NCBI RefSeq assembly: GCF_014764505.1
Contig: NZ_JACXWX010000002.1
Span: forward strand, 372,001 to 436,000
Length of the DNA: 64,000 nt
Source: Phormidium tenue FACHB-886
GTDB taxonomy: Bacteria; Cyanobacteriota; Cyanobacteriia; Elainellales; Elainellaceae
Reading direction: 5' to 3'
Shown here: positions 1 through 64,000 of the stretch, one piece after another
How positions within the stretch are numbered: the first letter of the stretch is position 1
How the letters are laid out: each line of letters begins with the position of its first letter
The notes under the pieces: model-generated
Told to the model about the DNA's origin: nothing
Database searches by the model: none
The model's input: the letters and a program-made list of their open reading frames with translations, nothing else
Made by a program: the position numbers and the translations under genes

Positions 1-674
1 GTTACACTATCTACAACGACTGAACAGCCTGCTTGAAGTGCCGTGCGAGCTGCTGCGATCGCGTTTTGGGAACGGCTAAGCCGCACAAAAGGAACAAGAC
101 TAACATCGCCACAGGCTAAAACTAGCTTGGCAAGCAAATCGGCTTCAATTTCAGAACGAGTAGAAAGATCGGGCAAGAGCCGCTGGAGCGATTCGGTAAA
201 CGATTCAGGATGGGCATGAACTTGGGCATCTAAGCCGCTCCATAGCTTTTCGAGCTCTGCTTGCGTTTCCACTTCTAACCATTTCAACTGCGAGAGGGCT
301 TCTGCCTGAATAGTTTGGCAAGGTTGATCCCGTCCTAATAGTCCTTCTAGTGCTGCTGCCGTTTGCCGCAATTGGATAATTTGCTGCATCACCGATCGAT
401 ATTGCAACTGCAGCTGTGCCATCATCATTTCAGTTTGTTCCACTTCCGGCTCAACCTGCAGCAGCTTGTGGATGTGCGAAAGTTGAAACCCTTGCTGCTT
501 CAGCGCCACAATTCGCTTGAGTCGTTGAATGTCTTGCTCAGAATAAAGGCGATAGTTCCCAGACGATCGCTGTGGCTGAGGCATCAATCCCAACTGATGA
601 TAATGCCGTACCATGCGAGGCGTGATTCCCTGCCCTACTGCGTCAGTTAGCGCTTTAATTGTGAGGCTGTGCAT
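1..674 (-). CDS. coaR: CoaR-type MerR-family cobalt-responsive regulator, C-terminal part beyond window
   Basis: Reading from the ATG at 674 on the minus strand gives an open frame of 224 codons that runs off the left edge, so the gene is partial. Residues 1-70 are a MerR-type winged helix-turn-helix (TPRMVRHYHQLGL, then NYRLYSEQDIQRLKRI), followed by a long helical linker. From about residue 165 the frame resembles the precorrin-8X methylmutase family (ACGDVSLVPFVRLS ... AARTALQAG ... VVVDSV). A MerR head fused to a CbiC/CobH-like domain is the architecture of Synechocystis CoaR, which senses cobalt and activates coaT. The gene is divergent from a CoaT-type ATPase and the shared gap has a MerR-type operator, as in Synechocystis. 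The C-terminal metal-binding Cys/His residues known in CoaR lie outside the window and cannot be checked. Confidence 0.9.
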   Translation of the reverse strand, partial: MHSLTIKALTDAVGQGITPRMVRHYHQLGLMPQPQRSSGNYRLYSEQDIQRLKRIVALKQQGFQLSHIHKLLQVEPEVEQTEMMMAQLQLQYRSVMQQIIQLRQTAAALEGLLGRDQPCQTIQAEALSQLKWLEVETQAELEKLWSGLDAQVHAHPESFTESLQRLLPDLSTRSEIEADLLAKLVLACGDVSLVPFVRLSRSQNAIAAARTALQAGCSVVVDSV

Positions 675-693
675 CGTCTTCACCAAGACCTAT

Positions 694-726
694 CTTGACC
701 TTAACATCAATGTCAAGGTTTAGCGT
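694..726 (+). promoter_or_regulatory. coaT promoter with CoaR-type operator in an overlong spacer
   Basis: A -35-like TTGACC (695-700) is separated by 20 bp from a -10-like TAGCGT (721-726). Inside the spacer is an inverted repeat centred between 708 and 709: ACCTTAACATC (698-708) against AATGTCAAGGT (709-719), with 9 of 11 positions pairing. MerR-family activators bind dyads placed in 19-20 bp spacers and untwist them, and a 20 bp spacer is what is known for the Synechocystis coaT promoter. The start sites and the factor are inferred. Confidence 0.7.
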
Positions 727-755
727 GAGAAGGTGACTAGCCTGACTTGCTACCT

Positions 756-2666
756 ATGATCTACCCATCTCGCCTCAAACAATTCACCACCGAACATCTA
801 GATGCTTTAGCGGCAGCGCTGTGCGCTGTGCTGGTGCTGCTGGGTTGGTTTGCGCTGCACCTCCATTGGATAGGATTGGCGCTGTTAATCTTACCTGCTG
901 CCTATGTGATTGGTGGGTATGACAGTGCCCGCGAAGGATTGACCACGCTGCTTCAAGAAAAAGAGCTAGATGTAGATCTGTTGATGATCGTGGCGGCTTT
1001 AGGCGCAGCAGCTCTGGGGCTGTGGCAGCGCGAATATTATTTCATCGTAGATGGGGCAGTTTTGATTCTGATCTTTGCGATTAGCGGAGCGCTAGAGGGT
1101 TACGCAATGCGGCAAACCGAGCGCAGCATCCGCAGCCTAATGCACCTGGCCCCCGATACCGCTAGACTTATTCGCGATCGTCAAGAAGAACAAGTGGCGA
1201 TCGCTCAACTGAGAGTTGGAGATACCATTTTAGTTAAACCGGGGGAACTAATTCCCACGGACGGCGTGATTTTAGAAGGATATAGCACAATTAATCAGGC
1301 AGCAATCACAGGTGAATCATTGCCTGTGGAGAAGACGATCGGCGATCAAGTTTTTGCCGGAACGCTTAATGGAAATGGCGCACTACTGCTGAAACTGCAC
1401 CAGCCGCCTGAGAGCAGCCTAATTCAGCGAGTGATTCGCCTAGTAGAGCAGGCACAAACTGAAGAACCCCCTTCGCAGCAGTTTATCGAGCGATTTGAGC
1501 GGGGCTATGCGCGAGTGATCGTCTGGGCAGGAATTCTGTTTGCCGTGTTGCCGCCCTTTCTGCTGGGCTGGAGCTGGGAAACGGCGATCTATCGGGCGTT
1601 GATTTTTCTAGTTGTGGCTTCGCCTTGTGCTTTGATGGCAGCGATTATGCCAACGCTGCTGTCGGGAATTGCCAATGGGGCAAGGCAGGGTATTCTGTTC
1701 AAAAATGGCGCTCAGCTAGAGCAGATCGGCAAGGTGCAGGCGATCGCTTTCGACAAAACAGGTACGCTCACGACCGGGCAGGCAGAAGTTCATACAATTA
1801 TTGCTGCCGCTGATCGCTCGCCGCAGGAGGTGCTGCAGGTTGCCGCCGCGCTTGAAGCCTATTCAGAGCATCCAATCGGGCAGGCAATTTATCGGGCTGC
1901 TCAGAGCATAGAGCTTCCAACGGCAATAGGGGTGCAGGCACAGCCGGGATTGGGAATTGTCGGTCAAATTGCCGATCAGACGATTCGAGTGGGGCAGTTC
2001 AACTTTGTGCAATCTGTCCTAACTGATGGTGTAGATGAATTGCGCGATCAAAGCCTCCAGTTTCAGGAAGCTGGAAAGACGGTAATTTGGGTGGTTCGGG
2101 AAACTGCGGCACTGGGGCTAATTGTGATTGCTGATCAGGTGCGATCAGATGCGACTCGGACGGTTGCCCAGCTGAAAAAGCTAGGCATTGCCCCGATCAT
2201 CATGTTGACGGGTGACAATCAAAAAACTGCCGAAAGCGTTGCCCAAGCTGTGGGCATCGATCGGGTGTATGCTGAGCTGCTGCCAGAAGACAAACTGCAT
2301 CTGATTCGCCAGCTCCAGCAGCAGCATGGGGCGATCGCTATGGTGGGAGATGGGATTAATGATGCGCCTGCCTTGGCTCAAGCCTCTGTTGGAATTGCCA
2401 TGGGGATAGCGGGCAGCGATGTTGCGCTAGAAACTGCAGATGTTGTGCTGATGGCAGATCGACTAGAGAAAATTACAGCGGCAGTACGGCTGGGACGGCG
2501 ATCGCAGGCGATCGTCAAGCAAAATATTGTGTTTGCGCTGGGATTCATTGGTCTACTGCTGGTTGCTAACTTTGTCAGCGGTATTACTTTGCCGATCGGT
2601 GTGATTGGGCATGAAGGGTCGACTGTGCTAGTTACCCTCAGCGGGCTGCGGTTGCTAAAAAACTAG
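756..2666 (+). CDS. coaT: CoaT-like P1B-type heavy-metal (cobalt) exporting ATPase
   Basis: A 636-residue inner-membrane metal-exporting P-type ATPase. The actuator motif TGES is at 185-188. The transmembrane metal site is SPC (289-291) instead of the CPC of copper and zinc pumps. The phosphorylated Asp is D333 in DKTGT, and the hinge GDGIND is near 531. There is no N-terminal CxxC metal-binding domain. SPC without an N-terminal metal domain defines the P1B-4 group, which exports cobalt and related divalent metals, and Synechocystis CoaT belongs to it. I chose the ATG at 756; an in-frame TTG lies three codons earlier. The divergent coaR and the operator between them support cobalt-induced expression. 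The exact metal (Co, or also Zn/Fe) is inferred from family and context. Confidence 0.92.
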   Translation: MIYPSRLKQFTTEHLDALAAALCAVLVLLGWFALHLHWIGLALLILPAAYVIGGYDSAREGLTTLLQEKELDVDLLMIVAALGAAALGLWQREYYFIVDGAVLILIFAISGALEGYAMRQTERSIRSLMHLAPDTARLIRDRQEEQVAIAQLRVGDTILVKPGELIPTDGVILEGYSTINQAAITGESLPVEKTIGDQVFAGTLNGNGALLLKLHQPPESSLIQRVIRLVEQAQTEEPPSQQFIERFERGYARVIVWAGILFAVLPPFLLGWSWETAIYRALIFLVVASPCALMAAIMPTLLSGIANGARQGILFKNGAQLEQIGKVQAIAFDKTGTLTTGQAEVHTIIAAADRSPQEVLQVAAALEAYSEHPIGQAIYRAAQSIELPTAIGVQAQPGLGIVGQIADQTIRVGQFNFVQSVLTDGVDELRDQSLQFQEAGKTVIWVVRETAALGLIVIADQVRSDATRTVAQLKKLGIAPIIMLTGDNQKTAESVAQAVGIDRVYAELLPEDKLHLIRQLQQQHGAIAMVGDGINDAPALAQASVGIAMGIAGSDVALETADVVLMADRLEKITAAVRLGRRSQAIVKQNIVFALGFIGLLLVANFVSGITLPIGVIGHEGSTVLVTLSGLRLLKN

Positions 2667-2830
2667 CAGGTAGTTCGCTGGGTATATGGCATTATGCGCC
2701 TAGATTGAGATTATTTTTGTATGAAAGCTCAGTTGTGCGGTGCCTTCCCACAAAAATACTTCTCCGCAAGAAATGTGCATAACGCTATAAGCCTGGTCAA
2801 TTATTTTAGCTGGGTCAAGCGGGGTTACAA

Positions 2831-2873
2831 AAGCGAGGATTGCAGGCGCATTATGCGCCTGCAATCCTCGCTT
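2831..2873. terminator. Perfect 20-bp inverted repeat, 3-base loop, between convergent genes
   Basis: Arms 2831-2850 and 2854-2873 are perfectly complementary (outer end AAGCGAGGA, inner end GGCGCA) around the loop TTA. It lies between the ends of coaT and the large lectin gene, which point toward each other. There is no long T tract on either side, so terminator function is inferred from position and symmetry. Small open frames crossing it (2700-2930) look like by-products. Confidence 0.6.
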
Positions 2874-2945
2874 CTGTCGAACTGCCATTTACTTAAAGCT
2901 GGCAGAGGTTTTACCTGTTTTCCTCCTTAATCGAGACACTTCCTT

Positions 2946-5900
2946 TTAGACAACTGTCCAGCGGCCTACTACTCCATCATCCAAATCAACGTAGTACAAT
3001 TTGCCATCCGGTCCTTGGATAATTTGCACTACAACGTTTGCTCCAGTGGTAAAGGTTTCCACAGATTCAATATCGCCTGATGTATCAAAACTGATATTGC
3101 GAACAATGCCCTGTCCTAAATCATTCACAAATAGATCGCCGCGATATTTCTCTGGATACAGGCTTCCAGTGTATACGTCTCCCATCACGATGGCATTAAT
3201 GCCGTCGGCAGAATGACTAAGGGCAAAAATTGAGGGTGTAGTGGTTTGTCCACTGGCGTAGAAGGCTTGTGCCTCTGGTAGATTTTGATATTCCTCCGTC
3301 CGAAAGTTTGTTCCACTGCCACCCTCAAAATAGGGCCATCCGAAGTTGGCACCCGGACCAGCTGTGTTAACCTCCTCCCATTTCGTCCAACCTACATCTC
3401 CTACAAATAGTTGCCCAGTTTGAGGATGCACTGTTGTCCGGAAGGGGTTACGCAAACCGTATTGATAGACTTTCGATCGATTGGCAGCAGAATCACCGTT
3501 GTAGAAGGGGTTATCTGGTAGCCCTGCTCCGGTAATGGGGTTGATCCGTAATACCTTGCCAGAGAGGTTATCGATATCCTGTACTCGAACAGTTCGAGGA
3601 TCAACTCGGTTGTAGGAAGTTCCATCTCCATTTGTCACATAAAGCGCTCCGTCTAGACCAAACTCTACCGAACCAATTGTGTGAGAGTCGCTATCTGCTG
3701 CCAAGAAGTCACGCAGATTAGTGCCATTTGGCAAGATACCTGCTGGAGGCTCATCAAAGTCAATCGTGCTGTTTACCAATCCATTGAAATTAGCCCATGT
3801 GCTGTTTGTACCGAGTAGAATAACCTCGCTACCAGGAACGGCTGTTGTGTAGTTGGTGCTGGCATCAGCCGTAACACGCGTTAATCGACCCGCTCGATTA
3901 CCAACCCCATCTGGACCCGCCACAGCATCCCCAATGTAGTTGTTTACTTCTGGTGGATCGTAGGCGTATAGGAGGTAAACGTAGGGGGTATTGGGGAAAT
4001 CTGGATGAATTGCAATATCTAGTAGACCGCGATCGGCACTCACATTAACTCGAGCAGAGATATCAATAAATGGAGTTGGAAGGAGAGCGCCATTCTCGTA
4101 AACCCGAACTACGCCTCCCTTCTCGGCAACAAGCATCTTTGAACCACCGGGAGTCCATTCTATTGCCGTCGGTTGCTCCAATCCAAATATCACAGTTTCT
4201 TTGGTTACTGCCTGTTCACTGGGACTACCGGGGTCAATTTCAATGATGCCTCTGTATTGTGCGGTGGCAGAAGTATCGTCCCACTGCTTAGCGGTGCCAA
4301 AGTTCATCCAGCCATAATCCTGAGCTCCGCCCCCATTGTTGGGTTCTCCGGGTGCCCAGTTGGTGTAGGTAACGGCTTCGCCGTTTGCCCACTCAAACTG
4401 TCCTTCTGCCCGTCGATCGTTAATGCCGATCCAGAAGCCTTCGGTGTCGCCAAAGGTTTGCTTAAGCCAGGTTTCTTCTGCAGCGTTATTGACCGTCACC
4501 AAATTGCCGCCTAGGCTTGCTGCCTCTACTTGAGCTGCTTCCCAAGTTTTCGCCGTGCTCGTCAGAGCATAGCGCTTGCCATTGAAAGTAGGGCTAATTT
4601 CAATGATGCCTTTGTATTGCGTGGTGGGAGAAGCATCGTCCCACTGCTTAGTGGTGCCAGCGTTCATCCAGCCGTAATCCTGAACTCCGCCCCCATTGTT
4701 GGGTTCTCCGGGTGCCCAGTTGGTGTAGGTAACAGCTTCGCCGCTTGTCCACTCAAACTGTCCTTCTGCTCGTCGATCGTTAATACCGATCCAGAAGCCT
4801 TCGGTGTCGCCAAAGGTTTGCTTGAGCCAGGTTTCTTCTGCAGCGTTATTGATCGTCACCAAATTGCCGCCCAGGCTTTCTGCTTCTACTTTGGCTGCTT
4901 CCCAAGTCTTCGCTGTGTTTGTCAGAATATAGCGATTGCCGTTGTAAATAGAGCCTTCGTCATCTTTGATCGTTACTTGAGCAGTTCGGGGAACCAGCAG
5001 CGTTGCGCCACCTGTTGGGTTGTCAATTGCAAAACCAAAAATCTCATCTCCTTCGATCAAGCTGTCTTTCAGAATTGGGATTGAGACAGATTTTCGAGTT
5101 TCTCCAGGTGCGAAGGTGAGCGTTCCAGTTTGTCCTGTGTAGTCGCTGCCTGCAGTAGCAGTTCCAGCAACCGTTCGGTAGTCAATGGTCACAGTTCCGG
5201 TACTGCCCTGATTTCGCAAAACAGTGACGAGGGCAGTGCCAGCACCCTCATTGGTTGTGATGGTGCTTGTTTCTAACCCAAATACGCCTGGGTTTGTGCT
5301 ACCTCCTTTAATTTCGATAATGCCTTTGTATTGCGCGGCGGGAGAAGTATCGTCCCACTGCTTAGTGGTGCCAAAGTTCATCCAGCCATAATCCTGAGCT
5401 CCGCCCCCATTGTTGGGTTCTCCGGGTGCCCAATTGGTGTAGGTAACAGCTTCGCCGCTTGCCCACTCAAACTGTCCTTCTGCCCGTCGATCGTTAATGC
5501 CGATCCAGAAGCCTTCGGTGTCGCCAAAGGTTTGCTTGAGCCAGGTTTCTTCTGCAGCGTTATTGATCGTCACCAAATTGCCGCCTAGGCTTGCTGCCTC
5601 TGCTTGAGCTGCCTCCCAAGTCTTTAAGCTGCTTGTCAATTCATATCGGTTGCCATTGTACAGCGGCAAGGTTCCCTCATATTTTTCTAACGCAGCTACA
5701 TTTGTAACCGAATTAGCTTCAATATCGCCAACCGTAATCTCTAAGTCCCAATCTCCCTCTAGTGCAGTATTGTTGGCGTCTAAGTTCCAATCTTCATTTG
5801 GGTCAGTAGTGCCCGTGACATCGTTGGAAGCAGCTACATCAGCTCCAGTGATCTGGCTGATTTGTTCTACAAACGATTGCCCATCTAGCCCGGTAGCTAC

Positions 5901-6293
5901 ATTACAGCCATAGAACAATAGATCGCCTTGCTGATCGAGAGAATCACCCCATTGCTTTAGCTGACTGGCATAGTGGTCTAGGTTTGTAGCACTTATAAAG
6001 GTATTGCCTAACTGCACAATTCCAGTCTCACCATGAGAAAAGATGTGTACACTGGCTAAGTTATGGTGCTGAGCTAGAACGCTAGTAATCTGGTCGATCC
6101 CGTCGCGCGTTGAATCTAATAAAACTATTTCATCTGCTTTGATACCTGATAGTAATTGTTCTGGGTTTTTAACTGCTGCATCAACGAAGACCAGATTCTG
6201 AACTTTTTGTACTGCTTCTAGGGACTGTTCTGAAGGTTCCACTAAAGGTGCAGCGGGCTGAAGTGGATTTGAAGGGATATTTGATATGCTCAT
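2946..6293 (-). CDS. DUF4347 / triple C-type lectin / Calx-beta / sugar-dehydrogenase-like exoprotein
   Basis: A 1115-residue modular protein read from the ATG at 6293. Residues 33-165 form a DUF4347 domain (VFVDAAV, FSHGETG, LLFYGCN), a module usual at the N terminus of large cyanobacterial surface or secreted proteins. Residues about 211-328, 448-564 and 568-681 are three C-type lectin-like domains. Each has the calcium and sugar site motif EPN followed by WDD, and EPN in animal lectins goes with mannose-type binding. A Calx-beta domain (about 334-434) separates lectin 1 from lectin 2. Residues about 695-1115 match the soluble glucose/sorbosone dehydrogenase six-bladed propeller (PTAIEWTPGG, HPDFPNTPYVYLLY, GLRNPFR, GDVGW, NFGWPYFEG). 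No classical signal peptide is seen. Sugar binding joined to sugar oxidation is inferred; whether the C-terminal domain binds PQQ is not shown. Confidence 0.85.
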   Translation of the reverse strand: MSISNIPSNPLQPAAPLVEPSEQSLEAVQKVQNLVFVDAAVKNPEQLLSGIKADEIVLLDSTRDGIDQITSVLAQHHNLASVHIFSHGETGIVQLGNTFISATNLDHYASQLKQWGDSLDQQGDLLFYGCNVATGLDGQSFVEQISQITGADVAASNDVTGTTDPNEDWNLDANNTALEGDWDLEITVGDIEANSVTNVAALEKYEGTLPLYNGNRYELTSSLKTWEAAQAEAASLGGNLVTINNAAEETWLKQTFGDTEGFWIGINDRRAEGQFEWASGEAVTYTNWAPGEPNNGGGAQDYGWMNFGTTKQWDDTSPAAQYKGIIEIKGGSTNPGVFGLETSTITTNEGAGTALVTVLRNQGSTGTVTIDYRTVAGTATAGSDYTGQTGTLTFAPGETRKSVSIPILKDSLIEGDEIFGFAIDNPTGGATLLVPRTAQVTIKDDEGSIYNGNRYILTNTAKTWEAAKVEAESLGGNLVTINNAAEETWLKQTFGDTEGFWIGINDRRAEGQFEWTSGEAVTYTNWAPGEPNNGGGVQDYGWMNAGTTKQWDDASPTTQYKGIIEISPTFNGKRYALTSTAKTWEAAQVEAASLGGNLVTVNNAAEETWLKQTFGDTEGFWIGINDRRAEGQFEWANGEAVTYTNWAPGEPNNGGGAQDYGWMNFGTAKQWDDTSATAQYRGIIEIDPGSPSEQAVTKETVIFGLEQPTAIEWTPGGSKMLVAEKGGVVRVYENGALLPTPFIDISARVNVSADRGLLDIAIHPDFPNTPYVYLLYAYDPPEVNNYIGDAVAGPDGVGNRAGRLTRVTADASTNYTTAVPGSEVILLGTNSTWANFNGLVNSTIDFDEPPAGILPNGTNLRDFLAADSDSHTIGSVEFGLDGALYVTNGDGTSYNRVDPRTVRVQDIDNLSGKVLRINPITGAGLPDNPFYNGDSAANRSKVYQYGLRNPFRTTVHPQTGQLFVGDVGWTKWEEVNTAGPGANFGWPYFEGGSGTNFRTEEYQNLPEAQAFYASGQTTTPSIFALSHSADGINAIVMGDVYTGSLYPEKYRGDLFVNDLGQGIVRNISFDTSGDIESVETFTTGANVVVQIIQGPDGKLYYVDLDDGVVGRWTVV
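4230..5660 (-). repeat. Three near-identical DNA copies of the C-type lectin module
   Basis: Copies lie at about 4230-4590, 4590-4950 and 5300-5660. Long blocks are identical at DNA level, for example the stretch coding for GEPNNGGG and that coding for TFGDTEGFWIGINDRRAEG, including silent positions. The last copy to be translated follows the second directly, while the first is set apart by the Calx-beta domain. Silent-site identity points to recent duplication or gene conversion. Confidence 0.85.
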
Positions 6294-7118
6294 GGCTTAT
6301 CTCGTTGCAGGTTTCAGTTGAAAAAAGCACAAGGTAATCAGCGCTTGAATAACACAAGCGCTAAGCTAGTTCTCTAAATGAGAAACTATCTAAGCAAAGT
6401 ATTGCTCGGGCAGAAAGAAGATAAATGCTGAGTAGAAAACCCTAATTAATCACAAAACTTTGAATGAACACGGCAATGCACAACAGCTTGAGATGCCGCT
6501 AGCTTTTTAGCAGATGGTAGATAATAATGAATTAAGGTGTTACTTCAACTGAAAGTAACCTGTTATTGAATCAACGAACAAAGGCTCTCGTGCACAATAT
6601 ACTGGCAGTGCATCGCTAATCGATCGCGTTCTTTTGGTAGAATGCAGCTTTTAAGCCTTTAGTAGCTAGCAAATCGTAGAACTGTTAAGCTGACGAACCA
6701 GCACTGCTTCAAGGAATCTTCTGGAGATTTCTTGGAACAAACTACTTTTTCCAATTTCTTCAAGAGAGTTGCCTGACGGCTCTTTTGAAGAAAAACTAGC
6801 AAGTTATTGAGGCGCTTTTTTAGCTCAGTATTCAGCTGAATTTTTCATAAATTCAGTATTACTACTGTTGATAGCCGTATGCTAACAGAAGCACCCGTAT
6901 CAAATATAATAAGTCTGTGAAGATACACAATCGGATTAGCAAGCTATTGCTAATTTTGGACCAGCGTTAATCTTTTCGATCTGCTGCGGAGCAGCCTTGC
7001 GTCAGCGAGTGATTGCTAACTCTCCAAGTTGTGTGTAGGGGCGCAGATAGTTAGCGCTTTGCGTTTGCTCTGGTGTATTTATCTAAAACCTAATACCTTC
7101 CTGAGAAGGAACGAAGCT
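6294..7118. other. Gene-free divergent spacer (825 bp)
   Basis: AT-rich non-coding sequence between the lectin gene and the L,D-transpeptidase, and so upstream of both. I see no convincing gene or RNA. An imperfect stem with 14-base arms (6755-6768 and 6780-6793, 12 of 14 paired) may be a transcript structure. Promoters for both genes must lie here but I could not place them. Confidence 0.5.
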
Positions 7119-7631
7119 ATGAACTGTTCAATTCACCTGCCCTTGCATAGAACTTCACTTTGGGCGATTGGGGCGCTACTGGGCTTAGCGATCGCCATCC
7201 CTACCCTGTTAGTTAATGCCCCGGTTGCTAGAGCCGAGGACTGGGTTGCCCAAGAGGTTTCTTCGCTGCGCCGATCGGGCGATCGTTGGATTGAAGTTAA
7301 TGTCAGCACCCAGCGGTTGATCGCTTGGGAAGGCAATAAACCGGTTTATGCGATCGTCGTTTCTACGGGTACAGCCGAACATCCCACCATAACAGGCTCT
7401 TTCAGGGTTCAGCAGAAGCTAGAAGTCACGCGAATGCAGGGCGATGATTATGATGTGCCCGACGTGCCGTATACCTTGTACTACTACAAAGGCTACGCGA
7501 TTCATGGCGCATACTGGCATCGTCGCTTTGGCACTCCGGTTAGCCATGGCTGTGTGAATGTGGCAGTGAATCACGCTGAATGGCTATTTGACTGGGCCTC
7601 AGTCGGGACACCTGTTGTGGTGCATCGCTAA
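7119..7631 (+). CDS. L,D-transpeptidase (YkuD domain), exported
   Basis: A 170-residue exported enzyme. The ATG at 7119 has a ribosome site GAAGGA at 7105-7110; an earlier in-frame GTG at 7029 would add a poorly coding stretch. Residues 1-39 are a signal peptide with hydrophobic core and cleavage-like ARA before Glu40. The YkuD domain covers about 57-169. The catalytic signature is present: H129 in IHG, then SHGC with C145 as nucleophile, followed by VN. These enzymes form 3-3 peptidoglycan cross-links or attach proteins to peptidoglycan in the periplasm. The protein is short for the family and has no LysM domain. It ends 33 bp from the convergent Hsp70-like gene. Confidence 0.9.
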
Positions 7632-7664
7632 AGGCTAGGTTGCCTCAGGTGGGGACATGAAACA

Positions 7665-9260
7665 TTAGCTCAACTGAACCACGGGACGATCGTCTACCAG
7701 CGTCTGGCTGGTCAATATATCCTCAACGGTGATTCTCAGAAAGCGTTCAGCATCCACCCGAAACAAAACGCGGACGCGATCGCTGCCCGGATAGCCCGGC
7801 GGGGTAAGTTGGGCGATCGTGCGGGCATTGGCTTGGTCATTAAGGGGCTTCACGGTGGGCTGGTCGCTCTGGATCGTGCGGGTAATGATTCGATCGCCGT
7901 CAAAAAAGACCTCGGTGCTGCCTGTGTCTGTACCCAGTTCGCCAATCACCAGCTCAATGCTCGGCTGGTTCTCAGTGGATGCTCCCAGCCGCAGCTCCAC
8001 GGGCTGGGGCATCGGGTAAGGCTGTCCTTGTTTAACGATCGGATGCCAACCATGCCGATTGTTGCGGCGATCCCAGAAGCGAATGCCGTAGCTGTGATAA
8101 AGGTAATCTTTAACCTCTAAGCCCTGACTGACCTGTAGCGCTCCTTGAGCAATCGCTTCAAAAGGTTTCTCCGATCGAATCTTGTCTGAGGGAAAATATT
8201 GCTCTACCCAGGTTTGGACTGCCGGAATCTGCGCCGTCCCACCTACCAGCAGCACTGCATCGATCTCACTGGAGGTTAGCCCCTGCCGTTGGGCTTGCTG
8301 CAAGACTTGATTCATCGACTCATCTAGCCGATCGAAAAATTGGTGTTCAGTGAGAATTTCGTGGAATCGATCGCGGTTTAGCTGCAGTTCATAGCTTTCA
8401 AAGGTTTCATCATTGAAGTAGACTTCGGTAGCTTCGAGCTGCTGTGAAAGCTGTACTTTGAGGCGTTCTGCTAGCCGCAGCGTTAGAGGTGAGGCGCCCA
8501 AACCTTGGGTTTGGCTGAAGTAATCTATCAGCCAGTTGTCGATGTCTGCCCCGCCTAGATTTTGTCCAGCTTTTGCCAACACTCGCGCTAATTTAGGACG
8601 CTGCGCTGATTCTTCCAGCACCTTTTTGCCCCACTTCAGCAAAAAACCGACAGGCTTAGCTTGCGGCTGTGGGCTGGCTTCTAGCGTCACCAGTGATAGA
8701 TCTAAAGTTCCACCGCCAAAGTCGATAACCAGCAAGGTTTTTTGCTTTTCTAGCCCGTAGCCCAACGCTGCAGCTGTAGGTTCATCCAGGATGCGGACTT
8801 GTTCAACCTGTAGCGATTTGCATACCTGGGTCAACCACAGCCGATAGGACTCAAAACTATCGACTGGAACCGTGAATACCAGTGCATCCAAGTTGGGGTC
8901 AATCGTCCGTAGCTGCTCAATTACGCTGGTTAAAAACCACTGCCCCACTTGCTCAAACGTCACCAGCTGCCCATCTAGCTCTGGTAAAAACCCTTGGATG
9001 TCTGCACCAATGCCACGCTTAAAGTTGCGGAAGAAGCGGGGGTCGCTGCTGAGGTCAAAGCCGCGATCACGCACTGTTTGCCCTACCAGTACACTACTGT
9101 TTTTAGCGTTCTCAGCATAGAGCAAGCTAGGAACCAGAGGCGGATTGCCTGCTAGCTTCAGGGAAAGATCGCCTAAAGCCAACGTTTCTGGCTGCTGCGT
9201 CACAGAATTCCACCGGACAATAACGGTGTTGCTAGTACCAAAATCGATCGCATAAACCAT
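7665..9260 (-). CDS. Hsp70-family ATPase with short divergent C terminus
   Basis: A 531-residue actin-fold ATPase of the Hsp70 superfamily. The first phosphate loop is IDFGTSNT (residues 5-12), the second is VIDFGGGTLDLS near 178, and the adenosine motif is LLVGGTAQIPAV near 335. The C-terminal part (about 390-531) is shorter than the DnaK substrate-binding domain and lacks the usual lid, so this is not DnaK itself. Such proteins occur widely in cyanobacteria with no settled role. No DnaJ or GrpE gene is next to it. It stands alone, convergent with the L,D-transpeptidase. A chaperone function is plausible but not shown by the sequence. Confidence 0.8.
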   Translation of the reverse strand: MVYAIDFGTSNTVIVRWNSVTQQPETLALGDLSLKLAGNPPLVPSLLYAENAKNSSVLVGQTVRDRGFDLSSDPRFFRNFKRGIGADIQGFLPELDGQLVTFEQVGQWFLTSVIEQLRTIDPNLDALVFTVPVDSFESYRLWLTQVCKSLQVEQVRILDEPTAAALGYGLEKQKTLLVIDFGGGTLDLSLVTLEASPQPQAKPVGFLLKWGKKVLEESAQRPKLARVLAKAGQNLGGADIDNWLIDYFSQTQGLGASPLTLRLAERLKVQLSQQLEATEVYFNDETFESYELQLNRDRFHEILTEHQFFDRLDESMNQVLQQAQRQGLTSSEIDAVLLVGGTAQIPAVQTWVEQYFPSDKIRSEKPFEAIAQGALQVSQGLEVKDYLYHSYGIRFWDRRNNRHGWHPIVKQGQPYPMPQPVELRLGASTENQPSIELVIGELGTDTGSTEVFFDGDRIITRTIQSDQPTVKPLNDQANARTIAQLTPPGYPGSDRVRVLFRVDAERFLRITVEDILTSQTLVDDRPVVQLS

Positions 9261-9414
9261 TGAATAGAGCAGGGAAGAATGAAGTTTGTTGAGGTGAGCG
9301 TTTCACCAGCACAAATCTAGAACTTAGGATGTGATCAGCAAACGCCCTATTTTTGATTGAATCATAGCGGTTGCATCCCGATCATTCACAATTGTCCTTC
9401 GTGGGGCAAAATAC

Positions 9415-9449
9415 CACTGTAGGGCAAGCATTTCGCCTGCCCTACAGTG
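9415..9449. repeat. Inverted repeat with 12-bp arms
   Basis: Arms CACTGTAGGGCA (9415-9426) and TGCCCTACAGTG (9438-9449) are exact complements around an 11-base centre. It lies downstream of the DUF4079 gene and upstream of the Hsp70-like gene, both on the minus strand, so it could end the DUF4079 transcript. No T tract follows. Confidence 0.6.
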
Positions 9450-9484
9450 ATTTAGAAAACATTTAGCCTTGCCCAGCTTACGGA

Positions 9485-9967
9485 TTAAAGATTGCTAACA
9501 ATCCGCTGAACGATCTGTACGCCCGTTACTGCCTGCCAGAGGAACAGCCCTGTCAGGAAGATATTAATACTGATGTGGCTGTAGCGCGCCCAATCATTTC
9601 CTTTTTGCATGAAGGGCGTTAAAGAAGCAGAAGCGGCAATCAAACCGGTCATGCCCAAACCCGCCAGCAGATGAGGTCCAACAAACAGCTTGCCTGCATT
9701 AATATAGGTCACAACTATCGCACCGATCGATCCCAGCACCATCAGCACCAACAGCAGCGAACCGATCTGATGATGACGAATGTTGAATCTGCCTTTGAGC
9801 AGTTCTTTTTTGAGATCGCCCTGTGCTGCACGGGTGCGGCGAATCTGTAAACCTAGATACAGGGAATAAAAGGTGAGGGCGAGCAGCACCCACATCAGCA
9901 GTGGGTGGGCAAACTGGCTCCAAACTTTAATGGGCTGCGGAAGATTGTTAATAATACTGTCGATCAT
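9485..9967 (-). CDS. DUF4079 family membrane protein
   Basis: A 160-residue membrane protein beginning at the ATG at 9967. Four hydrophobic spans are visible at about 18-45, 68-91, 93-116 and 130-152. The region RFNIRHHQIGSLLLVLMVLG and the His-containing ends of the helices resemble the DUF4079 family, found in cyanobacteria and chloroplasts. The paired His residues in and near the membrane suggest heme or quinone association as in cytochrome-b561-like folds, but that is inference. No operon partner is apparent; the next gene on this strand starts more than 200 bp away. Confidence 0.75.
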   Translation of the reverse strand: MIDSIINNLPQPIKVWSQFAHPLLMWVLLALTFYSLYLGLQIRRTRAAQGDLKKELLKGRFNIRHHQIGSLLLVLMVLGSIGAIVVTYINAGKLFVGPHLLAGLGMTGLIAASASLTPFMQKGNDWARYSHISINIFLTGLFLWQAVTGVQIVQRIVSNL

Positions 9968-10288
9968 AGTGTTCTACTGAGCTGAGAGGGTTGTCTGAGG
10001 GAGCGTAGAGCCATGCTTTGTGAGGAAGAGCCGCTTTCGGATGCTGACCTCACAAAATGTAGAAAATGACCCGGTTCGGGTTTAATAAAACTTAGCATAG
10101 CGGGTTCTCGAACCCGACGATCGCCCCTACAAAACATTTTTGGGGTGCAAGTTTTTTGTAATTTTGCTCAAGCGCTTAGCGATACATTACGTACCAGTAG
10201 ACGAGACACTGTAGATAGCGATACCTTGAAAGGCAGATGCCATAATTCTGGGTTGTCATCATTAGCCGAGATCGTCTGTGAGATCGCA
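9968..10288. other. Divergent spacer with small hairpins (321 bp)
   Basis: Upstream region of the DUF4079 gene and the following hypothetical gene. It holds a 9-bp stem (10017-10025 with 10048-10056), a small hairpin ACCCG-GTT-CGGGT (10069-10081) and a hairpin CGGGTTC-TC-GAACCCG (10101-10116). The last two share the arm CGGGT. The second looks like a tRNA T-arm but no tRNA surrounds it. A longer frame starting at 10145 exists, but its first 48 codons do not look coding. Confidence 0.4.
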
Positions 10289-10939
10289 ATGACTCCTTTT
10301 GACTCTGAACTAGAAGCCGCTTTGCAGGAAGCCTTTCGCGAGTGTGATGCAATTGGCTCTCCCTTGGAGATTCGCCAAAAGCAAATTTTGCTGCAGGCAC
10401 TAACTCGGTTTGTAGCGCAGGCTGATAGCTGTGCCATTGTCCCACCGCCCTCCAGCAACCCAAACCCATTAGACGATCTAACTCCCGAGCAACGGCGACT
10501 CCTGCTGCACTTCATTCAGGAGCAGAACCAAAAAAAGCGCCCCTGGAAAGCCCAGTTGCTCAATGACTGGCTCCATAGTCGGGATTCTGGTGAAATGCAG
10601 TTTATCCGGCAGCGCTACGGCTTACAGTGGCTTGAGCAGGTGCAGCCGCTTCACATTGCTCAATATGCCGACGAGATCGCCATGCTGCTACAGGTGGGCG
10701 AGCGCATCGAAGTTTCGAACTGCCTATGGGAGTGGATTCAACCCAACGATCGAGAAAACCAGGAATGGTTTGTCTGCACGATCATTGGCATAGCCGAAGT
10801 GAACGAACCTGATGCCAACACCACCCGTGACTCCTACACAAGCTGCACTATCCGCTTTGATAACGGCATGGAATACGAGATCCAAGGCGTTTATGAATGG
10901 AATCGGTATAACTGGCGGCGACGGACAAGAGAGGGATGA
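10289..10939 (+). CDS. Hypothetical protein, cyanobacterial type
   Basis: A 216-residue soluble acidic protein that I cannot place in a named family. I chose the ATG at 10289 (MTPFDSELEAALQEAF); an earlier in-frame start at 10145 is possible. Residues 1-55 are predicted helical, 56-70 form a Pro/Ser/Asn-rich linker, 71-130 are helical again with Trp-rich segments (WKAQLLNDWL, LQWLEQVQP), and the C terminus from about 131 looks like a small beta-barrel rich in Trp and Tyr (CLWEWIQPN, EWFVCTIIGI, GMEYEIQGVYEWNRYNWRRR). The aromatic, basic end could bind nucleic acid or another protein. It is convergent with aroE and has no clear operon. Codon use and HIP1-type sites match its neighbours. Confidence 0.7.
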   Translation: MTPFDSELEAALQEAFRECDAIGSPLEIRQKQILLQALTRFVAQADSCAIVPPPSSNPNPLDDLTPEQRRLLLHFIQEQNQKKRPWKAQLLNDWLHSRDSGEMQFIRQRYGLQWLEQVQPLHIAQYADEIAMLLQVGERIEVSNCLWEWIQPNDRENQEWFVCTIIGIAEVNEPDANTTRDSYTSCTIRFDNGMEYEIQGVYEWNRYNWRRRTREG

Positions 10940-11017
10940 AGTAAGAAAGCCAGAGAAAGGAACGTAGGAGTTGAAAAAATTGGCAGCGCTAACGTAATCT
11001 AGCTTTTCATGCCTGCC

Positions 11018-11860
11018 TCATAGCTGTTCTAATAGCGATCGCCGCATTATATCAACAGGGACGGGCTGCTGGAGCCAAAGTCTTAGGGCAGCCGCTCCCT
11101 GTTGTACCAGCATTTCTAAGCCATCGATTGGCGTTGCCCCTTGAGACTGGGCGTACTGCAAGAATTGGGTGGGGCGGGGGTTGTAGATCAGGTCATAGGC
11201 GATCGCTCCAGATTTGAGCGAGGCAAGGTCTGCCAGACTGAGAGGTGAGGCTTCTAGATCCGGAAACATGCCGATTGGAGTCGTGTTCACCAGCAGATCG
11301 GCGTCGATCAGCAGTTCAGGTAGGGTTTCCCACGGATGAACGGAGACGATTGTGGTTGCGGTTGATAGCTGGTGAAACTGCTGGAGTTTCTCGGGATTTC
11401 GCCCCACTACTCGGATGTGGCTACAGCCAAGGTGCTGGCAGCCTGCCAAGACTGCCCGTGCCGCGCCGCCACCGCCCAGCACTACCGCGATCGACTGTTG
11501 CCAGTTTCGTAGCGCTTTTAAAGGGGCAATGAATCCTTCTACATCTGTGTTGGTGCCGCCCCAACCCTGTTCTGTGGGGTAGACCGTGTTTACCGCCCCA
11601 ACTGCTTGCGCCAAGTCTGTCATCTCCGACAGCAGCGGCATGATCGCCTGCTTATGGGGAATCGTCACATTAAATCCGCGTAGCCCGATCGCCCGAAATC
11701 CAGCAATTGCTGCTGGCAAATCAGCAGGAGAAACGGGCAACGGCAAGTAGACAGCGTTAATACCCAACGCCGCGATCGCTGCATTGTGCATGACGGGCGA
11801 GAGGGAATGCTCGATCGGATGCCCAATCACGCCGAGCAGTTGAGTGGTTCCGGTGATCAT
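11018..11860 (-). CDS. aroE: Shikimate dehydrogenase
   Basis: A 280-residue enzyme that reduces 3-dehydroshikimate to shikimate with NADPH in the aromatic amino-acid pathway. The substrate loop SLSPVMHN is near residue 20, the catalytic Lys sits in NVTIPHK near 70, and the Asp partner is in GGTNTDVEG near 107. The nucleotide loop GGGGAARAV is near 131. The C-terminal helix motif DGLEMLVQQG is also present. I chose the ATG at 11860 (MITGTTQLLGVIGHP), which matches the family start; a longer frame reaching 11962 adds 34 unlikely residues. The length is normal. It stands alone on its strand. Confidence 0.96.
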   Translation of the reverse strand: MITGTTQLLGVIGHPIEHSLSPVMHNAAIAALGINAVYLPLPVSPADLPAAIAGFRAIGLRGFNVTIPHKQAIMPLLSEMTDLAQAVGAVNTVYPTEQGWGGTNTDVEGFIAPLKALRNWQQSIAVVLGGGGAARAVLAGCQHLGCSHIRVVGRNPEKLQQFHQLSTATTIVSVHPWETLPELLIDADLLVNTTPIGMFPDLEASPLSLADLASLKSGAIAYDLIYNPRPTQFLQYAQSQGATPIDGLEMLVQQGAAALRLWLQQPVPVDIMRRSLLEQL

Positions 11861-12649
11861 AAGTAAAGCTAAAGACTTCTGAGAAGTATCAAATATAGCG
11901 GAAACGTTGGCAGAGAAACGAAATAACCATATAAACGGCGCCGATAAGCTAAGCGATGGCAACAGAAGACATTTATTTAAAGGCTATTTATTAAAGCTAT
12001 TTGAACTAGAGGCACTAATGAAGCAATTATTTGTGCTGCAACAAGATAACGATCGCAGCCACAGCAGTTCTAATCCGCCTAACAGGGTTGAACTAACGGG
12101 ATCGATTTTACGCATTGTGGGCAAGCGATCGGTTGGGCAGTCATTAAGTATCACTGGAGATGAGAATAGGTTTGAGTACAATAGACAACTAATTTGTTAC
12201 TCACAAATATATGACGGCAGGCAAACCAGTGCGATCGGTTTTGCATTTAAGGCTTTTGCTGCTTAGTTGAGCTGATTCGCTTAAAGGATTGATAAGAATT
12301 TGACGCTGCTTTGTGAGTGCCGCAGACTAAATGAGCCAGGATTAACGCATTTTGCGGAAGCACTCTATCATTGAAACCATCATTGATCCATTAAATTGAC
12401 CCCTTAAAGAGTCTTGCCGAGTTGGAGCAGCTTGGTGTTTGCAGGTTAGTTACCGGCTAAGCCAAGCTCGTCTGTTGATCTAAATCTAACCATCTGCTAG
12501 CGACCCATTCAGCTTCTACCCGGTTTCGTTCTGTCTGCTGGGTCAGAATTCAAACTTGGTAGGCTCTCCTAGCGAGCAAGTTCAGAAGACTGGCTTAATA
12601 TACTGACTCACCCTATTGTCGTTGTCGTTATAGCTCTTCCATTCCTTCC
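11861..12649. other. Gene-poor spacer (789 bp)
   Basis: Region between aroE and the YihY gene. A 119-codon frame (11907-12266, plus strand) exists but has no recognisable domain, no ribosome site and an unconvincing composition, so I do not call it. Nothing else is clear; promoters for the two flanking divergent genes must lie here. Confidence 0.4.
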
Positions 12650-13534
12650 ATGCTCTCCTTCCGCTTTTTTCGCTTCTTTGCCTATCTCAACTTCAAAACT
12701 ATTCGCAAAACCATCCAAGCAGCGGGGCGGCAGCGTCTACCGGGTCTAGCCTCAGAAATGGCATATAACGCAATGCTGTCGCTGTTTCCAGCGATCCTGA
12801 CGGTGCTAACGGCAATCGGCTTGTTTGGTCCCTTGCGATCGACCTTCGAGAAGCTGGCGGCGCAGGTGAGCGAAGTTGCACCGACTGAGGTTTTAGGCTT
12901 GTTAAAGGGATTTGCGGGTGAGGTGAGTGCGGGGCAAAATGTGCGATTATTTTCCTTCAGCTTTTTGTTTGCGCTGTGGACTGCTTCGGCAGCGCTAAAC
13001 GCAGCCATGACAGCACTCGATCAAATTCATGAAATTCCGCCGCGTTTGTCTCGCCCGTTTTGGAAAGCGCGGCTGATTGCGCTGCTGCTGACGATCGCTG
13101 CACTTGGGTTGGTGCTTGTGGCGCTGGTGCTAATCTTTATTAGCGATGTTTTGGTGAACCTGGTGGCAGCAAAAAGCGGCACTTGGGCATCTGATTTGCT
13201 GGCAGTCTGGGGTCTGCTTTCTTTGCCCCTGGTGCTAGTTGTCATGTCGTTTGCATTTGGGATCATCTACCGCTTTGGTCCAAGCCGCTGGAATCCCGGC
13301 CAACCGATTATGCCCGGTGCAATTTTGGCGGCAGTATTTTGGGCGATCGTTTCAAACTTGTTTCGGCTATATGTGCGGGACTTTGGGAGCTACAACCAGG
13401 TCTACGGTGCAGTCGGGGCAATTATTGTTCTGCTGCTGTGGCTATATATGAGTTCGCTGGTGCTGCTGATTGGAGATCAGCTAAACGTCACGGTAGGGGC
13501 AGCTATGCAGGGGAAGCGAACTAGTACAGGTTAA
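12650..13534 (+). CDS. YihY/BrkB-family inner membrane protein
   Basis: A 294-residue polytopic membrane protein. The N-terminal part contains GLASEMAYNAMLSLFPAILTVLTAIG, the signature of the YihY/virulence factor BrkB (once wrongly called ribonuclease BN) family. Six hydrophobic spans follow, with the characteristic segments LFALWTASAALNAAMTALDQIHE near 105-127 and a conserved end GSYNQVYGAVGAIIVLLLWLYMSS near 246-269. Its biochemical role is not established; transport or envelope roles have been proposed for the family. It stands alone. The start ATG at 12650 gives a basic N terminus typical of the family. Confidence 0.88.
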   Translation: MLSFRFFRFFAYLNFKTIRKTIQAAGRQRLPGLASEMAYNAMLSLFPAILTVLTAIGLFGPLRSTFEKLAAQVSEVAPTEVLGLLKGFAGEVSAGQNVRLFSFSFLFALWTASAALNAAMTALDQIHEIPPRLSRPFWKARLIALLLTIAALGLVLVALVLIFISDVLVNLVAAKSGTWASDLLAVWGLLSLPLVLVVMSFAFGIIYRFGPSRWNPGQPIMPGAILAAVFWAIVSNLFRLYVRDFGSYNQVYGAVGAIIVLLLWLYMSSLVLLIGDQLNVTVGAAMQGKRTSTG

Positions 13535-13861
13535 ATGAGGGTTCAATGTACGATTTACGCTTTTAATTCTTTCAAAAAGCCTGGATTAAAAAATTCTAAC
13601 TCAGAGCTAGACATCAGCCAGCGGCTAGCTCCTCCGCAAATCCCAAAACTTCTGCATTCTACAACACAAAAATCAAGTTCTATCTTTGGTAGTAGTAAAT
13701 GTTCTCATCCTGCTTAATTTCTAAGCAATTTGTATAGTTTTTGCCTAAATCAAATTTTATTCTTTTAGAGATAAACTTCTCTTAATCAGTTAATTAACGT
13801 CTGCTCATCATCAGACGCTACTATGCTTGCGACACTCTGTAAAAATCGCAGCGCTGATCCC
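13535..13861. other. Spacer upstream of the pst operon
   Basis: AT-rich non-coding stretch between the YihY gene and pstS. The only notable element is the TTAAT-type direct repeat at 13781-13796, listed separately. A 60-codon frame starting at 13535 has no support. Confidence 0.5.
13781..13796 (+). promoter_or_regulatory. Possible Pho box upstream of pstS
   Basis: Two directly repeated octamers, CTTAATCA and GTTAATTA, match at 6 of 8 positions with an 8-bp period. They resemble the cyanobacterial PhoB-type (SphR) box built from TTAA-containing octamers. The site lies about 65-80 bp before pstS, a gene normally induced by phosphate starvation. The match is weak and the spacing does not fit the usual 3-bp gap between octamers. 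Confidence 0.3.
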
Positions 13862-14971
13862 ATGACTTCCCAATCACGTCTTAGACGACGGACAATTCTA
13901 GCGAGCCTGTCTGCCCTTTCTTTGGGCTTGGCTGTTTCCTGTGGCACTTCTACTCCAGAAGTGTCAACCTCTCCTGCAGCAGGCACTTCTCCAGCGGCTT
14001 CTCCAGCGGCTGGTGGTGGAGATAGCGCCACCTTAAGCGGTGCGGGTGCATCATTTCCGGCGCCCGTTTACCAACGCTGGTTTGCAGACTACAACAAAGA
14101 AAATCCGGGCGTACAAGTCAGCTACCAGTCCGTAGGTAGCGGTGCAGGCGTGGAGCAATTTTTGGCAGGAACCGTAGATTTTGGAGCAACGGACGCTCCG
14201 CTGAAAGAAGAAGAACGTGCCCAGTTCAAAGAAAAGTTTGGCGCAGAACCGATCCAAATCCCGATGACGGGCGGCAGCGTAGTGTTTGCCTACAACCTAG
14301 AAGAAGTCCCAGACCTGAAGCTGTCTCGTGAAGCTTACTGCGGTATCGCCACAGGCAAGATTACCACCTGGAACGATCCAACAATTGCCGAAGCTAACCC
14401 TGGCGCGAAACTGCCCGATCAGCCGATCGAGTTTGTTCACCGTTCTGACGGTAGCGGCACCACCTTCCAGTTCACTACTCACCTGCAAGCTGCTTGCCCG
14501 GATTGGAAGGCAGGCGCAAACAAATCAGTAGAGTGGCCCGTGGGCACAGGCGCCAAGGGCAATGAGGGTGTGACGGCCCAAATTCAGCAAACTCCCGCCT
14601 CGATCGGCTACACCGAGTATTCCTACGCTAAGGAAAACGGGCTGGAGATGGCAGCGATTGAAAATAAGGCGGGCAAGCTCATTGAGCCTTCGCCCGAAGC
14701 AGGGGCAGCCGCTTTTGAAGGCGCAACGGTTCCGGCAGACTTTGCGCTGACGGTTCCTGACCCCGAAGGCGAAGATGCTTACCCCATTTCTGGTCTCACC
14801 TGGCTGCTGCTCTACCCAGAATACCAGGATGCGGCAAAAGGCAAAGCGCTCAAGGAGGTTGTATCTTGGGCATTGACCGATGGCAAAGGCACTGCTACAG
14901 AGCTGGGCTATGTGCCGCTTGAATCTGACCTGGTGACGAAGGTTGAAGGCGAGCTAGACAAAGTGAAGTAG
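13862..14971 (+). CDS. pstS: Phosphate ABC transporter substrate-binding lipoprotein PstS
   Basis: A periplasmic phosphate-binding protein of 369 residues from the ATG at 13862; an in-frame ATG at 13823 would add 13 residues. The N terminus RLRRRTILASLSALSLGLAVSC is a lipoprotein signal with lipobox LAVSC, so the mature protein begins at Cys and is membrane-anchored. A Ser/Pro/Ala/Gly-rich tether follows. The binding domain starts with LSGAGASFPAPVYQRW and has YQSVGSGAGVEQF, DFGATDAPL and HRSDGSGTTFQF, which form the PstS phosphate pocket. It is the first gene of pstS-pstC-pstA-pstB, all on one strand. The gap to pstC holds a stem-loop that may lower expression of the later genes. Confidence 0.95.
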   Translation: MTSQSRLRRRTILASLSALSLGLAVSCGTSTPEVSTSPAAGTSPAASPAAGGGDSATLSGAGASFPAPVYQRWFADYNKENPGVQVSYQSVGSGAGVEQFLAGTVDFGATDAPLKEEERAQFKEKFGAEPIQIPMTGGSVVFAYNLEEVPDLKLSREAYCGIATGKITTWNDPTIAEANPGAKLPDQPIEFVHRSDGSGTTFQFTTHLQAACPDWKAGANKSVEWPVGTGAKGNEGVTAQIQQTPASIGYTEYSYAKENGLEMAAIENKAGKLIEPSPEAGAAAFEGATVPADFALTVPDPEGEDAYPISGLTWLLLYPEYQDAAKGKALKEVVSWALTDGKGTATELGYVPLESDLVTKVEGELDKVK

Positions 14972-14998
14972 GCTTGTTAGCTGACTTGTCTCTCGGAT

Positions 14999-15028
14999 TT
15001 CGGTGAGGCGGCTGTTCGTCTCACCGAA
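14999..15028 (+). terminator. Stem-loop between pstS and pstC
   Basis: Arms TTCGGTGAG (14999-15007) and CTCACCGAA (15020-15028) enclose a 12-base loop, 28 bp after the pstS stop. No T tract follows, so it may be a partial terminator or a stabilising 3' structure that raises the amount of pstS message relative to pstCAB. This is inferred. Confidence 0.5.
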
Positions 15029-15249
15029 GCATCATTTAACCGTAAGCCTTATAGCCATGAGCGCTTAAGCTACCCCCTCTAGCCCTATTGCTCTCTACAT
15101 TTGCGCTCACCTAGCTCATATTCTGTCGATCGCCTCTATTGAAATTGCCTCCTCTAGCTCGGTCGTAATTCCTGTAACGTGCGCGTTTAGGCTGCCTCAC
15201 CCCCTGATCCATAACTTCCTAAAGTAACTATCATCTTTGAAAACCTTCT

Positions 15250-16209
15250 ATGACGCTGAGTCCAGCCTCTGATGAGACCTTAGTTGAGTCCTCAAGTAAA
15301 TTTCAGCCCACCCGGCTGATCAATAAAATTTTCTATTGGATTACGCTGGCGCTGGCAGTAGCGATCGGCATTGTGCTGATTTGGATTACCCTGTCGCTGT
15401 TTAGGATTGCGCTGCCTGCCATCCAAGCTTTTGGGCTGGGCTTTTTGGTAAGCTCGACCTGGAACCCTGTAGAAGAAATCTATGGGGCGCTGCCGCAAAT
15501 CTATGGAACGATCGTCAGCTCGCTGCTGGCGCTGCTGTTTGCAGTACCGCTGGGTGTGGGGGTGGCCATTTTCCTCAGCGAGAATTTTTTGCCGTCTAAA
15601 ATATTGACGCCGATCGCCTTTGTGATTGAGCTGCTAGCAGCAATTCCTAGCGTTGTCTACGGGCTGTGGGGTCTGTTTGTCTTCATTCCCCTCATTCGTC
15701 CTTTCCTGAGGCTCGTCAACGACACGTTGGGCTGGATTCCCCTATTTTCAACCCCACCCGGCGGACGGCAGCTCTTTGCAGCATCGCTGGTGCTGGCGAT
15801 TATGATTCTACCCACTATTATTGCGATCTCGCGTGACACAATGGTGTCGTTGCCGCCGCAGCTACGCCAAGGGGCGTATGGGCTAGGTGCAACCCGCTGG
15901 GAAACCATTACACAGGTATTACTGCCTGCAGGGCTGTCGGGCATTATTGGCTCGGTCATGCTGGCGCTGGGCAGGGCGTTGGGCGAAACCATGGCGCTGG
16001 CGATGCTTGTTGGTAATGCCAACAAGGTAAATGTGTCTCTGTTTGCGCCCGCTTCTACAATCTCTTCGCTAATTGCCAACCAGTTTGGGGAAGCGAGTGG
16101 TTTGCAGCGGTCTTCATTGTTTTACGAGGCGCTGGTGCTGATGATTCTGACGCTGCTGGTGAATGTGCTGGCAGAGGCGATCGTCAGCCGCTTCCAGCAG
16201 GTTGAGTAG
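15250..16209 (+). CDS. pstC: Phosphate ABC transporter permease PstC
   Basis: A 319-residue inner-membrane permease that, with PstA, forms the phosphate channel. Six hydrophobic segments are visible, starting at about 27-55. The cytoplasmic EAA-type loop is QLRQGAYGLGATRWETITQVLLPAGLSGI (residues about 207-235), the contact site for PstB. Conserved family segments include SSTWNP near 64 and GRALGETMALAMLVGN near 244. The long Pro-rich loop VNDTLGWIPLFSTPPGG around 155-172 is an extra insertion commonly seen in some PstC proteins. It lies 278 bp after pstS and 21 bp before pstA, so pstC-A-B are probably co-transcribed. Confidence 0.95.
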   Translation: MTLSPASDETLVESSSKFQPTRLINKIFYWITLALAVAIGIVLIWITLSLFRIALPAIQAFGLGFLVSSTWNPVEEIYGALPQIYGTIVSSLLALLFAVPLGVGVAIFLSENFLPSKILTPIAFVIELLAAIPSVVYGLWGLFVFIPLIRPFLRLVNDTLGWIPLFSTPPGGRQLFAASLVLAIMILPTIIAISRDTMVSLPPQLRQGAYGLGATRWETITQVLLPAGLSGIIGSVMLALGRALGETMALAMLVGNANKVNVSLFAPASTISSLIANQFGEASGLQRSSLFYEALVLMILTLLVNVLAEAIVSRFQQVE

Positions 16210-16230
16210 TGTTCCGGAGTTCAGACTAGT

Positions 16231-17112
16231 ATGGCTTCAATTTCTGATAAACCCGCACTTGAGGCACCTCAGTATGCGGTTTCATCGTCCCGTAAGCTGT
16301 TTGGCAATATCATGACGGGGCTGGTTTTTTTGTGTGTGGCAATTGCCATTTTGCCGCTTGGCTCAATCCTGTTTACGGTGCTGAAAAACGGCATTGGGGC
16401 AATGAGTCTATCGGTGTTTACTGAGTTACCGCCAGCAGCGGGTTTACCGGGCGGCGGCTTTAGGAATGCGATCATCGGGACATTGCTGACCTGCTTGATT
16501 GGGGCATTGATTAGCGTCCCGCTTGGCGTTTTGACTGCCATCTACACGGTTGAATTTGGGCGGGGGAATCGGCTGTCGCAGTTTGTCCGCTTCTGTACGA
16601 ACGTGCTCAGTGGTGTGCCTTCAATTATTGCCGGTTTGTTTGCCTACGGGATTGTAGTGTTAGCAACTGGCAAATTTTCGGCTGTGGCAGGCGGTGTGGC
16701 GCTGTCGGTGCTCATGGCACCTATCATTATCCGTACTGCCGAAGAAGGGCTAAAGTCGGTTCCCAGAGACACTCGCCTCGCTGCAACGGGTATCGGCGCC
16801 ACCAATTTTCAGAGCGTTTCGCAAATTATTCTGCCGGCAGCGCTGCCGTTTGTGGCAACGGGCATCACACTGTCGCTGGCCAGAGCCGCCGGAGAAACGG
16901 CGCCTCTGCTGTTTACTGCTTTGTTTAATCAATATGACAACAAGGGGCTGTGGGAACCTACGGCAACGCTGTCAGTGCTGATTTACAACTTCGCAATCTC
17001 ACCTTATAAGAACCAGCAAACGCTAGCTTGGGTTGCTTCTCTGATCATTGTGCTGCTGATTTTGGTCGTCAGCATTGTGGCACGGCTGATCGCCCGGCGC
17101 AAAGTCTACTAA
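16231..17112 (+). CDS. pstA: Phosphate ABC transporter permease PstA
   Basis: A 293-residue inner-membrane permease, partner of PstC. Six membrane segments can be seen, the first at about 27-49. The motif [18 protein letters not shown] near 70-87 and [12 protein letters not shown] near 129-140 are typical of PstA. The EAA-type loop is [30 protein letters not shown] near 177-206, followed by [15 protein letters not shown]. The gene begins 21 bp after pstC and ends 14 bp before the pstB ATG, consistent with one transcript. A short basic tail RLIARRKVY closes the protein. Confidence 0.95.
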
Positions 17113-17126
17113 ATTCACCCAAAATC

Positions 17127-17954
17127 ATGACAAACTTCTCAACTCGACCTAACTCTGCTGAAAGCATTGTGCAGCCCGACAATGTTGTGATTAGAACCGA
17201 AAATGTCTCGATCTTCTACGGTGCTTTTCAAGCGGTTCGCAACGTTTTCTTAAATATCCCCAAAAATAATGTGGTGGCGTTTATTGGCCCTTCGGGCTGC
17301 GGCAAAAGTACGCTGCTGCGCTGCTACAACCGCCTGAATGATTTGATTCCGGGCGCACGGGTAGAGGGCAAAATCACCTACCAGGGATCGGATCTGTACG
17401 ATCCCAAAGTTGACCCGGTGGAAGTGCGCCGCCGGATCGGTATGGTGTTCCAAAAGCCTAACCCCTTCCCCAAATCAATCTATGAAAATATTGCCTTTGG
17501 TGCCCGTATCAACGGCTATAAGGGCAATATGGATGAGCTAGTAGAACGTTCGCTGCGGGGAGCTGCGCTCTGGGATGAAGTGAAGGACAAGCTCAAGGAA
17601 AGCGGGTTATCGCTTTCAGGCGGTCAGCAGCAGCGCTTGTGTATTGCCCGGACGATCGCCGTGGAGCCAGAAGTGATCCTGATGGACGAACCCTGCTCGG
17701 CGCTCGACCCAATCTCGACCTTGCGGGTTGAAGATTTGATCAACGAGCTAAAGCAGCGGTTTACGATCATTATTGTGACCCACAACATGCAGCAGGCATC
17801 CCGCGTGGCAGATATGACTGCTTTCTTCAATGCCGAAGCTACTGATGGCGGCAGCCGTTTTGGTTATCTAGTGGAATACGATCGCACTGCCAGCATTTTC
17901 AACGCGCCTAAGCAGCAGGCAACTCAAGATTATGTCAGCGGTCGTTTCGGCTAA
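17127..17954 (+). CDS. pstB: Phosphate ABC transporter ATP-binding protein PstB
   Basis: A 275-residue cytoplasmic ATPase that drives the PstCA channel. Walker A is GPSGCGKST (about residues 53-61), the signature motif is [16 protein letters not shown] (about 164-179), and Walker B is [12 protein letters not shown]. The switch His is in VTHNMQQA. I chose the ATG at 17127 ([13 protein letters not shown]); upstream in-frame codons overlap pstA and are not needed. PstB is last in the operon and is followed by a strong symmetrical terminator. Only one pstB copy is present here. A phoU gene is not adjacent, unlike in many other bacteria. Confidence 0.97.
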
Positions 17955-18028
17955 AGGGAGCTGTGGCTGTCGATCGATAAAGCTTTTCTCGTTGAAATAT
18001 AGCGCTACGCGCATACGTTAGAACAAAC

Positions 18029-18073
18029 CTTTTAGTGTAAAAGCCCCGCATAGCGGGGCTTTTACACTAAAAG
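18029..18073. terminator. Two-way terminator, 21-bp arms, 3-base loop
   Basis: Perfect arms 18029-18049 and 18053-18073 around the loop ATA. The core is AAAAGCCCCGC then GCGGGGCTTTT, a GC stem flanked by A and T tracts on both strands, extended outward by a further perfect 10 bp. It separates the convergent pstB and histidine kinase genes and should stop transcription from both sides. Confidence 0.9.
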
Positions 18074-18106
18074 AATTTTAATCCAGGCGCGTGGCTTTCA
18101 AATTTG

Positions 18107-19930
18107 CTATACCGGTACGCTCAGGGAAATAGACTGCTTCAGCCAGGTAAAGTAAAAGGTTGCTCCTTCGCCTTCTGTAGACTCAACCCAGACTTTGCCT
18201 CCCTCAGTCTCCACAATTTTTTTGACGATCGCCAAGCCAATGCCCGTACTCTCTTTGGTGTCACGAGCTTCTAGCGTTTGGAAGATGACAAAGATTTTTT
18301 CGTGATAGGCGGGATGAATGCCGCTGCCGTCATCGATGACGGCAAATTCGTAGGAATCTCCTCGATCCTGGCAGCTAATGCGAATTTTGCCTGTGTTGTT
18401 GGGGTGGTGCTTGATGGCATTGCCAATGAGGTTGAGAAAGACCTGACGCAGCAGCAGCTTACGGGTTTTGAAGACAGGCAGATTGGGCTGAATATCGATC
18501 GTGAAGGTGAGGGGTGGCGCCAGCGAATCTAGTACCTCCGAGAGCAAGATGCCGATATCTACCATTTCGGTGGGCACTTTACTTCGTCCAATTCGGGAGT
18601 ATTCCAGCAAGCCGTTAATTAAGTCTTCCATACGGTGAACCCGCCCCCGCAGCAGGCGCATTTGGTGCTGGTTTTCGGGCGGCAAGTTGTCGGCGAGGTC
18701 TTCTTCAATCCAGGTAGAGAGATTGGCGATCGCCCGCAGCGGTGCCTTCAAATCATGCGATGCCACATAGGCAAACTGCTCTAGCTCCTTGTTGCGCTCT
18801 TCTAGGGCAGAGTTGGTTCGGGCAAGCACGGTGGTGAGGCGGACTAGCTCATCGGCTCTGGATTTCAACTTGGTTTGGGCCTCTTCAAACGGAGAAATAT
18901 CGCGGATAATCGCAATCAGGCGGTTTTCCACCTGAAGATCACTGATGGAGATTTCCACCGGAAACGGCGAACCGACTTTGCGAATTCCCATCGTTTTCCA
19001 CTGCTGCCCGCCTGCAAACCGGCTGCGCTTATCTTCTTCATACTCCTGCATGACTGGATCAGAAAACAGCATGTCCAACCGTTTGCCCTTCACCTCCAGT
19101 GACTCATAGCCAAACAGCCGCGAGGCAGTCGGGTTAAATAGTTCAATCCGACGATCGTCATCCAGGATGATGACACCGTCTACCACATGAGTAGCGATCG
19201 CCTGTAGCATCGAGCGGCTCTCGCGAAGCAGGCGCTCCCGGTCTTTCAGCTCCTGGTCTAGCTTGCCAAACAGATACATCGCTGCCCAAGTGCCCACCAC
19301 ACTAACCGCCACCGAAGACCACAGTAGAAGATTCGTAGAAGTCTGAATGCTCTCCTGGCTGAGGCTATCTACGGCTAATTCCTGCTGTGCGGCCGTCTGA
19401 AATTCTTGAATGGCAGCACGGGTTTCATCCATGACTTGCTTGCCCTGGAAGACGGCTTCATTCAGCTCTATACTGCGGATAATTTGCTCCGAGGAGGGAT
19501 TTTGTCGACTCAGCCGGATCATTTGTTCTAATACACCGACTCGCCGCTGTGCCAACTCGGAGATCTTCTGGAGGCGTTGGTCCTGAGCAGTGCTATCATC
19601 AACCAGCCGATTCAGGCTATCTAGCTCGGCTGGCACCTGCCTCAGTGCTTCGTTGTAAGGCTCTAGGAAGCGATCGTCGCGAGCAATGATGTAGCCCCGC
19701 ACTCCAGTTTCAGCGTTTAGCAGCTCAATCAGCAGGTTATTGCTTTGCAAGAGGATTTGATTTGTGTGATCGGCCCGCTGCTGAGCAAGAAACGTGCTGT
19801 CTCTTGACCAAATCCAAGCTGCCAGCGTCACGGCAATACAGGCAGCCGGAATCGCAATCACAACTGCACCGCGACGACGAGCGGGAAGCTTTGCCCACAG
19901 GTTATTCAGTTTCCGCAAAGGAAACGCCAT
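18107..19930 (-). CDS. CHASE3-PAS sensor histidine kinase
   Basis: A 607-residue membrane sensor kinase. A first membrane span at about 21-42 and a second at about 204-222 enclose a CHASE3-type extracytoplasmic helical domain (NLLIELLNAETGVRGYIIARDDRFLEPYNEAL near 66-97). A PAS domain covers about 240-355 (VDGVIILDDDRRIELFNPTASRLFGY). After a coiled coil comes HisKA with the phospho-accepting His near 392 in FAYVASHDLKAPLRAIANL, then the HATPase with N box NLIGNAIKHHP, DDGSGI and TGIGLAIVKK. The kinase core is nearly the same as in the next gene upstream, 39 bp away and on the same strand, so they are likely co-transcribed. The divergent NarL-type regulator at 22623 is a likely partner by position. 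The signal is unknown. Confidence 0.92.
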   Translation of the reverse strand: MAFPLRKLNNLWAKLPARRRGAVVIAIPAACIAVTLAAWIWSRDSTFLAQQRADHTNQILLQSNNLLIELLNAETGVRGYIIARDDRFLEPYNEALRQVPAELDSLNRLVDDSTAQDQRLQKISELAQRRVGVLEQMIRLSRQNPSSEQIIRSIELNEAVFQGKQVMDETRAAIQEFQTAAQQELAVDSLSQESIQTSTNLLLWSSVAVSVVGTWAAMYLFGKLDQELKDRERLLRESRSMLQAIATHVVDGVIILDDDRRIELFNPTASRLFGYESLEVKGKRLDMLFSDPVMQEYEEDKRSRFAGGQQWKTMGIRKVGSPFPVEISISDLQVENRLIAIIRDISPFEEAQTKLKSRADELVRLTTVLARTNSALEERNKELEQFAYVASHDLKAPLRAIANLSTWIEEDLADNLPPENQHQMRLLRGRVHRMEDLINGLLEYSRIGRSKVPTEMVDIGILLSEVLDSLAPPLTFTIDIQPNLPVFKTRKLLLRQVFLNLIGNAIKHHPNNTGKIRISCQDRGDSYEFAVIDDGSGIHPAYHEKIFVIFQTLEARDTKESTGIGLAIVKKIVETEGGKVWVESTEGEGATFYFTWLKQSISLSVPV

Positions 19931-19969
19931 GACCTTACCTCTACCTGACCGCCAGATTCAAGCGATCGC

Positions 19970-22402
19970 CTATTGCACCTTTGGTTGCTTCAACCAAGTG
20001 AAACGGAAGGTGGTTCCTGCTCCTAGCTGAGAATCCACCTGGATAGTGCCGCCTTCTGTCTCTACAATTTTCTTGACAATCGACAGCCCAATCCCCGTGC
20101 TTTCCTTCGTATCACGAGACTCTAACGTATGGAAAATGTCGAAGATTTTCTCGTGATGTTCTGGAGCAATCCCGCGACCGTCATCCGACACAGCGAATTC
20201 GTAAAACAGCGCTTGCTCTTTCACGGTCACGCTTACATGTCCATCCGATCGGGGATGATGGTTAATAGCATTGCTGATCAGGTTGGCAAAAACCTGTCTC
20301 AAAAGGAGGGATTTTGTTTGCAGAGTAGGCATTCCCTCGCCGATCGTTACAGTAAACTCATCAGGTGGGTCGAGCGAATCCACCACTTCAGTCAGCAGAG
20401 TTTGCACAGAAACCGTTTGGGTGTCTACTTCAGTTCGCCCAACGCGGGAGTATTGCAGCAAGCCATTAATCAGTGCTTCCATGCGGTGAACCCGTCCGCG
20501 CAAGAGCTGCATCTGGCGCTGATTTTCAGGCGGCAGGCTGTCGGCGAGGTCGTCTTCGATCCATTCTGAAAGGTTGGCGATCGCCCGCAGGGGGGCTTTC
20601 AAGTCATGCGATGCCACATAGGCAAATTGATCGAGTTCGCGGTTGCGCTCCTCTAGCAAAGAGGTTGTCCGGGTTAGCAGCAGGTTGACTTGAGACAGCT
20701 CGTTGGCGCGGTCTTGCAGATCCATCTCAGACCGCTTGCGCTCCGTGATGTCGGTGATTGTGCCGATGTAGCCAATGATCTTGCCACTGTCGTCAATTTC
20801 AGCGGTTGCCTGCCCCATCACCCAGGTAATGTTGCCGCTTGCCGACCGGAAGCGATACTCCACCTGAAATGGCTGGTCGCTATGGATCGCCTGCTCCCAG
20901 CCAGCCGCAATCCGATGGCGATCATCTGGGTGAATTGAGCGAATCCAGCCATCGCCCATCGCTTCAGCTTCGCTCAATCCGGCGATATTGCGCCAGCGCT
21001 CGTTCGCATAGAGGCAGTTTCCATAGGCATCGGTGTGGAAAATGCCCACCGGAGATAATGCTGCCAAGGTTGCATAACGGCGTTCGCTCTCGCGTAGCTC
21101 TATTTCGGCCTGCTTGCGATCGCTGATATCTGTGATGGTGCCGACATAGCCAATCAGCAGATTGTCTGCAAATTCTGGCGTGATCTGCCCCAGCACCCAA
21201 ACCGCGCTGCCATTCGGGTGCAAAAAGCGGCATTCTGCGGTGTAAGGCTGTCGCAAACGGTTGGCTTCCTCCCACTCGGTGAACATCTTATCCCGATCGT
21301 CTGGATGCAGGGCTTCTTGCCAGGCCTTGCCGTGCGCTCGGGAGGCGGGTAACCCAGTGATCTCAAGCCAGCGATCGTTAACATAGATATTATTGCCATC
21401 AGCATCCATCCTGAAGATGCCGACCGGAGACAGGTTTGCAATCGTGGCAAACAGCCGCTCACTTTCCTGCAGGGCAAGCTCTGCGCGTTTGCGCTCGGTG
21501 ATATCTTCGATTGCTGCTCCCACACAGCGCCCCGGCAGTGGAAACGCGTGACAGGTGTAAAATCCCGAAACTTGGTCATCGCTATAGTGCGTTTCTAGAT
21601 CAACCTTCTGCTGACCGTTGCGGGCAATTTCGGCAATAATTGCAACTTGGTTTCTAGGCATAGAAGGGAAGCACTCCAGAATCCGTTTGCCGAGCATCGA
21701 CGCTAGAGGTCGGTTGGCGATCTGCTGAGCGATTGGATTGAGTGAGATTAGCTCGAGGGATGTGTCATCGTCTGGATCGGCTAAGTGCCAGACATGAATT
21801 GCCATCTGCATATTGTGCACAATGTCTGCATAAAGCTGCGTTTGGGCTTTGGCGGCTTCTAGCTGAGTGTTGCGGCGGCTGACGCGCTGCTCCAGTTCAG
21901 CATTGAGCCGTTGGATTTCGGCTTCGGCTTGCCTGCGCTTGGTGATATCTCGCCCTTCTACTAGCAACCACAGGATAGTATCTGTTTGGTCGCGGATTGG
22001 CTGGAGGGTCAAGTCGATCGTCAGCGTGCGATCGCTCTCTCCCAAAATCTCAGTTTCGTAATTGATCAATTGCCCTTGAGCCGCCTGAGCAATTGCCTGT
22101 TGCAAGGTCGCTTGACTCGCCTCTGCCCACCAGATCGTTTGCCAAAACAAACGACCCACCACCACATCAACTGTCACTCCTGCAAATGACAAAAGCTTTG
22201 GATTGATCTCCACTACAGTTCCATCTAAGTTCAGCAGCCCAATAAAATGAGAAGACTGGCTAAAAATAGCGGAAAAACGCTGCTCTCTACGAGCTACAAA
22301 TTCACTCGACATCGGCTGCGGTCCTAAATTCCCAGTAGGAGATTGACGCAACGGTAGACCTTCTGCATCAAAGTAACTGTCGAGTTTTTGAATTTGGCTC
22401 AT
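19970..22402 (-). CDS. Multi-PAS soluble sensor histidine kinase
   Basis: An 810-residue kinase with no membrane span. Four PAS-like domains can be followed: about 40-160 (FSQSSHFIGLLNLDGTVVEINPKLLSFAG), about 185-305, about 310-435 (LSPVGIFRMDADGNNIYVNDRWLEITGLP) and about 437-560 (LSPVGIFHTDAYGNCLYANERWRNIAGLS). PAS 3 and 4 are clearly tandem duplicates, each ending in a PAC-type GYVGTITDIS or GYIGTITDIT. HisKA follows, with the phosphorylated His near 599 in FAYVASHDLKAPLRAIANL, then a HATPase (NLISNAINHHP, DDGRGI, TGIGLSIVKK). The kinase core is closely related to that of the adjacent CHASE3 kinase. It is probably first in a two-gene operon and is divergent from the response regulator. 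Bound cofactors, if any, cannot be told from the sequence. Confidence 0.92.
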   Translation of the reverse strand: MSQIQKLDSYFDAEGLPLRQSPTGNLGPQPMSSEFVARREQRFSAIFSQSSHFIGLLNLDGTVVEINPKLLSFAGVTVDVVVGRLFWQTIWWAEASQATLQQAIAQAAQGQLINYETEILGESDRTLTIDLTLQPIRDQTDTILWLLVEGRDITKRRQAEAEIQRLNAELEQRVSRRNTQLEAAKAQTQLYADIVHNMQMAIHVWHLADPDDDTSLELISLNPIAQQIANRPLASMLGKRILECFPSMPRNQVAIIAEIARNGQQKVDLETHYSDDQVSGFYTCHAFPLPGRCVGAAIEDITERKRAELALQESERLFATIANLSPVGIFRMDADGNNIYVNDRWLEITGLPASRAHGKAWQEALHPDDRDKMFTEWEEANRLRQPYTAECRFLHPNGSAVWVLGQITPEFADNLLIGYVGTITDISDRKQAEIELRESERRYATLAALSPVGIFHTDAYGNCLYANERWRNIAGLSEAEAMGDGWIRSIHPDDRHRIAAGWEQAIHSDQPFQVEYRFRSASGNITWVMGQATAEIDDSGKIIGYIGTITDITERKRSEMDLQDRANELSQVNLLLTRTTSLLEERNRELDQFAYVASHDLKAPLRAIANLSEWIEDDLADSLPPENQRQMQLLRGRVHRMEALINGLLQYSRVGRTEVDTQTVSVQTLLTEVVDSLDPPDEFTVTIGEGMPTLQTKSLLLRQVFANLISNAINHHPRSDGHVSVTVKEQALFYEFAVSDDGRGIAPEHHEKIFDIFHTLESRDTKESTGIGLSIVKKIVETEGGTIQVDSQLGAGTTFRFTWLKQPKVQ

Positions 22403-22622
22403 AAGGCAGCCTCGCGGCTGAATGCGTGACGGTCTACGTTAGATATTAAAGAAATATAAAGCTTCTTGTCAGCCTGGATAGGTACTCCATTAGTTAGATC
22501 TTACGATCTGAATAGCCGAAACGTCCTATTACCACTGGCGGATGTACATTGATCGCAACATCCCCCATAATTCAGGTTAATTAGTTATCTAATGTAGGAA
22601 AGCGATCGGGATAGGTAACGGT

Positions 22623-23345
22623 ATGGGAGAAATTAGTGTTGCGCTGGTCGAAGACCACGACCTGACTCGTGTAGGGTTAAAGGCTGCTCTGCAACGAAAG
22701 GAAGGGATTCGGGTTGTCGGTGAAGCGGCAAACGCTTCTCAGGGGCTCCGTCTCTTAGAATCTTCTAAGCCGGATGTGGCAATCGTAGACATCGGCTTAC
22801 CTGACATGGATGGCATTGAGCTGACTCGTAAATTCCGGCAATACCAGAGCCAGGCTGAAAACGAGGCTGCTCACACCAAAGTTTTGATTTTGACGATGCA
22901 TGACAGTGAAGAATCGGTGCTGGCTGCTTTTGCTGCCGGAGCTGACTCTTACTGTATGAAAGATATCAGCACTGATAAGCTGACGGAAGCGCTTCACTCT
23001 ACCTATGGCGGCAACGCCTGGATTGATCCTGCAATTGCTAGCATTGTTCTCCGCAAGATGCGGCAAACTGCCCCCAGCAATAGCGTTGTTGAAGCTAAGA
23101 CAGTGGCGATCGGCGCGATCGAACCTGAATACGGACAGCTAATTGAAAATGCGCCGCTGACTGAGCGGGAGCTCGAAGTGCTGGAGCTGATTGTGGCTGG
23201 ATGCAGCAATGCGGCGATCGCTGAAAAGCTTTACATCACGGTTGGTACAGTCAAAACGCACGTCCGCAACATTCTGAACAAGCTCTGTGCAGATGACCGG
23301 ACTCAAGCTGCTGTGCTGGCGCTGCGCTCAGGCTTGATTGGCTAA
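22623..23345 (+). CDS. NarL/FixJ-family response regulator
   Basis: A 240-residue DNA-binding response regulator. The receiver domain (about 4-130) has the acidic pair E10-D11, the phosphorylation site D56 in AIVDIGLPDMDG, the switch Thr in LILTMHDSE and the Lys in YCMKDIS. A linker (about 140-170) leads to a LuxR-type helix-turn-helix at about 178-236 (PLTERELEVLELIVAGCSNAAIAEKLYITVGTVKTHVRNILNKL). Divergent from the two kinases with a 220-bp gap, it is the likely partner of one or both. Synechocystis-type regulators of this subgroup have varied targets, so I assign no specific role. Confidence 0.93.
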   Translation: MGEISVALVEDHDLTRVGLKAALQRKEGIRVVGEAANASQGLRLLESSKPDVAIVDIGLPDMDGIELTRKFRQYQSQAENEAAHTKVLILTMHDSEESVLAAFAAGADSYCMKDISTDKLTEALHSTYGGNAWIDPAIASIVLRKMRQTAPSNSVVEAKTVAIGAIEPEYGQLIENAPLTERELEVLELIVAGCSNAAIAEKLYITVGTVKTHVRNILNKLCADDRTQAAVLALRSGLIG

Positions 23346-23520
23346 GCTTGGCAAGCCTAGCTGACGAGTCGATCAGTTTATGTATCTCTCCTAGCTTCTT
23401 CTACCTATCTCATCTAAAATTAACCTGCAAGTCTGGATAGTAAGCTGCTGTCCGGGCTTGTTCCGTTTTAGGCGATCGCTCTTATGGGAAGATGAAACAT
23501 GCTAAGCGATCTGGTATTTG

Positions 23521-24735
23521 ATGATGAGGATGCCTGCAACGACAGGAAGGAACTCGCTCCCGCTGGAGCAACCTCCGATCGCCCTGCGATCGGCTACATC
23601 TCTAAAAATGGGCAAATGGGGGTTGCCTGTCTCAGCTCTGTGCTCTTGGCAACCTGTGCTAAAGGCAGGAATTTTGGTGCTGCTGGTGCTGGGGCTGTCT
23701 TTGGGAAGTGCAATTGGCTGGATGGGTGAAGCGATTGCCCTGCCGCCCGGAAATGCCGTCACCGATGGCAAAGCTCTGCTGCGAAACGCTCTGCCGCTCG
23801 ATAACAAGCCTGTACGAGATCTGCAGGCTAACTTCGAGACGATGACCGATGCACTGCGAGCCAGAAAGATCGCCTCGCTAAACCGCAATCTAGACAAGGC
23901 GACTTGGACACTAGATCGCAAGCAGGCGCAAATTCTGGCGGCTGTACCCACTGACCGCCAACCCCAAGCCGAAGCGCTAATTGCCGAGATTCGAGCAGGC
24001 ATTGAAGAAATGCGAGCTGATGTGACGGCGAAAGACAAAGCGGCGATTGTAGCTAAGCGAGACCAGCTGCTCGATCAAGTAGGGGAGCTGGAAGCGTTGA
24101 TGGTTGAGAAGTTTCCTTATGAAGTGCCTGCAGAATATAGCAACCTGCCGCAGCTTAAAGGACGCGCCACCGTAGAAGTAAGTACGAGCAAGGGCGATCT
24201 AACGCTGGTCGTAGACGGCTACAATGCTCCTGTTACCGCAGGTAACTTTGTCGATTTGGTGCAGCGTGGCTTCTATGATGGGCTGGAGTTCACCAGAGCT
24301 GAAGATTTCTATGTGCTGCAAATTGGCGATCCGCCAGGGAAAGAAGTTGGCTTTGTTGACCCCGATACCGGTAAATACCGTGCGGTTCCGCTGGAGGTGA
24401 TGGTGAAGGGCGACAAGCAGCCTACCTACGGCATCACCCTAGAAGATGCTGGGCGCTATCTCGATCAGCCCGTGCTGCCCTTTTCTGCCTTTGGAACGCT
24501 CAGCATGGCACGCCCCGAAGGCGATCCTAACGGTGGCTCTTCCCAGTTCTTCTTCTTCTTGTTTGAGCCAGAGCTGACACCCGCCGGACTCAACCTGCTG
24601 GATGGACGCTATTCCGTGTTCGGCTATGTAACGGAAAACAAAGATGTTCTGCAAGAGATCAAGCAGGGCGACAAGATTATTTCCGCCAAGGTGGTCAAGG
24701 GTCTAGAAAACCTTGTGGAGCCGCAGGCTGCTTAA
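23521..24735 (+). CDS. TLP40/CYP38-like cyclophilin-type peptidyl-prolyl isomerase, lumenal or periplasmic
   Basis: A 404-residue protein from the first ATG at 23521; ATGs at 23524, 23530 and 23608 are alternatives. A hydrophobic export segment (VLKAGILVLLVLGLSLGSAIGW) is followed by a cleavage-like AIA and then LPPGNAVTDGKALLRNALP, as in cyanobacterial Sll0408 and plant TLP40/CYP38. The N-terminal half (about 75-190) is a helical bundle. The C-terminal half (about 200-395) is a divergent cyclophilin barrel (VEVSTSKGDLTLVVDGYNAPVTAGNFVDLVQRGFYDG). Several cyclophilin active-site residues differ, as in plant CYP38, which has little or no isomerase activity and assists photosystem II assembly. 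A similar role in the thylakoid lumen is inferred. Confidence 0.88.
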   Translation: MMRMPATTGRNSLPLEQPPIALRSATSLKMGKWGLPVSALCSWQPVLKAGILVLLVLGLSLGSAIGWMGEAIALPPGNAVTDGKALLRNALPLDNKPVRDLQANFETMTDALRARKIASLNRNLDKATWTLDRKQAQILAAVPTDRQPQAEALIAEIRAGIEEMRADVTAKDKAAIVAKRDQLLDQVGELEALMVEKFPYEVPAEYSNLPQLKGRATVEVSTSKGDLTLVVDGYNAPVTAGNFVDLVQRGFYDGLEFTRAEDFYVLQIGDPPGKEVGFVDPDTGKYRAVPLEVMVKGDKQPTYGITLEDAGRYLDQPVLPFSAFGTLSMARPEGDPNGGSSQFFFFLFEPELTPAGLNLLDGRYSVFGYVTENKDVLQEIKQGDKIISAKVVKGLENLVEPQAA

Positions 24736-24774
24736 GTTCATTTCCCGCATATTGGGCAAGCCTAGCTTTTTAGC

Positions 24775-24807
24775 AATTAGGGGCGGCGCAACGCGCCGCC
24801 CCTAATT
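24775..24807. terminator. Terminator with 15-bp arms and 3-base loop
   Basis: Arms 24775-24789 (AATTAGGGGCGGCGC) and 24793-24807 are perfect complements around the loop AAC. A T-rich run (GTTTTTT) follows on the plus strand, so it should end the cyclophilin transcript. It lies between convergent genes and the outer AATT makes it partly symmetrical. Confidence 0.85.
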
Positions 24808-24842
24808 AGTTTTTTCCCTTAAGCGCGAAGCGCAAACAGCAC

Positions 24843-25229
24843 TCAACGCAGGATTGGACTACCGTGATGATGGATTAAATACCAACCTTCACCCATCCGC
24901 TCAAAAATGTTTGTGGCGATCGTCTTTGCTTCAGTCCGTTGGTTTCTAAATACTTGCAGCAGATTTTCTATCAGAACTACATAAGCAAGCGAGTCATTGA
25001 CTTCTATACGAATGATCTCTGTTTCAATCTCAATGTAGTTCGTGTTTTTAAAGATCTGCACCCAAGAGGCGCGAATTGGCTCCCATCCCTTCAGCGTATC
25101 GCGTCCGGGATGGATGCAGAGGGAGTCAACTCCCTTCGACCACACTTGTCCCATCGCTTCAATGTCTTTTTTTTCAAAAGCCCGATAGAAGGCTTGATTT
25201 GCCGCAAGGACTGCCTGAGTTTCGGTCAT
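24843..25229 (-). CDS. SnoaL/NTF2-like fold protein
   Basis: A 128-residue small protein of the NTF2-like superfamily (SnoaL-type, DUF4440-like). The helical start AVLAANQAFYRAFEKKDIEAMGQVWSKG, the middle HPGRDTLKGWEPIRASW and the beta end ATNIFERMGEGWYLIHHHGSP are the usual pattern. Members act as enzymes, binding domains or stress proteins, so the function is open. The start ATG at 25229 lies only 3 bp after the stop of the upstream M50 protease gene on the same strand, which strongly suggests one transcript. The C terminus GSPIL is close to that of other cyanobacterial members. Confidence 0.85.
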   Translation of the reverse strand: MTETQAVLAANQAFYRAFEKKDIEAMGQVWSKGVDSLCIHPGRDTLKGWEPIRASWVQIFKNTNYIEIETEIIRIEVNDSLAYVVLIENLLQVFRNQRTEAKTIATNIFERMGEGWYLIHHHGSPILR

Positions 25230-25232
25230 GGG

Positions 25233-26432
25233 CTAGTCCAGTGCTGCTTTAGCGATCGCCTCTAGCTGCAACCCTGGCGGGTAAGCGCCCTCTTCTTTAA
25301 TGCGCTTAATTAAATCCGTTGGGATTGGAATATTTAGCCGTTCCCCTAAAGCCCGCAGTACATCCCCCCGGTCGATCACTCCTGCCACAGCCCCGGCTGG
25401 AGAAAGTACGGTAATTCGCCGCAGCGATTCTGCGTCTAGCTGCTCCACGATCTGCTTGAGTGGGGTAGATTCAGCTACCGAGGGAATCTCATCTAGGGGA
25501 TGCAACAAGTCATTAAGCGTTTGGGTCTCCCAGAGGCTGCGTTCGAGCGTCCGCAAATCTTCAACCTTGACCAAGCCGCGATAGCGCCCATCTGAAGCGG
25601 CATAGTAAACCGTAGACTGAGTTTCACTCAACAGATACTCGTCAGCGAAGTGGCGCAGGCTCATATCGGCATCCACCACCCGAAACTCACGCGTCATGGC
25701 ATCAGAAGCTTTGAGCTGAATCAACGTTTGCTGAAGATCCGTCACGCGCAGATAGGCAGTTGCATTTCGAACTCCAAACCAGCCTAAAAATGCGATCCAC
25801 AAAAAGCCGAACTGAAGCGAGGTGAGATATGCCATCACACCCAGCAAGATTGCCGTCCAGCCCAAAGATTGCCCCACTCTGGCTGCCCAACGGACTCCTT
25901 TTAAGCGGCTGCCGGTTGCTTTCCAGATGGCAGCTTTCAATACCTGCCCTCCATCCAGCGGCAAGCCCGGAATCATGTTGAATAGCGACAGCACCAGGTT
26001 CATACCTGCCAAGTTGTCAAAGATGGCGATTGCCGGATCGGGAAGCGGCATCGTGTAGCGAATCAGTATCAGCACGACAAATAGGCTAAAGCTAACCGCT
26101 GGACCCGCAATCGCCACTTGAAAGGCTTGCCCTGGTGTTTTTGATTCTTGATCGATCGAGGCAACGCCACCAAATAAAAACAGCGTAATGGAAGTTACAG
26201 GAATGCCCTGCGATCGTGCCACTAAACTGTGTCCTAGCTCATGCAGCAGCACTGAGCCAAACAGCGCCAGCGCCATTAAAAAACCGGCAATCCAACCCCA
26301 ATTTCCCCCCCAGCCTTCTTGCTGCCAATCAGAACCATAGAGGAAAGTGACTAGCGCCAAGATAAAAAACCATGAAGTATCAAGCAGCAGAGGAATGCCG
26401 AATACCGTGCCGACGCGCCAACCTGATTTCAT
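25233..26432 (-). CDS. Site-2-protease-like M50 metalloprotease with CBS pair
   Basis: A 399-residue intramembrane zinc protease. Zinc ligands H64 and H68 are in HELGH (residues 64-68) and the third ligand region is NMIPGLPLDGGQVL near 154-167. About five to six membrane spans cover residues 10-225. The C-terminal part (about 240-390) holds two CBS motifs (LKASDAMTREFRVV and LHPLDEIPSVAES ... VAGVIDRGDVLRAL), which usually bind adenine nucleotides. This is the M50B SpoIVFB-like group, common in cyanobacteria. The substrate is unknown; family members cut membrane-bound anti-sigma factors or other single-span proteins. It is followed after 3 bp by the NTF2-like gene. Confidence 0.93.
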   Translation of the reverse strand: MKSGWRVGTVFGIPLLLDTSWFFILALVTFLYGSDWQQEGWGGNWGWIAGFLMALALFGSVLLHELGHSLVARSQGIPVTSITLFLFGGVASIDQESKTPGQAFQVAIAGPAVSFSLFVVLILIRYTMPLPDPAIAIFDNLAGMNLVLSLFNMIPGLPLDGGQVLKAAIWKATGSRLKGVRWAARVGQSLGWTAILLGVMAYLTSLQFGFLWIAFLGWFGVRNATAYLRVTDLQQTLIQLKASDAMTREFRVVDADMSLRHFADEYLLSETQSTVYYAASDGRYRGLVKVEDLRTLERSLWETQTLNDLLHPLDEIPSVAESTPLKQIVEQLDAESLRRITVLSPAGAVAGVIDRGDVLRALGERLNIPIPTDLIKRIKEEGAYPPGLQLEAIAKAALD

Positions 26433-26563
26433 GGCAAGTGCCTATTGTTCCAACTCTTTAATTTTATCGAGTCTGGTGAGGGGAATGTGTACCAGTCTTG
26501 TGTTGAATAGCTGACTTATGCATGAGTTGAACCCACAGCCCTACCTGTCAAAAAGCAGTGATT

Positions 26564-26824
26564 CTACAACACACCCGCATTGCCGAGTCCTAAAATAAGA
26601 CCAACTCCCAGCAAATGCCCAAAGCTTGCAGTAGCCAGCAGCTCTGGAATGCCAAACCCGGTAAACATGGCAGGCATCTCTAGAGGCAGCTTAGGACCCA
26701 CGCCTCGGTTTTTGATAGCGTAGTAGCCAACGGCGATCGCAAACAAATTGCAGGCGATCATTACTAGCGCCACGCGAGGCGACCAAGCTGGTGTGTGAAT
26801 AACGGCAAAAGTGAGATTAACCAA
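26564..26824 (-). CDS. psaK: Photosystem I subunit PsaK
   Basis: A small membrane subunit at the edge of photosystem I. Two hydrophobic spans are seen, with the family pattern TPAWSPRVALVMIACNLFAIAVG and GIPELLATASFGHLLGVGLILGLGNAGVL. Taking the TTG at 26824 as start gives 86 residues, the usual PsaK length. It has a good ribosome site AGGAGA 7 bp upstream (26832-26837). An ATG at 26860 would give 98 residues, but it has no ribosome site and lies only six bases after a TATAAT box, so it is probably at or before the transcript start. An ATG at 26848 also lacks a ribosome site. The gene stands alone. Confidence 0.88.
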   Translation of the reverse strand: MVNLTFAVIHTPAWSPRVALVMIACNLFAIAVGYYAIKNRGVGPKLPLEMPAMFTGFGIPELLATASFGHLLGVGLILGLGNAGVL

Positions 26825-26831
26825 GGTTTTA

Positions 26832-26871
26832 TCTCCTGAAAATTGCATGTTGTGATTCATTCAGGATTATA
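26832..26871 (-). promoter_or_regulatory. psaK -10 box and ribosome site that decide the start
   Basis: On the minus strand a perfect TATAAT lies at 26871-26866, which places the transcript start near 26859. The Shine-Dalgarno AGGAGA is at 26837-26832, followed by the TTG at 26824. This gives a leader of about 35 bases. A -35 element at the usual distance is not obvious. Confidence 0.6.
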
Positions 26872-27033
26872 AAAACTAGTGTTGAGACAACTGTAGTTTT
26901 GTTTGAAGAGTTAACAGTTAGTGGTAATTTAGACACAAATCTTTAGAGCCTCTCTTTAGAGAAAGTTCGAAAGGTAGAAAAGTCTCTGTATTGCCCCCTG
27001 AATCTTCCATTGGGGGACTTAGAATCTAGGCTC

Positions 27034-27753
27034 ATGCGAATTAAAATTTGTGGGATTACAAAACTAGACCAAGGACAAGCGATCGCTCAGCTTGGGGCTT
27101 CGGCGTTGGGGTTTATATGTGTGCCGCAGTCTCCTCGATTTGTGTCCCCCCACCAAATTTGTAAAATTGTTGAACAGCTGCCCCAGACTAAAGCAGGCTA
27201 CCCAATCCCCGATCGGGTGGGAGTGTTTGTGAATTCGTCCGAGGCAGAAATTGTCGAGATCGCTGCGATCGCCCGGCTCAATGTAGTCCAGCTACACGGC
27301 AGCGAATCTCCTCAGTTTTGTCAGACGCTCAAGGCAGCGCTACCGACCACCGAGATCATCAAAGCACTGCGGGTGCGAGACGCCGGGACGCTGGCTCAAG
27401 CAGAAATTTATGCCAATGTGATTGATACACTATTGCTAGATGCTTACGTGCCCAACGCTACACCGGGTCAGTATGGGGGCACAGGTCAAGCAATCGACTG
27501 GGGGCTACTGCAGCACTTTCGCCCTGCCTGTCCATGGCTGCTGGCAGGTGGGCTTTCACCCAGTAATATCCTGAACGCCTTGAGCCAGGTTCATCCTGAT
27601 GGCATTGATTTATCTAGCGGGGTAGAAATCGCACCCGGCGATAAAGACTTGGCAAAGGTGAAACAGCTATTCATAGCGCTGGCTGGAGTCGATCGGTTTG
27701 AGGAGTCCGGTCTTGGGGGGTCAGCTCAGCAGCCGATCGCCCCATTGCGATAG
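27034..27753 (+). CDS. trpF: Phosphoribosylanthranilate isomerase
   Basis: A 239-residue TIM-barrel enzyme that converts N-(5-phosphoribosyl)-anthranilate to CdRP in tryptophan synthesis. It begins with MRIKICGITK; the Cys in CGIT is the catalytic base. Other marks are GFICVPQSPRFVS near 28, VGVFVN near 72, VVQLHGSESP near 93, LLDAYVPNATPGQYGGTGQAIDW with the catalytic Asp near 143, and LAGGLSPSNILNAL then GIDLSSGVE, which bind the phosphate. It is somewhat longer than usual at its C terminus, whose last codons overlap the end of tsaE on the other strand by 33 bp. No other trp gene is adjacent, as is usual in cyanobacteria. Confidence 0.95.
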   Translation: MRIKICGITKLDQGQAIAQLGASALGFICVPQSPRFVSPHQICKIVEQLPQTKAGYPIPDRVGVFVNSSEAEIVEIAAIARLNVVQLHGSESPQFCQTLKAALPTTEIIKALRVRDAGTLAQAEIYANVIDTLLLDAYVPNATPGQYGGTGQAIDWGLLQHFRPACPWLLAGGLSPSNILNALSQVHPDGIDLSSGVEIAPGDKDLAKVKQLFIALAGVDRFEESGLGGSAQQPIAPLR

Positions 27754-28200
27754 CCATTCAGCTGCGGCTGAGCCAACGGGGCGGAGTTCGATCTGCCTGC
27801 CTTGTTCAGAGGGTGTGATTTGAATTTGTAAATAGCTTGAAGGACGCTGGGTTAGCCTTTCTGCCCACTCGATTGCCACAATTCCCAACGGCACTTCTAT
27901 GCCTTCCCAATAGTTTTCTAAGTACAGTGCTTTGACCTCTGTGGGCTGCAAGCGATAGAGATCGAGGTGATAAAGCGGAAGCCGTCCTTCAGGGTATTCA
28001 TTCAGCAAAATAAAGGTTGGACTCACAACCGCTTCAGTAATGCCTAACCCTGCTGCAATCCCTTGTACGAAGGTCGTTTTGCCGCTGCCCAAGTCGCCTT
28101 CTAGCAGTAGCACACTGCCTGCTGTTAGCAATTGTCCCAACCGAGTGCCTAGCTGATGGGTAGCTTGCGGATTGGGTAAAGCGCAAAGAAACGAATGCAT
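27721..28200 (-). CDS. tsaE: tRNA threonylcarbamoyladenosine biosynthesis ATPase TsaE
   Basis: A 159-residue P-loop protein needed with TsaB and TsaD for t6A37 on ANN-decoding tRNAs. Walker A is GDLGSGKTT near residue 34, then [11 protein letters not shown] near 61 and HLDLYRL near 78. The Trp-containing end of the domain is VAIEWAERL near 105. I chose the ATG at 28200 ([18 protein letters not shown]); an earlier start at 28224 would run into the cp12 terminator. The 3' end overlaps trpF in a tail-to-tail arrangement, so the two transcripts are complementary there. Confidence 0.94.
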
Positions 28201-28237
28201 AAAAATAAAATTAGGGTATCCCAAAGAATACCCTAAT
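28201..28237 (-). terminator. Intrinsic terminator of cp12
   Basis: On the minus strand, a stem with 10-bp arms (28237-28228 and 28219-28210; ATTAGGGTAT) and an 8-base loop is followed by TTTTATTTTT. This is a classic rho-independent terminator for cp12. It ends just before the tsaE ATG, so it separates the two genes. Confidence 0.85.
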
Positions 28238-28290
28238 CAAGAAGCTAGCTGATAGCTGACAAATCAACGAAACCAGCGCTAAGCCTATCT

Positions 28291-28515
28291 TTAATTGTCG
28301 TAGACGCGGCACTCTAGCGCATCGGGGTTATCATCGCAGTATTCCTGCAGGGAGTTCTTGGGAACCACTTTCTCACGCTGATGAGAGGCTTCTGCTTGCA
28401 GCTCTTCCACTGCATCCCAAGCTGCTGCACACTCTGCTGAGCCATCTCCCTTTATTTCACAGACAGCCCGCGCTTCGTCTCTCTCTTTACCAATTTGATC
28501 TTGGATGGTGCTCAT
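28291..28515 (-). CDS. cp12: Calvin cycle regulator CP12
   Basis: A 74-residue redox-switch protein that bridges GAPDH and phosphoribulokinase into an inactive complex in the dark. The hallmarks are complete: N-terminal Cys pair C19 and C29 (around VCEIKGDGSAEC), core motif AWDAVEEL (32-39), C-terminal pair C60 and C69 (YCDDNPDALECRVYDN), and the acidic C terminus that inserts into the GAPDH active site. I chose the ATG at 28515; the frame stays open upstream but adds an atypical segment. The gene is single and ends in a strong terminator. It belongs to the full-length canonical CP12 type, not to the truncated phage variants. Confidence 0.97.
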   Translation of the reverse strand: MSTIQDQIGKERDEARAVCEIKGDGSAECAAAWDAVEELQAEASHQREKVVPKNSLQEYCDDNPDALECRVYDN

Positions 28516-28936
28516 GAATTTATTGCCTTGTTCAATTCGGTTTGGATTTAGACAGTCTATGACTACGCTTTTAGAGTAGCCTATCTTAACTCGGAGTGAG
28601 TTCACCCTAGAGGGTGGTTTTCCCTACTACTCTACCCTTCTAGTAATGCCTGAGAAAGCAGCTTTAACAACAAATTAAGCGGCTTTTCTTAAGCTTTAGA
28701 ACAGGTTAAAGTGCAGTAGCACTAATGCTCACAGCTAAATCACCGGGCTGACTGCCCGCTTTTCAGCTATTCAAACGACTAGTTCTAAATTTTACTGCTT
28801 AAGGCAGAAATTTTTGTTTCCCGGGCGAAAACACAGGCAGCTTTCGGCTAAAAGTTCAGAAAGGTTTAATAATAGAAGGCTAACGGGTAACTTTTGCGAA
28901 AACCTGAATCCATCCAAACGCCTCAAGGAACTGTTC
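28516..28936. other. Divergent spacer between cp12 and the FIST gene (421 bp)
   Basis: Regulatory region of both genes. A short palindrome CACCCT-AG-AGGGTG (28603-28616), about 90 bp before the cp12 ATG, could be an operator. An in-frame extension of the FIST frame back to 28814 exists but does not look coding. No RNA gene is evident. Confidence 0.4.
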
Positions 28937-30211
28937 ATGAAAGACCCAACGCCGCAACCGATGAAGTGGGTGAGTGCCATTTCAACTCGTCCTTCGTTAG
29001 AGGCTGCTGTGCAGGAGGCGATCGCCCAAGCTCAACAGTCGCTTTCAGACACTGCCGATCTGGGGTTGGTATTTATTTCGTCTGCGTTCGCTAGTGAATA
29101 TTCGCGGCTAATGCCGCTGCTGCAAGAAAAGCTTTCTGTGCCAGTGTTAGTTGGCTGTGGTGGCGGCGGGGTGATTGGGGCAGATGCTGCAGGACAAATC
29201 CGCGAGGTGGAGGGAGAAGCTGCCTTTAGCCTAACCCTGGCAAAGCTTCCCGGTGCTAAAATTCAGTCCTTTCATCTTGCCTCAGATAACCTGCCAGATA
29301 TGGATGGTCCACCTGATGCTTGGATCGATCTGATTGGCGTTTCTCCGGCAGAGTCTCCGCATTTCATCTTATTTGCCGACCCCGGATCGGCAGGGGTGAA
29401 CGAGCTTCTGCAGGGATTAGATTTTGCTTATCCAGGTTCTATTAAAGTGGGCGGGCTAGCCGATATCAATGCGATTTCAGGCAGCAGCGGGCTATTCTGC
29501 AACTATCGCCATTACTCACGCGGTATTGTAGGTGTAGCGCTTAGCGGTAATGTAGTGCTTGAGGCGATCGTGGCTCAAGGCTGCCGCCCGATTGGGCAGG
29601 CGTATCGCGTGGTGGAAGGCGATCGCAATATCTTGATGAAATTAGAGGCACAGGGAGAAGATGGCATTTCCTGTGGGCTGAGCCAAACGCCGCTAGAAAT
29701 CCTCCAAACTCTGTTTCAAGATTTGAGTGAGGAGGAACGAGTACAGGCACAGCGATCGCTGTTTGTTGGCATTGCTCAAAGCGCTTTCAAGCAGCAGCTA
29801 GAACAGGGAGACTTCTTAATTCGAACTTTGCTGGGCGTAGATCCGCGTACTGGCGCAGTAGCAATTGGCGATCGGGTCCGTCCGGGGCAGCGGGTACAGT
29901 TTCACCTGCGCGATGCAGCCGCTTCAGCAGAAGATCTAGAAACGTTGTTGCAGCGCTACCAAAAGACTACTGCTCCTGCTCCTATTGGCGCGTTGCTGTT
30001 TGCTTGCCTTGGGCGGGGAGAAGGGCTATATCAGCAGCCCGATTTTGATTCTCGCTTGTTCAGTCAGTACAACACCAATGTCTCTCTCAGCGGGTTCTTC
30101 TGCAATGGTGAAATTGGTCCAGTCGGCGATACCACTTTTCTGCATGGCTATACCTCTGTGTTTGGTATCTGTCGCCAGCTAGAGCCCAGTTCATCAAGAA
30201 AAGGGGAGTAA
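28937..30211 (+). CDS. FIST N and FIST C domain signal-input protein
   Basis: A 424-residue soluble protein. I chose the ATG at 28937 with ribosome site AAGGA at 28925-28929. A FIST N domain covers about 35-210 (LGLVFISSAF, PVLVGCGGGGVIG, FILFADPGSAGVNELLQGLDFAYPG, GGLADIN, LFCNYRHYSRGIVGVALSG) and a FIST C domain about 215-400 (GCRPIGQAYRVVEGDRNIL, FLIRTLLGVDPRTGAVAIGD, VQFHLRDA, ALLFACLGRGEGLY, LSGFFCNGEIGPVG). FIST domains are proposed small-ligand sensors, often upstream of kinases or cyclases; here the protein has no output domain. Its partner is unknown and no signalling gene is adjacent. Confidence 0.9.
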   Translation: MKDPTPQPMKWVSAISTRPSLEAAVQEAIAQAQQSLSDTADLGLVFISSAFASEYSRLMPLLQEKLSVPVLVGCGGGGVIGADAAGQIREVEGEAAFSLTLAKLPGAKIQSFHLASDNLPDMDGPPDAWIDLIGVSPAESPHFILFADPGSAGVNELLQGLDFAYPGSIKVGGLADINAISGSSGLFCNYRHYSRGIVGVALSGNVVLEAIVAQGCRPIGQAYRVVEGDRNILMKLEAQGEDGISCGLSQTPLEILQTLFQDLSEEERVQAQRSLFVGIAQSAFKQQLEQGDFLIRTLLGVDPRTGAVAIGDRVRPGQRVQFHLRDAAASAEDLETLLQRYQKTTAPAPIGALLFACLGRGEGLYQQPDFDSRLFSQYNTNVSLSGFFCNGEIGPVGDTTFLHGYTSVFGICRQLEPSSSRKGE

Positions 30212-30280
30212 AGAGCTAGGCAAGTGTCTAGAACTGAGCCTTTCTAGTTCAATGCCTTATTGCCACTCTTCACTCCCCGT

Positions 30281-30327
30281 TGCACCCTGACTGCACCCTG
30301 AATTACACCCTGAACTGCACCCTGATC
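30281..30327. repeat. Four tandem copies of an 11-12 bp unit
   Basis: Units beginning TGCACCCTGA at 30281, 30292 and 30316, with a TACACCCTGA variant at 30304. They lie in the spacer between the convergent FIST and SucD-like genes. There is no open frame; this is probably a slippage repeat. Confidence 0.85.
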
Positions 30328-30363
30328 TCGTTTCCCTGCAGTCCATTCGCATCTGTTTGCCGC

Positions 30364-31251
30364 TCAAAGTCGGACAGCTCGAAGTGTTTGCTTGACTAGG
30401 TTAGCAATCTGCGAAGGACGTTCTGCTAAGGGAATTCTGGCTTGCCAAAAAACAGTTCTACTGTCTGCTATGGCGTCCTGCCCCATCCCGCTGAGGCATT
30501 CAGCTGTTGCGCCTGTCTGCCGGATGGACTGTTTGGAAGCAGCGCGCCCAGCAATATAGGCAACTACAGGTTTATCGATGGCTTCAGCAATGTAGCGAGC
30601 AGCGAGCGCTTCGCTGTCTCCTCCTGCTTCGCCAATCAACACAATCACATCTGTTTGGTCATCCTCTTCCAAAATTTGCAGCCATTGCTGCAGAGAAGAT
30701 CCGATGATTCGATCGCTTCCTACCCCAACCGCGATCGACTGCCCCAACCCTGCCCGTGTCAGCTCCAGCGCCACCTCATAAGTTAGAGTTCCGCTGCGGC
30801 TAACGATGCCCACTGGACCAGGTGTATAGAATGCGGGCGGATGCGTCCCCACCAAAATTTGTCCGGGTACAATCACGCCTGGAGAATTTGCCCCAATCAC
30901 TAAGGTCTCTGTTAGCTCTGCCTGGCGGAGCAGCGCCACCATGTCTAGCGGTGGCACTCCTTCGGGAATCAAGACCAGCTGCCGAATGCCGCTGGCGATC
31001 GCTTCCAGCGCTGCATCTCGTACCTCATAAGGCGGCACAAAAATCACTGCGGTTTCCACGCTGCCCCACTGGTCCAGCGCTTGTTCCACCATATTGTATA
31101 CAGGAATGCCATAGACTGTTTGCCCGCCATACCCCGGACTCACACCTGCCACAATCTGCGTTCCATAGGCTTTCATCAGGGCTGTATAGACAGAACCGAG
31201 GGGTTCCGTAATGCCTATCACTAGCACCCGACTATTAAACGAAAAGTTCAT
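30364..31251 (-). CDS. SucD-like CoA-binding protein lacking the phospho-histidine
   Basis: A 295-residue protein related to the alpha subunit of succinyl-CoA synthetase. The CoA-binding fold is clear: VLVIGITEPLGSVYTALMKAYGTQIVAGVSPGYGG, then VIFVPPYEVRDAALEAIASGIRQLVLIPEGVP, GANSPGVI, and GPVGIVSRSGTLTYEVA. IVLIGEAGGDSE and KPVVAYIAGRAA also align. The family then has GKRMGHAGAI, whose His is phosphorylated during catalysis. Here the aligned stretch is QSIRQTGATAE, with Thr in the His position, and the following segment is shorter. The frame is intact, so this is not a simple frameshift. It lies 14 bp after the SucC-like gene. Normal ligase activity is unlikely; CoA or acyl-CoA binding may remain. 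Confidence 0.85.
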   Translation of the reverse strand: MNFSFNSRVLVIGITEPLGSVYTALMKAYGTQIVAGVSPGYGGQTVYGIPVYNMVEQALDQWGSVETAVIFVPPYEVRDAALEAIASGIRQLVLIPEGVPPLDMVALLRQAELTETLVIGANSPGVIVPGQILVGTHPPAFYTPGPVGIVSRSGTLTYEVALELTRAGLGQSIAVGVGSDRIIGSSLQQWLQILEEDDQTDVIVLIGEAGGDSEALAARYIAEAIDKPVVAYIAGRAASKQSIRQTGATAECLSGMGQDAIADSRTVFWQARIPLAERPSQIANLVKQTLRAVRL

Positions 31252-31265
31252 AAGCTGTCCTGTAA

Positions 31266-32483
31266 CTAGGGGCTAGGAACCGGAGATTGAGAGCTAGATG
31301 AGGAGCTAGATTGATGCAGATAAGCACTTTGGAGCCGAAACTCCCAGGCAGCGGTTGTAGCATTATCGATCGCTTGGGCGACGGCTGCTTCTAGCTGCTC
31401 CACCACCACAATGCCAAAGGGAAGCAACAGTTCTTGCGCTTGATAAAAGTCATTACCAATCGTCCTCAGCACGATCGCTGCACTCTGACCACTAGTGGGC
31501 AACTGCCTTAGTTTAGTGACAACGATTTCGGCAACTTGGCGGCAAGAGAGGCTACTGCTTAAGATGTTTACCAAAACCACTTTTGTTGCATTGTCTTGAA
31601 GCAGCAGATCAAGCCCTTGAGTCAGCCGTTCTAGCAGCGATTGACCTGCACTATTAGCCTCGAACTCATTGCCCAAATCTATAAAGTGAGCCAGCTTGCC
31701 CTGCGCTGCAATGAGATCTAGGGTTGCCATCGTCAGCCCTGTCCCATTGCAAAGCACCCCAATGCTACTGTCAGTAGTTGCCGTCCTGGAAATGTAAACC
31801 GATGAAGCCGAACTCCCCTGTGGCTGAGCGCCGACCAGCATGGACAGGTTCTCATGGCGATCGAATGCTGCATCATTGAGCTTTACTTTGCCGTCTAGCG
31901 CCATCAGCTCTCCTGTATCACTGACTGCTAGCGGATTAATTTCCACTAAGTCCAGATCGTGATGAATAAACAGGTGATACATTTTTTCAATGATGGCGCT
32001 GACGGGCTGGATCAGAGAGCCTTCTAAGCCCATTTTGAGCGCGAGTCGGCGAGCATAGAATGAAGAAAATTCTTGATCGACGATCACCTGCTGCACCTGT
32101 TCTAACCCAGCTTCCACTTCTATGCCACCATACTGGCTACCCAGCAGCAGCGGACGGCGAGCAGAACTATCTAACACAATGGCCAAGTAGAATTCTTGTG
32201 CTGCTTCATATTTTGGCTCTGCCAACAGCACTTCGGGATAAATGCCCCTTATAGGCAGATGAAAAGCTGCTTCAGCGGACGCTATTGCATCAGTTTGGTT
32301 CTCCGCGAAACGCACCCCACTCGCTTTACTTTGCCCACTATAATCCACCTGAGATTTCAAGACGATCGGATAGGGAATCGTTAAACCATTGACCTCGCTG
32401 GGTCGAGCAATTTTTTGGGACGGCAGGACAGGAATTCCTGCCTGACGGAACAACTCTTTAGCTTGATACTCTAGCAGATCCAT
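31266..32483 (-). CDS. SucC-like ATP-grasp protein with altered glycine loop
   Basis: A 405-residue relative of the beta subunit of succinyl-CoA synthetase, starting MDLLEYQAKELFRQAGIPVL at the ATG at 32483. The ATP-grasp domain fills residues 1-235 and includes VVDQEFSSFYARRLALKMGL and LDLVEINPLAVSDTGELMALDGKV, which carry the metal-binding acidic residues. The glycine-rich loop that holds ATP phosphates, AGGRGKAGGV in the family, is here DYSGQSKASGV. The C-terminal CoA-ligase domain (about 255-380) keeps GVLCNGTGLTMATLDLIAAQG. A Ser-rich tail (QSSSSSSSQSP) ends the protein. The gene is upstream of the SucD-like gene with a 14-bp gap, so they are a pair. Loss of the loop fits loss of the phospho-His in the partner. 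Confidence 0.85.
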   Translation of the reverse strand: MDLLEYQAKELFRQAGIPVLPSQKIARPSEVNGLTIPYPIVLKSQVDYSGQSKASGVRFAENQTDAIASAEAAFHLPIRGIYPEVLLAEPKYEAAQEFYLAIVLDSSARRPLLLGSQYGGIEVEAGLEQVQQVIVDQEFSSFYARRLALKMGLEGSLIQPVSAIIEKMYHLFIHHDLDLVEINPLAVSDTGELMALDGKVKLNDAAFDRHENLSMLVGAQPQGSSASSVYISRTATTDSSIGVLCNGTGLTMATLDLIAAQGKLAHFIDLGNEFEANSAGQSLLERLTQGLDLLLQDNATKVVLVNILSSSLSCRQVAEIVVTKLRQLPTSGQSAAIVLRTIGNDFYQAQELLLPFGIVVVEQLEAAVAQAIDNATTAAWEFRLQSAYLHQSSSSSSSQSPVPSP

Positions 32484-33297
32484 CTGTAGATACGTCAATG
32501 AGAAGGACAAAGATTCCGATGCGAATATGAATGAACAGCCTGCTGCTGCACAATTCAATGATTCACGCGGCCAGACATGGCTGCCTACCACAGCTTGCTG
32601 AAGGCAATCAGCGCTGTGGCAAACTCCAACATTAGAAGCCATGCTCGTCGGCTGTAAGTACTGCGCCCCTCACGGTTGAAATCAGCTGCACCAAACGAGT
32701 TTCAAACCAGTAAGACGGCACAAACCGCCTAGCCATAAGTTCTGCCAAAGCCACTGGTCAAATGCCAGAACTCTGGTTCATCATTCTCTCCCCATCGCCC
32801 AAACGCTCACAGGTCAAACATTGCACCCCATCCATCCTGAACAGGTAGGACGGAACAGGCATGTCACTTACAAACCTGAGGACACTGAAGGCAATCAAGT
32901 TAAAAGTCCTGATTGTTCAGTCTCCTCTCACCACCGACGGAGTTAGCTGACGGGCTAGGACTGAGAGGTGTCCCCCTCTAAAAGCTAAAAGAGTAAGAGC
33001 GTAATAGATGTATCCTAAAACACTACTTACCTTTCATCCCCTAAAGATACGCCCCACAAAATGGTTCCTCCGCTCTAGACGCAGCGCTTACTCAAAAAGC
33101 GCAAACAGAATCCAGATTAGGCTGACTTGCTATATGCATTGACATAGCTCAAGTTATCACTGGTTTTTGGCTTCGTCAACTGGCACAAGCTTGAATTCCT
33201 TCTCTGTGGATACAAGAGCTACGGATTAAGGCGAACGATCTAAGCTAGAGATATCAGGGATTGGATTGATTCCGCCTGCCCGTAGAGGAGATTAATA
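32484..33297. other. Divergent spacer between sucC-like gene and ald (814 bp)
   Basis: Unusually long and without a gene. A nested stem is visible: CCTCTCA (32924-32930) with TGAGAGG (32962-32968), enclosing TAGC-TGACGG-GCTA (32944-32957). It could be a leader structure in a long ald transcript. Two ACGG motifs occur in it, but no known riboswitch consensus is met. The ald ribosome site GAGGAG lies just before its ATG. Confidence 0.4.
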
Positions 33298-34383
33298 ATG
33301 CAGATTGGTGTGCCAAAAGAGACAAAGGATCAGGAGTTTCGCGTTGGGTTAAGCCCAAACAGCGTCAGGGGTCTATGCGATGTTGGTCATGATGTTCATG
33401 TAGAAACAATGGCAGGCATAGGCGCTGGATTTACAGATGCAGATTACCGTCAGGCAGGTGCCAAAATTGCTCCAGATGCTGCTTCGGCTTGGGATCAAGA
33501 ATTAGTTGTAAAAGTTAAAGAACCCTTGCCTGAAGAGTATAAATTCATCCACAAGGAGCAACTTCTCTTTACATATCTTCATCTTGCTGCCAACCGTTCT
33601 CTTACAGAACATTTAATCGATAGCGGTGTTACGGCAATCGCCTATGAAACTGTTGAGTTGCCCAACCACAGCCTACCGTTGCTAACGCCGATGAGTATTA
33701 TTGCAGGTCGCCTCTCGGTCCAGTTTGGCGCTCGCTACCTAGAGCGACAACAAGGTGGGCGTGGTGTTCTGTTGGGCGGTGTTCCTGGTGTTAGTCCGGG
33801 GAAAGTAGTGATTTTGGGCGGGGGCGTGGTGGGCACAGAAGCCGCCAAAATGGCGATCGGGCTGGGCGCACAGGTACAAATTTTTGATGTCAACTTGGAG
33901 CGACTTGCCTACCTGGAAACTTTGTTTGGTTCCAGAGTTGGGCTGCTTTACAGCAATGCGCCGCAGATAGAGGCGGTTGTGCCAGATGCTGATCTCTTAG
34001 TAGGGGCTGTGCTAGTTCCCGGTCGGAGAGCCCCTACGCTGGTTTCGCGGGCACTAGTCGAGAAAATGCGTCCTGGCTCAGTCATTGTGGATGTAGCGGT
34101 AGATCAAGGCGGTTGTATTGAAACGTTGCACCCTACTTCACACACTCACCCAACTTACATCGAGGCAGGAGTCGTCCACTATGGCGTTCCCAATATGCCT
34201 GGATCGGTTCCCTGGACGGCAACGCAAGCTTTAAACAACAGTACGTTCCCCTATGTGCTGAAGCTGGCGAATCAAGGAGTTGCTGCCCTCGATCGAGATG
34301 CTGCTTTGAGGCAGGGACTCAACACTCAGAATCACAAGCTTGTCCACCCTGCGATCCGAGAAGTATTTGCTGATCTTGCTTGA
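33298..34383 (+). CDS. ald: Alanine dehydrogenase
   Basis: A 361-residue NAD-dependent enzyme that interconverts L-alanine and pyruvate plus ammonia. It starts MQIGVPKETKDQEFRVGLSP, with the substrate-binding Arg at 15. The catalytic Lys lies in LVVKVKEP near 75 and the His in LFTYLHLAA near 96. The Rossmann loop VVILGGGVVGTEAAKMA is near 170-186, and the Asp loop is VDVAVDQGG near 263. PNMPGSVPWTATQALNNSTFPYV is the usual end motif. A strong ribosome site GAGGAG sits upstream of the ATG. The stop codon lies inside a 41-bp tandem duplication. Confidence 0.97.
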   Translation: MQIGVPKETKDQEFRVGLSPNSVRGLCDVGHDVHVETMAGIGAGFTDADYRQAGAKIAPDAASAWDQELVVKVKEPLPEEYKFIHKEQLLFTYLHLAANRSLTEHLIDSGVTAIAYETVELPNHSLPLLTPMSIIAGRLSVQFGARYLERQQGGRGVLLGGVPGVSPGKVVILGGGVVGTEAAKMAIGLGAQVQIFDVNLERLAYLETLFGSRVGLLYSNAPQIEAVVPDADLLVGAVLVPGRRAPTLVSRALVEKMRPGSVIVDVAVDQGGCIETLHPTSHTHPTYIEAGVVHYGVPNMPGSVPWTATQALNNSTFPYVLKLANQGVAALDRDAALRQGLNTQNHKLVHPAIREVFADLA

Positions 34384-34450
34384 ACCGATCGCAGCGCTCA
34401 CCATACTTAGCTGATCTTGCTTGAACCGATCGCAGCGCTCACCATACTTA
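34369..34450 (+). repeat. Exact 41-bp tandem duplication over the ald stop
   Basis: Copies 34369-34409 and 34410-34450 are identical. The unit starts GCTGATCTTGC, includes the last four ald codons and the stop, and ends CACCATACTTA. Only the first copy is translated. Complete identity suggests a recent event. Confidence 0.95.
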
Positions 34451-34572
34451 TCAGTTAAAAACTGTATCTTTTGCTACGAAATTCTTAAAAGCTGGGGACA
34501 ATAAGACTATCTGCTCAAGTCCAGTCTTGAGTTCTTCAACTTAAATGCTTGATGCCAAAAATGGAGGTAGTC

Positions 34573-34767
34573 GTGCTAGAAACTCTATGCAACGTCCCAA
34601 TCCCTCGGACTGCTCAAGAGCTAGAACAGGCAGTCCAACAATATAAGTCCAGTACGGTGAGCGGCAGTGAGCTATTCTGCCAATGGCAGGCAATTCGCAC
34701 TGCTGCGCTGAGGCTAAGAGACGGAGAACCATTGGGCGATCGCATTCCCGGCGAAGATAGCTACTAG
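34573..34767 (+). CDS. Small hypothetical protein
   Basis: A 64-residue frame starting at GTG 34573 with an ideal ribosome site GGAGG at 34563-34567, spaced 5 bp. An ATG at 34549 in the same frame would cover that site, so I prefer the GTG. The product is soluble and mostly helical: PRTAQELEQAVQQYKSS, then GSELFCQWQAIRTAALRLRDGEPLGDRIPGEDSY. I recognise no domain. The amino-acid composition is that of a real protein. It stands alone between ald and the terminator that ends it. Confidence 0.55.
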   Translation: MLETLCNVPIPRTAQELEQAVQQYKSSTVSGSELFCQWQAIRTAALRLRDGEPLGDRIPGEDSY

Positions 34768-34828
34768 GCTTGCACTTCCTCTATTGCAGGCTAAGCGTTG
34801 CTCAATGAGATCGGCGCAGCCGTTAGAA

Positions 34829-34889
34829 CATAAGTTGAATTAATATAAAAGCCCCGCTGTGCGGGGCTTTTATATTAATTCAACTTATG
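34829..34889. terminator. Two-way terminator with 29-bp perfect arms and 3-base loop
   Basis: Arms 34829-34857 and 34861-34889 pair perfectly around the loop TGT. The core AAAAGCCCCGC / GCGGGGCTTTT equals that of the terminator after pstB, but the outer 18 bp differ completely. It separates the small plus-strand gene from the convergent ABC transporter. This is the longest perfect inverted repeat I found in the window. Confidence 0.92.
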
Positions 34890-34923
34890 AGAGCGCATTT
34901 AGGTGTAGAGTGCCGCAAAACAA

Positions 34924-36921
34924 TTAGGTGAATGCTTCTGCATCTACTCCATACTCTTGTGCTGGAGTTAGCTGCCAAGTTCCGCCCGATTGCAGTTGAA
35001 GTACGTAGTCATGGTAACGTAGCAGACTGGGACGATGCCCAACGCTGATAAATGTAATTCCCAGCTCACGTATCCGCTGGTAAAGACGCTGTTCATTCTC
35101 GATATCCAGCGCACTAGTCGCTTCATCGAGAATAGCGTATTGGGGACGAGCGAGCAGCAACCGGGCAAAGGCAAGGCGTTGCTGCTCACCCAGCGATAGG
35201 ACATCAGCAAAATCAAGCTCTACCTCAAACCCGCCCAGCCGATCGGGCAAATCGGATAGGTTCGCCTCAGCTAAGACTCGTCTCAGGGTTGCTTCATTGA
35301 TCGCGCTATCGGTATTTGGGTAAACCAACTGGCTCCGCAGCGTACCCAGCACCATATAAGGACGCTGCGGCAAGAACAGCATCTCTCCCAATGGCGGACG
35401 AGTAATTTGTCCTGATCCTGTATTCCAAAGTCCAGCGATTCCTCGCAGCATAGAGCTTTTACCCACGCCGCTGTGACCCACAATTACCAATCCTTGACCT
35501 GGCTCTAGCGTTGTTGTCAGATCTTCTACAAGAGTCCGCTCACCGTTGGGAGTCATTAAAGTAAGGTGATCGAGCGATAGCTGATCGCGTTCGATCGATT
35601 TAATCATCGGTAGGTCAACCGGGCGGTCTTGATCATCGAGTGCTTCCACAAAAGTCTCCAGACGGTTGATGCCTGCAGCAAAAGCACTCAAGCCAATAAT
35701 TTCCTGCACGAAGATCGAAAAAGCTTCATAAATTCGTGCAAAAGCGTAACTAGCCTGGGTGATATCGCCAAATTGCAGCTGCCCATTGAAATAGAGCGGC
35801 GCGATAATTACTGCGGGTAAAATATAGGTCGCGTATTCATAAGGAACATTAAAAAAAGTCAGGTTTCGCTGCCAGGTGATTATCCTAAAGAAGTTGCGAA
35901 TGACTTCTGCAAAGCGTCGCTGCAGCTGACCGACTTCTTGAGGCTCTCCTCGATAAAACGCGATCGATTCTGCATTGTCTCGCACATGCACCAATCCATA
36001 GCGAAAGTCTGCTTCTCGACGCAGCTGATTAAACCGAAGCGCAATCAGTCGCCTCCCAAACCAAGCGGCAACGGCCGTGCCGAAAATCGCGTAGCCAACC
36101 AAAAATACGGCAAGAAACGGGGAGATTGACCAAAGAATTCCTGTGAAAGAAATCACGCTAATGATCGCTCCCAGCACCAGCAGTAAATATCTCAAGCTTT
36201 GCATGGTGAATGAGTTAATATCTTCGGAAATCCGCTGGTCGGGGTTGTCAATGCGGTTGGCTAAATTGATTTGATAATACGAGCGATTTTGAAAATATCT
36301 CGCCAAAAAGCGATCGGTCATCCAATTGCGCCACCGCAGCCCCAGCCAGTCCCGAATGTAGCTATAGAACACGGTGAAGGGAGTGGCTACCACAAACACA
36401 GCAGCATAAATAAAGAAATATCGCCAGTAGACTGGCGCATTTTTCTCGGCTAGCGCAGTCGAAAAGAAATTGCCGACGTAGCTGATCAAAACATTCATGC
36501 CGCTAACCGACAGCGACAGCAGCAGCAGCAACCCTAGAAATGACCACTGCTGCCAGCGGGGCAAGATTCTGCGCCTTACCAAAAAGAAGGCGATCGCTGG
36601 AATGACCAGTGCAGCAATTACAATCCCGATGGCTGGAGAGGTAATAATCGCTTGAATTAGCTGAGACAACCCTCCTGCACTTTCCGCCATAAATTGTGGA
36701 AACAGCGCCTGGAGCAGCAGCACGGAGAGGCTGACCACGCCAAACAGAAACGCAAACAAAAAGACAATCAAGAGCGCCAGTAGCGCAAAAAAAACTTTGC
36801 CACCTTGACGCTCGGTCGGATACCAATAGGGTTGGGCGATTGCAACAAATCGCTTCCAAAGAGACAGATCAAATCGATTGAGGCGGTCTGAGGGCTGTGG
36901 GGGCGAGGATACTGTAGTCAT
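34924..36921 (-). CDS. YddA/ABCD-type ABC transporter, fused permease and ATPase
   Basis: A 665-residue half-transporter. The membrane domain (about 15-430) starts with two extra N-terminal spans, then the SbmA/BacA-like core containing YSYIRDWLGLRWRNWMTDRFLARYFQNRSYYQI and NPDQRISEDINSF, the latter typical of peroxisomal ABCD and YddA-type proteins. The ATPase domain has Walker A VGHSGVGKSS near 487, the signature LSLGEQQRLAFAR near 584, Walker B YAILDEATSALD near 604 and the switch His in SVGHRPSL. Related proteins move vitamin B12, antimicrobial peptides or fatty acyl-CoA, so the substrate is open. It stands alone. Confidence 0.9.
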   Translation of the reverse strand: MTTVSSPPQPSDRLNRFDLSLWKRFVAIAQPYWYPTERQGGKVFFALLALLIVFLFAFLFGVVSLSVLLLQALFPQFMAESAGGLSQLIQAIITSPAIGIVIAALVIPAIAFFLVRRRILPRWQQWSFLGLLLLLSLSVSGMNVLISYVGNFFSTALAEKNAPVYWRYFFIYAAVFVVATPFTVFYSYIRDWLGLRWRNWMTDRFLARYFQNRSYYQINLANRIDNPDQRISEDINSFTMQSLRYLLLVLGAIISVISFTGILWSISPFLAVFLVGYAIFGTAVAAWFGRRLIALRFNQLRREADFRYGLVHVRDNAESIAFYRGEPQEVGQLQRRFAEVIRNFFRIITWQRNLTFFNVPYEYATYILPAVIIAPLYFNGQLQFGDITQASYAFARIYEAFSIFVQEIIGLSAFAAGINRLETFVEALDDQDRPVDLPMIKSIERDQLSLDHLTLMTPNGERTLVEDLTTTLEPGQGLVIVGHSGVGKSSMLRGIAGLWNTGSGQITRPPLGEMLFLPQRPYMVLGTLRSQLVYPNTDSAINEATLRRVLAEANLSDLPDRLGGFEVELDFADVLSLGEQQRLAFARLLLARPQYAILDEATSALDIENEQRLYQRIRELGITFISVGHRPSLLRYHDYVLQLQSGGTWQLTPAQEYGVDAEAFT

Positions 36922-37078
36922 GATGGCAATTAATTTTGCGACTATTTGCGACTAATGGATCTAAAAAGCAGAATACAAAGACTCTGCACCGAGGGTGTGC
37001 CGAGGGCAGCGCTGCTAAACAGCTGCCGCTGACTCTCTAATCTCTGGAGTTTAGAACAATTGAACAAAAAGCGTCGCG

Positions 37079-37948
37079 TTAAGTTGCCGTAGTCTCACAA
37101 TCAATGACAGCCACGCTTGGCTCAGGCGCAGCAAGCGGTAGATGCTGAAGCTCCCACACTTTCAGCAGAATCAAATACTCATAAAATGCCTGAAGCATAC
37201 ACCAAGTAAACCCAGCTTTACCATCCAGGCAGCCTCCCAGCAGGAAATACATGTAGAAAAAGCGGAGCAGCGGGCGAAATGGCAAGCGCAGCGATAGATT
37301 TTTGAGCGCTCGGCGGCGATCAACCTCAGTTTTGCCCCAGAAGAGCTTGCCCCAATTTATGTCGCCTTGCTGAAGTTGGTGCAGGGTTTCGATCGCTTCA
37401 TCGGTTGAATAACGGTTGTGTTTCTCAATCCAGCGGCTCAACCCTTTGCCGCAGGTATAGTGAGGATAGGTTTCCTTCAAAAGCGCTGTTTCGCCATCGC
37501 ACAATTCCCGCTCAGTATGTCCATAGTCGGTGAACCAAACCTTGCCGTGCCGCAGCAATCGCAGCTGATAGCGGGGATATTGAGTGCTGCGGCGAATCCA
37601 TTGCCCCATGAACATAACGCGCTCGGCGACGTAGTAGCCCACATAGCGATTGCTTTGCATGGCCTGTAAACATTCCTGAAACAGCGCTGGGGTCATGCGC
37701 TCATCGGCTTCCAGAATATAGATCCAGTCGTGCTTCGGCGGAATTGATTCTAGCATCCAGGTACGCTGCCGTCCGTGGCTCTCAAATGCATGTTGCACCA
37801 CCCGTATCGGATAGCGGCTAGCAATTTCTAGGGTGCGATCGCTACTGCACGAATCTACCACCACCACATCATCTGACAGCAGCGCCGATTCAATGCAGGC
37901 TGCAACGTCAAGTTCTTCGTTGTAGGTCAGGATATAAACCGAGAACAT
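37079..37948 (-). CDS. Family 2 glycosyltransferase
   Basis: A 289-residue GT-A-fold enzyme. The N-terminal domain has FSVYILTYNEELDVAACIES, then VVVVDSCSSDRTLEIASRY for nucleotide-sugar binding, and WIYILEADERMTP, in which EADE replaces the DxD metal motif. The later part YQLRLLRHGKVWFTDYGHTERE and a hydrophobic region about 220-270 (LRFFYMYFLLGGCLDGKAGFTWCMLQAFYEYLILL) are like LgtF/WaaE-type sugar transferases acting at the membrane. It probably adds a sugar to a surface glycan. Its neighbours are an ABC transporter and an HpsJ-like gene on the same strand, with gaps of 157 and 93 bp, so co-expression is possible. Confidence 0.9.
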   Translation of the reverse strand: MFSVYILTYNEELDVAACIESALLSDDVVVVDSCSSDRTLEIASRYPIRVVQHAFESHGRQRTWMLESIPPKHDWIYILEADERMTPALFQECLQAMQSNRYVGYYVAERVMFMGQWIRRSTQYPRYQLRLLRHGKVWFTDYGHTERELCDGETALLKETYPHYTCGKGLSRWIEKHNRYSTDEAIETLHQLQQGDINWGKLFWGKTEVDRRRALKNLSLRLPFRPLLRFFYMYFLLGGCLDGKAGFTWCMLQAFYEYLILLKVWELQHLPLAAPEPSVAVIDCETTAT

Positions 37949-38041
37949 TAAACAAACCTTGCATTAAGTATCACAGGCAGGGTTTCTGCCGTGTATAAGG
38001 CTATTGATCGAGCTTCGTCCAAACTGATACACAGGCAAACA

Positions 38042-38839
38042 TTACATCTGGCGCAGATTGCGGAGTCCCGTCCAGCCGATGACAATGTAGCCGATCGCCA
38101 GTAGTAAACTGCTAATGCCGACCTGCAAACCAGTTTTTAGGGTATCTGTTTGCAGCTTTTGTTCTGCCTGCTGTGTTTGCTTGGCAATTTCGGTAGAGGT
38201 TTGCTGGCGTAGATCGTCTTCCTGCCCTTTCAGGAATGGCTCTACGCCATTCCGATCGGCTTTGAACTTGCGGATCAGGTCGGCTTGCTCTTTGCTAAGC
38301 TGTCCACCTTGCTCTAGCTGAGTCAGTTGTTCATCGGTTGCCCCAATCAGCTGGGTGATTTGCTCTCGGCGCGATCCAATTTCTTGCTGAATGCGTGTTT
38401 CCAGCTGTCCTTTAGCGGTAGTGGACTGCTGACTTACTTGAGCTAGCGCAGCTTGGTGCTGTGCATTGACGTTATTAAGGTGGAAGGGAAACATCAGTAG
38501 GTAGAACAGCCCCAAAATGCTTGCCAGAATGAAGGCATACAGACGCAAATCCTGCCAAAGTGGTTTGCGTTCCGGCAATTCATCGGTGATGCCATCAATC
38601 CAAAACCCTACTAGCAACAGCACTAAGCCAACAAGCGGTACAAAACCCCGATCGACAGCCTGTGAAGTGAAGTTGATTTGCCACTGGCGCTCTGCAATTT
38701 GATACGGCATCGACGCCACAATAACGTAAAGTAGCGATGCCAAAATTACGATAATCCCAACTGTTTTGAGGGTTCGGGATGCGAGGAGAGAGCGGGATGC
38801 TGGGAGAGAGGAGCTACTGAGAGCTTTCTTGGAGGTCAT
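38042..38839 (-). CDS. hpsJ: HpsJ-like membrane coiled-coil protein
   Basis: A 265-residue membrane protein. Hydrophobic spans are seen at about 26-45, 67-84, 99-120 and 237-258. Between the third and fourth is a long helical, Gln-rich periplasmic or cytoplasmic coiled coil (about 128-230: AQHQAALAQVSQQSTTAKGQLETRIQQEIGSRREQITQL ... EQLTQLEQGGQLSKEQADLIRKF). This layout fits the HpsJ family, named for the hormogonium polysaccharide locus of Nostoc. The nearby glycosyltransferase fits a surface polysaccharide role. Assignment rests on recollection of the family and on topology, so the symbol is moderately certain. Confidence 0.75.
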   Translation of the reverse strand: MTSKKALSSSSLPASRSLLASRTLKTVGIIVILASLLYVIVASMPYQIAERQWQINFTSQAVDRGFVPLVGLVLLLVGFWIDGITDELPERKPLWQDLRLYAFILASILGLFYLLMFPFHLNNVNAQHQAALAQVSQQSTTAKGQLETRIQQEIGSRREQITQLIGATDEQLTQLEQGGQLSKEQADLIRKFKADRNGVEPFLKGQEDDLRQQTSTEIAKQTQQAEQKLQTDTLKTGLQVGISSLLLAIGYIVIGWTGLRNLRQM

Positions 38840-39465
38840 GATAAAAATTGGGGATGAACTGCAAATTCAATCAAATGATTTTCTAGCGTCAGGATTTACA
38901 GAGTGCTATTGGGGATAAATTTGCTTTTGTGTAATGGGTTTTACAACACAGCGTTTGAAATTGTAGCTTCTGATGGGACAGGCAGACTGGATCTACAAGG
39001 TTCATTAACACGATGTAGGGGGATCCAACCAAGGAAGGAAGCGATCGCCTGTCTCCTTAGAAAAAACTTCAACCTGTAGAGTTCCCTGCCTTCTGGGGGA
39101 TTCAACATTTAGCCGTTTCACTGAGACTGCTGATAGGGGCGATCCCAATTTTTTTGCCGCACAGTTTAGCAGGCAGAGTCTCAGAATCTGGAATTTGCCA
39201 GTGGGCTGCTGTAGATGCTTGGTTTGCCGAGCAAGATGTAAAAAGATGTTAGAACTGTCGTAGCAGCTTCTATACTTTTGCGGTAAGCTGCTTGCAGAAA
39301 TTCGGTTAGATCTGTAACCTTAGTCTCTGACGATTGCTCTTGACGGAAGATCCTCTGGTTTAGCTGTGACCTGCTAGCCAAGGTGAAAGGAAGGTCAAGA
39401 TCGCCAACCTTAAGATATTTCTCGAATTTGCAATGCTCTAAACCCGTACCACGTTCGATTGATTC
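38840..39465. other. Gene-free divergent spacer (626 bp)
   Basis: Upstream of the HpsJ-like gene and of the coiled-coil protein gene. No supported gene or RNA. A minus-strand frame of 125 codons (39181-39558) overlaps the start of the next gene and has no recognisable content. Confidence 0.4.
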
Positions 39466-39945
39466 ATGAATGCACTTCCCCGCTACACTCCTCCTCCACT
39501 GCCGCCGGAACCGTCTCGGCATCAGGTTGTACGTCGTCGAAAGCGTCGCAATCCACATCGAGCGATTGCCATTGAAACGAGCTTTAAGCTGGGAGTGAAC
39601 GGCATTTTAGCTATCGTCGCGGTTTCTGCTCTGGTGAAGCTAATTCCTTACAACCTGGCGCAGCAGTCTAAGCTTAAGGAAATTCAGACAGAGGTAGCAG
39701 CGCTGGAAGGGCGGGTGGATCACCTAGAAGCCGATCTCAATCGCCAGTTCGATCCCCAGCAGGCGATGAGCGTGATGCAGGCGGAGAGTAATCGTGTTGA
39801 CCCAAGGCAGCGTCAAGTTCGTTGGCTACCGCCTAGCGCAGCAACGGCTGAATCGACGACACCATCCGGGGGTTCGATTGCAGAGGTGAAGGAGATCCAG
39901 CCACCCTTGAACTCGGCATTCTACCCGTCACAGCCTGGGCAGTAA
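39466..39945 (+). CDS. Single-span membrane protein with coiled coil
   Basis: A 159-residue protein with unknown function. It begins with a Pro-rich basic cytoplasmic segment (YTPPPLPPEPSRHQVVRRRKRRNPHR), then one membrane span at about 46-63 (GVNGILAIVAVSALVKLIPY). A short coiled coil follows (about 68-95: QSKLKEIQTEVAALEGRVDHLEADLNRQF), and the tail is Ser/Thr/Pro-rich. The layout is like FtsL/FtsB-type division proteins, but length and sequence give no firm match. It appears to be a cyanobacterial conserved type. It is convergent with the peptide permease gene across a symmetrical hairpin. Confidence 0.75.
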   Translation: MNALPRYTPPPLPPEPSRHQVVRRRKRRNPHRAIAIETSFKLGVNGILAIVAVSALVKLIPYNLAQQSKLKEIQTEVAALEGRVDHLEADLNRQFDPQQAMSVMQAESNRVDPRQRQVRWLPPSAATAESTTPSGGSIAEVKEIQPPLNSAFYPSQPGQ

Positions 39946-39983
39946 GTGGATGCTTACAGCGCTTGGCAGAAACAAAATTCTTT

Positions 39984-40008
39984 GAAAGACGCGCAGAGCG
40001 CGTCTTTC
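39984..40008. terminator. Hairpin with 11-bp arms and 3-base loop
   Basis: Arms GAAAGACGCGC (39984-39994) and GCGCGTCTTTC (39998-40008) around the loop AGA. A tracts and T tracts on both sides make it fit termination from either direction. It lies between convergent genes. Confidence 0.8.
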
Positions 40009-40018
40009 TTGCTTTACT

Positions 40019-41044
40019 TCAGTAGCGGATGCGGGGATCGACATAAGCGTTGAGAATGTCGATGAGAATACTGGCGATCGCGACGATTACCGACAAAAAT
40101 ACCATAACGCCCTGAACGACGGGGTAATCTCGTTTGAGAATTGCGTCATAGAAGCGGCTGCCCAGCCCAGGCCAAGAGAAAGTGACCTCTGTGAGAACAA
40201 CGCCTGCCAGCAGTGCCGCGAAGGTCAATCCCAAGATTGTGATCACCGGAATTAGAGCGTTCTTTAACGCATGTGCCACCACGATTCGCCGCTCTGGAAT
40301 GCCTCGTGCCCGGGCTGCTTCTATATAATCGGCCTTGAGCGTTTGCTTCAGGTTAACGCGCACCATTCGCTCAAAAATGCCACTAATCAACACGCCTTGG
40401 GTCAGGCTGGGCAGCGCTAGATAGTAGAGGCTGACAAAAAAGGCAGTTAGATCACCAGTCAGCAGGCTATCTATAACGTATAGCCCTGTGTATCCCTGGG
40501 GGGGCAGCATCGTCAGCGGAAAGCGCCCGCCCAGTGGAAACCAGCCTAGCTGGACCGCAAAAATAAGCTGCAAAATCATGCCAAACCAATACATTGGTAC
40601 AGCATAAGTAAAGATGCCAAACAGCCTACCGCCAACATCCATCGGTGTGTTTGGTTTCGATGCTGCTAACGCCCCTACTCCCACGCCAACTAGCACCGAC
40701 ACCACCATGCTAAACACCGTCAGCTCTACGGTAGCGGGAAAATGCGCCTGGATAATTTGCCACACCGTTTCCCCTTGTGTGGCGATCGACGTACCCAAAT
40801 CCAGCCGCAGCAGCCTCCCTAAATAGCCAAGATACTGTATCCAAAGCGGTTGGTCTAATCCCAGCGTTTCCCGCAGGCTCTGCTTGGCGCTTTCGGGTGC
40901 GCGTGGACCCAGCAGTACATCGATTGGATCGCCTGGCGTCGATCGCATCAGCAGAAAAATCAGCGTTGTGATGGTCCAAATCATCAACGGTGCCAGTAGC
41001 AGCCGCGAGAACACGTAATAGCGGAGAGCAGAGGAGCGAGACAT
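40019..41044 (-). CDS. Peptide/nickel-type ABC transporter permease (DppB family)
   Basis: A 341-residue inner-membrane permease. About six membrane spans are present: residues 12-30, 102-124, 136-157, 190-220, 255-285 and 305-328. The N-terminal motif FLLMRSTPGDPIDVLLGPRAPE is typical of DppB-type proteins. The EAA loop EAARARGIPERRIVVAHALKNALIPVI near 242-268 contacts the ATPases. It is the only permease present; no DppC, DppD or DppF is nearby, so its partners must be elsewhere in the genome. It follows the binding-protein gene on the same strand after 139 bp, so both probably belong to one transport system. Confidence 0.93.
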   Translation of the reverse strand: MSRSSALRYYVFSRLLLAPLMIWTITTLIFLLMRSTPGDPIDVLLGPRAPESAKQSLRETLGLDQPLWIQYLGYLGRLLRLDLGTSIATQGETVWQIIQAHFPATVELTVFSMVVSVLVGVGVGALAASKPNTPMDVGGRLFGIFTYAVPMYWFGMILQLIFAVQLGWFPLGGRFPLTMLPPQGYTGLYVIDSLLTGDLTAFFVSLYYLALPSLTQGVLISGIFERMVRVNLKQTLKADYIEAARARGIPERRIVVAHALKNALIPVITILGLTFAALLAGVVLTEVTFSWPGLGSRFYDAILKRDYPVVQGVMVFLSVIVAIASILIDILNAYVDPRIRY

Positions 41045-41090
41045 TGGGAAGAGAGGGATAAAGGGAGTTCAGGTGTGCTGTGGCTCTTGC

Positions 41091-41123
41091 AAAGCACCTA
41101 TAAAGCACCTATAAAGCACGTAT
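41091..41123. repeat. Three tandem copies of an 11-bp unit
   Basis: AAAGCACCTAT twice, then AAAGCACGTAT, exactly in register, in the gap between the binding-protein and permease genes. Likely slippage; it may alter the distance between the two genes. Confidence 0.9.
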
Positions 41124-41183
41124 ACTGCACGTTCTTTGAAGAAGCCACAATACGTCCATTGCATGACGGAATGAAGCAATTAT

Positions 41184-42839
41184 CTATTTTTTGATTTGGC
41201 TGAACAAGAACTGCTGACTGGGCTGAATCGCAACGCCTTGGACTGTACCTTGAGCAAATATGTAGTCTTTGTTTTGCCACAGCGGAATGTAGGGAACATC
41301 TTCGCCTAGAAGCGCTTGGAGCTGATTGAAATCTGCATCGCGGGCTTTGGGGTCTTGCTTTGATCGCTGGGTTTTGATTAGCTCGTTTGCCTGATCACTA
41401 TAGTAGAATGAGCCACCCGCTTGGCTTTGTCCTGTTTCGCAGCCTGCTGCCGCTGAGCCTTTGTCGCAGCTCATAAACGGCTCGATAAAAGTTTCTGCAT
41501 CGTAGTAGTCGGGATACCAGTCAAGCAGGACGGCTGGATAAGTGCCTTTGTCTAAGTTGTCGAATAGCGTACCGGTTTCAACGCTGTTGAGCGTGACGGT
41601 AACCAGTCCGGGAAGCTGCTGTTCGATCGCCGCTTTCAAGGTGGTTGCCACTAAGCCACGGCTAGTAGAGCTAGAGGAATACCAAAGTTCGAGCGGCAGC
41701 GGGTTAGCTTCAGTGATTCCGGCTTCGGTTAATAGCTGTCTGGCTTTGTTGAAGTCGCCGTCGCCGTACTTTTCCTTAAAAATTGGCTGATAGACGGGAA
41801 ACGTGGTGGGGATGAGGCTGTAGAGCGGTTCGGCTTGCCCCTGAAAGACACGCTGATTGATCAGATTGCGATCGATCATAGCGGCGATCGCCTGCCTGAC
41901 TTTTACATTGTCCAAAGGCTTGCTTTTGGCGTTCAGAACCAGGTAATTCACAGTGTTGGTTCCCGCTTGAATTACCTGCCACCCGTTTTGCTTTGCGCCT
42001 TGTTCTAAAGTGCGAATTTGATCTGGGTCAAGCGTTTGGTAGGCAACGTCCAGTCCGCCCGTACGGAAAGCGTTGAACAGGTTTGCCGAACTGGTCACAA
42101 GCTGAATATCAATGCCTTGGTTGGCGGGCTTTTCGCCCCAGTAATTTTCGTTAGGGTCGAGCCGGATCGAGTCGGTGGCAAAGCTTGCCAGCTTGTAAGG
42201 ACCTGTGCCAATAAACTGGTTGGGCTTAAATTTGCCCGCACCGATTTCGTAGGCTGTTGGTGGTACAGGCGTTACGCCTGAAAAAGCCAGCAGGGACGGG
42301 AAAGCGGCGAAGGGCTGCTTTAGGGTAACGGTCAGCTCAGCATCGCTTGTGGCTTCAACTGAGGCAATTCGATCGGACAACAAAAAGGCTGGACGACCGC
42401 CGTTCTCCATGAAGCGCTTGATCGAGAAAGCCATTGCCTCGGCATTGAAGGGGCTGCCGTCGTGGAAGGTAACGCCTTGGCGCAAAGGAATTTTGTAGGT
42501 CAAGCCATCGCTGCTAATTTCTGGCATTGCCGAGGCAAGCTGGGGCTCTAGGTCGGTGCTATCGGGTTTGTAGGTATAGAGCCGATCGCCCATGTTGTAA
42601 AGCAGAGTGCCCGGAAAAATTTCGTAGGCATCAGCAGGGTCAACGGTTCTGGCTGCTAACGTCGTGCCGATTGTGACTCGCCCATTGCTAGCCGCCGCAT
42701 TTCCTGTTGTGGTCGCCGTTCTGGGTACACAGCTCACACTCAAGACCAAGCAGAGGCTAAACAATCCAACAAATCGCAGGAGCGATCGCGCTGAACGCCC
42801 CCAACGCAACGAGCCATGAAACGAAGCTGCCCTATCCAT
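41184..42839 (-). CDS. Peptide-type ABC transporter substrate-binding lipoprotein (SBP family 5)
   Basis: A 551-residue lipoprotein. The signal segment LLRFVGLFSLCLVLSVSC ends in a lipobox LSVSC, so the mature protein begins at Cys near residue 37. The body is an extracytoplasmic solute-binding protein family 5 (DppA/OppA-type): SDGLTYKIPLRQGVTFHDGSPFNAEAMAFSIKRF, FIGTGPYKL, LNAKSKPLDNVKVRQAIAAMIDRNLINQRVF and YPDYYDAETFIEPFMSC are the family marks. Likely substrates are peptides or opines, but this fold binds varied ligands. It lies upstream of the DppB-type permease. A tRNA-Asp gene lies just before its promoter region. Confidence 0.93.
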   Translation of the reverse strand: MDRAASFHGSLRWGRSARSLLRFVGLFSLCLVLSVSCVPRTATTTGNAAASNGRVTIGTTLAARTVDPADAYEIFPGTLLYNMGDRLYTYKPDSTDLEPQLASAMPEISSDGLTYKIPLRQGVTFHDGSPFNAEAMAFSIKRFMENGGRPAFLLSDRIASVEATSDAELTVTLKQPFAAFPSLLAFSGVTPVPPTAYEIGAGKFKPNQFIGTGPYKLASFATDSIRLDPNENYWGEKPANQGIDIQLVTSSANLFNAFRTGGLDVAYQTLDPDQIRTLEQGAKQNGWQVIQAGTNTVNYLVLNAKSKPLDNVKVRQAIAAMIDRNLINQRVFQGQAEPLYSLIPTTFPVYQPIFKEKYGDGDFNKARQLLTEAGITEANPLPLELWYSSSSTSRGLVATTLKAAIEQQLPGLVTVTLNSVETGTLFDNLDKGTYPAVLLDWYPDYYDAETFIEPFMSCDKGSAAAGCETGQSQAGGSFYYSDQANELIKTQRSKQDPKARDADFNQLQALLGEDVPYIPLWQNKDYIFAQGTVQGVAIQPSQQFLFSQIKK

Positions 42840-42950
42840 ACCTAAACCTATGGGTGTGATGTGAGCGACTCAATGTTGAATCACTCAGACTTTTATACAC
42901 TGGCGTGTCCCAGAACTCAAATTCCGGCGGTTTACAAAATAGTGCTCTCC

Positions 42951-42993
42951 AAGATATGCGGGAGGATGGCATTGCCATCCTCCCGCATATCTT
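42951..42993 (-). terminator. 20-bp perfect inverted repeat after tRNA-Asp
   Basis: Arms 42951-42970 and 42974-42993 pair perfectly around the loop ATT (arm AAGATATGCGGGAGGATGGC). On the minus strand it begins 10 bases after the tRNA 3' end, so it is the probable tRNA-Asp terminator. It also lies upstream of the binding-protein gene. No clear T tract. Confidence 0.7.
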
Positions 42994-43002
42994 GAAACTG
43001 GA

Positions 43003-43076
43003 CGGGACCGACGGGGCTCGAACCCGCAACTTCCGCCGTGACAGGGCGGTGCTCTAACCAATTGAACTACGGTCCC
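43003..43076 (-). tRNA. tRNA-Asp (anticodon GUC)
   Basis: A 74-base cloverleaf on the minus strand. The acceptor stem is GGGACCG with CGGTCCC, the D arm GTTC...GAGC, the anticodon stem CCGCC/GGCGG with loop CTGTCAC (anticodon GTC), and the T arm GCGGG-TTCGAGC-CCCGT. The discriminator base is G, the key identity base for Asp. CCA is not encoded. Confidence 0.98.
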
Positions 43077-43214
43077 TCAAGTGGTTCGCGTTTAGCGCGA
43101 TCTCTATCTTGCCGCAGAGATCGGTTTTTGTCAAACCTGTTTGATAAAGTTTTTTTTGAAGCAGCTTGGTAGAATGCGATCGCTGCCTTCCGCCGCAACC
43201 ATTTCTACTTCAAT

Positions 43215-44420
43215 ATGGCTTCTACCCCACTCCTGACTCGCCTAGACCAACACCGCCAGCATTTCCCTGCCCTTGCCCACAAGACCTACTTCAACTACGG
43301 CGGGCAGGGCACAATGCCGCAAAGCGCGATTGCTGCCATTCAGCAGGCACATGAATACATTCAGCACGCCGGGCCATTTTCTGGCGCGGTTAATGCTTGG
43401 GTCGTGCAAGAAGTGCAGCAGATGCGAGCAGCGATGGCAGCTGAACTGGGGGCACCCCCCGAAACGATTACCCTGACTGAAGATGTGACTGTAGGCTGCA
43501 ACATCCCCCTATGGGGAATGGACTGGCAAGCAGGTGATCATCTGCTAATGTCAGACTGCGAGCATCCGGGAATTATTGCGGCTGCTCTGGAGATTCAACG
43601 TCGATTTGGGGTCGAGGTGACTTTCTGCCCGCTAATGGCAACGCTAAACGACGGCGATCCAGTTGTGGCAATTGCGCAACACCTGCGCCCGACAACGCGC
43701 TTAGTAGTGGTGAGTCATATCCTTTGGAATACGGGGCAGGTGCTGCCTTTGCAGGCGATCGCCCAAACCTGCCATGCCTTTCCAACCCGAAATGCCCCTG
43801 TGCGGCTGCTGGTTGATGCAGCCCAGTCGGTGGGAGTGCTGCCGCTGAATCTGAGCGAACTGGGTGCAGATTTCTATGCTTTTACGGGGCATAAGTGGTG
43901 GTGTGGTCCGGCAGGGATTGGTGGACTTTATGTGCATCCGGACGCGTTTGAGAGTATCAGCCCTACTTTTGTAGGCTGGCGCAGCATTCGGAAGAATGCG
44001 TCGGGTTATCCGGTTGGCTGGCAGGCGGATGGAAGCCGCTTTGAGGTAGCAACCTCAGACTACACGCTCTATGGCGGCTTGCGGGCGGCAATCGCTACTC
44101 AGAACCAGTGGGGCACCGCTGCAGAGCGCTATCGCCGTATTTGCGAACTGAGCAGCTATTTTTGGGAGCAGCTGCAGGCGATCCCGTCAATTACTTGTCT
44201 GCGGATGGCTCCTCCCGAAGCAGGGCTGATTTCGTTTACGGTTGATCGATCTGCTGGTATACAAAACTCGCTAGTGCAGCAGCTAGAGCAGCAAGGTTTT
44301 TTGCTGCGAACCATTCTCGACCCAAATTGTATTCGCGCTTGCGTGCATTATTTGACGCTGGAATCGGAAATCGATCGCCTAATGCAAGCGTTAGATGAAA
44401 TCATCCAAAAGACTGAGTAA
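43215..44420 (+). CDS. Cystine lyase of the C-DES type (class V aminotransferase fold)
   Basis: A 401-residue PLP enzyme. The whole sequence follows Synechocystis C-DES (Slr2143): KTYFNYGGQGTMPQ near 27, TLTEDVTVGCNIPLWGMDW near 81, SDCEHPGIIAAALEIQ near 114, SHILWNTGQVLPL near 165, and the PLP Lys K227 in YAFTGHKWWCGPAG. The C-terminal part IRACVHYLTLESEIDRL also matches. C-DES splits cystine to pyruvate, ammonia and cysteine persulfide, a sulfur donor for iron-sulfur clusters. Isopenicillin-N epimerase-like naming is also common for this fold. It begins after the tRNA gene and is followed by the NADH dehydrogenase gene after 96 bp. Confidence 0.9.
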   Translation: MASTPLLTRLDQHRQHFPALAHKTYFNYGGQGTMPQSAIAAIQQAHEYIQHAGPFSGAVNAWVVQEVQQMRAAMAAELGAPPETITLTEDVTVGCNIPLWGMDWQAGDHLLMSDCEHPGIIAAALEIQRRFGVEVTFCPLMATLNDGDPVVAIAQHLRPTTRLVVVSHILWNTGQVLPLQAIAQTCHAFPTRNAPVRLLVDAAQSVGVLPLNLSELGADFYAFTGHKWWCGPAGIGGLYVHPDAFESISPTFVGWRSIRKNASGYPVGWQADGSRFEVATSDYTLYGGLRAAIATQNQWGTAAERYRRICELSSYFWEQLQAIPSITCLRMAPPEAGLISFTVDRSAGIQNSLVQQLEQQGFLLRTILDPNCIRACVHYLTLESEIDRLMQALDEIIQKTE

Positions 44421-44516
44421 ACTTCCTCTACCCCGTAGCACTAGCTACCCAGCACTAAGTTTGGTTAAGCTAAGCTCTGGAATCGAGGGGCTGAGTATGA
44501 AACCAAGGAGACGAGC

Positions 44517-45887
44517 ATGGCGGATTCTACACAGAAACGAGCGCACCGAGTTGTGATCGTAGGGGGCGGTTTTGGGGGGCTATATGCTGCTAAAGAGCTA
44601 GGGACGCGACAGGCGGGTCCTGCCCCAGTCGAAGTCACACTAATTGACAAGCGCAATTTTCATTTGTTTCAGCCGCTTCTCTATCAGGTGGCAACTGGAA
44701 CGCTATCGCCTGCTGATATCTCTTCGCCGCTGCGGGGCATCCTCAGTGGCTACAAGAATGTCAAAGTGCTGATGGATGAAGTTTGTGACATTGACCCAAC
44801 GCAAAAGAAGGTGTTCTTGCGGGGGGGCGAAGTTGAGTACGACTCGCTAATTGTAGCGACGGGTGTGAGCCACCACTATTTTGGCAATGACCACTGGAAA
44901 CCTACTGCTCCGGGTTTAAAGACGGTTGAAGATGCTTTGGAAATGCGCCGCCGCATTTTTGTGGCGTTTGAAGCAGCAGAGAAAGAAACCGATCCGGCAA
45001 AGCGTCAAGCTTGGCTGACCTTTGTCATTGTGGGCGGCGGACCTACCGGTGTGGAACTGGCAGGGGCGATCGCCGAACTTGCCTTCAAAACGCTCAAGCA
45101 GGATTTTCGCAGCATTGACACTGGCGAAGCTAGAATCTTGCTGCTAGAAGGCATGGATCGCATCCTACCTCCCTATCCTGCCGATCTGTCTGAGAAAGCA
45201 ACAGAATCGCTGACGAAAATGGGAGTAACCGTCCGTACAAAAACGCTTGTGACTAATATTGAGAACAATGTTGTGACAGCTAAGCAGGGCGATCAGGTTG
45301 AGGAGATCCCCGCTCAGACAATTCTTTGGGCAGCAGGCGTTAAAGCTTCAGCAATGGGCAAAGTGCTAGAGCAGCGAACGGGTGCGACGCTCGATCGTGT
45401 GGGTCGGGTGGTTGTGGAACCCGATCTAAGTATTGCTAACTATCCTGATGTTTTTGTGATTGGAGACTTGGCGTTGTATACCCATCAAGACGGCAAACCG
45501 CTGCCGGGTGTAGCGCCTGTAGCCATTCAGGAAGGGCAGTACCTCGCGAGGTTAATTCGAGAGCGGCTCAAAGGCTATGGGTTGCCATCTTTCCACTATA
45601 TCGATGCGGGCAGCCTAGCCGTGATCGGACAGAACAAAGCCGTTGCTAATCTTGGACATGTGCGTTTCTCAGGAGCGATCGCCTGGTTTGTTTGGATCTT
45701 TGCCCACATTTATTACCTGATCGAGTTCGACAACAAGCTAATTGTGATGCTGCAGTGGGGCTGGAACTACTTCACGCGCAACAGAGGTGCACGACTGATT
45801 ACGGGCGAGGGGTCACTTGTGCAGGTGAATGTAGATGCAAGCGGAAATTACAGCGTTCCACCTGCTAAATCACCTGTGGAAGTTTAG
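44517..45887 (+). CDS. Type II NADH dehydrogenase (NDH-2)
   Basis: A 456-residue membrane-associated flavoenzyme that passes electrons from NAD(P)H to quinone without pumping protons. The FAD loop is VVIVGGGFGGLYAAKEL near 12-28, the second dinucleotide loop is FVIVGGGPTGVELAGAIAEL near 169-188, and the family motif AAGVKASAMGKVL is near 276. The third FAD segment is VFVIGDLALY near 316. The C terminus has amphipathic and hydrophobic helices (IAWFVWIFAHIYYLIEFDNKLIVMLQWGWNYF) that bind the membrane. Length and motifs fit NdbA/NdbC-type cyanobacterial enzymes; which of them cannot be told. A GGAG-type ribosome site precedes the ATG at 44517. Confidence 0.93.
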   Translation: MADSTQKRAHRVVIVGGGFGGLYAAKELGTRQAGPAPVEVTLIDKRNFHLFQPLLYQVATGTLSPADISSPLRGILSGYKNVKVLMDEVCDIDPTQKKVFLRGGEVEYDSLIVATGVSHHYFGNDHWKPTAPGLKTVEDALEMRRRIFVAFEAAEKETDPAKRQAWLTFVIVGGGPTGVELAGAIAELAFKTLKQDFRSIDTGEARILLLEGMDRILPPYPADLSEKATESLTKMGVTVRTKTLVTNIENNVVTAKQGDQVEEIPAQTILWAAGVKASAMGKVLEQRTGATLDRVGRVVVEPDLSIANYPDVFVIGDLALYTHQDGKPLPGVAPVAIQEGQYLARLIRERLKGYGLPSFHYIDAGSLAVIGQNKAVANLGHVRFSGAIAWFVWIFAHIYYLIEFDNKLIVMLQWGWNYFTRNRGARLITGEGSLVQVNVDASGNYSVPPAKSPVEV

Positions 45888-45912
45888 CGAGGAGTGTGGT
45901 TTAACACATTAA

Positions 45913-45951
45913 AAGGATTGTTTCGATCGCAAAGCGATCGAAACAATCCTT
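45913..45951. terminator. Inverted repeat with 18-bp arms and 3-base loop
   Basis: Arms AAGGATTGTTTCGATCGC (45913-45930) and its complement (45934-45951) around the loop AAA. It lies between the convergent NDH-2 and esterase-RTX genes. There is no T tract. The inner part contains CGATCG palindromes on both arms. Confidence 0.7.
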
Positions 45952-45976
45952 GCTAATAATTCTTACCGAATAGATT

Positions 45977-48493
45977 TTAGGAAACAATCTGAAACTGATT
46001 TAGCTCTAGGCTCGCCGGTTGGTTAGCTAGCGTGGCGATCGGGACTCTGCCTGTGCTGCCTGTGCCGTCTACGTCAAACCAGAGAATGCCGTTGGTGTAG
46101 AGGAATGTGGGATTGGCGCTGATCGGTGTGTTGCCGTTCACCAAAACGCCTGTTGTAGCTGCTCCGCTGCTGAGACTTACGCCTCCCACTAAGCCACCCC
46201 CAAACCCGCTGGCAGAAATTCGCAGTAGGTCATCGCTACTAAAGTCGGTGATTGTATCATTGGCATCGCTAGGTCTTCTATAGAAAAACGTGTCTGTGCC
46301 GCCATTGCCCGTGAGGCGATCGATTCCGCCACCGCCTTGAATGACATTAGAAGCGGCGCTCCCGATTAAATCATCGTTGAACGCTGAACCACTCACATTC
46401 TCAATGCTGACTAGCTGATCGCTATCTACTTTGAATGTATTTTGGGCGATCCCAACTTTGTTCACCAGTCCGTTAAACCAAAGGTTGCCGATCTTGGTAT
46501 AACCTTGGCTATTAGGGTGAACACCGCTATCAGCATTGCCACCATGAGGGGAAATATCATTGCGCGTTAACCCGACCGTCTCCCCTAATATTGCACTCCG
46601 CATCTCTACAAATTCGACAGCTTTACCAGCAGCTTTTTTACTGTTGACTAGCTGTGGAATTGCTGCATTGTAGTCCTTAATCTTCTGTAGCTGAGCGGCT
46701 TGTTGAGCAGGGGTTGCTCTTTCATCTGCATCAGGTTGAACAGGCGGGATAGACGCTACCAGTACTCTGATATTGGCAGAAGAGTTTGTAATTTTATCAA
46801 TTAGCCCACTCAATTCTTGAATCATTCGGGCAGCAGAATCCCTGGTAAAAGTATCATTCGTGCCTGCCATCACCAGCACAATATCTGGCTGATTGCGAGC
46901 CAGGTATCCATTGACTTCATCGAACAGAAAATCGATTGTCTTGCCGCCGTGTCCCTCGTGATCTTTGTCGCCCAAACGCTCTGGACCCCCAGCCTCACCC
47001 CCCACAAAATCTATTGCTAATCCACTCTGAACTACGTTTTGCCAAAGCACAGATCGGTAGCCGCCGTCTCTTGCAGGATCGGTTCCATTCAGCCTGTTCA
47101 GGTTGCTATTCGTGACACCCAAGGTGATCGAATCTCCAAGCGGCATGATGCGTGCGACTCGGCTAGAAATCCCTGCTGCCAGATCAACAGTCATGCTGCC
47201 AACGGCATCGCTATAGCTGACGGTATCAGTGCCGTTACCCCCGTCGATTGTGTCATTACCAATGCCACCCAGCAATATATCGTTGCCGTTGTTGCCCCGC
47301 AGTAGATCATTGCCTCCAAAGCCGCGAATTACATTATTTTCTGCACCCCCACCGATCGTTTCGGCTTTGTCACTGCCATTCAGGGACTTTACTGTCAGCG
47401 CTACTTTAAAGGTTCCTAGCGCTTCGGTGGGACGAGCATTCCCCAAGCCATCGCTAACTTGGTTGGCAACTTGGCTAACTGTGTAGGTGCTATCATCCGC
47501 TCCATCCCAAAACCCGCCGGGTGCCGTAATCCGGTAGGTGGCAGTGCGGGGTGTACCGAGGCTAGGGGTGTCAAGCGCGACGAGAGTAGCCTTCTGCCTA
47601 TAGCCTTTGGGACTTGTAACTTCGATATCGTTGCCGTCTAGCGTTGCGATGTTGATGCCATTAACGTCGCTGTAGGTGACCGTGAAGTCGTAGCTGCTGC
47701 CCCCATCAAAGCTGAGGGTGGGGGCGGCAAGCGTGGCTGTGGGTGGCTTGCTGTTGATGTCGATCGAGAAGCTGCCGATTACCCCAGGAGGAAGGGGGTT
47801 GTTTCCAGCATCAGTAACCTGATTCGGCAGTAGGGCGATCGAATAATTGCCGTTATCTTGCGGTGACCAAGTGCCTTTGCGCGGATTAATACGATAGATA
47901 GCGATCCGGGATTTGCCATCGCTGGGTGCATCAACCCTGACAAAGGTAGCTTTTTGGCTGAAGCCTTTAGGTCCTGTGACTTGAATATCAGCGCTATCTA
48001 GCGTAGCGACTTTAATGGCAGCATTGTCGCTATAGGCGATCCCAAACTCATACGGGGCCGATCGGTTGGTCAGCAGGGGCAAGCTGGCAATCCGGGCGGT
48101 TGGCGAAATAGCGTCTGGAATATCGACCTGAAAGAAACTCAGCTTTTTACCCGGGTTGCGGCGAGATCCCTTGCCCTGCTGTAGAAAGACTCGATAGACA
48201 GCATTGTCAGGGAAATCCCAGCTGCCGCCGGGCGCGTTGAGCTTGTAGCGCAGCTTCGCGACAGTGCGCTGTTTATTGAGAGATAGCCGCACCAAAGTTG
48301 CCTGTTGCTCAAATCCAATTTCTGGAGCACTAACCCGAATCCCCAGCTCTTTCAGGCTATTTTTCTGAAGCTGATTGCCTTGGTATGTGACTTCAAAGAA
48401 CTGCCCTGAATTTTTGGGAGCTTTGATACTGGTAGCTTTCAGCCTTGCTTTTACATTTAGGCGATCGGGCTGAGAACTAGATTTTGGTTTCAT
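45977..48493 (-). CDS. CE3-like SGNH esterase nested in RTX repeats, with Ig-like repeats (paralogue 1)
   Basis: An 838-residue exoprotein without signal peptide. Residues about 15-365 contain three repeats of roughly 115 residues that look like Ig-type beta-sandwiches (second: TLDSADIQVTGPKGFSQKATFVRV; third: TLDGNDIEVTSPKGYRQKATLVAL). An RTX region begins near 372 (GGNDLLRGNNGNDILLGGIGNDTIDGG) and reaches VDLAAGISS near 442. Then comes an SGNH esterase domain like carbohydrate esterase family 3 (MPLGDSITLG with the Ser near 452, GGYRSVLW, DKDHEGHGGKTID, VLVMAGTND, VHPNSQGY with His near 658). RTX resumes at SIENVSGSAFNDDLIG. The end is shared with its two paralogues. The usual Asp three residues before His is Ser here, with Asp at minus four. 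Secretion by a type I system is inferred. Confidence 0.85.
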   Translation of the reverse strand: MKPKSSSQPDRLNVKARLKATSIKAPKNSGQFFEVTYQGNQLQKNSLKELGIRVSAPEIGFEQQATLVRLSLNKQRTVAKLRYKLNAPGGSWDFPDNAVYRVFLQQGKGSRRNPGKKLSFFQVDIPDAISPTARIASLPLLTNRSAPYEFGIAYSDNAAIKVATLDSADIQVTGPKGFSQKATFVRVDAPSDGKSRIAIYRINPRKGTWSPQDNGNYSIALLPNQVTDAGNNPLPPGVIGSFSIDINSKPPTATLAAPTLSFDGGSSYDFTVTYSDVNGINIATLDGNDIEVTSPKGYRQKATLVALDTPSLGTPRTATYRITAPGGFWDGADDSTYTVSQVANQVSDGLGNARPTEALGTFKVALTVKSLNGSDKAETIGGGAENNVIRGFGGNDLLRGNNGNDILLGGIGNDTIDGGNGTDTVSYSDAVGSMTVDLAAGISSRVARIMPLGDSITLGVTNSNLNRLNGTDPARDGGYRSVLWQNVVQSGLAIDFVGGEAGGPERLGDKDHEGHGGKTIDFLFDEVNGYLARNQPDIVLVMAGTNDTFTRDSAARMIQELSGLIDKITNSSANIRVLVASIPPVQPDADERATPAQQAAQLQKIKDYNAAIPQLVNSKKAAGKAVEFVEMRSAILGETVGLTRNDISPHGGNADSGVHPNSQGYTKIGNLWFNGLVNKVGIAQNTFKVDSDQLVSIENVSGSAFNDDLIGSAASNVIQGGGGIDRLTGNGGTDTFFYRRPSDANDTITDFSSDDLLRISASGFGGGLVGGVSLSSGAATTGVLVNGNTPISANPTFLYTNGILWFDVDGTGSTGRVPIATLANQPASLELNQFQIVS

Positions 48494-48619
48494 GAATTTC
48501 TCCAGTCTTCGGGAAACAAGATGAGAGGTTGGTGGGTGACTGGTAGAAGCAATCCTTTGATCAAGGACGAAACCACTAAAAAGAACTTGTTAGGAGTACG
48601 TGCTATGGGTGTCAGGCAA

Positions 48620-51001
48620 CTAAGTTAGGATGAATTGGTTTGGAGTGAGAGAATTTGGCTTAGAGGCAAGCGTGGCAATCAGGGTACGCCCTGCTCTTCC
48701 AGTGCCGTCTGCGTCAAACCACAGTTTGCCATCGTTATAAAGAAAGGTTGGGTCGTTGCTCAAAGCCCGATCGTCATTCACCAACACGCCTGTTGAAGCT
48801 GCTGTTGTACTTAAACTAGTACCGGCCGTTAAACCGTTGCCAAAGCCAGCTGCAGAAAGTTGAAAGCGATCGCCTGCGCCAAAGTCAGTGATTGTATCAC
48901 CACCGTGCCCCTGTGTTTGGTAGAAAAAAGTATCATTGCCGCCGTTCCCTGTGAGACGATCGCTGCCATCGCCGCCCTCTAGCCGGTTGTTGTCGTCGTT
49001 GCCAATTAAAGTATCAGCATAGGTAGAGCCAATCACAGCTTCGATATTGGCCAGAGTATCCTGATCGACCTTATAAGTTCCTTGTGCCGTTCCAACTTTG
49101 GTGGCAAGAGCGTCATACCACAGGTTTCCAATTTTGGAATAGCCACCGTATGTAGGATGAACACCATCATCTACCCTGGCTGTAGAAATATCGCTCATCA
49201 TCAGGCTTCGCATATCCACAAATTCAACCGCTTTGCCCACTGCTTTTTTGCTGTCGATCAGTGGTGAAATAGCAGCATTGTAGTCAACTGCTTTTTGAAC
49301 TACTGCTTCGCCACGAAACTCGGTGCGAACAGGTGGAATAGTAGAAACAAGTAGCTTGAGATCCGGTGAAAAATTCGTGATGCGATCGATCAACTGACCC
49401 AGTTTGTCGGTCATCACCTGAGCTGTATCTGCGGTTGCCAGGTTATTCGTGCCGATCATCAGCAGCACAACATCTGGATCAGCAGCGTTGAGCAGAGGAA
49501 TAGCGCGGCTATCAATTTGCTCAATGGTTTCGCCCGGATAGCCGTTGTGATCTTTGTCGCCTAAACTGTCGCCGCTGTCAGGCTGCTTCGGATTCGAGCC
49601 CACAAAGTCGATCGTTAAGTTGGCTTGCTGAAATTTCTGCCAGAGGGCAGTGCGATAGCCACCGTTACCATTGTCGCGGACGCCGGCGCGCGTAGAAACG
49701 ATGCCATAGGTAATCGAATCGCCTAGCGGCATTATGCGGGCTACTCGGTTGGCAATGCCAGCGTTTAAGTTGGCAGTAACGGGGCTGATAGCATCAGCAA
49801 AACTGGCAGTGTCGTAGCCTTCGCCGCCGTCAAGCGTATCTGCACCCGTACCGCCTAGCAGCGTATCATTGCCTTCAAAACCGTTGAGGGTGTCGCTGCC
49901 GCTACCGCCGCGAATCTGTTCGTCTTTGAAGCTACCGTTGATCGCATCGGTGCTGCTGCTGCCGTTGAGGAGGGTAATGCCTAGATTTACCTGGAACTGC
50001 CCTAAAGCGCCGCCGCCGCTGGTCTTGCCTTGCCGATCGTCTACCTGTCGGGGACGCAAGTTGATTTGGTAAGTCCCGTTGTCTTCTGCACCCCAGCTGC
50101 TACCAGGGGCAGTGACACGGTAGGTGACACTGCGATTGGTGTTGCTACCGCCCATGCTGACTAGAGAAGCAAGCTGGCTAAAACCTTTCGGACCTGTGAC
50201 CTGGATGTCCTTATCATCCAAGCTCTTTGAGTCAATGCCCGCTGCATCGCTGTAGGTAACAGTAAAGTCATAGCTGCTGTTGCCGATGCCTGCCAGCAGA
50301 TCGGCAGCAGATAGGGTAGCAGTGGGCGGCGTTTTATCGGGTGTTGGAGCGGGAGAATTTGGGGGGATAGGCGGTGCCGTGGGAGGGATAGTGAAAGTCC
50401 AGTGTCGAACAGTGTGGGCGTTAGGGCGTTGGTTTGTGGTCGCCGTAAAGCCTAGCCGCGACATCGTGCCAACTATTGCAGGCAAATCTACCCCCGCAGA
50501 CAGCAGCGCCGTTGTGGGCTTGCTCCGCCGATTTGACAGAAATAGATTCAGGCGATCGCTCGGGCCGTCATAATCGACCCAGGCAAACAGCTGCTTGCCG
50601 CTGTTTAGATCTAGCGGTGCGTTGCGGGTGATAATCGGCTTGTTCCCTTGTAGCAGGGAGACATGATTATTATTAGGGTCGCTGCCGTCTTTAACGGTAT
50701 CAAACTCGATCGCCAATTGTTTGCGGCTGTTTGTTTGGTTTTGCAGCACCACGCTCAAGCCGTTGCCGCCCTGAGTCCGGTTGCCCTGGTTCAGCCGAAA
50801 CTGGAAATTCAGCTGCCAAGAGGTATCGGGAGACAGGGCGATCGACTGCCTAGCAAAGGCACTACCCGTCTGGCGACGCAGCGCAGGCGTGAGCTGCAAG
50901 CCTTCCTTCGTTTGGCGAGCGCTCCCCTTCAGTTCAAGACGGGTAGCGCTGGATTTAAGCATCAACGCCTGATTAGTTGGCGTTCTAGAAGTTAGCGTCA
51001 T
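48620..51001 (-). CDS. L-type lectin plus CE3-like SGNH esterase nested in RTX repeats (paralogue 2)
   Basis: A 793-residue exoprotein from the ATG at 51001 (MTLTSRTPTNQALML); a TTG ten codons earlier is possible. Residues about 20-205 form an L-type (legume-like) lectin domain (TGSAFARQSIALSPDTSWQLNFQFRL, NGLSVVLQNQ, LAIEFDTVKDGSDPNNNHVSLL, WVDYDGPSDRLNLFLS). One Ig-like repeat (about 225-345) follows, then RTX (GGSGSDTLNGFEGNDTLLGGTGADTLDGG). The CE3-like domain has MPLGDSITYG with Ser near 428, GGYRTALW, DKDHNGYPGETI, VLLMIGTNN and DDGVHPTYGGY with Asp and His in the standard DxxH form near 612. RTX resumes at NIEAVIGSTYADTLIG. Of the three paralogues this one keeps the most complete active site. 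The shared end resembles a type I secretion C terminus. Confidence 0.87.
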   Translation of the reverse strand: MTLTSRTPTNQALMLKSSATRLELKGSARQTKEGLQLTPALRRQTGSAFARQSIALSPDTSWQLNFQFRLNQGNRTQGGNGLSVVLQNQTNSRKQLAIEFDTVKDGSDPNNNHVSLLQGNKPIITRNAPLDLNSGKQLFAWVDYDGPSDRLNLFLSNRRSKPTTALLSAGVDLPAIVGTMSRLGFTATTNQRPNAHTVRHWTFTIPPTAPPIPPNSPAPTPDKTPPTATLSAADLLAGIGNSSYDFTVTYSDAAGIDSKSLDDKDIQVTGPKGFSQLASLVSMGGSNTNRSVTYRVTAPGSSWGAEDNGTYQINLRPRQVDDRQGKTSGGGALGQFQVNLGITLLNGSSSTDAINGSFKDEQIRGGSGSDTLNGFEGNDTLLGGTGADTLDGGEGYDTASFADAISPVTANLNAGIANRVARIMPLGDSITYGIVSTRAGVRDNGNGGYRTALWQKFQQANLTIDFVGSNPKQPDSGDSLGDKDHNGYPGETIEQIDSRAIPLLNAADPDVVLLMIGTNNLATADTAQVMTDKLGQLIDRITNFSPDLKLLVSTIPPVRTEFRGEAVVQKAVDYNAAISPLIDSKKAVGKAVEFVDMRSLMMSDISTARVDDGVHPTYGGYSKIGNLWYDALATKVGTAQGTYKVDQDTLANIEAVIGSTYADTLIGNDDNNRLEGGDGSDRLTGNGGNDTFFYQTQGHGGDTITDFGAGDRFQLSAAGFGNGLTAGTSLSTTAASTGVLVNDDRALSNDPTFLYNDGKLWFDADGTGRAGRTLIATLASKPNSLTPNQFILT

Positions 51002-51067
51002 GCAATTTAGAAAGGTAGGGGCACAATGCAATGAACTGAGGACCTATAAGTCCTCTACCTGTAGTCT

Positions 51068-51094
51068 TTTGAACGGTGCTATTCACCGTTCAAA
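51068..51094 (-). terminator. Stem-loop between paralogues 3 and 2
   Basis: Arms TTTGAACGGTG (51068-51078) and CACCGTTCAAA (51084-51094) with a 5-base loop. It lies after the stop of the 51130-54222 gene and before the start of the next gene on the same strand, so it could partly separate the two transcripts. Confidence 0.6.
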
Positions 51095-51129
51095 GGACAA
51101 GTAGACCTGCGTGAGCAGGCTGCGTACAG

Positions 51130-54100
51130 CTACGCCACAATAGAGAGCTGGCTCAGTGACAAACTTGCAGGGCGAGTGGCTAGCTTGGCGATCTCCACTC
51201 TGCTGCCCGCCCCAGTCCCATCTAGATCGAACCAAAGCGAACCATTGCTGTAGAGGAAGGTGGGATCGCCGCTGATGGCGTTGTCCCCATTCACCAGCAC
51301 ACCTGTGCTTGCCGCTGAACCGCTGAGGTTGACACCCGCCGCCAAGCCACCGCCAAAGCCCGATGCAGAAAGCTGGAAGCGATCGTCCCCATCAAAGTCA
51401 GCGATTGTATCTGTGCCATCGCTGGCAGCCTGGTAGAAGAAGGTATCTGCCCCGCCGTTGCCGCGTAGACTATCGCTGCCATAGCCGCCCGCCAGCAGGT
51501 TGTTGCTGCTGTTGCCGCTGAAGCTGTCGTTGTAGACAGAGCCGATTAGATTTTCGATGCTGACGAGCGTGTCTTGATCGACTTTGTAGGTTCCTTGGGC
51601 TGTGCCGATCGTGCTGTTGAGCGAATCAAACCAGAAATTGCCCATCTTGTCGTAGCCTGAATCGTTGGGATGGACGTTGCTAGTTTGACCAATTACAATG
51701 TCGCTGAGCGTCAATCCCTTTGTCGCTCCCCATGTCTCGCTCCGCATATCGACAAACTCTACATCCCGTCCTATCGCTTTTTTACTAGCAACCACGCCCG
51801 GAATTAAGTTATTGAAGGCGGCAGCGTTTGCGGCGTTCGCATTGCTATCGCTGCGGGGTGCAATAGACGCAACGCGCACCTTAATATCTGGCGAATAATC
51901 GAGAATCTGTTGAACTAAAGTGCCTAGCTTATTCGCCATTATTTGTGGCGTGTCTTGAGAGACATTGTTTGTGCCTGCCATCAGCAGCACAACATCGGGA
52001 TTGGCATGGTTTAGATAGCCGCTGATATTGCTAGAAAGAAAATCGATCGTCTTGCCGCCATGTCCCTCGTTGTCTTTGTCGCCCACAAGGGTGCCGCCTG
52101 TTTGAGTTCCAACAAAATCAATGCTCAATCCATTCTGCTGAAACTTGTTCGACAGCACTGCTCGATAACCACCCTTGCCCGTGTACAAGTAAGGCTGTGA
52201 ACCCTTTTTGTTGCTAAGGCTTGCGTCGTCGCTGACGCCCAGCGTGATCGAGTCGCCCAACGGCATAATGCGGGCAGTGCGGCCAGCAATTCCTTGGCTC
52301 AGGTCTGCTGCAATGGCGTTGGGAGAGTAGGCATAGCTAACGGTATCTATCCCAATGCCGCCGTCTAGCCGATCGTTGCCTGTCCCGCCAATCAGGAGAT
52401 CATTGCCATCGTTGCCGTTTACGGTATCGTTGCCGCCCTGTCCCCAAATTTCGTCATTGCCGCCTGTGCCATTAAGGGTTTCAGCCGCATTGCCGCCTTG
52501 AATGGAGCCTGGGTTTGGGTTTGGAGTTGGAGTTCGAGTGGGGCTATAGGTAGAAAACTGCCAATTCTCGATATCTTGCTGGTTAATTGTGCCGCCTGTG
52601 CCCGCTGAGAAACCCACAAAGGCTCTAGAGCCAACGATCCCCGTCAAATCTACGTTGGCAGTCAGCGATGGTGCTGCAGTTGGTTTCACAGCAGTAGTGG
52701 ACAGGAAGACACTGAGCTGGTTGGTGATGCCGTCGTAGTCAATCCAGGCGTTAAGCGGGGAGCCACTATTCAAGTCCAGGCTGGCTGGCAGATTTGTGGT
52801 TGCCAACGCTTTATCAACATTGCCATCGCGCAGCAGCGAAATGTGGTTGTTGCTGCCATCCCAGCTGCCGCTGTTGTAGGTATCAAACTCGAGCGCCAAG
52901 CTTCTACGGATAGCAAAGGTAGTATATGGAGATTGCGTTTGCCCGCTGCCGTATCCTTGTTGCCCACCCGATCCGCCGAGGGCATTCAGGGGGTTAAGTC
53001 GATCGTCGTTCTGCAGCATGAAGACCATCCCACTGCCGCCGTTGGTGCCGTCCTTGCCAGAAAGACGGAACTGGAAGCGGGTGCTGAAGGAGGTGTTGGC
53101 ATCGAAGCTAAAGGGCGTATTAACAAAGGCGCTGCCCGCCTGATTCGATAGGTCAGGAGTGAGTCGCAGCACGGGACTTGCAGTTTTGACAGCATTGCCG
53201 TTTAGCGTCAGATTACTCTTATCGGTAAAGTCACTGTAGCTAAAGCCGGTATTGCCAGAACTTGGGATTGAGGGCGATGGCGCTGGTACGGGTGTAGGCG
53301 CTGGACTAAACGCCACAAACTCCCAGCTCTCAATGTCTTGGTTGTTGATATTTCCGCCTGTGCCTGCCGAGAAACCTGCAAAAGCCTGCGTCCCCACGAC
53401 GCTTTGTAAGTCTATCTTGCTGGTTAGTACGGCTGTAGCTGGCTGCGTATTGCCAGTAGACATAAAGACGCTGAGCCGATCGCTGACGCTGTCGTAGTCG
53501 ATCCAGGTATTGATCGACTTGCCGCTGTTTAGATCGAGCGTGCTGGTCGACAGGTTAGCGTTGGCTAGCGGCTTGGTGACATCTCCATCGCGCAATAGCG
53601 AGACGTGATTGTTGCTGCTGTCCCAAGTTCCGCTCTTGAAGGTATCAAATTCGATCGCCAAGCTCTTACGAATATCGCCATAGCCTTCTTTGGAGCCTGT
53701 TCCGCCCAGAGCTTGATTTGCAGCACCGTCGTTCTGCAACATGAAGACCATGCCGCTTCCACCATTCGTGCCATTGCCACCAGAAAGACGAAACTTGAAA
53801 CGGGTCTTGAATGAAGTATTGGCATCAACACGATAGGGTGTTTTGACGAAAGCACTACCAGCTTTGTCCTCTTGGGTGGGAGTCAGCCGCAGTACGTCTC
53901 CAGATCTGCTGCTGCTGCCGTTCAGCATTAGCTGCGAAACATCTGAAAAATTGTCAAACCGAATGGATGAATCCTCAGCAGCCCGAAATAGCCTAGCTCG
54001 TTTGGATTGCTTTCGGCGTTTAGAACGCTTAGATTTAGCGGAATGTTTGTTCTTCGAATTCTTACTTTCAAAGGGTTGGATCGCCTCAGCGTGAGCTTTA

Positions 54101-54222
54101 GAGCGCTTATTAACTAGAGGAAGATCTAAGCGATAATCTAAAGCGCCGATTGGCTTTGAGGAATTTCCCGCTAAACGTTGAACCGTCAGCTTTTCTGCTG
54201 AGGAGTGCTTGTTTGGCATCAT
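51130..54222 (-). CDS. Double L-type lectin plus CE3-like SGNH domain nested in RTX repeats (paralogue 3)
   Basis: A 1030-residue exoprotein. Residues 1-85 are Lys/Ser/Arg-rich (KHSAKSKRSKRRKQSKRAR) with no signal peptide. Two L-type lectin domains follow, about 88-315 and 335-560 (each with GSAFV, RFKFRLSG or RFQFRLSG, NGGSGMVFMLQND, LAIEFDTF or LALEFDTY, NNHVSLL or NNHISLL, WIDYD). RTX repeats ([27 protein letters not shown]) run to VSYAYSPNAIAADLSQGIAG. The SGNH domain has MPLGDSITLG with Ser near 656, GGYRAVLS, DKDNEGHGGKTID, VLLMAGTNN and TSNVHPNDSGY with His but no Asp at minus three or minus four. RTX resumes at SIENLIGSVYNDSFSG. It is the first of the three tandem genes and the only one with two lectin domains. 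The altered DxxH raises doubt about full esterase activity. Confidence 0.86.
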   Translation of the reverse strand: MMPNKHSSAEKLTVQRLAGNSSKPIGALDYRLDLPLVNKRSKAHAEAIQPFESKNSKNKHSAKSKRSKRRKQSKRARLFRAAEDSSIRFDNFSDVSQLMLNGSSSRSGDVLRLTPTQEDKAGSAFVKTPYRVDANTSFKTRFKFRLSGGNGTNGGSGMVFMLQNDGAANQALGGTGSKEGYGDIRKSLAIEFDTFKSGTWDSSNNHVSLLRDGDVTKPLANANLSTSTLDLNSGKSINTWIDYDSVSDRLSVFMSTGNTQPATAVLTSKIDLQSVVGTQAFAGFSAGTGGNINNQDIESWEFVAFSPAPTPVPAPSPSIPSSGNTGFSYSDFTDKSNLTLNGNAVKTASPVLRLTPDLSNQAGSAFVNTPFSFDANTSFSTRFQFRLSGKDGTNGGSGMVFMLQNDDRLNPLNALGGSGGQQGYGSGQTQSPYTTFAIRRSLALEFDTYNSGSWDGSNNHISLLRDGNVDKALATTNLPASLDLNSGSPLNAWIDYDGITNQLSVFLSTTAVKPTAAPSLTANVDLTGIVGSRAFVGFSAGTGGTINQQDIENWQFSTYSPTRTPTPNPNPGSIQGGNAAETLNGTGGNDEIWGQGGNDTVNGNDGNDLLIGGTGNDRLDGGIGIDTVSYAYSPNAIAADLSQGIAGRTARIMPLGDSITLGVSDDASLSNKKGSQPYLYTGKGGYRAVLSNKFQQNGLSIDFVGTQTGGTLVGDKDNEGHGGKTIDFLSSNISGYLNHANPDVVLLMAGTNNVSQDTPQIMANKLGTLVQQILDYSPDIKVRVASIAPRSDSNANAANAAAFNNLIPGVVASKKAIGRDVEFVDMRSETWGATKGLTLSDIVIGQTSNVHPNDSGYDKMGNFWFDSLNSTIGTAQGTYKVDQDTLVSIENLIGSVYNDSFSGNSSNNLLAGGYGSDSLRGNGGADTFFYQAASDGTDTIADFDGDDRFQLSASGFGGGLAAGVNLSGSAASTGVLVNGDNAISGDPTFLYSNGSLWFDLDGTGAGSRVEIAKLATRPASLSLSQLSIVA

Positions 54223-54700
54223 AGAACTAGCCTGTCTCCGGGATTCGGTTGCAGCAATGGTGGATAAAATTGAGGACAGCCTGATTAGCTCTCGGAAGCG
54301 TTTCTCTCGTCTCTTTAAGTGGGTTGATTAGTACGGTATGCCGTGTTTAGCAATCAACCTAAGACGAGCGCGAAACCGGTAGAAGCGGTGTCCCTGTCTG
54401 CATAGAGCTAGGAGATGCAAGTGTTGCTGTCGCAAACGAAGCAGATTCTGTCACACCATAACGAATTGGCCATTGATTCCATGGGGGATCTCAGGGCATT
54501 TACTTAGTCTTCACACTGCACTGCAGATTTTAATAGGACTATGTAAAGAGCAAAGAAAAGGGAAAACCGCTAGCTCCATCCTTTCGGAGCAACGCTTCGG
54601 AGCAACGCTCAAACGATAATTTGGTTTGTTCAGGCGCGAAGCGCTGCAAGAACTCGATACCCTAAGAAGGTGCAGGGTTTTTAGCGAGGAGTTTTCAGCC
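54223..54700. other. Gene-free spacer (478 bp)
   Basis: Upstream of paralogue 3 on one side and of pgl on the other. It holds a 13-bp tandem repeat TCGGAGCAACGCT (54584-54596 and 54597-54609) and nothing else I can support. The pgl ribosome site AGGAG lies at 54687-54691. Confidence 0.45.
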
Positions 54701-55420
54701 GTGAAGCGAATGATTGAAGTCTTACCTACCAAGACTGCCCTGATTGATCGCACACTCGAAATTGTATTGGAAAAGCTGCATTCAGCAATTGCTGAGCGCA
54801 ACCAATTTACAATCGCGCTGTCGGGTGGCAGTACGCCCAAGCCTTTGTATGAAGCGATCGCTGCTCAAGATTTGCCTTGGGACAAAATTCATGTCTTTTG
54901 GGGCGATGAGCGCTATGTGCCGCCAACTCACCCCGATAGCAACGAAGGCATGGCACGGCAGGCTTGGCTCAGCAAAGTGCCAATTCCAGATGCCAACATT
55001 CATCCAATGCCCACTGACGAAGCGGATCCAGCGGTGGCAGCCACCAAACACGACCAGCAGCTCCAAGCCTTTTTTAACGTAAAATCCGGAGAATTCCCGA
55101 GTCTTGATGTTGTTCTACTAGGTATGGGTGATGATGCCCATACGGCTTCGCTGTTTCCACACACGCCTGCACTGCAGGTACACGATCGCCTCATCACAGT
55201 GGGTAACAAAGATGGTCAGCCCCGGATTACATTCACCGTGCCGCTAATTAATGAGGCTCGCTGTGTTCTGTTTATGGTTGCGGGGGCAAGCAAGCAGTCC
55301 GCACTAGCGCAGGTTTTTGCTGAAGATGCTGATGCCTCAACTTACCCATCGCGGCTGATTCAGCCTAAAGGCCAACTGTGGTGGTTGCTCGATCAAGCGG
55401 CAGGGCAAAGTCTTGCTTGA
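54701..55420 (+). CDS. pgl: 6-phosphogluconolactonase
   Basis: A 239-residue enzyme of the oxidative pentose phosphate pathway that hydrolyses 6-phosphogluconolactone. Marks of the NagB/RpiA/Pgl fold are ALSGGSTPKPLYEAI near 43, HVFWGDERYVPPTHPDSNEGMA near 68, and LGMGDDAHTASLFPH near 146, whose His is catalytic. I chose GTG 54701 because the ribosome site AGGAG ends 9 bp before it; the ATG at 54710 is the alternative. No zwf or opcA is next to it. The end is normal. Confidence 0.93.
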   Translation: MKRMIEVLPTKTALIDRTLEIVLEKLHSAIAERNQFTIALSGGSTPKPLYEAIAAQDLPWDKIHVFWGDERYVPPTHPDSNEGMARQAWLSKVPIPDANIHPMPTDEADPAVAATKHDQQLQAFFNVKSGEFPSLDVVLLGMGDDAHTASLFPHTPALQVHDRLITVGNKDGQPRITFTVPLINEARCVLFMVAGASKQSALAQVFAEDADASTYPSRLIQPKGQLWWLLDQAAGQSLA

Positions 55421-55676
55421 GCAAACGCAGGATTGGACTATTCTTTGCTCATATGCTGAAGACGAACACGATTACAATGATGCAGGACTTACGCAGTATT
55501 AATGGCTAGCAGCACAGATGCCTGAAGCACTTGCGTAAGCCAATTTGCTTTGGGCTTGCCTAGCGCGTACCTGCCTAAAGGCAAGCTTAACTAGGCAAGC
55601 TTAGACCAAGCTTAGACAGAGACAATAGAAGTCTTGTTAGGTATGCGATCGAATATTTTGATGGGGGGAGAAGAGC

Positions 55677-56552
55677 ATGATCGTTTGTCCAAATTGCAAT
55701 CACCAAAATCCGGACGCAGCAACCCAATGCGAAGCTTGTTACACGCCGCTACCTGCGATGACGGCTTGCCCAAACTGCGGTGCATCAGTTCAAACTGACG
55801 CAAGTTTTTGTGGTCAGTGCGGTTTTAACTTGCAGGTGGCTCCAGAAAATCTAGAGAATGCACCGTTGCCTGCCACCATTTCTCCGGATTTTGAGATTCC
55901 CAATCTGCCGCCCGTGGAGCCGCTAGTCGCCCCAGAGCCGATCGCCCAAACACCCTCGCCATACAGCATTGCCAGCCCGGAGCCAAATTCACCTGCACCT
56001 CTACCGACAGAATCGCCGATTGTGGGAGCGCAATCTGCACCGCTGCCCGATGGCATGGAAGCTGGGCTGTCTAGCTCATCCGGTTCCCCGATACCACAAG
56101 CCTCCGAACCACTTGCTCCAACCTCTGCCCTGCCGCCGCCCACCGTTGCCCAAGCTCCCCCAGTGCCAAGACCTGCCCAAAACCTGGCTGGTTCAGCATC
56201 TATATCTAGTACCCAGCTCCAAACCCAGGTTGCTCGTTTGCTGCATGTCCAAACTAATACGCCGGTAGAACTACCCATTACCCTGACTGTTATTCACATC
56301 GGCAAGCCTAACGATCGGATTCCGCCTGATGTCGATGTATCTGGCTTTCCTAACTCGGAAATTGTTTCGCGCATTCATGCTGATATCCGCGTGGAGGGCG
56401 ACCTTTACTACATCGAAGATGTGGGCAGCTCTAACGGCACCTATATCAACAACGCGCCGTTGCCTACCGGCAACCGCCACAAGCTAAGAGCAGGCGATCG
56501 AATTGCGCTAGGAAAAGGCGATAAAGTCACATTCCTGTTTCAAATCACATAA
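55677..56552 (+). CDS. FHA-domain protein with double zinc-ribbon head
   Basis: A 291-residue cytoplasmic protein with a strong ribosome site GGGGGAG before the ATG. Residues 1-55 form a double zinc ribbon with paired Cys (CPNCNHQNPDAATQCEAC and CPNCGASVQTDASFCGQCGF). Residues about 60-185 are a Pro/Ser/Ala-rich disordered linker. A FHA domain fills about 200-290 (HIGKPNDRIPPDVDVSGFPNSEIVSRIHADIRVEG, then DVGSSNGTYINNAPL), with the residues that bind phosphothreonine. Such proteins connect Ser/Thr kinases to effectors. The kinase partner is not in the window. It stands between pgl and recQ on the same strand with wide gaps. Confidence 0.92.
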   Translation: MIVCPNCNHQNPDAATQCEACYTPLPAMTACPNCGASVQTDASFCGQCGFNLQVAPENLENAPLPATISPDFEIPNLPPVEPLVAPEPIAQTPSPYSIASPEPNSPAPLPTESPIVGAQSAPLPDGMEAGLSSSSGSPIPQASEPLAPTSALPPPTVAQAPPVPRPAQNLAGSASISSTQLQTQVARLLHVQTNTPVELPITLTVIHIGKPNDRIPPDVDVSGFPNSEIVSRIHADIRVEGDLYYIEDVGSSNGTYINNAPLPTGNRHKLRAGDRIALGKGDKVTFLFQIT

Positions 56553-56661
56553 TGCTTGCGTTTAATGCTTGCGTTGAGCAAGCGCTACTTCCCTCTCCAG
56601 AATGCGTTAACCAGCGGTAACTTTTGGGCACGTTGGCTGCAGTGCTTTGCGAGAATCAGGG

Positions 56662-58110
56662 ATGCATCTACACCCTTCTGCAGATTGGGATTTTGTCCGC
56701 GATCGGTTTCGACATATCTGGGGATATGACAATTTTCGAGCGCCACAGGGTGAAATTATCCAGAGTTTGCTAACGCAGCAAGATGCGCTAATTGTCATGC
56801 CTACGGGGGGCGGCAAGTCGGTTTGTTTCCAGCTGCCTGCGCTGTTGCGACACGGGTTGACTCTTGTAGTCTCTCCCCTAGTTGCGCTAATGGAGAACCA
56901 GGTGCAAGACCTGCGCCAACGGCGACAGCCTGCTGCACTACTGCACGCTGAGCTGTCTGTACAACAGCGCAAACGTACGCTCTGGGAGCTGGAAAACCAA
57001 AGGCTGCGGCTGCTCTACCTCTCGCCCGAAACGCTGCTCAGTCCACCAGTGTGGCAGCGCTTGTGCCAGCCCAACCTGCTGATTAATGGGTTAGTGCTGG
57101 ATGAAGCACACTGTTTAGCATTGTGGGGTGAAGCGTTTCGCCCTGCCTACCGGCGCTTGGGGGCTGCCCGATTGGCATTGCAGCAAACGCAGCCCGCCGG
57201 CGAAAAACTGCCGATCGCTGCGTTCACTGCCACCGCCGATCCACAAACTCAGCAAATCATCCAGCAGGGACTCCAGCTCAATCAGCCTCAGGTTTTTCTA
57301 CAAAACCCCTACCGAGCGAACCTCAGCTTAGGAACACAAATAGTCTGGACAGCCAGAGCGCGGCGGCAGCGCCTGCTGCGATTTATTCAGGAGCGATCGC
57401 AGCAGGCAGGGCTGGTTTATGTCCGGACTCGGCGAGAAGGCGAAGAACTGGCAAGCTGGCTCACTCAGCAGGGCTTTCAAACGGCTGCCTACCATGCTGG
57501 GCTCAACCCTGCAGATCGCCGTCGCTTAGAAGCAGACTGGTTGACAGGAAGCCTGCAGTTCGTGGTCTGTACGAGCGCCTTTGGGATGGGCATTGATAAA
57601 CCCGCTTGTCGTTGGGTTGTGCATTTTCACGCCCCGCTGCTATTGAGTGAGTATGTGCAGGAAGTAGGACGTGCCGGACGGGACGGCAAACCCGCCCAAG
57701 CGCTGACATTAATCAGTGAACCCACGGGCTGGCTAGATGCCTCAGACAAACAACGGCAGCAGTTCTTTCAGCGGCAGATGCAGCAGCAACGGCAGCAGGC
57801 ACAGGCGATCGTCCATCAGCTACCGCCACAAGGCAGCATCCAAAGCGCTATCCAGCAATTTCCCACAGGCGCGATCGCCCTCTCGCTCTTGCACAGCAAC
57901 GGACAGCTGAGCTGGCAAGACCCGTTTCACTACACGATTGAGCGGGCTGCCATTCAGCCCTCCTCGCAGCTCAAGGCTACTGCCCAGATGCGGCAATACC
58001 TGTATAGTAAGCGCTGTCGCTGGAGGTTTTTGCTGGACGCATTTGGGTTTGAGCAGGATGCTGAAGCGCTGGGGCAGTGTGGGCACTGCGATCGCTGCCG
58101 CAAGCCCTAG
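56662..58110 (+). CDS. RecQ-family ATP-dependent DNA helicase, short form
   Basis: A 482-residue superfamily 2 helicase from the ATG at 56662; an in-frame TTG at 56647 is an alternative. Motif 0/Q is FRAPQGEIIQSLL, Walker A is MPTGGGKSVCF near 48, DEAH is LVLDEAHCLALWG near 147, TATAD (AFTATADPQT) near 186, and motif VI is QEVGRAGRDGKPAQ near 334. The C-terminal zinc site is reduced to CGHCDRC at the very end. It lacks the winged-helix and HRDC domains of full-length RecQ, so it is about 120-250 residues shorter than E. coli RecQ. It probably unwinds DNA during repair or restart. It ends 14 bp from the convergent DUF3611 gene. Confidence 0.93.
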   Translation: MHLHPSADWDFVRDRFRHIWGYDNFRAPQGEIIQSLLTQQDALIVMPTGGGKSVCFQLPALLRHGLTLVVSPLVALMENQVQDLRQRRQPAALLHAELSVQQRKRTLWELENQRLRLLYLSPETLLSPPVWQRLCQPNLLINGLVLDEAHCLALWGEAFRPAYRRLGAARLALQQTQPAGEKLPIAAFTATADPQTQQIIQQGLQLNQPQVFLQNPYRANLSLGTQIVWTARARRQRLLRFIQERSQQAGLVYVRTRREGEELASWLTQQGFQTAAYHAGLNPADRRRLEADWLTGSLQFVVCTSAFGMGIDKPACRWVVHFHAPLLLSEYVQEVGRAGRDGKPAQALTLISEPTGWLDASDKQRQQFFQRQMQQQRQQAQAIVHQLPPQGSIQSAIQQFPTGAIALSLLHSNGQLSWQDPFHYTIERAAIQPSSQLKATAQMRQYLYSKRCRWRFLLDAFGFEQDAEALGQCGHCDRCRKP

Positions 58111-58124
58111 CTTGCCGATTTAGC

Positions 58125-58733
58125 TCACTGCCGATTCATCGACTGCAGCAGCCACAGCGTTGCCACTAAGCCGAAGAAGTGCGCCATGATCGTGTTTGTA
58201 TTGGCTTGCACCAGGAAAATATCGAGGGGCGTAATGAAATTGAGCGTTCCTCCAGAGAAGACAGCAAAGCCCTGTGCAGCAGATTTGCCGACTAGCGAAC
58301 CGACGATCGCCTGTGCCCCAAAAATACTAAGCAACATGCCAACCAGGTTGATCAGCAGTCCCACCCGCAGCGCTTGGATTAAGTTGCCAGGTCTTGGACG
58401 CCTTTGAGCATCGAGCGTTTTTAGTTTGCGCGAGAGGCGAGTGTAGCGAAACGCCCAAAATGCGCCTGCAAACAGGATCAGCAACCCCACAACCGCCAGC
58501 AGCAGCCCGATCCCAGTTTCAGGATTACTGACAGTGCGGATAGGAACGCCATTAGGACCAACTGCCGTTGAAGTAGCTCTGCCCAAGCCGGAGCCAGCAA
58601 ACGCCAGCACAATGCCCGAAATTACGCCTAAGACAATTTGAATCCAGAAGCTAGCCCAGCCTGCAATCCGAAATGACCCAGCCGCACGTTTGACCGCAGC
58701 AGGCAAAGAGTCAGAATACGATCGGTTTACCAT
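58125..58733 (-). CDS. DUF3611 family membrane protein
   Basis: A 202-residue membrane protein with four spans at about 22-45, 75-95, 123-145 and 178-197. LPAAVKRAAGSFRIAGWASFWIQIVLGVIS near 10-39, GIGLLLAVVGLL near 74 and FTPLDIFLVQANTN-like TPLDIFLVQANTNTIMAHFFGLVATLWLL near 167-195 are the DUF3611 pattern, which is shared by cyanobacteria and plastids. The function is unknown. It is convergent with recQ and lies 133 bp from the upstream CPBP gene's end on the same strand, so co-transcription is possible. Confidence 0.85.
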   Translation of the reverse strand: MVNRSYSDSLPAAVKRAAGSFRIAGWASFWIQIVLGVISGIVLAFAGSGLGRATSTAVGPNGVPIRTVSNPETGIGLLLAVVGLLILFAGAFWAFRYTRLSRKLKTLDAQRRPRPGNLIQALRVGLLINLVGMLLSIFGAQAIVGSLVGKSAAQGFAVFSGGTLNFITPLDIFLVQANTNTIMAHFFGLVATLWLLQSMNRQ

Positions 58734-58866
58734 ACTTCACCCATTCGGAGCGCCATTCAGATATCTATTGGGACTGCACGACTCCCATATCGCAACCCCT
58801 ATGGCGTAACGATAGCATTGTTTTGCTTTGTACTACAGCTAGCCTTAATGCCCGCCCTGAGCGACA

Positions 58867-59742
58867 TTAACCAAGTACCGCTTGTTTCGATCGCCAACTC
58901 ATGTACCCCGCTAGCAAACTCAGCAGCAGCAGTCCCAGGACGCCCGCCAAAGGATTGCGATCGATGCCCGTTATCCACTCTGGCACACGCCCTGTGTACT
59001 GAGCCAACTGCCCTACATTGACAATGTAGTAGGCCCAAACAAAGCCTGCATGCAGCCCGATTGGCAGCCCCAATCGTCCCAAAGAGGGCTCTCTACGATG
59101 CTGTAAGCGGGTCTGTGGTGAATGGGTCGATCGCTTTGCCCAAACCAGCGTCAGCCCCAGCAGCAGCAGACCGGGAAATTGCGGCGCTGTGCGGATAGCT
59201 TCTGAAAGCGGCTTGCCGAAGTGGAGGATGGCAAAGATTGCACTATCTGCCCACAGTGAAGTTTTCAGGCTATAGTCGCGCTGGAGTTCATCTAGCATCC
59301 AGCCCCGAAACACCAACTCTTCAATAAACCCTGTACCCAACCCCGTCAAGCTGCCTTCGACAACCACTTTGAGCACTCCCCATGAGAGAGGCTGCCACTG
59401 CAGCCAGCCCAACCAACCCTGCAGCAGAAACAGGATGAACAGGCTCGATAGCCCGATCGCCAACCCCTGCAGTAGCTCCATCCCATTCTGGCGAGTAGCA
59501 ACCAATCCATAGGTTTGCCAAATGTGTCGATCGCGATGTAGCCACCTGCCCCAGCGAGGAATCACCACCAGAAATCCCACAAATAGCAGCGGCATCGTCA
59601 GAATTGTCACCAGGTTTTGATCTTTAACCAGCAGCGCAATCGGAGCGGCGATCGGCAACCAGCAGATCACCAGGATAAGCAGCAGCGCCAAAATTCTCAG
59701 CGGTGCCGAATAGCAGGCTAACTTGGTAAATTTTGATTTCAA
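58867..59742 (-). CDS. CPBP-family intramembrane glutamic endopeptidase
   Basis: A 291-residue polytopic membrane protein of the CAAX-protease and bacteriocin-processing (Abi, CPBP) family. Motif 1 is EELVFRG with E141, E142 and R146. Motif 2 is AIFAILHFGKP with its His near 173. Around eight spans are present. Family members cleave prenylated or membrane-bound peptides, and many have no known substrate. The motif-4 region GLHAGFVWAY near 245 is also present. Nothing nearby suggests a bacteriocin or prenyl substrate. Confidence 0.9.
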   Translation of the reverse strand: MKSKFTKLACYSAPLRILALLLILVICWLPIAAPIALLVKDQNLVTILTMPLLFVGFLVVIPRWGRWLHRDRHIWQTYGLVATRQNGMELLQGLAIGLSSLFILFLLQGWLGWLQWQPLSWGVLKVVVEGSLTGLGTGFIEELVFRGWMLDELQRDYSLKTSLWADSAIFAILHFGKPLSEAIRTAPQFPGLLLLGLTLVWAKRSTHSPQTRLQHRREPSLGRLGLPIGLHAGFVWAYYIVNVGQLAQYTGRVPEWITGIDRNPLAGVLGLLLLSLLAGYMSWRSKQAVLG

Positions 59743-59865
59743 GATAAGGACTCCAGCCCAGCAGGAAAGATTCTCTGTTCAACCTATTAAAGCTTGTCCC
59801 AGCGGTATTAAAGCTTGTCTTAGCGTTGATTAGAATCTTTAGACTGGACGGCTAAAGCTAGTGCC

Positions 59866-60153
59866 CTACTCATCTGGCTCGATCGTGCTAGTCAGCCCGT
59901 GATTTTTTAATGTTTCGCAATAAAATTCTGCATGTTCTTGAGCACAGGTAATTACTAAAGCGATCCCGTTGGTATGGGCTTCCATCATGATGCTAACTGC
60001 CTGCGGCATCGTCAAACCGCTGACGGTTTGCATTAGAGTCTGCACAACGTATTCCATTGGGTTGACGTCATCATTGTGCAGCAGCACCTTATAGCGGGGT
60101 GCAGGCTTACGAACGGTGGATGTTGATCGCTGTTCAATCGTCTCGACTGCCAC
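59866..60153 (-). CDS. clpS: ATP-dependent Clp protease adaptor ClpS
   Basis: A 95-residue adaptor that brings N-end-rule substrates to ClpC/ClpA. The substrate-binding loop contains HNDDVNPMEYVVQTL with N27, D28 and D29. The rest, GLTMPQAVSIMMEAHTNGIALVITCAQEHAEFYCETLKNHGL, is the ClpS fold and includes the Met and Leu residues of the hydrophobic pocket and the ClpC contact region. Cyanobacteria have two ClpS types; this one has the canonical features of the first type. It stands alone, divergent from the propeller-RTX gene. Confidence 0.95.
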   Translation of the reverse strand: MAVETIEQRSTSTVRKPAPRYKVLLHNDDVNPMEYVVQTLMQTVSGLTMPQAVSIMMEAHTNGIALVITCAQEHAEFYCETLKNHGLTSTIEPDE

Positions 60154-60531
60154 AGGTCTGTTCTCTCCGTAAAGACTTATTCATTAATTGCTTTCTAGCG
60201 ATGATTCGCTCCATGCCTATTGTTACAAAAACTTATTAAGTTGCAACCCTGAATTTGGCTGTCTGCTTCAAGTAAATCCGTGTCTAAGGACGCAAATTCA
60301 GTAAACCTTGTATAAACTTGTCAGATTTAGCGTATTTCTGCTGTAAAGAGGGAGTGTATCTACTATTGCTAGGCGCAAGAATTTTATTCCTGTAAGAATA
60401 TTTGCTCGCTATAGTGTGACTATTGAAAAAATGGCTAAGCCCAATTACATTTAACGCTACAGAAAGGGTTTTTGCCTTTAAGAAACGTTTTCGAGCTCTA
60501 TCCCTAGCGTGTTTCTCACTCCAAAAAATCT
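60154..60531. other. Divergent spacer between clpS and the propeller-RTX gene (378 bp)
   Basis: AT-rich, with no gene or RNA that I can support. Promoters of both flanking genes should be in it. I see no clear -10 or -35 pair. Confidence 0.4.
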
Positions 60532-62223
60532 ATGAACGTTCGCCCCCTTGGTTCAGAGCTATCTATTAACCCAGTGACCTCTAACGATCAGACGCATCCT
60601 GCGATTGCCATCGATTCGCAGGGTAAGTTTGCCGTCGTTTGGGAAAGCGAAGCGCAAGATGAGGATGGAAACGGCATCTATGGTCGGCTTTATCGATCGG
60701 GTGGCGCACCGAGCGGCACGGCGTTTCAGGTCAACACTACTGAAGAAAACGACCAAACTACGCCTGTCATCGCCATGGATGCGGTTGGCAACTTTGTAGT
60801 AGCTTGGGTCAGCGATCGGCAGGATGGCAGCGGCAACGGCATCTTTGCTCAGCAGTTTGATGCCACCGGGCAACCCGTCGGCTCTGAGTTCCGGGTCAAC
60901 ACCAGCACGGATGGGGATCAAGAAGCTCCGGCAGTGGCAATGGATGCCAACGGCAACTATGTAATTGCCTGGCAAAGCGATGGGCAGGCCGATCCCAGCA
61001 CTATGGGAGAGGACTCAAGCGGCAACGGTATTTTTGCGCAGCGCTTCGATCGCACAGGTGCAAAAGTTGGCAGAGAGTTTCGGGTCAACACTACCACAGA
61101 CAACGACCAGAGTAATCCAGCGATCGACCTCAACAGCACGGGCGAATTTGTCATTGCTTGGGAGAGCGCTCGCCAGGACAGCGACGGCGAAGGAGTGTTT
61201 GCCCAGCGTTTTAATCGCGATGGCACATCAGCAGGGCTGGAGTTTCAAGTCAACACCGAGGTTGAGGGCGATCAACGCAATGCTGCTGTGGCGATTGATT
61301 CGCTCGGTAGCTTTGTGGTGGCCTGGGAGGATGACGAGCGGGACGGCGATGGCAGCGGCATCTACGCCAAACGCTTCAACGCCAGCGCCAACTCACGCGG
61401 TGAAGAATTTCGAGTCAATCAGGAAACTAGTGGCGACCAACGTAGCCCTGTAATTGGCATTGATGCGGAAGGATACTTTACAGTCGCTTGGGCAAGCCAA
61501 GAGCAGGACGGCGATGGGGAAGGCATCTTTGCCCGTCGCTATAACGCGAACGGTGTTGCAGAGGGCAACGAGCTCCGGGTCAACAGCGAAACAGATGACG
61601 ACCAGCGCGATCCGGCGATCGCCATTAACGGGGGCGGCAATTCTGCGATTACCTGGGTCAGCAGCAACCAAGACGGCGATGATGACGGCATCTTTGCCCA
61701 GCAGTACAGCACAGGCGAAGAAATTCCCAACAGCGGTATTGAAGGAGACAACCGCAACAATACGCTGCGCGGCACTTCGGGCAAAGACGAGATCAGCGGA
61801 CTGCAGGGCAACGATCGCCTCTATGGATTTGCCGGAGATGATGTGCTGAACGGGGGCACAGGTAACGATCGGCTTTATGGTGGGCGGGGGCGTGACCAGC
61901 TTAGAGGTGGAACGGGCAGCGATCGCCTAGAGGGTGGAATTGGCAATGACATGCTGTATGGAGAAGGCGATCCCGATCAGCTGGTGGGCGGCGGTGGACG
62001 CGATACATTTGCAATTGGCACGGCATCCGGTGCAGATACGATCGTCGACTTTCAAAAAGGGAGAGACCGGATCGGGCTGCTGGAGCAGCTTCAGTTTGGC
62101 AATTTAACAATCGTCCAAAGTGGCAGAGATACTTTAATTGGGGTAGGGGACGATTTAATTGCTACGCTAACCAATGTCCAGGCAGCAACCATCAATCGAT
62201 CAGATTTCGTACAAATCGGCTAA
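60532..62223 (+). CDS. Predicted seven-bladed beta-propeller fused to RTX calcium-binding repeats
   Basis: A 563-residue exoprotein without signal peptide. Residues about 14-400 contain seven repeats of about 50 residues. Each runs DQ--P-IA-D--G-FVVAW-S--QDG-GNGIFAQ-F---G---G-EF-VN, with conserved Trp and a calcium-like DxDGxG loop. The N-terminal [13 protein letters not shown] is the last strand of a repeat and would close the ring with the seventh blade. Residues about 410-490 are RTX nonapeptides ([36 protein letters not shown]). The C-terminal end ([24 protein letters not shown]) is the usual RTX cap that goes with type I secretion. Ligand and function are unknown; surface adhesion or calcium-dependent binding is likely. 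Confidence 0.85.
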
Positions 62224-62379
62224 TCCAACTTTTTTGAAAGCAAGTGTAAAGCCCACAAACCCCGCACTTCCTGACATTCGCTAAGCTGTATCCCTCCTGT
62301 CATCCCTCCTCCCCCTCGACAGACTCACCAGGGGCGCTATGATAGACTACTAACGTGACATTTCTTAACGATCGGGCGA

Positions 62380-63795
62380 ATGACGATTTCTCTTCCTAGC
62401 GCCGATCGGTTCAAGGCACTCCTGACAGAGAAGCTTTTCTTTGGCAACGAGCCTACGCCTGAGCTGATTGCGATTCTGCTGGTGTACTTCGTTCAAGGCG
62501 TGTTGGGGCTGTCGCGGCTAGCCGTGAGCTTCTTCCTCAAGGATGAGTTGGCATTGAGTCCGGCACAGGTTTCCGCTCTGATGGGGGTTGCTGCCCTGCC
62601 CTGGATGGTAAAGCCTCTGTTCGGCTTTCTGTCAGATGGGTTGCCGATTTTGGGCTATCGCCGTCGCCCCTACCTGATTTTGTCGGGCTTCTTGGGCTGT
62701 GCGGCTTGGGTAGCAATGGCAACGGTAGTCCATACAGCTTGGGCAGCAACTTTGGCGATTGCGCTAGGTTCGCTCTCGGTAGCGCTCAGCGATGTCATTG
62801 TGGATTCGCTGGTAGTGGAGCGGGCTAGAGCTGAGGAAGTCAAAGATGCCGGATCACTGCAGGCTTTAACTTGGGGCGCTTCGGCAATGGGGGGGCTAAT
62901 TACTGCCTACCTGAGCGGCTATCTGCTAGAGCATTTCAGCAATCGCTTGGTCTTTGAGGTGACGGCGATCTTCCCGCTGATTGTGTCGATCGTGGCATGG
63001 CTGATCGCTGAGTCTCGCGTGGAGCCGGGCAATCGCTGGTCGGCAATTTGGGATCAGGTGAAGCAGCTCAAAGGTGCTATCACTCAAAAGTCGATCTGGC
63101 TGCCGACTGCCTTTATATTTATTTGGCAGGCAACCCCCACAGCAGATTCCGCTTTTTTCTTTTTCACGACCAACGAGCTAGGCTTTCAGCCGGAGTTTTT
63201 GGGACGAGTGCGGCTGGTAACGAGTTTGGCGGCGCTGTTTGGCATCTGGCTGTTTCAGCGATTTCTCAAAACTGTGCCAATGCGCGTCATGTTTGGCTGG
63301 AGTACGGTGATCTCGGCGGCACTCGGGATGACGACACTGCTGCTGGTTACACATGCTAACCGGGCAATTGGTATTGACGATCACTGGTTTAGCCTGGGCG
63401 ATAGTCTGGTGCTGACCGTAATGGGACAGATCGCCTTCATGCCCGTGCTGATTTTGGCAGCGCGGCTCTGCCCTCCGGGAGTTGAGGCAACGCTGTTTGC
63501 CTTGTTAATGTCAATTTATAACCTGGCAGGATTCCTGTCTTATGAGCTGGGCGCTGGCTTGATGCACTGGTTGGGTGTCAACGAGACCAACTTCAGTAAT
63601 CTTTGGCTGCTCGTAGTGATCACAAACTTGACAACGCTGTTGCCGTTGCCGCTGTTAGGCTGGCTTCCTGATGCTCAGGCAAGTCGAGCGCCAACGATCG
63701 TTGAGTCGAATGCTCTCCCTTCGGCTTCTGCTGCAACCCTGCCTGCAGAACTGGCAGCCGTTGAGCAAGAGCTAGTCACAGAGCTGGGGCAATAG
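62380..63795 (+). CDS. Folate-biopterin transporter family (FBT) membrane protein
   Basis: A 471-residue major-facilitator-like transporter with about 12 membrane spans. Marks of the FBT family are LLVYFVQGVLGLSRLAVSFFLKDELALSPAQVSALMGVAALPWMVKPLFGFLSDGLPILGYRRRPYLILSG near 29-98 and LSDVIVDSLVVERAR near 137. The later PTADSAFFFFTTNELGF near 250 is also typical. The Synechocystis relative Slr0642 and its plant plastid homologue transport folates. The C terminus is a Ser/Ala/Glu-rich cytoplasmic tail. It stands 157 bp after the propeller-RTX gene on the same strand and before the carotenoid oxygenase. Confidence 0.92.
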   Translation: MTISLPSADRFKALLTEKLFFGNEPTPELIAILLVYFVQGVLGLSRLAVSFFLKDELALSPAQVSALMGVAALPWMVKPLFGFLSDGLPILGYRRRPYLILSGFLGCAAWVAMATVVHTAWAATLAIALGSLSVALSDVIVDSLVVERARAEEVKDAGSLQALTWGASAMGGLITAYLSGYLLEHFSNRLVFEVTAIFPLIVSIVAWLIAESRVEPGNRWSAIWDQVKQLKGAITQKSIWLPTAFIFIWQATPTADSAFFFFTTNELGFQPEFLGRVRLVTSLAALFGIWLFQRFLKTVPMRVMFGWSTVISAALGMTTLLLVTHANRAIGIDDHWFSLGDSLVLTVMGQIAFMPVLILAARLCPPGVEATLFALLMSIYNLAGFLSYELGAGLMHWLGVNETNFSNLWLLVVITNLTTLLPLPLLGWLPDAQASRAPTIVESNALPSASAATLPAELAAVEQELVTELGQ

Positions 63796-63870
63796 CGGCA
63801 ACAGCCATGCATAAGCTGCAACCCTGCTCAGCTGCGTAACTCAAATCATTTTTTTGAATTTCAACCCGCT

Positions 63871-64000
63871 ATGCAAAGTTTTCAGCTTGAGCAAGAGGTT
63901 CGTTCTGAGGACGGACTGTCGTACAGTCTTGGAGAATGGCAAAAGGGCTATCGATCGGTTCACGACGAACACGATTACTGGATCGACGAGATTGAAGGCA
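63871..64000 (+). CDS. Carotenoid oxygenase family protein, 5' end only
   Basis: The first 43 codons from ATG 63871 run off the right edge. The segment WQKGYRSVHDEHDYWIDEIEG is the N-terminal signature of cyanobacterial carotenoid cleavage dioxygenases (retinal-pigment-epithelial-protein family), just before the usual GxxPxxLxGTLFRNGPG motif. The iron-binding His residues lie outside the window, so activity and subtype cannot be judged. It follows the FBT transporter after 75 bp on the same strand. Confidence 0.85.
   Translation, partial: MQSFQLEQEVRSEDGLSYSLGEWQKGYRSVHDEHDYWIDEIEG

Follow-up and report, generated by a model that had tools for sequence, protein, structure and literature searches.

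What is left of a succinyl-CoA synthetase (SCS) once its phosphorylated histidine has gone, and what would such a complex be kept for? The question is raised by two adjacent genes, one sucC-like and one sucD-like, in a 64,000-nucleotide stretch of the genome of Phormidium tenue FACHB-886 (the whole of this stretch is called here the window).

The locus and its active sites

The two frames are intact, adjacent, on one strand and spaced by 14 bp, just as the original prediction had described them (Table 1); their 700 codons include no internal stop, and their GC3 is that of the neighbouring genes. The same order and strand are found at 84 of 98 SucD loci (some of them counted twice); at the remaining 14 the stretch examined contains no SucC. 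Cyanobacterial neighbours such as the genes for PsaK (26564-26860, minus strand) and CP12 (28291-28605, minus strand) lie near the pair; a FIST_N/FIST_C sensor-type protein (28814-30211, plus strand) is encoded convergently with the sucD-like gene, and an alanine dehydrogenase gene (33298-34383, plus strand) lies upstream of the sucC-like gene and diverges from it.

Table 1. Positions in the window of the two genes and of the motifs discussed in the text
Feature	Positions	Strand	Basis or remark
sucD-like (SCS alpha) ORF, 295 aa	30364..31251	-	Pfam CoA_binding 1.2e-20, Ligase_CoA 4.9e-13
Former phosphohistidine loop, RQTGA replacing GHAGA (His246 to Gln)	30508..30522	-	Two SucD alignments (77 and 99 sequences)
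IGEAGG, with the Glu equivalent to E. coli alpha E208	30619..30636	-	
Alpha power helix SRSGTLTYE, intact	30775..30801	-	
CoA-binding loop ITEPLG (E. coli FTGSQG)	31195..31212	-	Changed likewise in most cyanobacterial relatives
14-bp spacer separating the two genes	31252..31265	-	
sucC-like (SCS beta) ORF, 405 aa counted from the family start MDLLEYQ	31266..32483	-	Pfam ATP-grasp_2 1.4e-32, Ligase_CoA 9.4e-9
Eroded ATP-grasp loop DYSGQSKASGV (R54Q, G55S, G58S)	32313..32345	-	
Metal/nucleotide residues kept: EINPL (E197, N199), LDGKV (D213)	31884..31943	-	
Start of the beta power helix, LSSSLSC replacing FGGIVRC	31542..31562	-	

The membership of the pair in the SCS family is clear in its architecture: SCS domains (Pfam CoA_binding, Ligase_CoA and ATP-grasp_2) span the full length of both proteins, and the closest solved structures are SCS chains of the PDB. 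In a tree built without the loop columns the pair falls inside a cyanobacterial SucCD subfamily (a clade of 32 rows, 99/88), which also holds the proteins of Nostocaceae, Synechocystis (sll1023/sll1557) and Picosynechococcus (PCC 7002 A0890/A0891), and its SucD groups with the neighbouring genus g6 (SH-aLRT 98). The first branch after E. coli on this tree is L055 (G020, family f21), a cyanobacterial SucCD which, unlike the window pair, keeps near-canonical motifs (TGRMG, GHAGA, FLDVGGGA) and is probably close to the ancestral working form. On the reading preferred here, the window pair descends from a true succinyl-CoA synthetase. It resembles E. coli SucCD in its two subunits, domain order and adjacent genes, and differs from it in scoring under the curated NCBIfam equivalog cut-offs (272.8 against 336 bits for the SucD-like protein with NF004230, 221.7 against 370 bits for the SucC-like protein with NF001913), as well as in the residues described below.

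In alignments of 77-99 sequences from E. coli and cyanobacteria, the SucD-like protein carries G245R, H246Q and A247T, so that the phosphorylated histidine of the alpha swinging loop is absent and a glutamine of RQTGA stands in its place. The loss had been predicted as a replacement of His by Thr; the loss holds, and the alignment rejects the replacement, the threonine being position 247. The rest of the alpha site is better kept, with E208, N122 and an intact power helix. In the SucC-like protein the nucleotide loop GGRGKAGG has become SGQSKASG, with R54, G55 and G58 lost, whereas it retains, in E. coli numbering, K46, K56, E99, E107, E197, N199 and D213; the claim that the ATP-grasp signature had disappeared is thus right for the loop and wrong for the remainder, and the site is weakened, not erased. 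The alpha CoA-binding loop TGxxG is also absent (TEPLG for TGSQG). This change and the altered beta motifs GGGA and GGIVRC are common to most cyanobacterial SucCD that do have the histidine, and are therefore not special to the window pair.

In SCS the histidine shuttles phosphate over about 30 A between the two sites. Since it is gone here, ordinary ligase turnover would not be expected if the known mechanism applies: transfer from the nucleotide site of SucC to the CoA site of SucD would be blocked. A swinging-loop mechanism like that of SCS has been described for a relative (PMC11494057).

One could imagine that a second, canonical pair had freed this one to drift. Such a pair was looked for and the idea must be rejected, as the genome contains a single ATP-grasp_2 gene and a single Ligase_CoA pair, both being the window locus. 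Many genomes of the class-wide search (for instance G018:C1:2706079-2706822) also encode larger proteins, 900-1000 aa long, one region of which is SucD-like and which are probably fusions of the NDP-forming acyl-CoA synthetase or acetyltransferase type; the search for SucD homologues found none in the genome of the window. Nor was a 2-oxoglutarate dehydrogenase E1 found in this genome. A ThDP enzyme of 547 aa, for which NCBIfam gives acetolactate synthase as the best name, is encoded right beside an SSADH-like dehydrogenase. The ogdA-ssaD bypass operon of PCC 7002 is arranged in the same way (PMC5160925), and because of this match the ThDP enzyme is likely to be a 2-oxoglutarate decarboxylase. 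Cyanobacteria reach succinate via 2-oxoglutarate decarboxylase and succinic semialdehyde dehydrogenase, so that flux through SCS is not needed, and this is the likely cause of the loss of the histidine.

A histidine lost many times

A SucD homologue is present in about 75 of 194 genomes of the class-wide search. When the motifs were mapped on the tree of cyanobacterial SucCD, as had been proposed, the window pair turned out not to be an isolated oddity: SucD without the histidine forms nine separate maximal clades (Fitch count 9, against 8 with a smaller set), a number that is rough given weak nodes and long branches (L075, L076). In genus g6 the loop is deleted in L012 and L081, whereas L080 still has a His, and for this reason the window and L012/L081 probably lost the loop histidine separately. 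The SucC partner is affected too: among 15 sites, a mean of 1.67 are changed in pairs without the histidine and 0.44 in pairs with it (Mann-Whitney p = 5e-6, kinship ignored). Some SucD homologues (L048, L064, L067, L068, L070, L072, L076, L078, L079) have no accompanying SucC in the stretch examined, and most SucD of family f20 have the His but stand apart from SucC.

The most striking case is that of the Nostocaceae (family f32; identical plasmids show that G129 is Nostoc sp. UHCC 0870 and that Dolichospermum sp. DET69 is G178). Matches were obtained in 142 of 145 genomes, all but one of the 142 having a full-length SucD with at least 76% identity to the query, and not one of 94 SucD sequences has the histidine (Q in 89, K in 2, T in 2, N in 1); it is thus missing from all the heterocyst-formers examined. 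E208Q is found in all 94 and D213N in 87 of 87 SucC, while K46, R54, E107, E197 and the helix SRS[ST]TLTYE are invariant or nearly so; constraint extends to the loop that took the place of the old one, W-[RHQ]-Q-[TS]-G (W 91/94, Q 89/94, G 94/94). Amides in place of His, Glu and Asp, in a pocket otherwise kept, would fit ligand binding without catalysis. The two erosions differ in detail: the Nostocaceae pair adds E208Q and D213N but keeps R54, and the window pair keeps E208 and D213 but loses R54. RQTG is common to both. A single-nucleotide step from GHA suffices for each change, the chance of the coincidence is about 0.1 by a rough count, and L047, sister to the Nostocaceae, already has HTG, so the resemblance probably carries little meaning. 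Recombination or transfer of the loop from Nostocaceae is unsupported, as the flanking segments of the window resemble its own family more closely.

More of the alpha site has been lost in Synechocystis and Picosynechococcus than in the window. In Synechocystis (the genome used contains both published PCC 6803 sucD primers, whose sequences are in PMC4295605) the loop reads RHFGDSLT, the His has no counterpart and the power helix is broken (SHCDRLTDD). Picosynechococcus (G164 is PCC 7117) has loops such as SCHDAGT or SCYDAGT, together with E208R and N122G, and its alpha power helix is broken; we had to abandon the view that this is a clean loss, as in most members the loop is SCHDAG-like and its His sits one residue away from the usual position, Tyr being confined to PCC 7117. 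In these two genera as in the Nostocaceae, the genes are annotated as SCS and retained, and the His was lost or displaced independently.

Selection, loss and phenotype

Omega was estimated from GY94-type codon models fitted in Python. In Nostocaceae, which are without the histidine throughout, it is 0.075 for SucD and 0.127 for SucC, to be compared with 0.050 and 0.088 in family f16, which has it. On the tips of L012 and L081, the nearest relatives of the window without the histidine, which follow a shared loop deletion older than their split, it is 0.050 and 0.136, far below 1 (2dlnL 183 and 135 relative to a fit with omega fixed at 1). The pair is thus under purifying selection after loss of the histidine in both groups. 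On the window branch omega is 0.108 for SucD and 0.215 for SucC (2dlnL 42 and 17), so that the dN/dS comparison suggested at the outset gives values below 1, SucC standing at about twice the background (2dlnL 5.8-6.6), which hints at relaxation. That selection has retained the window pair itself is likely rather than proved, because dS is high on this branch and the branch spans time before the histidine was lost.

Where the genes have been lost, they have been lost as a unit. No SucC and no free-standing SucD turned up in G077, a member of the window's family and of genus g6 (98% complete), or in G224, a nearly complete Nostocaceae genome which yielded only a fused SucD relative; G201 and G208 have broken SucCD pieces.

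In Synechocystis, SucC and SucD have been detected as proteins (PMC9175036) and sucD transcripts cycle with light (PMC4959675). For the delta-sucCD mutant of Synechococcus PCC 7002, no growth was obtained with 2% CO2, and succinate and malate were about 60% of wild type in the light and 40% in the dark (PMC5160925); the proteins compared here are those of its genus mates, and these are strongly eroded. Expression in Synechocystis, the deletion phenotype and the eroded genus-mate proteins, taken together, suggest that the pair still matters without canonical chemistry. Cyanobacterial SucCD is treated in the literature as SCS (PMC7133116, PMC5160925, PMC9855186, PMC7871529), and in Synechocystis and other cyanobacteria as a working step of the TCA cycle (PMC7133116, PMC9855186, PMC7871529). 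We found no report of the lost histidine in the literature searched, most subscription papers lying outside it, and one may still have been published.

What the pair may have become

We think, with somewhat more conviction than doubt, that the window pair is a retained pseudo-ligase complex which would bind ligands without phosphohistidine chemistry. An adenine nucleotide could occupy the grasp pocket of SucC, and an anion, succinate or a CoA ester the SucC-SucD interface, and central metabolism would be influenced through binding of ligands or partners and not through ligase turnover. The original prediction, in which both partners drifted together towards a role without phosphate transfer, agrees with the lack of a substitute copy, the greater erosion of SucC in His-less pairs, the joint losses and the purifying selection; the particular roles it named (CoA or acyl-CoA sensing, scaffolding) are conjectural, and the CoA loop is altered. 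This alteration also tells against the pseudo-ligase itself, as do the raised omega of SucC on the window branch, the dispensability of the pair in the neighbouring genus (G077) and the succinate drop of PCC 7002, which could be read as residual ligase activity, most genus mates of that strain having a displaced His.

It seems unlikely to us that the pair is a relic in decay, useless in this lineage and on its way out, with the histidine among the first casualties. The doubled omega of SucC, the complete loss in G077, the broken pieces in G201 and G208 and the position of SCS off the main cyanobacterial route to succinate are what decay would produce; but both frames are intact over their whole length, omega on the window branch is well under 1 for both genes, the sister lineage L012+L081 remained under strong purifying selection after losing the loop, Nostocaceae keep the His-less pair almost universally, and the pieces in G201 and G208 lie at or near contig ends of drafts.

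About as unlikely, or slightly more so, is to our mind a different enzyme working without phosphohistidine, be it one that interconverts acyl-phosphate plus CoA and acyl-CoA plus Pi at the alpha site or one that transfers phosphate via, for example, Thr247. We know of no relative that uses Thr, the Nostocaceae have amides also for E208 and the Mg ligand D213, and Synechocystis and Picosynechococcus have no intact power helix. In its favour, the window retains E208, N122 and the power helix on the alpha side and a good part of the pocket on the beta side, the position after the lost His is Thr or Ser both here and in 90 of 94 Nostocaceae, and succinate is lowered in the PCC 7002 deletion mutant (PMC5160925).

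Finally, an ordinary SCS whose loop was merely misread in sequencing or assembly can be practically discounted: the genome is indeed a draft of 255 contigs and a one-residue deletion lies near the loop, but no reading frame of the locus contains GHAGA or restores either motif (there is therefore no compensated frameshift), the changes are spread across both genes, and eight further clades, assembled independently, show the same loss.

Returning to the pseudo-ligase, we would extend it to the whole class only tentatively, as a possibility that we rate below even: SCS may have become a non-ligase complex repeatedly in cyanobacteria, and the pair of heterocyst-formers, whose three phosphate-handling residues became amides (H246Q, E208Q, D213N), may serve as a conserved sensor of a ligand or as a regulator of C4 metabolism, which the annotation of model strains would wrongly present as a TCA-cycle enzyme. 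If Synechocystis and the heterocyst-formers indeed have no phosphohistidine, published TCA maps would be wrong in this one reaction, and a protein pair that is kept and expressed, and whose deletion has a phenotype in a related genus, would be doing another job than that of the enzyme whose label it bears. Cyanobacteria would then offer about nine repeated natural experiments in the passage of a core enzyme to a pseudoenzyme.
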